Shown here: in pieces, positions 1-13,534 of the stretch
How the letters are laid out: the number at the start of each line of letters is the position of its first letter
Numbering within the stretch: the stretch's first letter is position 1
Assembly: GCA_013696235.1 (NCBI GenBank)
Contig: JACCYY010000339.1
Location: 1-13,534 of the forward strand
DNA: 13,534 bases
Reading direction: 5' to 3'
DNA from: Sporichthyaceae bacterium
GTDB lineage: Bacteria > Actinomycetota > Actinomycetes > JACCYY01
Notes under the pieces: generated by a model
What the model was told of the DNA's origin: nothing
What the model saw: the letters and a program-made list of their open reading frames with translations, nothing else
Databases searched by the model: none
Translations under genes and position numbers: made by a program

Positions 1-369
1 CCGCACGCCGAGCGCGGCGGCTGCCTCGGCGAACCGGACGACGCCGTAGAAGCCGTCGTGGTCGGTGAGGGCGATCGCCTCGAGCCCGAGCCTGGCCGCC
101 TCCTCCGCGAGCTCCTCCGGCTGGCTCGCGCCGTCGAGGAAGCTGAACGTGGAGTGCGCGTGCAGCTCGGCGTACGGGACCGTGCTCGCCGGCCCGGTTG
201 CCGGTGTGGACGGCGGACGGTAGGCGTCGCGGCGGCGCGACCAGGCCGGGCTGTCCCCACCGTCGGGGATCGGTAGGCCGTCGGGCGTCTCCGGCTTCGG
301 CGCCGGTCGCCGTCCGGACAGCTGTCGCTCCAGTTCGGACCACGGCATGTCCGGGTTGTTGAACCCCAT
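1..369 (-). CDS. dnaE2: Error-prone DNA polymerase III alpha subunit DnaE2, N-terminal 123 residues (partial)
   Basis: This is the polymerase of the SOS mutasome; with ImuA and ImuB it copies past DNA lesions. The reading frame is open to the left edge, so only residues 1-123 are visible. The opening (MGFNNPDMPWSELERQLSG) followed by a charged and proline-rich stretch is typical of actinobacterial DnaE2. The PHP domain starts at about residue 66 with YAELHAHSTFSFLDGAS (metal-ligand-type H70 and H72) and continues with LTDHDG at 101-106. The ATG at 369-367 is chosen because it matches the N-terminus I remember for mycobacterial DnaE2 and lies just after a LexA box. There is no usable Shine-Dalgarno site; the transcript may be leaderless. 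It lies 238 bp downstream of imuB in the same direction but has its own operator. The housekeeping DnaE1 lacks this N-terminal extension, so confusion is unlikely. Confidence 0.95.
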   Translation of the reverse strand, partial: MGFNNPDMPWSELERQLSGRRPAPKPETPDGLPIPDGGDSPAWSRRRDAYRPPSTPATGPASTVPYAELHAHSTFSFLDGASQPEELAEEAARLGLEAIALTDHDGFYGVVRFAEAAAALGVR

Positions 370-375
370 CCTGTC

Positions 376-405
376 ATCGAACACCAGTTCGAACGACCAG
401 GTCAA
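376..405 (-). promoter_or_regulatory. Probable dnaE2 promoter
   Basis: On the minus strand TTGACC (405-400) is followed after 18 bp by TTCGAT (381-376) and 6 nt later by the dnaE2 ATG. The -35 is good and the -10 is only fair (3 of 6 to TATAAT). The LexA box sits over the -10. The spacing would place the transcription start at or next to the ATG. Inferred from sequence only. Confidence 0.5.
377..392. promoter_or_regulatory. LexA operator (SOS box) of dnaE2
   Basis: TCGAACACCAGTTCGA matches the actinobacterial SOS-box consensus TCGAAC-N4-GTTCGA at all 12 defined positions. It ends 8 bp upstream of the dnaE2 ATG and overlaps the proposed -10 element, so bound LexA would block RNA polymerase. 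DNA damage should induce the gene through RecA-stimulated LexA cleavage. Confidence 0.93.
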
Positions 406-607
406 GACCGCAGCCGGCAGGTGGCGATCCGGTACCGAGGTGGACGGCGGCACCGAGGCCACGCTGGACGCACGGCTTGAGCTTCCCGTCCAGCGTCTGC
501 CGGATCGACTTCGCCTGGACGCTCGGCTCCCGCCCGGCGTAGTGCTGAGGGTTGCCCTGCGCGCTTCTTGACCGTCGAGTCCTGGGGTGAAGTCGCCCAG
601 ACCGGCA

Positions 608-2329
608 TCAGTCGTAGCTGGCTTCGAGGTGCCACTGGCCGGCCTCGAGCACGAGCAGGTGGGCGCACTGGTCTGCGGTGACGACCTGGACGCGGGCCTG
701 GCGCCGGTGCGAGCCGGGGTCCCACCAGCGGCTGTCGACCGGCCACGGCCCGGCCCAGGCGACGACGTCGACGGCAGGTCCATCCGCGAGCGCCAGCCGG
801 GCGGGGACTGACGTGGCGACGAACCGGCCGGTCACCTCGACCAGCGCGCCGTCGACGGTGAGGAGCTTCGCCGGGATCGGCGCAGGCGGGACCGTCGCCG
901 GGGACGGCACCGGCAGCCGACCCGGCCAGGGCAGCGTGTCGAGCGGGTCCGGTGCACGCGGCTCGCCCCAGGGAACTGCCCTGACCCGGCCAGCCACGTC
1001 TCGACCACCCGCGAGCACTGCGGTCGCCGCCGCGGTCGGACCGAGCAGGCCAAGGACCCGGTCGACCGCACGTCCGACCCGTTCCTGACCACCGTTGTCC
1101 TCGCCCCACAGACCGAGTTGGCGACCGATGCCGACCACCTCGACCGGGACGAGACGCAACAGCGACACCCCGGCCGTCGGCATCCCCGACGTTGGGTTCT
1201 GGCCCGGGGTGGCCCCGTGCCAAGAGGTCTGGTGATGGGTCACCCCGTGCTGAACGAGGCTTGGCGCGGATCCGCCCGAACCGTTGCCGGGTGTGCCGCC
1301 GACGGTGCCGGAGAGCCACCCGTCGAGCTGCCAGCGGACCCGCTCGGCGAGCGCGACCGCGGTGAAGCCGTCGTCGTGCCGCCAGACCCGGGCCAGCTCC
1401 TCCCCGTGCTCGGTCTGCGCCTCGACCCGTACACGGGTGACCGCGAGCGCCCGTCCGGCGAGCATGGCGGTCAGCCGGTCGGCCAGCGCCTTGGCGGCGA
1501 ACGTGGCGGCGTCGACCCGCTCGACCGGTGGGTCGAGCACGGTCTGCACAGCCAGGTCAGGCGGCGCCTCGCGACCGGCCGGTGGGCGCTCGGCGAGACC
1601 GCGCGCGAGGCGGTGCCGGCAACGACCCTCCGGGCCGAACCTGGCCAGCACCTCGTCGTCGGGCAGCGCTGCGAACCCGCCGAGCGTGGAGATGCCGAGC
1701 CGGACCAGCAGGTCGGCGAGGTCGGCGTCGCCGAGCGACTGGACCGGCAGCGGGGCGAGGAACGCCGCGGACTCCCCCGGCGGCACGACCTGGACCCGGT
1801 ACGCCGCCTGGATCGCGGCGAACGTGCCGTCGGCTATCCCGAACCTGCCTTCGTGCCCGACGCCTGCGACCACGCCGGCGAGGACGTCGACGAGTGCCTC
1901 CTCCCCACCGAAGTACCTCGTCGCGCCCTTGGCCGCCACCACGGCCAGCCCTGGCCGCAGCACCTCGATCCCGGGTGCGAGCTCTTCGACGGCGGCCACC
2001 ACCGGCTCGAACGCCCGGGCGTCCTGGGCCGGGTTCGCGGCGACGACGACGAGGTCCGGTACGCGTGACTGCGCTTCTCGACGGCGCTGCCCTCGGTAGA
2101 CCCCCTCGGCCCGAGCGGCCGCCGAGCAGGCAACCACCCGGTTGGCCGAGACGACGACAGCCGGTTCGACGGCGGAGATCCCGGCTGCCACCACCGACCA
2201 GTCCGGGCACCAGAGCGCCAGCGTCCGGACCACCCGCTCGGTGGCCGGGGCAGAAATTCCATGATCACCGCCAGGAGCGGTGGCGCGGGGACGGGATCGG
2301 AGCGAGCGAGGCGGAGCGTCGGTCGTCAT
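608..2329 (-). CDS. imuB: ImuB, Y-family polymerase-like mutasome scaffold protein
   Basis: ImuB is a Y-family polymerase homologue that lacks the catalytic acidic residues. It bridges DnaE2, ImuA and the sliding clamp during damage-induced mutagenesis. The 573-residue product shows the family start RTLALWCPDW at 35-44, RPGLAVVAAKGATRYFGGEE at 125-144, little-finger-like sequence around 297-340, and the clamp-binding motif QLGLW at 404-408. The C-terminus (WHLEASYD) is also typical. It is longer than the roughly 520-530 residues usual for actinobacterial ImuB. Much of the excess lies in a linker at about 341-384, which holds an in-frame dispersed repeat (peptide around 359-379). The ATG at 2329 lies 2 nt after the imuA stop (TGATCATG), so translational coupling is likely. 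A GTG near residue 33 is an alternative start. It is co-transcribed with imuA under LexA control. Confidence 0.93.
   Translation of the reverse strand: MTTDAPPRSLRSRPRATAPGGDHGISAPATERVVRTLALWCPDWSVVAAGISAVEPAVVVSANRVVACSAAARAEGVYRGQRRREAQSRVPDLVVVAANPAQDARAFEPVVAAVEELAPGIEVLRPGLAVVAAKGATRYFGGEEALVDVLAGVVAGVGHEGRFGIADGTFAAIQAAYRVQVVPPGESAAFLAPLPVQSLGDADLADLLVRLGISTLGGFAALPDDEVLARFGPEGRCRHRLARGLAERPPAGREAPPDLAVQTVLDPPVERVDAATFAAKALADRLTAMLAGRALAVTRVRVEAQTEHGEELARVWRHDDGFTAVALAERVRWQLDGWLSGTVGGTPGNGSGGSAPSLVQHGVTHHQTSWHGATPGQNPTSGMPTAGVSLLRLVPVEVVGIGRQLGLWGEDNGGQERVGRAVDRVLGLLGPTAAATAVLAGGRDVAGRVRAVPWGEPRAPDPLDTLPWPGRLPVPSPATVPPAPIPAKLLTVDGALVEVTGRFVATSVPARLALADGPAVDVVAWAGPWPVDSRWWDPGSHRRQARVQVVTADQCAHLLVLEAGQWHLEASYD
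1199..1252 (-). repeat. Two-hairpin dispersed repeat, copy A, in frame inside imuB
   Basis: Read on the minus strand, this 54-bp block aligns without gaps to copy B at 3277-3330. By hand count about 42 of 52 core positions are identical. It consists of two related palindromes joined by ACCTCTT. The half at 1201-1221 keeps GGCACGGGG near CCCCGGGCC, while the other half has decayed. In the imuB frame it encodes QHGVTHHQTSWHGATPGQ, against WHGVTPCRTSWCGATPCQ in copy B. It falls in the variable linker before the clamp-binding motif, so the reading frame survives. Confidence 0.8.
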
Positions 2330-2331
2330 GA

Positions 2332-3186
2332 TCAGCCGACCAGCCGTGATGGCACCGATGCCGACCCACCGACGCCGTCCGGCGCTCCGGCGGTCTTCAC
2401 GAGGGCCGAAACGCCATCACCTCCACGGGCGACCACCAGACGTTCATGATCGACAAGCAGGTGGGGGTCATAGGCGGCCACCCGGCCGTCGGGGCCGGGC
2501 AGCCAGAGCCGCACCCGCCGCGGCCGGACTGCCGCCCCGCGCCCGACCGCGGTGACCTCGACCTCGCGAGCGGTGAGGTGTCCGTGCCCGGCGCCGAGTC
2601 CGTGCCAGCGTTGCGCGGTCACGGTGAGACCGAGCGACGCGCCTTCCCACGGTGACGTGGCAACGAGGACGGCGCCGCGCTCGCGAGCCCGGGCGGTGAG
2701 CCGCCGGATCGCGTGCTGCGCTCGAGTCGCCCGGTCACCTCGACGCGGTGGCCCGATCGATGTGCCGGCTGACGTGCCGTCGTCGGTCCAGGGATGCACG
2801 ACCACGATGTCGAAGCCGTCCAGCAGCGCCGCGACCACCTCTGGCCAGCGCTCACCTGGTCTCGGCACCCGGACGAAGCGGTCCAGGACGACACCTGCCT
2901 CGGCCGCAGCAGCGATCCCGAGCCCCGCTGTTCCGACCTCGGCGCACCAGGCACCGGCGCTGGACGCTTCGGCGATCAGCGCCAGCACGAGAGAGCCCGA
3001 ACCGGTCACGGTGACCACCGAGCCGCGTTCGAGCGCCCCGCCCGGCAGCAGCCCGGCCAGCGCCGGTGCCACCGGTACCCAGGTGGCATCGGCGGAGCCG
3101 CCGACAGGCGGGGCGAACCCCCGACTGACCCCATGGCCGCCGCCAGCCCCGACCAGATCGGCGAGCAGCGCGGTGGACGGGGTCAT
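2332..3186 (-). CDS. imuA: ImuA (ImuA'), RecA-fold mutasome accessory protein
   Basis: ImuA-type proteins are RecA-fold partners of ImuB and DnaE2 needed for SOS mutagenesis. The 284-residue product has the RecA-like core starting at about residue 48 (LPGGALERGSVVTVTGSGSL, then ALIAEASSAGAWCAEVG). A Walker-B-like strand follows (GFDIVVVHPW), and later a stretch with VLVATSPWEGASLGLTVTAQRW. The Walker A position reads TGSGSLVLAL without the usual GKT, as expected for this degenerate ATPase family. The ATG at 3186-3184 lies 5 nt after a -10-like hexamer. The stop at 2334-2332 is 2 nt before the imuB ATG, which fixes a two-gene operon. The assignment relies on order (imuA-imuB-dnaE2), the fold signature and the SOS operator together. 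Confidence 0.9.
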   Translation of the reverse strand: MTPSTALLADLVGAGGGHGVSRGFAPPVGGSADATWVPVAPALAGLLPGGALERGSVVTVTGSGSLVLALIAEASSAGAWCAEVGTAGLGIAAAAEAGVVLDRFVRVPRPGERWPEVVAALLDGFDIVVVHPWTDDGTSAGTSIGPPRRGDRATRAQHAIRRLTARARERGAVLVATSPWEGASLGLTVTAQRWHGLGAGHGHLTAREVEVTAVGRGAAVRPRRVRLWLPGPDGRVAAYDPHLLVDHERLVVARGGDGVSALVKTAGAPDGVGGSASVPSRLVG

Positions 3187-3191
3187 CCCCC

Positions 3192-3220
3192 ATGTTCGAA
3201 CACATGTTCGAACATGTCAA
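3192..3220 (-). promoter_or_regulatory. imuA-imuB promoter
   Basis: On the minus strand a perfect -35 TTGACA (3220-3215) is followed after exactly 17 bp by GAACAT (3197-3192, 3 of 6 to TATAAT). Five G residues then precede the imuA ATG. The LexA box fills the spacer. The start site is predicted at or next to the ATG, giving an essentially leaderless mRNA, although GGGGG could also contribute to ribosome binding. Confidence 0.75.
3196..3211. promoter_or_regulatory. LexA operator (SOS box) of imuA-imuB
   Basis: TCGAACACATGTTCGA is a perfect match to TCGAAC-N4-GTTCGA. It lies between the -35 and -10 elements. The site is embedded in a perfect 12-bp tandem repeat CATGTTCGAACA (3191-3202 and 3203-3214), so each unit also contains the 10-bp palindrome TGTTCGAACA. 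Confidence 0.95.
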
Positions 3221-3276
3221 CGCTGCCCTCGACGCCGAGCCGACGGGAGGTCGGTTGGTCCGCGCCAATCCCCTCC

Positions 3277-3330
3277 TGGCACGGGGTCACCCCGTGCCGG
3301 ACCTCTTGGTGCGGAGCCACCCCGTGCCAG
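3277..3330 (+). repeat. Two-hairpin dispersed repeat, copy B, between rnj and the imuA promoter
   Basis: The first half (3278-3298) is a perfect inverted repeat, GGCACGGGGT and ACCCCGTGCC around a single C. The second half (3308-3328) is a related imperfect palindrome ending CACCCCGTGCC. The halves are joined by GGACCTCTT. It starts 3 bp beyond the rnj stop codon when read along the minus strand. It may terminate or protect the rnj transcript, although no U-tract is visible. Its partner, copy A, lies inside imuB. Confidence 0.8.
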
Positions 3331-3333
3331 GTC

Positions 3334-5022
3334 TCAGACCTCGACGACGACCGGGATAATCATGGGGCGGCGACGGAACTCCTCGTTCACCCAGCGGCCG
3401 ATCGTTCGTCGGATGACCTGCTGCAGCTGGTAGGGATCGCGGTTCCCGCCGGTGATCGCCTGCTCGAGCGCCTCCTCGACCCGCGGCAGGACGGCGTCGA
3501 ACACCGAGTCGTCCTCGGTGAAGCCCCGAGCGTGGATCGACGGCGGGGCGGAAAGCTTTCCCGTCACCGAGTCCACGACCACCGTGATCGCGATGAAACC
3601 TTCGTCGCCGAGGATCCGGCGGTCCTTGAGCGACGCCTCGGTGACGCCTCCGACGGTCGAACCGTCGACGTAGACGTAGCCGCACGCCACCTGGCCGACG
3701 ATGCTCGCCACTCCGTCGACGAGGTCGACCACCGTGCCGTTGTCGGCGAGCACCACCCGCGCCTCCGGGATGCCGGTGGAGATCGCGAGGTCGGCGTTCG
3801 CGCGGAGGTGGCGCACCTCGCCGTGCACGGGCATGACATTCCGTGGTTGGACGATGTTGTAGGTGAAGAGCAGCTCGCCGGCCGAGGCATGCCCGGAGAC
3901 GTGCACCATGGCGTTTCCGCGGTGCACGACCCGGGCACCCCACCTGGTCAGACCGTTGATCACCCGGAACACGGCGTTCTCGTTGCCGGGGATCAACGAG
4001 GACGCGAGCACGACGGTGTCACCCGGGATGATGGTGATCGACTGGTGGTCGCGGTTTGCGATGCGCGAGAGCGCCGACAGCGGCTCGCCCTGCGATCCGG
4101 TCGAGAGCAGAACGAGCTCGTACGGCTCGTACGAGTCGAGCTCCCGGCCGTCGACCAGGAGGCCCGGGCTCACCCGGAGGTAACCGAGGTCAGCGGCGAT
4201 GCCCATGTTCCTGATCATGGAGCGGCCCACGAACGCGACCTTGCGACCGTGCCTCTCGGCGGCGTCGAGCACCTGCTGCACCCGATGCACGTGCGACGCG
4301 AAGCAGGCGACGATCACCCGCTGCTGTGCCTCGGCGAGCACCCGGTCGAGCACCGGGGCGATGGCGCGCTCGGCGGTGGTGAAGCCGGGCACCTCGGCGT
4401 TCGTCGAGTCGACCAGGAAGAGGTCGACGCCCTCCTGACCGAGCCGCGCGAACGCCCGCAGGTCGGTGATGCGACCGTCGAGGGGCAGCTGGTCCATCTT
4501 GTAGTCGCCGGTGTGGAGCACCATCCCGGCGGAGGTCCGGACGGCGACGGCAAGGGCGTCCGGGATCGAGTGGTTCACGGCGACGAACTCGCAGATGAAG
4601 GGGCCGAGCCGCTCGACCTGACCCTCCCGCACGGCCAGGGTGTACGGCTCGATGCGGTGCTCGCGAAGCTTCGCCTCGATCAGCGCGAGCGTGAGCGTCG
4701 ACCCCACGAGAGGCAGACCCGGTCGCTCGCGCAGCAGGTACGGGACACCGCCGATGTGGTCCTCGTGCCCGTGGGTCAGGACGACGGCTTCGATGTCGTC
4801 GATCCGGTCAGCGATGATCGAGAAGTCCGGCAGCACGAGGTCGACACCCGGCTGGTGGTCCTCGGGGAACAGCACTCCGCAGTCGATGATCAGGAGACGT
4901 CCGGCGTGCTCGAGGACAGTCATGTTGCGCCCGATCTCGCCCAGGCCGCCGAGCGCGACGACCCGGAGCGCGTTCTCCGCCAGCTCGGGCGGTGGGCGCA
5001 GGTCCAGGTTCGACGGGGTCAT
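3334..5022 (-). CDS. rnj: Ribonuclease J
   Basis: RNase J is a metallo-beta-lactamase/beta-CASP ribonuclease with 5'-3' exonuclease and endonuclease activity in mRNA decay and rRNA processing. The product has 562 residues, the usual actinobacterial length. It opens with LRVVALGGLGEIGRNMTVLE and carries the zinc-binding motif HGHEDH at 84-89. Further family blocks are NHSIPDALAVAVRT, HTGDYKMDQLPLDGR, GNAMVHVSGHASAGELL, MPVHGE and the C-terminal PMIIPVVVEV. The ATG at 5022 is chosen by family length and the MTPSNLDL start. A longer frame up to 5178 runs over the dapA end and is rejected. The Shine-Dalgarno site is weak. It sits 52 bp after dapA, a common actinobacterial pairing, so the two are probably one transcript. 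Copy B of the dispersed repeat lies directly after the stop. Confidence 0.96.
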   Translation of the reverse strand: MTPSNLDLRPPPELAENALRVVALGGLGEIGRNMTVLEHAGRLLIIDCGVLFPEDHQPGVDLVLPDFSIIADRIDDIEAVVLTHGHEDHIGGVPYLLRERPGLPLVGSTLTLALIEAKLREHRIEPYTLAVREGQVERLGPFICEFVAVNHSIPDALAVAVRTSAGMVLHTGDYKMDQLPLDGRITDLRAFARLGQEGVDLFLVDSTNAEVPGFTTAERAIAPVLDRVLAEAQQRVIVACFASHVHRVQQVLDAAERHGRKVAFVGRSMIRNMGIAADLGYLRVSPGLLVDGRELDSYEPYELVLLSTGSQGEPLSALSRIANRDHQSITIIPGDTVVLASSLIPGNENAVFRVINGLTRWGARVVHRGNAMVHVSGHASAGELLFTYNIVQPRNVMPVHGEVRHLRANADLAISTGIPEARVVLADNGTVVDLVDGVASIVGQVACGYVYVDGSTVGGVTEASLKDRRILGDEGFIAITVVVDSVTGKLSAPPSIHARGFTEDDSVFDAVLPRVEEALEQAITGGNRDPYQLQQVIRRTIGRWVNEEFRRRPMIIPVVVEV

Positions 5023-5074
5023 CTGGCCGCTCGCCGACGCGAACCGTGCGGGCGGGGCGGCTGGTGCCTCGCTC

Positions 5075-5998
5075 TCACGCAGCGAGTCCCGCCGCGGCGA
5101 GGTCTCCCCGCAGGACCTCGACCTCGTCGTCGGTGGCAGCGACGAGCGGCAGTCGCATCCGGCGGTTCCGCAGCACACCGGTGAGCTCGAGCGCGGCCTT
5201 GGCCATGATCGCCCCCTGGGTCCGGGTCATGATCGCGCGCACCGCCGGGACGAGTGCCCGGTCGATCGCGCGGGCTCGGTCAAGATCGCCAGCGCCGACC
5301 GCAGAGATCATCTCGGCGTACTGCGGGCCAGCGACATGACCGACGACGCTCACGGTGCCCACGGCACCCATCGCCAGCAGCGCGAGCGTCATCTCGTCGG
5401 CCCCGGAGTAGTAAGCGAGGTCGGTTGCCGCGAGCACCTGCGTGGTGCCGAACATGTCGTACTTCGCATCCTTGACCGCAACGATCCGCGGGTGCTCGGC
5501 CAGCGCGATCAGTGTCTCAGTCGCGATCGGCGTACCGGTCCGACCGGGGATGTCATAGAGCAGGAGGTCGAGATCGGTCGTGTCGGCAACGGCCCGGAAG
5601 TGAGCGAGGAGCCCTGACTGCGGAGGCTTGTTGTAGTACGGGGTGACGACGAGCAGACCACTCGCGCCTGCCTTCTCAGCCGCCCGCGCCGACTCCATCG
5701 TGTGCTCGGTGTCGAAGGTGCCCACACCTGCGACCACGTGCGCCCGGTCGCCGACGGCCTCGACGACGGCTCGGAGCAGCGCATCCTTCTCCGCGTCGGT
5801 CGTCGTCGGCGACTCACCCGTGGTGCCGCTGATGACCAGGCCGTCGTGGCCGTTGTCGACGAGGTGCGCAGCCACCTCTTGCGCGGCCGCCAGGTCGAGC
5901 GCACCGTCGTCGGAGAACGGGGTGACCATCGCGGTGAGCATGCGACCGAACGGTGTGGGGCGGCCGGCCGATCCCTCGGTGGCGCTGGCGTCAGGCAT
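5075..5998 (-). CDS. dapA: 4-hydroxy-tetrahydrodipicolinate synthase
   Basis: DapA condenses pyruvate with aspartate semialdehyde, the first committed step toward diaminopimelate and lysine. The 307-residue product has the TIM-barrel family motifs: GTTGES at 58-63 (T59, T60), TPYYNKPPQ at 119-127 with catalytic Y122, YDIPGRTG at 148-155 (R153), and the Schiff-base lysine K176 in VAVKDAKYD. The ATG at 5998 gives a normal N-terminus; M20 is an alternative. TAGCGT on the minus strand (6010-6005) stands 6 nt before this ATG and fits a TANNNT -10 element, so transcription may be leaderless. No convincing -35 is visible. It is followed 52 bp later by rnj. Upstream lies the dfrA 3' end, where streptomycetes commonly have thyX. 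Confidence 0.96.
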   Translation of the reverse strand: MPDASATEGSAGRPTPFGRMLTAMVTPFSDDGALDLAAAQEVAAHLVDNGHDGLVISGTTGESPTTTDAEKDALLRAVVEAVGDRAHVVAGVGTFDTEHTMESARAAEKAGASGLLVVTPYYNKPPQSGLLAHFRAVADTTDLDLLLYDIPGRTGTPIATETLIALAEHPRIVAVKDAKYDMFGTTQVLAATDLAYYSGADEMTLALLAMGAVGTVSVVGHVAGPQYAEMISAVGAGDLDRARAIDRALVPAVRAIMTRTQGAIMAKAALELTGVLRNRRMRLPLVAATDDEVEVLRGDLAAAGLAA

Positions 5999-6243
5999 GC
6001 CCTGACGCTACCGGTCGAGGCCGTGATCTGCCTGTGCCGAGTCCGTTGCCGTGACGAGCGCCGCCGCTGTCGGCTCGGGGTACTGACAACGACGGCGCTC
6101 GCAGCCGAAGTCTGCTGCCCGATGATCCGGCTCTGCAACTCTCCGGAGATGTTCAGGTGATCTTGGGCAGAACCGATCACCAGTGGTCACAGGACCTCAC
6201 GCTGGGTCCCCGATCAGGCGGTTCTCTCGACTTCACGCCGGGT
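5999..6243. other. Intergenic region between dfrA end and dapA start
   Basis: No convincing gene is seen in these 245 bp. It should hold the dapA promoter; the only good element is TAGCGT (minus strand, 6010-6005), 6 nt before the dapA ATG. An inverted repeat GGTGATC at 6156-6162 and GATCACC at 6175-6181, with a 12-nt loop, lies about 63 bp after the dfrA stop. It could be a weak terminator or an operator; there is no U-rich tail. Confidence 0.4.
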
Positions 6244-6711
6244 TCAGGCGCGGTCGTAGGTCACGACCTCGAAGCCCGTGTGCCGCACCCGGCCGACCTC
6301 GCGCCACGCCGACCAGTCGACCTTCGGGAAGAACCGATCCCCGGTCGGTTCCTGCTCCACGTGGGACACCACCATCCGATCGACGTACGGCATTGCCCCG
6401 GCGTAGATCTCGGCACCGCCGAGGACGAACACCTCGTCGTCGATCTGCCGCGCGGTCTCGAGCGCCTGCTCGACGCTGGAGGCGGTGCGCACCCCCTCGA
6501 CCGCCCAGTCCGGCTGGCGCGTGACCACAACGGTCGTGCGCCCGGGCAGCGGCCGGCCGATCGAGTCGTACGTACGACGGCCCATGACGAGGACGTGCCC
6601 CATCGTGAGCTGCTTCACGCGCGGGAGGTCGCCGGGCAGCCGCCACGGCAGCCCGCCGTCGTGTCCGATCACCCCGTTCGCGGCGACGGCCGCGACCAGC
6701 GTGACCGTCAT
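6244..6711 (-). CDS. dfrA: Dihydrofolate reductase
   Basis: This enzyme reduces dihydrofolate to tetrahydrofolate with NADPH. It regenerates the cofactor oxidised by the thymidylate synthase encoded just upstream. The 155-residue protein has the usual bacterial length. Visible motifs are the N-terminal strand [25 protein letters not shown] with the substrate-binding acidic residue D28, the NADPH-binding [16 protein letters not shown], and VLGGAEIY. The ATG at 6711-6709 overlaps the thyA stop in an ATGA arrangement, which fixes the start and implies translational coupling. The symbol folA would be equally valid. Nothing suggests the mobile trimethoprim-resistance dfr variants; this looks like the chromosomal housekeeping gene. 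Confidence 0.96.
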
Positions 6712-7502
6712 ACGGCGATCGGTGCCCGGATCGCCGGGTGCGGGTCGTAGCCGATGACCTTGACCGAGTCGACGGCGAACGCGTCGAGGTCGCGTACGGC
6801 CGGGTCGAGCCAGAGCTCGGGCATCGGACGCGGGTCGCGAGCGAGCTGCTCGCGCGCCTGGTCGAGATGGTTCACGTAGAGGTGCGCGTCCCCGAACGTG
6901 TGCACGAAGTCACCGACCTCGAGATCGGTGACCTGCGCGACCATGTGTGTGAGCAGGGCGTACGACGCGATGTTGAACGGGACGCCGAGGAAGACGTCCG
7001 CCGACCGCTGGTAGAGCTGGCACGAGAGCCGACCGTCGGCGACGTAGAACTGGAACAGGGCGTGGCAGGGCGTGAGTGCCATCGCATCGAGGTCGGCCAC
7101 GTTCCAGGCGCTCACCACGTGGCGGCGCGAGTCGGGGTCGCGCCGGATCTGCTCGACGACCCAGGCGAGCTGGTCGACGTGCCCCCCGCTCGGCGTCGGC
7201 CACGACCGCCACTGGTAGCCGTAGATCGGTCCGAGGTCGCCGCCCGAGTCGGCCCACTCGTCCCAGATCGTGACGCCGTGCTCGCGCAACCAAGCGGTGT
7301 TGGTGTCGCCGCGGATAAACCAGAGCAGCTCCGCGACGACGGACCTGACGTGCACCTTCTTCGTCGTCACGAGCGGGAATCCGGCGCCGAGGTCGTAGCG
7401 CATCTGGTGGCCGAACACGCTCAACGTCCCGGTCCCCGTACGGTCGTCCTTGCGCACGCCCTCGTCCAGGATCCGCTGGACCAGGTCGAGGTACTGCCGC
7501 AC
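6708..7502 (-). CDS. thyA: Thymidylate synthase ThyA, intact copy
   Basis: ThyA methylates dUMP to dTMP using methylenetetrahydrofolate. Starting at the GTG at 7502-7500, the protein has 264 residues, the same as E. coli ThyA, with matching numbering. R21 is in DRTGTGT, the R126-R127 pair in [13 protein letters not shown], the catalytic C146 in [13 protein letters not shown]169 and N177 in [16 protein letters not shown], and the end is [14 protein letters not shown]. An in-frame ATG at 7529 would add 9 residues that the family lacks. TAGCGT (7515-7510) stands 7 nt before the GTG, so a leaderless mRNA is likely. The gene overlaps dfrA by 4 nt. A truncated second copy, about 93% identical in DNA, lies beyond trpS. 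Confidence 0.95.
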
Positions 7503-7509
7503 CCTTGCG

Positions 7510-7515
7510 ACGCTA
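7510..7515 (-). promoter_or_regulatory. Probable -10 element of thyA
   Basis: TAGCGT fits the actinobacterial TANNNT -10 pattern and ends 7 nt before the GTG start, which suits leaderless transcription. The truncated copy has TACGGT (9253-9248) at 6 nt from its GTG, so the duplicated segment includes this element. No clear -35 is visible. Confidence 0.5.
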
Positions 7516-7584
7516 GCACCGGCCGCCATCCCCTCCGCCCGCCTGACCGCTGGCGCGCCGTGATGTCGGCACGAAGCCACCCGG

Positions 7585-8574
7585 TCACGCCGCCGGGGCG
7601 AGCCCGATCGCGCGGTGCGCCCGCTCGAGCGTTGGCCCAGCGAGCTGGCGAGCCCGGCCTGCACCGTCGCGCAGCACCACGTCGAGGTCGCCGTCGTCTC
7701 GGATCTGCGCGTAGGTGCGCTGCACGGGCTCGAGCAGCGCGATCACCGCAGCCGCGACGTCACGCTTGAGGGCCACGTACGACTGGTAGGACTCCGCCAG
7801 AGGTACTGGATGGGTTCCGGTGAGCGCGCCGAGCACCGCGAGGAGGCTGCTCACCCCGGGCTTCTCGTCCGGCGCGTAGCGGACCACGCGGTCGCCGTCA
7901 GTGGTCGCCCGGCCGATCTTGCGCTCGACGACGCGTGGCGGGTCGAGCAACGAGATCACCCCGACGGACGACGTGCTGGTCTTGCCCATCTTCCGGGTCG
8001 GGTCGACCAGATCCATCACCCGAGCGACGTGCGCTGGATGGACGCCGGCCGGCACCACGAACGTCTCTCCGTACCGCCCGTTGAATCGATGGGCCAATGT
8101 CCGGGCCAGCTCCAGGTGCTGGCACTGGTCCTCACCGACGGTCACGAGATCGGTGTCGTACGCGAGGATGTCGGCGGCCATCAGCGCGGGATAGGTGAGC
8201 AGGGCCGCTCGTACGCGGTCCTGCGCACCCGCCTTCTCCCTGAACTGGATCATCCGCCGGAGCTCGCCGAAGGCCACAGTGGCCTCCATGAGGTACGCCA
8301 GCTCGGCGTGCGCCGGCACCTGCGACTGCACGAACAGCACGCTGCGGTCCGGGTCGACGCCGCAGGCGATCAGGAGTCCGGCGAGCTCGAGCGTGAGCTC
8401 GCTCAGGCGGCGCGGGTCGTGCTCGACGGTGAGCGAGTGGAGGTCGACGACCGCGTAACGGCACGCCGTCGTCGGGTCGTCCTGAAGATCGATCATCTGG
8501 CGGATCGCGCCGAGGTAGTTGCCGAGGTGGAGCGATCCGGTGGGCTTGAGTCCGGAGAACACGGTGGTGGTCAT
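7585..8574 (-). CDS. trpS: Tryptophanyl-tRNA synthetase, attenuator-controlled
   Basis: TrpRS activates tryptophan with ATP and charges tRNA-Trp. The 329-residue class I enzyme has [18 protein letters not shown] with the HIGH-type motif HLGN at 16-19, VVDLHSLTV at 42-50, [13 protein letters not shown] at 125-137, [13 protein letters not shown] at 146-158, and the second signature as KMGKT at 195-199 instead of KMSKS. The ATG at 8574 has a strong Shine-Dalgarno GAAGGAG (8585-8579) 4 nt upstream. The 5' leader encodes a Trp-rich peptide and attenuator hairpins, so expression should rise when charged tRNA-Trp falls. Streptomyces coelicolor carries an auxiliary indolmycin-resistant TrpRS regulated this way. 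That role here, with a second housekeeping trpS elsewhere, is inference. The flanking thyA copies suggest insertion or rearrangement. Confidence 0.95.
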
Positions 8575-8578
8575 GAGG

Positions 8579-8585
8579 CTCCTTC
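8579..8585 (-). promoter_or_regulatory. trpS ribosome binding site
   Basis: GAAGGAG on the minus strand, 4 nt before the ATG, is the strongest Shine-Dalgarno site I saw in the window. It fits a gene with a long structured leader, unlike the apparently leaderless neighbours. Confidence 0.85.
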
Positions 8586-8638
8586 AGGTGGGAGCCGCCC
8601 CGGGACGACGGAAGCCGCACGCGTTCCGGGCACAGAAC

Positions 8639-8661
8639 GGCCGCCTCGTCAGGAGGCGGCC
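8639..8661 (-). terminator. Attenuator terminator hairpin (segments 3:4) upstream of trpS
   Basis: GGCCGCCTC (8661-8653) and GAGGCGGCC (8647-8639) form a perfect 9-bp stem with a 5-nt loop. GTTCTGTG follows, a weak U-containing tail as is common in high-GC actinomycetes. It lies 64 nt before the trpS ATG and would stop transcription when Trp is plentiful. Confidence 0.8.
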
Positions 8662-8725
8662 GGGGGTCGGTGGTTCGCGCGAGGTCAGCGCGCGAGCACG
8701 CAGGGATCGGCCGCCTGCTGCGGCC
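8639..8725 (-). promoter_or_regulatory. Ribosome-mediated trp attenuator of trpS
   Basis: Four segments can be read on the minus strand. Segment 1, GGCCGC (8725-8720), begins inside the third Trp codon. Segment 2, AGGCGGCC (8716-8709), pairs by its GCGGCC with segment 1 to give a 6-bp hairpin. Segment 3 begins GGCCGCCT (8661-8654) and is exactly complementary to all 8 bases of segment 2. Segment 4 is GAGGCGGCC (8647-8639). A ribosome stalled on the first Trp codon would cover segment 1, free segment 2 to pair with 3, and so prevent the 3:4 terminator. Completed translation would let 1:2 and 3:4 form. The stop codon at 8687-8685 lies between segments 2 and 3, where a small CGCGCG hairpin is also possible. 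Confidence 0.82.
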
Positions 8726-8747
8726 ACCACCACTGTGCGCTGATCAT
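8685..8747 (-). CDS. Tryptophan-rich leader peptide of trpS
   Basis: A 20-codon ORF reads MISAQ, then three consecutive tryptophans (codons 6-8, TGGTGGTGG at 8732-8724), then [12 protein letters not shown] and TGA. Three tandem Trp codons in so short an ORF, directly ahead of hairpins and trpS, mark it as a regulatory leader peptide whose translation senses charged tRNA-Trp. The ATG lies 7 nt after a -10 element, so it is probably translated from a leaderless mRNA. The ATG also overlaps the stop of the truncated thyA frame (ATGA). Confidence 0.85.
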
Positions 8748-9241
8748 GGCGTCGAATGTACCACCGGCACGGCTCGTTCGTCAGGCGTCGTAGTCAGGGC
8801 GTGGCACGGCGTGAGCGCCATCGCGTCGAGGTCGGCGACGTTCCAGGCGCTCACCACGTGGCGCCGCGAGTCCGGATCGAGGCGGATCTGCTCGACGACC
8901 CGCGCGAGCTGGTCGACGTGCGCTCCGCTCGGCGTCGGCCACGACCGCCACTGGTAGCCGTAGATCGGGCCGAGGTCGCCGGCCGAGTCGGCCCACTCGT
9001 CCCAGATCGTGACGCCGTGATCGCGCAACCAGGCGGTGTTGGTGTCGCCGCGGATGAACCAGAGCAGCTCCGCGACGACGGACCTGACATGGACTTTCTT
9101 CGTGGTCACGAGCGGGAACCCGGCGGCGAGGTCGTAGCGCATCTGGTGGCCGAATACGCTCAGCGTGCCGGTGCCCGTCCGGTCTTCCTTGCGCACGCCC
9201 TCGTCAAGAATCTGCTGGACCAGGTCGAGGTACTGCCGCAC
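8744..9241 (-). pseudogene. Truncated duplicate of thyA
   Basis: From a GTG at 9241 this frame repeats ThyA residues 1-149 with 8 amino-acid changes. At DNA level I count about 33 mismatches in 445 bp against 7056-7500. Homology stops exactly after the CTG of LTPCHAL, position 8795. After that the frame reads 16 unrelated residues and stops at 8746-8744. It keeps the catalytic cysteine but loses D169, N177 and the whole C-terminal half needed for dUMP and folate binding, so it cannot be a working ThyA. Homology also extends about 20 bp upstream of the start and includes a TANNNT -10 (TACGGT, 9253-9248), so it may still be transcribed into the trpS leader. The first 149 codons are not interrupted, which suggests a fairly recent event or residual selection. 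Confidence 0.9.
8755..8784 (-). promoter_or_regulatory. trpS leader promoter
   Basis: CTGACG (8784-8779, 4 of 6 to TTGACA) is followed after 18 bp by TACATT (8760-8755). An extended -10 TGG stands directly before TACATT. The predicted start is at or beside the leader-peptide ATG at 8747. The promoter begins about 10 bp inside the non-thyA sequence that follows the thyA truncation point, as expected if the trpS cassette brought its own promoter. Confidence 0.7.
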
Positions 9242-9293
9242 CGCGCGACCGTAGCACCGGCCTCCGCCGGTGCCCGGTCGCGCCACGCGTCAG

Positions 9294-9838
9294 TTACCAG
9301 CGATGCGCCACGTCCAGCACGATGCGGGAGCTCGACCCCGGACCGGCCAGCGAGAACACCCGGAAGGGCAGCCGGGCCCGCGCGCCCAGCCCGATGGTCG
9401 TGTAGCCCTCGTAGCTGCCGCCCCACGCCACCTGCCGGAACGTCCGCCAGCCGCTCACATTGACGAGCTCCTGGGGGTCTGCGGGGTCGTACGTCGAGGC
9501 GCCCGTGTCGTCGTACGCGGGGTCGAGCAGCACGATCTCGAGGAGGGCTCCACCACGCAGCGGGATCACGGTCCCGCCCTGGTCGTACACCTGCGAGACG
9601 TACCGGACCTGGAACCCGTTTTCTGCGCCGCGGATGTCCATGACCAACCGGTCGTCGCAGTCGTGGCGGCCGCCGCGGACGTTCGTCAACGGTGCGGGCG
9701 AGGGCGCTCCGCCGTTCTTGGGCAGCGGCCCCAGGTGATGCCGCAGTACGCGGACTCGGTCGCCTGCGCGCTGGGTGCGAGAAGCGCAACCGAGCCGAGA
9801 ACCGCCGCTGCGGTGAGCCACTTGATCAATGTCTTCAT
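9294..9838 (-). pseudogene. Secreted AMIN-like domain protein, frameshifted after the signal peptide
   Basis: This resembles a common actinobacterial secreted protein family with an AMIN-like domain; its function is unknown to me and probably cell-envelope related. The ATG at 9838 starts a clear signal peptide (MKTLIKWLTAAAVLGSVALL, then APSAQA with cleavage likely after A26) followed by TESAYCGITWG. That frame then reaches a stop at 9688-9686. The rest of the protein continues in another frame as PLPKNGGAPSPAPLTNVRGG and RHDCDDRLVMDIRG, and ends at 9294 with SRIVLDVAHRW, TAA. Restoring one G in the GGGG run at 9732-9729 (TGG GGG CCG CTG) joins both into 181 residues. GAGGGGG (9852-9846) is a good Shine-Dalgarno site 7 nt upstream. 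It may be a true frameshift or a homopolymer error in the sequence. Confidence 0.8.
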
Positions 9839-9961
9839 CAGGGTTCCCCCTCGGTGTGCCGATCTTGTGCCAGGTAGAGGCCGAGCTCACCGCATCGGTT
9901 GACGCGACCTGATCGCGAAAACTGATCGCCGAAGCGGCAGGTCATCCTTCACCCTCGATGC
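9839..9961. other. Divergent promoter region between the AMIN-like gene and the MFS gene
   Basis: These 123 bp separate two divergently oriented genes and should contain both promoters. No strong -35/-10 pair is evident in either direction. An 8-bp direct repeat CTGATCGC occurs at 9909-9916 and 9922-9929, a 13-bp period; this could be a regulator site for the transporter but is weak evidence. Confidence 0.35.
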
Positions 9962-11251
9962 GTGCCACGTCGACGACTCCCCGCGTACGCGACGTGGATG
10001 GTCTATGCCGGCGCGTGGTCGTTCATCGGCGCGCTGTCCTGGACGACGGCTGCGGTGTACCTCGTCCGGGAGGTCGGCATGACGCCGTTGCAGCTCGTCC
10101 TCACCGGCACCGCGCTCGAGGTGTCCTATTTCATCTTCGAGATCCCCACGGGTGTCGTCGCGGACCTCTACTCCCGGCGACTCTCGCTCGTGACAGCCGC
10201 GGTGCTCAGTGGCGCGGCCATGATCATGACCGGCGCGGTTCCGACCGTCGCGGCGGTCCTCGTCGGTGCTGCTCTCTGGGGCTTCGGCTGGACGTTCCGC
10301 AGCGGCGCCGAGGACGCGTGGTTGGCCGACGAGATCGGACTGGCGCGGCTCGGGTTGGTCTACCAGCGGGCCGCCCAGCTGGAACGGGTGACCGGGCTGC
10401 TCGGGATCGGCGCTGCAGTCGGCCTCGCGATGGTCGACCTCCAGCTGCCGCTCGTGGCCGCCGGGGCGGTCACCCTGGCCCTCGCCGGCTTCCTCGCGCT
10501 GGCGATGCCCGAGGAAGGCTTCTCGCGACCCACGCGCACCCGGCCTGGCGGGCACGTACGGGACGCGGTCGCGGTCGCCCGGACCGGCTCGCTCCTCGTC
10601 CGGTCGCACCCCGTCCTCGTCCTCGTGCTCGGGATTGCGTTCGTGGTCGGCATGTGGGCCGAGGGCTTCGACCGGTTGTGGGAGGCGCACTTGCTGCTCG
10701 AGGTCGGCCTCCCCGAGCTCGGCAGGCTCGACGATGTCGCGTGGTTCGGCATCATCGCGGCCGGCTCGCTCGTGCTGTCGTTCGCCGTCGCGGCACCGCT
10801 CGTCACACGCGTCGGGCGGCTCGACCAGGCAGCGCTGGCGCGATTCCTCCTGCTCATGCACAGCCTGCTCATGATCACAGCGCTGGGGTTCGCGCTGGCC
10901 GGGTCGCTGTGGCTCGCCCTCGCCGCGTTCTGGGCGACGACCGTGGTCCGGGAGCTCGCTGGCGCACCGTACCGGACCTGGCTCAACGGAACGATCACCG
11001 ACTCCTCCGTCCGGGCCACCGTGCTGTCGATCGCCGGTGTGTCCGGCAGCGCCGGCGAGTGGGCCGGCGGGCCGCTGCTCGGCGCGGTGGGTACCCGATG
11101 GTCGGTGCGAACGGCGCTCGCGACCGGGGCGCTCCTGCTCGCGCCCTCGATCGTGCTGTTCGCACGCGCAGTCCGGCACCACGGCCGCGAGGCCAAGCTT
11201 GCGTCGGCGACGCTCGAACCCCCGGCTGACCGCACCGGTCAGGCGTCGTAG
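9962..11251 (+). CDS. MFS transporter
   Basis: A 429-residue multi-pass membrane protein of the major facilitator superfamily, probably a proton-driven exporter; the substrate cannot be told from sequence. Hydrophobic helices run throughout, for example VYAGAWSFIGALSWTTAAVY near the start, the pair AALVGAALWGFGWTF-like around 100, and LLLMHSLLMITALGFALAG in the C-terminal half. The loop after helix 2 reads FEIPTGVVADLYSRRLS, a variant of the MFS motif A (G-x-x-x-D-R-x-G-R-R). A hydrophilic central loop follows MPEEGFSRPTRTRPGG near 180-195. I chose the GTG at 9962 because it starts right before the positively charged PRRRLPAY; an ATG 36 bp later is the alternative. No Shine-Dalgarno site is visible. 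It is the only plus-strand gene, and its stop overlaps the paaE 3' end by 13 bp. Confidence 0.88.
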   Translation: MPRRRLPAYATWMVYAGAWSFIGALSWTTAAVYLVREVGMTPLQLVLTGTALEVSYFIFEIPTGVVADLYSRRLSLVTAAVLSGAAMIMTGAVPTVAAVLVGAALWGFGWTFRSGAEDAWLADEIGLARLGLVYQRAAQLERVTGLLGIGAAVGLAMVDLQLPLVAAGAVTLALAGFLALAMPEEGFSRPTRTRPGGHVRDAVAVARTGSLLVRSHPVLVLVLGIAFVVGMWAEGFDRLWEAHLLLEVGLPELGRLDDVAWFGIIAAGSLVLSFAVAAPLVTRVGRLDQAALARFLLLMHSLLMITALGFALAGSLWLALAAFWATTVVRELAGAPYRTWLNGTITDSSVRATVLSIAGVSGSAGEWAGGPLLGAVGTRWSVRTALATGALLLAPSIVLFARAVRHHGREAKLASATLEPPADRTGQAS

Positions 11252-12357
11252 TCGAGCACGACCCTCGGCGTCGTCGGGTGGGACTGGCAGGTCAGCACGT
11301 AGCCGCGCTCGACCTCGTCGTCCTCGAGCGCCCAGTTCTGGGTCATCTCGACCTCGCCCTCGATGATCTTGGCGCGGCAGGTGCCGCAGACACCGCCCTT
11401 GCAGGCGAATGGTGCATCCGACCGCTCGCGCAGGACGGCGTCGAGGACGCTGCCACCGTCGGGAGCCAGGTCGAACGACGTCCGCCGCCCGTCGAGCACG
11501 ACGGTGACCGCACTGGCGGTCGTGTCGGCCGCAGCCGCCGACGGAGGGGGTTGCGAGGTCGGCGGGATGTCGCCGACGAAGAAGAGCTCGGCGTGGATCT
11601 TGCGCTTCTCCACACCGCGATCCACGAGCAGCTGGCGGCCGCCGACGACCATGTCGTACGGGCCGCAGAGGAACCACGCATCGACGTCGGCGACCGGGAC
11701 GAGCGCAGCGAGGATACGTGCGAGGCGATCACGGTCGAGCCGACCGTGGAACAGCTCGACGTCGGGTTCCTCTCGCGACAGCACGTGCACGAGGTGCAGC
11801 CGCTCGGGATAGGTGTTCTTGAGGTCCTCGAGCTCCTCGAGGAACATGATCGACTTCGTGGTCCGGTTCCCGTAGAGCAACGTGAACCGGCTCTCGGGCT
11901 CGACTCGCAGGGCGGTGGCGAGGAGCGAGAGCACCGGCGTGATGCCGCTCCCCGCCGCGACTGCCACGTAGTGCTTGCGCTGGGTCCGGTCGAACGTCGT
12001 GGTGAACCGGCCGGTCGGTGTCATGACCTCGAGCTCGTCGCCCACCCGGAGCGTCCCGGCGACGAACCTGGAGAACGCGCCACCGCTCAACCGCTTCACC
12101 GCGACCCGGAGGAGGCCCGCACCCGCCGGTGCGCAGATCGAGTAGTTGCGCCGGACGTCGTCACCGACCACCGGTGACCGGATCGCCAGGTGCTGCCCGG
12201 CCTCGAAGTCGTACGCCTCGGCGAGCTCGGGTGGGACGTCGAACGAGATCGCGACGGCGTCGTCGGTCAGCAGCTCGATCTCGCTGACGCGCAACGAGTG
12301 GAACTCGGCGTGGCGGTGACCGGCCTCACGACCGGCGACGGCGACCTCCGTCGTCAT
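11239..12357 (-). CDS. paaE: Phenylacetyl-CoA epoxidase reductase subunit PaaE
   Basis: PaaE passes electrons from NADPH through FAD and a 2Fe-2S cluster to the PaaA di-iron oxygenase, which epoxidises the ring of phenylacetyl-CoA. The 372-residue protein has the FAD-binding RNYSICAP near residue 94, the nucleotide-binding AAGSGITPVLSLL, and FLCGPYDMV. A linker rich in Pro, Ser and Ala follows. The C-terminal plant-type ferredoxin has the cysteines of FACKGGVCGTC and a fourth in VLTCQSHP. The order (reductase, then ferredoxin) and length match PaaE. The ATG at 12357-12355 overlaps the paaD stop by one base (TGATG), so translation is coupled; the longer upstream frame runs inside paaD and is rejected. 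Confidence 0.95.
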   Translation of the reverse strand: MTTEVAVAGREAGHRHAEFHSLRVSEIELLTDDAVAISFDVPPELAEAYDFEAGQHLAIRSPVVGDDVRRNYSICAPAGAGLLRVAVKRLSGGAFSRFVAGTLRVGDELEVMTPTGRFTTTFDRTQRKHYVAVAAGSGITPVLSLLATALRVEPESRFTLLYGNRTTKSIMFLEELEDLKNTYPERLHLVHVLSREEPDVELFHGRLDRDRLARILAALVPVADVDAWFLCGPYDMVVGGRQLLVDRGVEKRKIHAELFFVGDIPPTSQPPPSAAAADTTASAVTVVLDGRRTSFDLAPDGGSVLDAVLRERSDAPFACKGGVCGTCRAKIIEGEVEMTQNWALEDDEVERGYVLTCQSHPTTPRVVLDYDA

Positions 12358-12869
12358 CAGATCGCCTTGAAGTGGTCGAAGGGTTCGGTGCACGTCTGGC
12401 ACACCCACAGCGACTTGCAAGCGGTCGAGCCGAAGCGACTGAGCTCGCGGGTGTCGAGGGAGTCGCACTGCGGACAGCGCACCGAGAGCGCGAGCGTGAC
12501 CGACTGGCTGCCGCGAACGGCCGACGAGGGCGGCGCGATTCCGTACATATGGAGCTTCGCCCTGCCGGCGTCACTCATCCAGTTTGTCGTCCAGGCCGGT
12601 GAGAGCACCGTGTGGATCTCCACGGTCTGCCACCCGGCATGCTCCAGCGCGGTTCGCACGTCATCGCGGATCACGTCCATCGCCGGACACCCGGAGTAGG
12701 TGGGCGTGATCGTCACGTGCACGGTTCCGGCGCCGTCGATCTGGACATCGCGGAGCACCCCGAGGTCGTCGATGGTGAGCACGGGCACTTCCGGGTCGGG
12801 CACGTCGGCGACGACCGACCGGGCCGCCGCGACGGTGGAGCGATCACGGTCGCAGGTGGGCGCGGTCAC
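12357..12869 (-). CDS. paaD: Phenylacetyl-CoA epoxidase maturation protein PaaD
   Basis: PaaD is the MIP18/DUF59-type factor of the paa epoxidase operon, thought to help assemble its iron centre. The 170-residue product has DPEVPVLTIDDLGVLRDVQ and TPTYSGCPAMDVI, the two family blocks with the conserved cysteine. It also has a C-terminal zinc-ribbon-like part with RCPQC and CQTC cysteine pairs and the end EPFDHFKAI. The start is placed at the GTG 12869-12867, which overlaps the paaC stop as GTGA; the adjacent GTG at 12872 is equally possible. A longer open frame to 13127 overlaps paaC and lacks protein-like composition, so it is not used. It is tightly coupled to paaC and paaE. Confidence 0.92.
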   Translation of the reverse strand: MTAPTCDRDRSTVAAARSVVADVPDPEVPVLTIDDLGVLRDVQIDGAGTVHVTITPTYSGCPAMDVIRDDVRTALEHAGWQTVEIHTVLSPAWTTNWMSDAGRAKLHMYGIAPPSSAVRGSQSVTLALSVRCPQCDSLDTRELSRFGSTACKSLWVCQTCTEPFDHFKAI

Positions 12870-13534
12870 CACGACGCACCCGGGTGCGACCGGTGCAGGT
12901 GCTGCATCTCGGCCAGGAGGAAGCCCAGCGACTCGGTGTGGATCCCGCGCCGGCCACCTCGGGCGCGCCACCGTGGTGCCGGTTCGTCCAGCGTCGCTTC
13001 GGCCAGCACGGAGCTGACCGAGGACCACCATGGATCGCGGAGCCCGGCCGGGTCGACCGCGATCCGCTCGGTCGAGAGGGACCGGTCGACCTCGTCGCCC
13101 TCGAACAGCTCCGCCACGTAGGGCCACATGGCGTCCAGACCGGCCTGCATGCGGCGGTGGCTCTCCTCCGTACCGTCGCCCAGGCGCAGCACCCAGAGCG
13201 CTGCGTGCTCGCGGTGGTAGGCGACCTCCTTGACCGCCTTGCCGGCGACGCCGGCCAGCGTGGGGTCGGCGGATCCTTGCAACCGCTCGTAGAGCTCGAG
13301 CTGGTACGTCGAGAACACGAGCTGGCGGGCGATCGTCGCGCCGAAGTCGCCGTTGGGCACCTCGACCAGCTGCACGTTGAGGTAGTCCCGTTCGCCGCGC
13401 AGGTAGGCCAGGTCGTCCTCCGTGCGCCCGGCGCCCTCGACCTCACCGGCGTACGTGAGCAACGCACGCGCCTGACCGATCAGGTCGAGCCCGATGTTGC
13501 CCAGCGCGATGTCCTCCTCGATCGCCGGTGCGAC
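12866..13534 (-). CDS. paaC: Phenylacetyl-CoA epoxidase structural subunit PaaC (partial, N-terminus missing)
   Basis: PaaC is the non-catalytic ferritin-like subunit that pairs with the di-iron subunit PaaA in the phenylacetyl-CoA 1,2-epoxidase, the first ring-attacking step of aerobic phenylacetate breakdown. The 222 visible residues begin VAPAIEEDIALGNIGLDLIG. They include ALLTYAGEVEGAGR, LAYLRGERDYLNVQLVEVPN with GDF, KAVKEVAYHREHAALWVLRL, GDGTEESHRRMQ, and end HLHRSHPGASW. The frame is open at the right edge and roughly 30-40 residues are missing. A TTG at 13462 could be mistaken for a start, but the homologous sequence continues before it. paaA and paaB should lie beyond the window. The stop overlaps the paaD start. 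Confidence 0.94.
   Translation of the reverse strand, partial: VAPAIEEDIALGNIGLDLIGQARALLTYAGEVEGAGRTEDDLAYLRGERDYLNVQLVEVPNGDFGATIARQLVFSTYQLELYERLQGSADPTLAGVAGKAVKEVAYHREHAALWVLRLGDGTEESHRRMQAGLDAMWPYVAELFEGDEVDRSLSTERIAVDPAGLRDPWWSSVSSVLAEATLDEPAPRWRARGGRRGIHTESLGFLLAEMQHLHRSHPGASW

Follow-up and report, generated by a model that had tools for sequence, protein, structure and literature searches.

A probable tryptophan attenuator ahead of an auxiliary tryptophanyl-tRNA synthetase gene, set between a truncated and an intact thyA, in a Sporichthyaceae bacterium

Contig JACCYY010000339.1 of a Sporichthyaceae bacterium (assembly GCA_013696235.1; the whole stretch of 13,534 nt is referred to here as the window) carries a tryptophanyl-tRNA synthetase gene, trpS, preceded by a short open reading frame with a run of tryptophan codons and several GC-rich inverted segments. 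A preliminary description, made from the letters of the window, took this region for a complete ribosome-mediated trp attenuator. The locus thus raises the question of what governs trpS, and whether the same plan is found ahead of related genes. The reading best matched by the sequence, and a highly probable one, is that a classical ribosome-mediated transcription attenuator governs an auxiliary tryptophanyl-tRNA synthetase (TrpRS) gene.

The gene (7585..8574, minus strand) encodes an auxiliary TrpRS of 329 aa, identified by TIGR00233 (288 bits, cut-off 177), PF00579 and its position in a tree. The genome has a second trpS on contig C126 that is 48% identical to that of the window, making the window copy the auxiliary one. 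The assembly is in 384 contigs and is 72.8% complete, and the contig with the second trpS ends about 20 bases upstream of the gene, leaving its leader region beyond reach. The other 59 genomes drawn as relatives have only the class in common with this one. A tree of 120 TrpRS sequences was built by a quick method with SH-aLRT supports, and many of its inner branches are unresolved. In it, the window TrpRS pairs with P0002, and next with P0003–P0005 (metagenomic proteins, 65–74% identical). An auxiliary group (SH-aLRT 92) holds 34 leader-bearing actinomycete TrpRS, the window enzyme included, and eight metagenomic rows, while the 16 rows labelled as housekeeping all fall on one side of a branch with a support of 100. 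Among the 21 rows from other classes, 20 adjoin the auxiliary group but fall outside it, and one (L152) is on the housekeeping side. Two loci of Acidimicrobiia (L038, L044) that had been labelled beforehand as attenuated were found to have no leader and were placed outside the auxiliary group. An auxiliary TrpRS of the Streptomyces TrpRS1 type is recognised by a second trpS in the genome and by placement in the auxiliary group, and both were found here.

The enzyme may also withstand a TrpRS inhibitor, and indolmycin-resistant auxiliary TrpRS are described in the consulted parts of two reviews (PMC6804068, PMC9437257). The indolmycin contacts H43, D132 and Q147 (Bacillus enzyme numbering) are all retained in the window enzyme and are invariant in five aligned auxiliary enzymes, and so do not discriminate indolmycin resistance. 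In the search output, the trpS of three genomes (G062, G258 and G359; loci L204, L134 and L208) contained an in-frame stop, one TGA or TAG each, and the auxiliary trpS may be decaying in places.

The leader region is read on the minus strand. A -35-like box, CTGACG (8784-8779), is separated by a spacer of 18 nt from an extended -10, TGG-TACATT (8755..8763, with TACATT at 8760-8755), and the leader ATG (8747-8745) begins 7 nt past the -10. Such spacing implies, as far as the sequence goes, a leaderless or nearly leaderless transcript for the leader peptide. The leader ORF (8685..8747) has 20 codons and ends in a TGA stop at 8687-8685; its three Trp codons, TGGTGGTGG, lie at 8732-8724 (WWW). Four segments follow: segment 1, GGCCGC (8720..8725); segment 2, AGGCGGCCG (8708..8716); segment 3, CGGCCGCCTC (8653..8662); and segment 4, GAGGCGGCCG (8638..8647). 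Segments 2, 3 and 4 were identified by reading, pairing energies and a shuffle test. The 3:4 pairing gives the predicted terminator hairpin, and the 1:2, 2:3 and 3:4 pairings are mutually exclusive and correctly ordered. A linker hairpin, TCGCGCG/CGCGCGA, occupies 8675..8695, and the Shine-Dalgarno sequence of trpS, AAGGAG, is at 8579..8584. The promoter elements, leader ORF, four segments, Shine-Dalgarno sequence and trpS of the preliminary description are therefore each present on the minus strand at the places it gave, and segment 1 (8725-8720) does begin within the third Trp codon. Its promoter with an extended -10 holds as a pair of boxes that can be read between 8784 and 8755, but a generic scan of 7400-9400 gave no promoter of the sigma-70 consensus type. 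The same scan gave no U-tract terminator; 3:4 is a 10-bp GC hairpin with the tail TTCTGTG. An Rfam scan of the window returned no family at gathering score.

How much of this arrangement could arise by chance was gauged with shuffled sequences. The TGGTGGTGG run occurs once in the window, yet 21 of 200 shuffled windows also have one, so that the Trp run by itself is within chance. The ordered pattern AGGCGGCC-GGCCGCCT-AGGCGGCC, which describes segments 2-3-4, occurs once in the window and in none of 200 shuffles. The order of segments 2, 3 and 4 is thus beyond chance, while WWW alone is not. The fold of 8575-8784 has a z-score of -2.38, with one of 200 shuffles equally stable.

The isolated helices have energies of -11.5 kcal/mol (1:2), -21.4 kcal/mol (3:4) and, for 2:3, -16.5 kcal/mol with the linker open or -33.0 kcal/mol with the linker folded; the linker hairpin is in this sense a stabiliser of 2:3. 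Minimum-energy folds of the growing RNA were computed for five ribosome states (none, on Trp codon 1, 2 or 3, and on the stop codon), assuming a footprint that reaches 15 nt in both directions from the first base of the codon in the P site. With the ribosome absent or on the stop codon, 1:2 forms from nt 45 and is displaced by 2:3 at about nt 93–96; the 2:3 phase is short, and 3:4 takes over near nt 108. With a ribosome on any of the three Trp codons there is no 1:2, and 2:3 forms from nt 90–93 and 3:4 from nt 108–111. Sequestering segment 1 had been proposed as the way to see the switch in folds; with the ribosome on a Trp codon 1:2 is lost and 2:3 forms, but 2:3 and then 3:4 appear in all five states (2:3 at about nt 93–105, with 3:4 as the final fold). 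Since every state passes via 2:3 to 3:4, minimum-energy folding alone does not separate on from off, and in this model the switch must be kinetic, with the early 1:2 hairpin kept closed as segment 3 emerges. The leader stop sits 21 nt downstream of segment 2. It is doubtful that a ribosome halted there would mask this segment, which is just uncovered under the assumed footprint.

The attenuator would work as follows. Transcription would begin at or near the leader ATG. With ample Trp-tRNA, the ribosome would pass the three Trp codons and segments 1 and 2 would re-pair behind it; segment 3, left free, would enter the 3:4 hairpin, and transcription would terminate ahead of trpS. With scarce Trp-tRNA, caused by Trp starvation or by inhibition of the housekeeping TrpRS, the ribosome would pause at Trp codon 1 or 2 and cover segment 1, freeing segment 2 to pair with segment 3 before segment 4 is synthesised. 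RNA polymerase would then continue into trpS, and the gene would be induced by Trp-tRNA shortage. The preliminary description had proposed Trp-tRNA-dependent attenuation of this gene, and it is supported by the anatomy, by the second trpS and by the leader plan at 37 related loci, described below. That description had mentioned neither the second trpS nor the duplicated thyA.

The unit is flanked by two copies of the thyA start region on the minus strand, 9265-8795 and 7527-7056, which are identical at 433 of 472 nt. The upstream copy is a truncated thyA with the first 149 codons (8795..9241), its homology to the intact copy extending upstream to 9265; the downstream copy belongs to an intact thyA with a GTG start (6708..7502, by profile match), which is followed by dfrA. 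Over the 149 shared codons there are eight amino-acid differences and 25 silent base differences, indicating that both copies were probably under selection as working genes until recently, and an origin in a related genome appears to suit the differences better than an ancient duplication at this site. The TGA closing the frame of the truncated copy overlaps with the leader ATG, and the sequence shared with thyA stops 10 bp short of the -35 box, so that the trpS unit begins at its own promoter. At all 13 other thyA loci that were compared (about 1.5 kb on each side), thyA is followed by dfrA, and neither a trpS nor a counterpart of the upstream gene at 9294-9890 was present in these stretches. 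It therefore appears that the intact copy keeps the usual position and that the trpS unit is the newcomer at thyA. No third copy of thyA was found in the genome, the sole other match being 79% identical over about 55 bases. The G+C content of the cassette is not distinct from that of its flanks, and the 12-mers at the two junctions are each unique within the window. One pattern-limited scan of viral contigs gave only seven distant TrpRS relatives (32–37%), and matches in phage (35 records) and plasmids (127 records) were all below 60% identity, with no sign of a carrier among them.

The order truncated thyA, trpS, thyA could be an artefact of assembling an incomplete genome, with no true insertion. 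The fragmented and incomplete state of the assembly (384 contigs, 72.8%) would allow this, the junction occurs in no other record (a single exact search with 25 bases, made on viral contigs, gave 0 matches), and trpS adjoins thyA at no other locus checked. It is nevertheless an unlikely explanation: had two genomes been joined at words common to their thyA genes, the product would be a single hybrid thyA and not a truncated copy, trpS and a full copy, and the G+C content of cassette and flanks is similar. It bears on the context only, the attenuator and trpS being independent of whether the thyA junction is real.

Other genes of the window were recorded in passing. On the minus strand, 1-3186 carries an ImuA'-like gene (NF058630) beside an ORF ending in the start of an error-prone DNA polymerase (NF004225 match); the ORF between them (608-2329) has no NCBIfam match and may be imuB, and the region looks like a mutagenesis cassette. 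An MFS transporter gene lies at 9962-11251 on the plus strand; its best NCBIfam matches are tetracycline-efflux models at 265 of 750 bits, far below their cut-offs, so that it is only a distant relative of these. The minus strand of 11239-13534 carries the phenylacetyl-CoA epoxidase genes paaE and paaC, and the intervening ORF may be paaD.

If attenuation controls auxiliary trpS genes, the leader should be seen at related loci. A detector that looks for a Trp-containing ORF, a downstream GC-rich hairpin and, between them, a complement of the 5' arm of that hairpin was applied to 158 loci. It was positive at 37, namely 36 auxiliary trpS and one spurious case in a Parcubacteria MAG (L048). With one further leader recognised by eye (L117), all 37 unmasked auxiliary loci have the leader plan (L012 was masked and is outside this count). 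Homologous leaders without Trp codons or stems had been named as the observation that would speak against the proposal, and the 37 loci are of the opposite kind. The common plan is a Trp ORF directly behind a -10 box, followed by GGCCGCC-type 1:2, 2:3 and 3:4 helices. TANNNT is found 6–7 nt upstream of an in-frame start codon in all 35 parsed leaders (two of the 37 were not parsed), a count favoured by the preference of the script for such starts, with three of the 35 reached through a start one codon upstream of the chosen one. Within L006-L031 the detector found no leader at any of the 25 remaining trpS of the class (the 11 that were placed in the tree all fall on the housekeeping side), nor did it at the 21 trpS of other classes (L138-L158), which come from genomes that may have more than one trpS. 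A trpS of about 50% identity in G085 (L213) has no visible leader, and the trpE of the window genome has no such leader in 600 bases around its start. The prediction that relatives would show conserved Trp codons and covarying stems held for the first part: one to three Trp codons are kept and the stems are kept, but the core helices are nearly invariant and show little or no covariation.

Covariation was found in an additional helix, P0, a possible pairing between the opening codons of the leader and the linker that joins segment 2 to segment 3. In the window its 5' arm, TCAGCGC (8737..8743), pairs with GCGCTGA (8691-8685), the end of which is the leader stop codon. Summed over 35 leaders, the best-helix score was 685, against 555 (sd 18) when linkers were permuted among rows, and none of 5000 permutations was as high; this permutation leaves the relatedness among rows in place. 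Against letter shuffles, 27 of the 35 rows were at or below 0.05, among them the window (score 19, with shuffles averaging 11.7 and a fraction of 0.015 of them reaching 19), and the remaining eight (L005, L122, L132, L134, L135, L115, L126 and L033) were above it. In the 28 Streptomyces-type rows, six of nine P0 pairs show two-sided changes, and 88.5% of the P0 cells are paired compared with 1.3–63% when the arms are slid. P0 would serve to keep the 1:2 protector closed. In the window the minimum-energy fold contains it only while the growing RNA has reached nt 63–71, after which the competing linker hairpin replaces it, and its role there is the least certain part of the scheme.

The distribution of these leaders was followed with a gene-blind covariance model (R1) of 28 Streptomyces-type leaders. 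At E 0.001 it matched in 36 of 393 genomes of the class, upstream of trpS in 33 and of trpD in three. This is a lower bound, as leaders seen in other genomes of the set, among them G007, G054 and G214, were not matched under stricter filters. Of the matched genomes, 21 had supplied training rows and 15 had not (f18 four, f26 five, f16 two, f19 two, f17 one, f46 one). Three of the 33 trpS genes (L201, L202 and L215; families f19 and f46) are of a distant type, about 32–33% identical to that of the window. A Trp leader before a distant TrpRS type suggests either repeated combination of leader and trpS type or more than one origin of the leader. The three trpD cases (L198, L203 and L214; families f16 and f17) carry WWPAS (MIAYSFLWWPAS, VFAHLSQWWPAS and MIKRVDGWWPAS) together with the same hairpins.

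With R1, L003 and the leaders of f16 are recovered at E 0.0013 or lower, but the window leader goes unrecognised, scoring 13.7 bits (E 0.57) in the wrong register. A broader model of 32 rows (R2), from which the window was excluded, placed the window leader in the right register with a score of 21.7 bits and an E of 0.012 in 89 kb; over the whole genome it was the first of 11 matches, at only E 0.257. A held-out Streptomyces-type leader (L131) scored 68 bits with R2. A further alignment (A4), in which the window was poorly placed, was discarded. The window leader has the plan of the family and its position, while the scores fall short of establishing the RNA itself as homologous. Among 346 genomes of the phylum R2 matched 12, trpS leaders included. 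By eye, four of the matches (L227, L229, L230 and L233) resemble trpE leaders, and the window leader, with WWWP and a read-through ORF, is nearer by eye to L230 than to the Streptomyces trpS leaders. One borderline match (L231, E 9e-4), in G642 of another class of the phylum, appears by eye to be a Trp leader, KLQRKAGWWSP, with hairpins before a putative trpB-like gene.

These comparisons bear on two other explanations of the leader itself. It could be a general switch for translation stress, answering any slowed ribosome (as with ribosome-targeting antibiotics) in the manner of the whiB7 leader ORF: an ORF near the promoter would sense any stalled ribosome, and whiB7 leaders of actinobacteria combine a leader ORF, a terminator and an antiterminator, according to the part of PMC10727445 consulted. 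This is very unlikely, as it is Trp codons, one to three of them, that directly precede segment 1 in the leaders of the family, while the rest of the peptide varies, and the genes controlled in the model search all have Trp functions (trpS 33/36, trpD 3/36). Also very unlikely is a plain terminator with a chance Trp-rich ORF, in which 3:4 blocks read-through from the truncated thyA and trpS has a downstream promoter: the chance-level WWW, the weak scores of the window leader in the family models and the prevalence of a completed 3:4 in every ribosome state would suit it, but the 2-3-4 order is absent from all 200 shuffles and the plan recurs at related auxiliary trpS and is absent at the other trpS examined. 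Attenuation by Trp-tRNA supply is preferred to both.

A wider reading, put forward tentatively as one possibility, is that the attenuator and its auxiliary trpS together form a portable and self-contained Trp-tRNA-starvation module of Actinomycetes, which in this genome has fairly recently inserted at thyA with a scar 10 bp above its promoter, P0 being an addition specific to the family. Related RNA cores would then precede at least three kinds of gene, namely the auxiliary trpS group, the distant trpS (about 32% identical) and trpD, and the insertion would have brought or regenerated a working 5' half of thyA, leaving the other half as the scar.

In the trpL attenuator of Escherichia coli, four segments, tandem Trp codons and the coupling of translation to transcription act together. 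The window leader has the same four-segment logic and tandem Trp codons, would use the same coupling, and differs from E. coli trpL in sequence, in the start codon right behind the -10, in the weak U-tract and in its target, a tRNA synthetase gene instead of biosynthesis. Attenuation of a Streptomyces auxiliary trpS was reportedly obtained experimentally by Vecchione and Sello in 2010. Attenuators before trpS in some Streptomyces, including S. avermitilis trpS2, were predicted in 2005 (PMC1262725, in part), and the trpL2-trpS leader of S. lividans, MMTRTCTQLWRAA, comes from RNA-seq; in the portion of that study consulted (PMC8079986), trpL2 is leaderless and trpL2-trpS is without a U-rich tail, making the U-tract an undependable criterion in the trpS-leader family. 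The window leader is like the Streptomyces auxiliary trpS attenuator in the phylogenetic group of its TrpRS, in the leader ORF at the predicted transcription start, in the Trp codons directly 5' of segment 1, in the GGCCGCC-type 1:2, the 2:3 and 3:4 helices, and in the poor U-tract. Unlike it, the window leader has three Trp codons instead of one or two, its ORF extends eight codons beyond segment 2 where the Streptomyces ORF closes within the 1:2 loop, and its linker is longer with a hairpin of its own; the model of Streptomyces leaders misses it. With the Streptomyces trpE leader trpL1 (MFAHSTRNWWWTAHPAAH in S. lividans; PMC8079986, in part) it shares WWW and an ORF reading through segments 1 and 2, and R2 also finds trpE leaders, by eye; trpL1, however, controls anthranilate synthase, whereas the window leader precedes a synthetase gene. 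A literature search of titles and abstract openings, weak in that most subscription journals were outside its scope, gave no trpS attenuators outside Streptomyces; within the same weak scope, with few subscription journals, it gave no such trpD leaders and no trpS beside thyA.

The mechanism is thus already known in Streptomyces, and the window leader is a divergent member of that kind in an unusual setting. The present comparison adds the spread beyond Streptomyces, the covarying extra helix in Streptomyces-type leaders and a trpS between a truncated and an intact thyA. Most gene callers would miss so short a leader ORF, and the leader matched no Rfam family; a Trp-run leader with a GGCCGCC core before a second trpS could serve as a marker of genomes in which an inducible TrpRS, possibly one that resists inhibitors, may be present. 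Provided that the thyA scar is real, it would offer a case for tracing how such a module arrived. On these predictions, tryptophan attenuation of an auxiliary TrpRS, known from Streptomyces, would also be present in an uncultured lineage and, by the comparisons, in several further families of actinomycetes.
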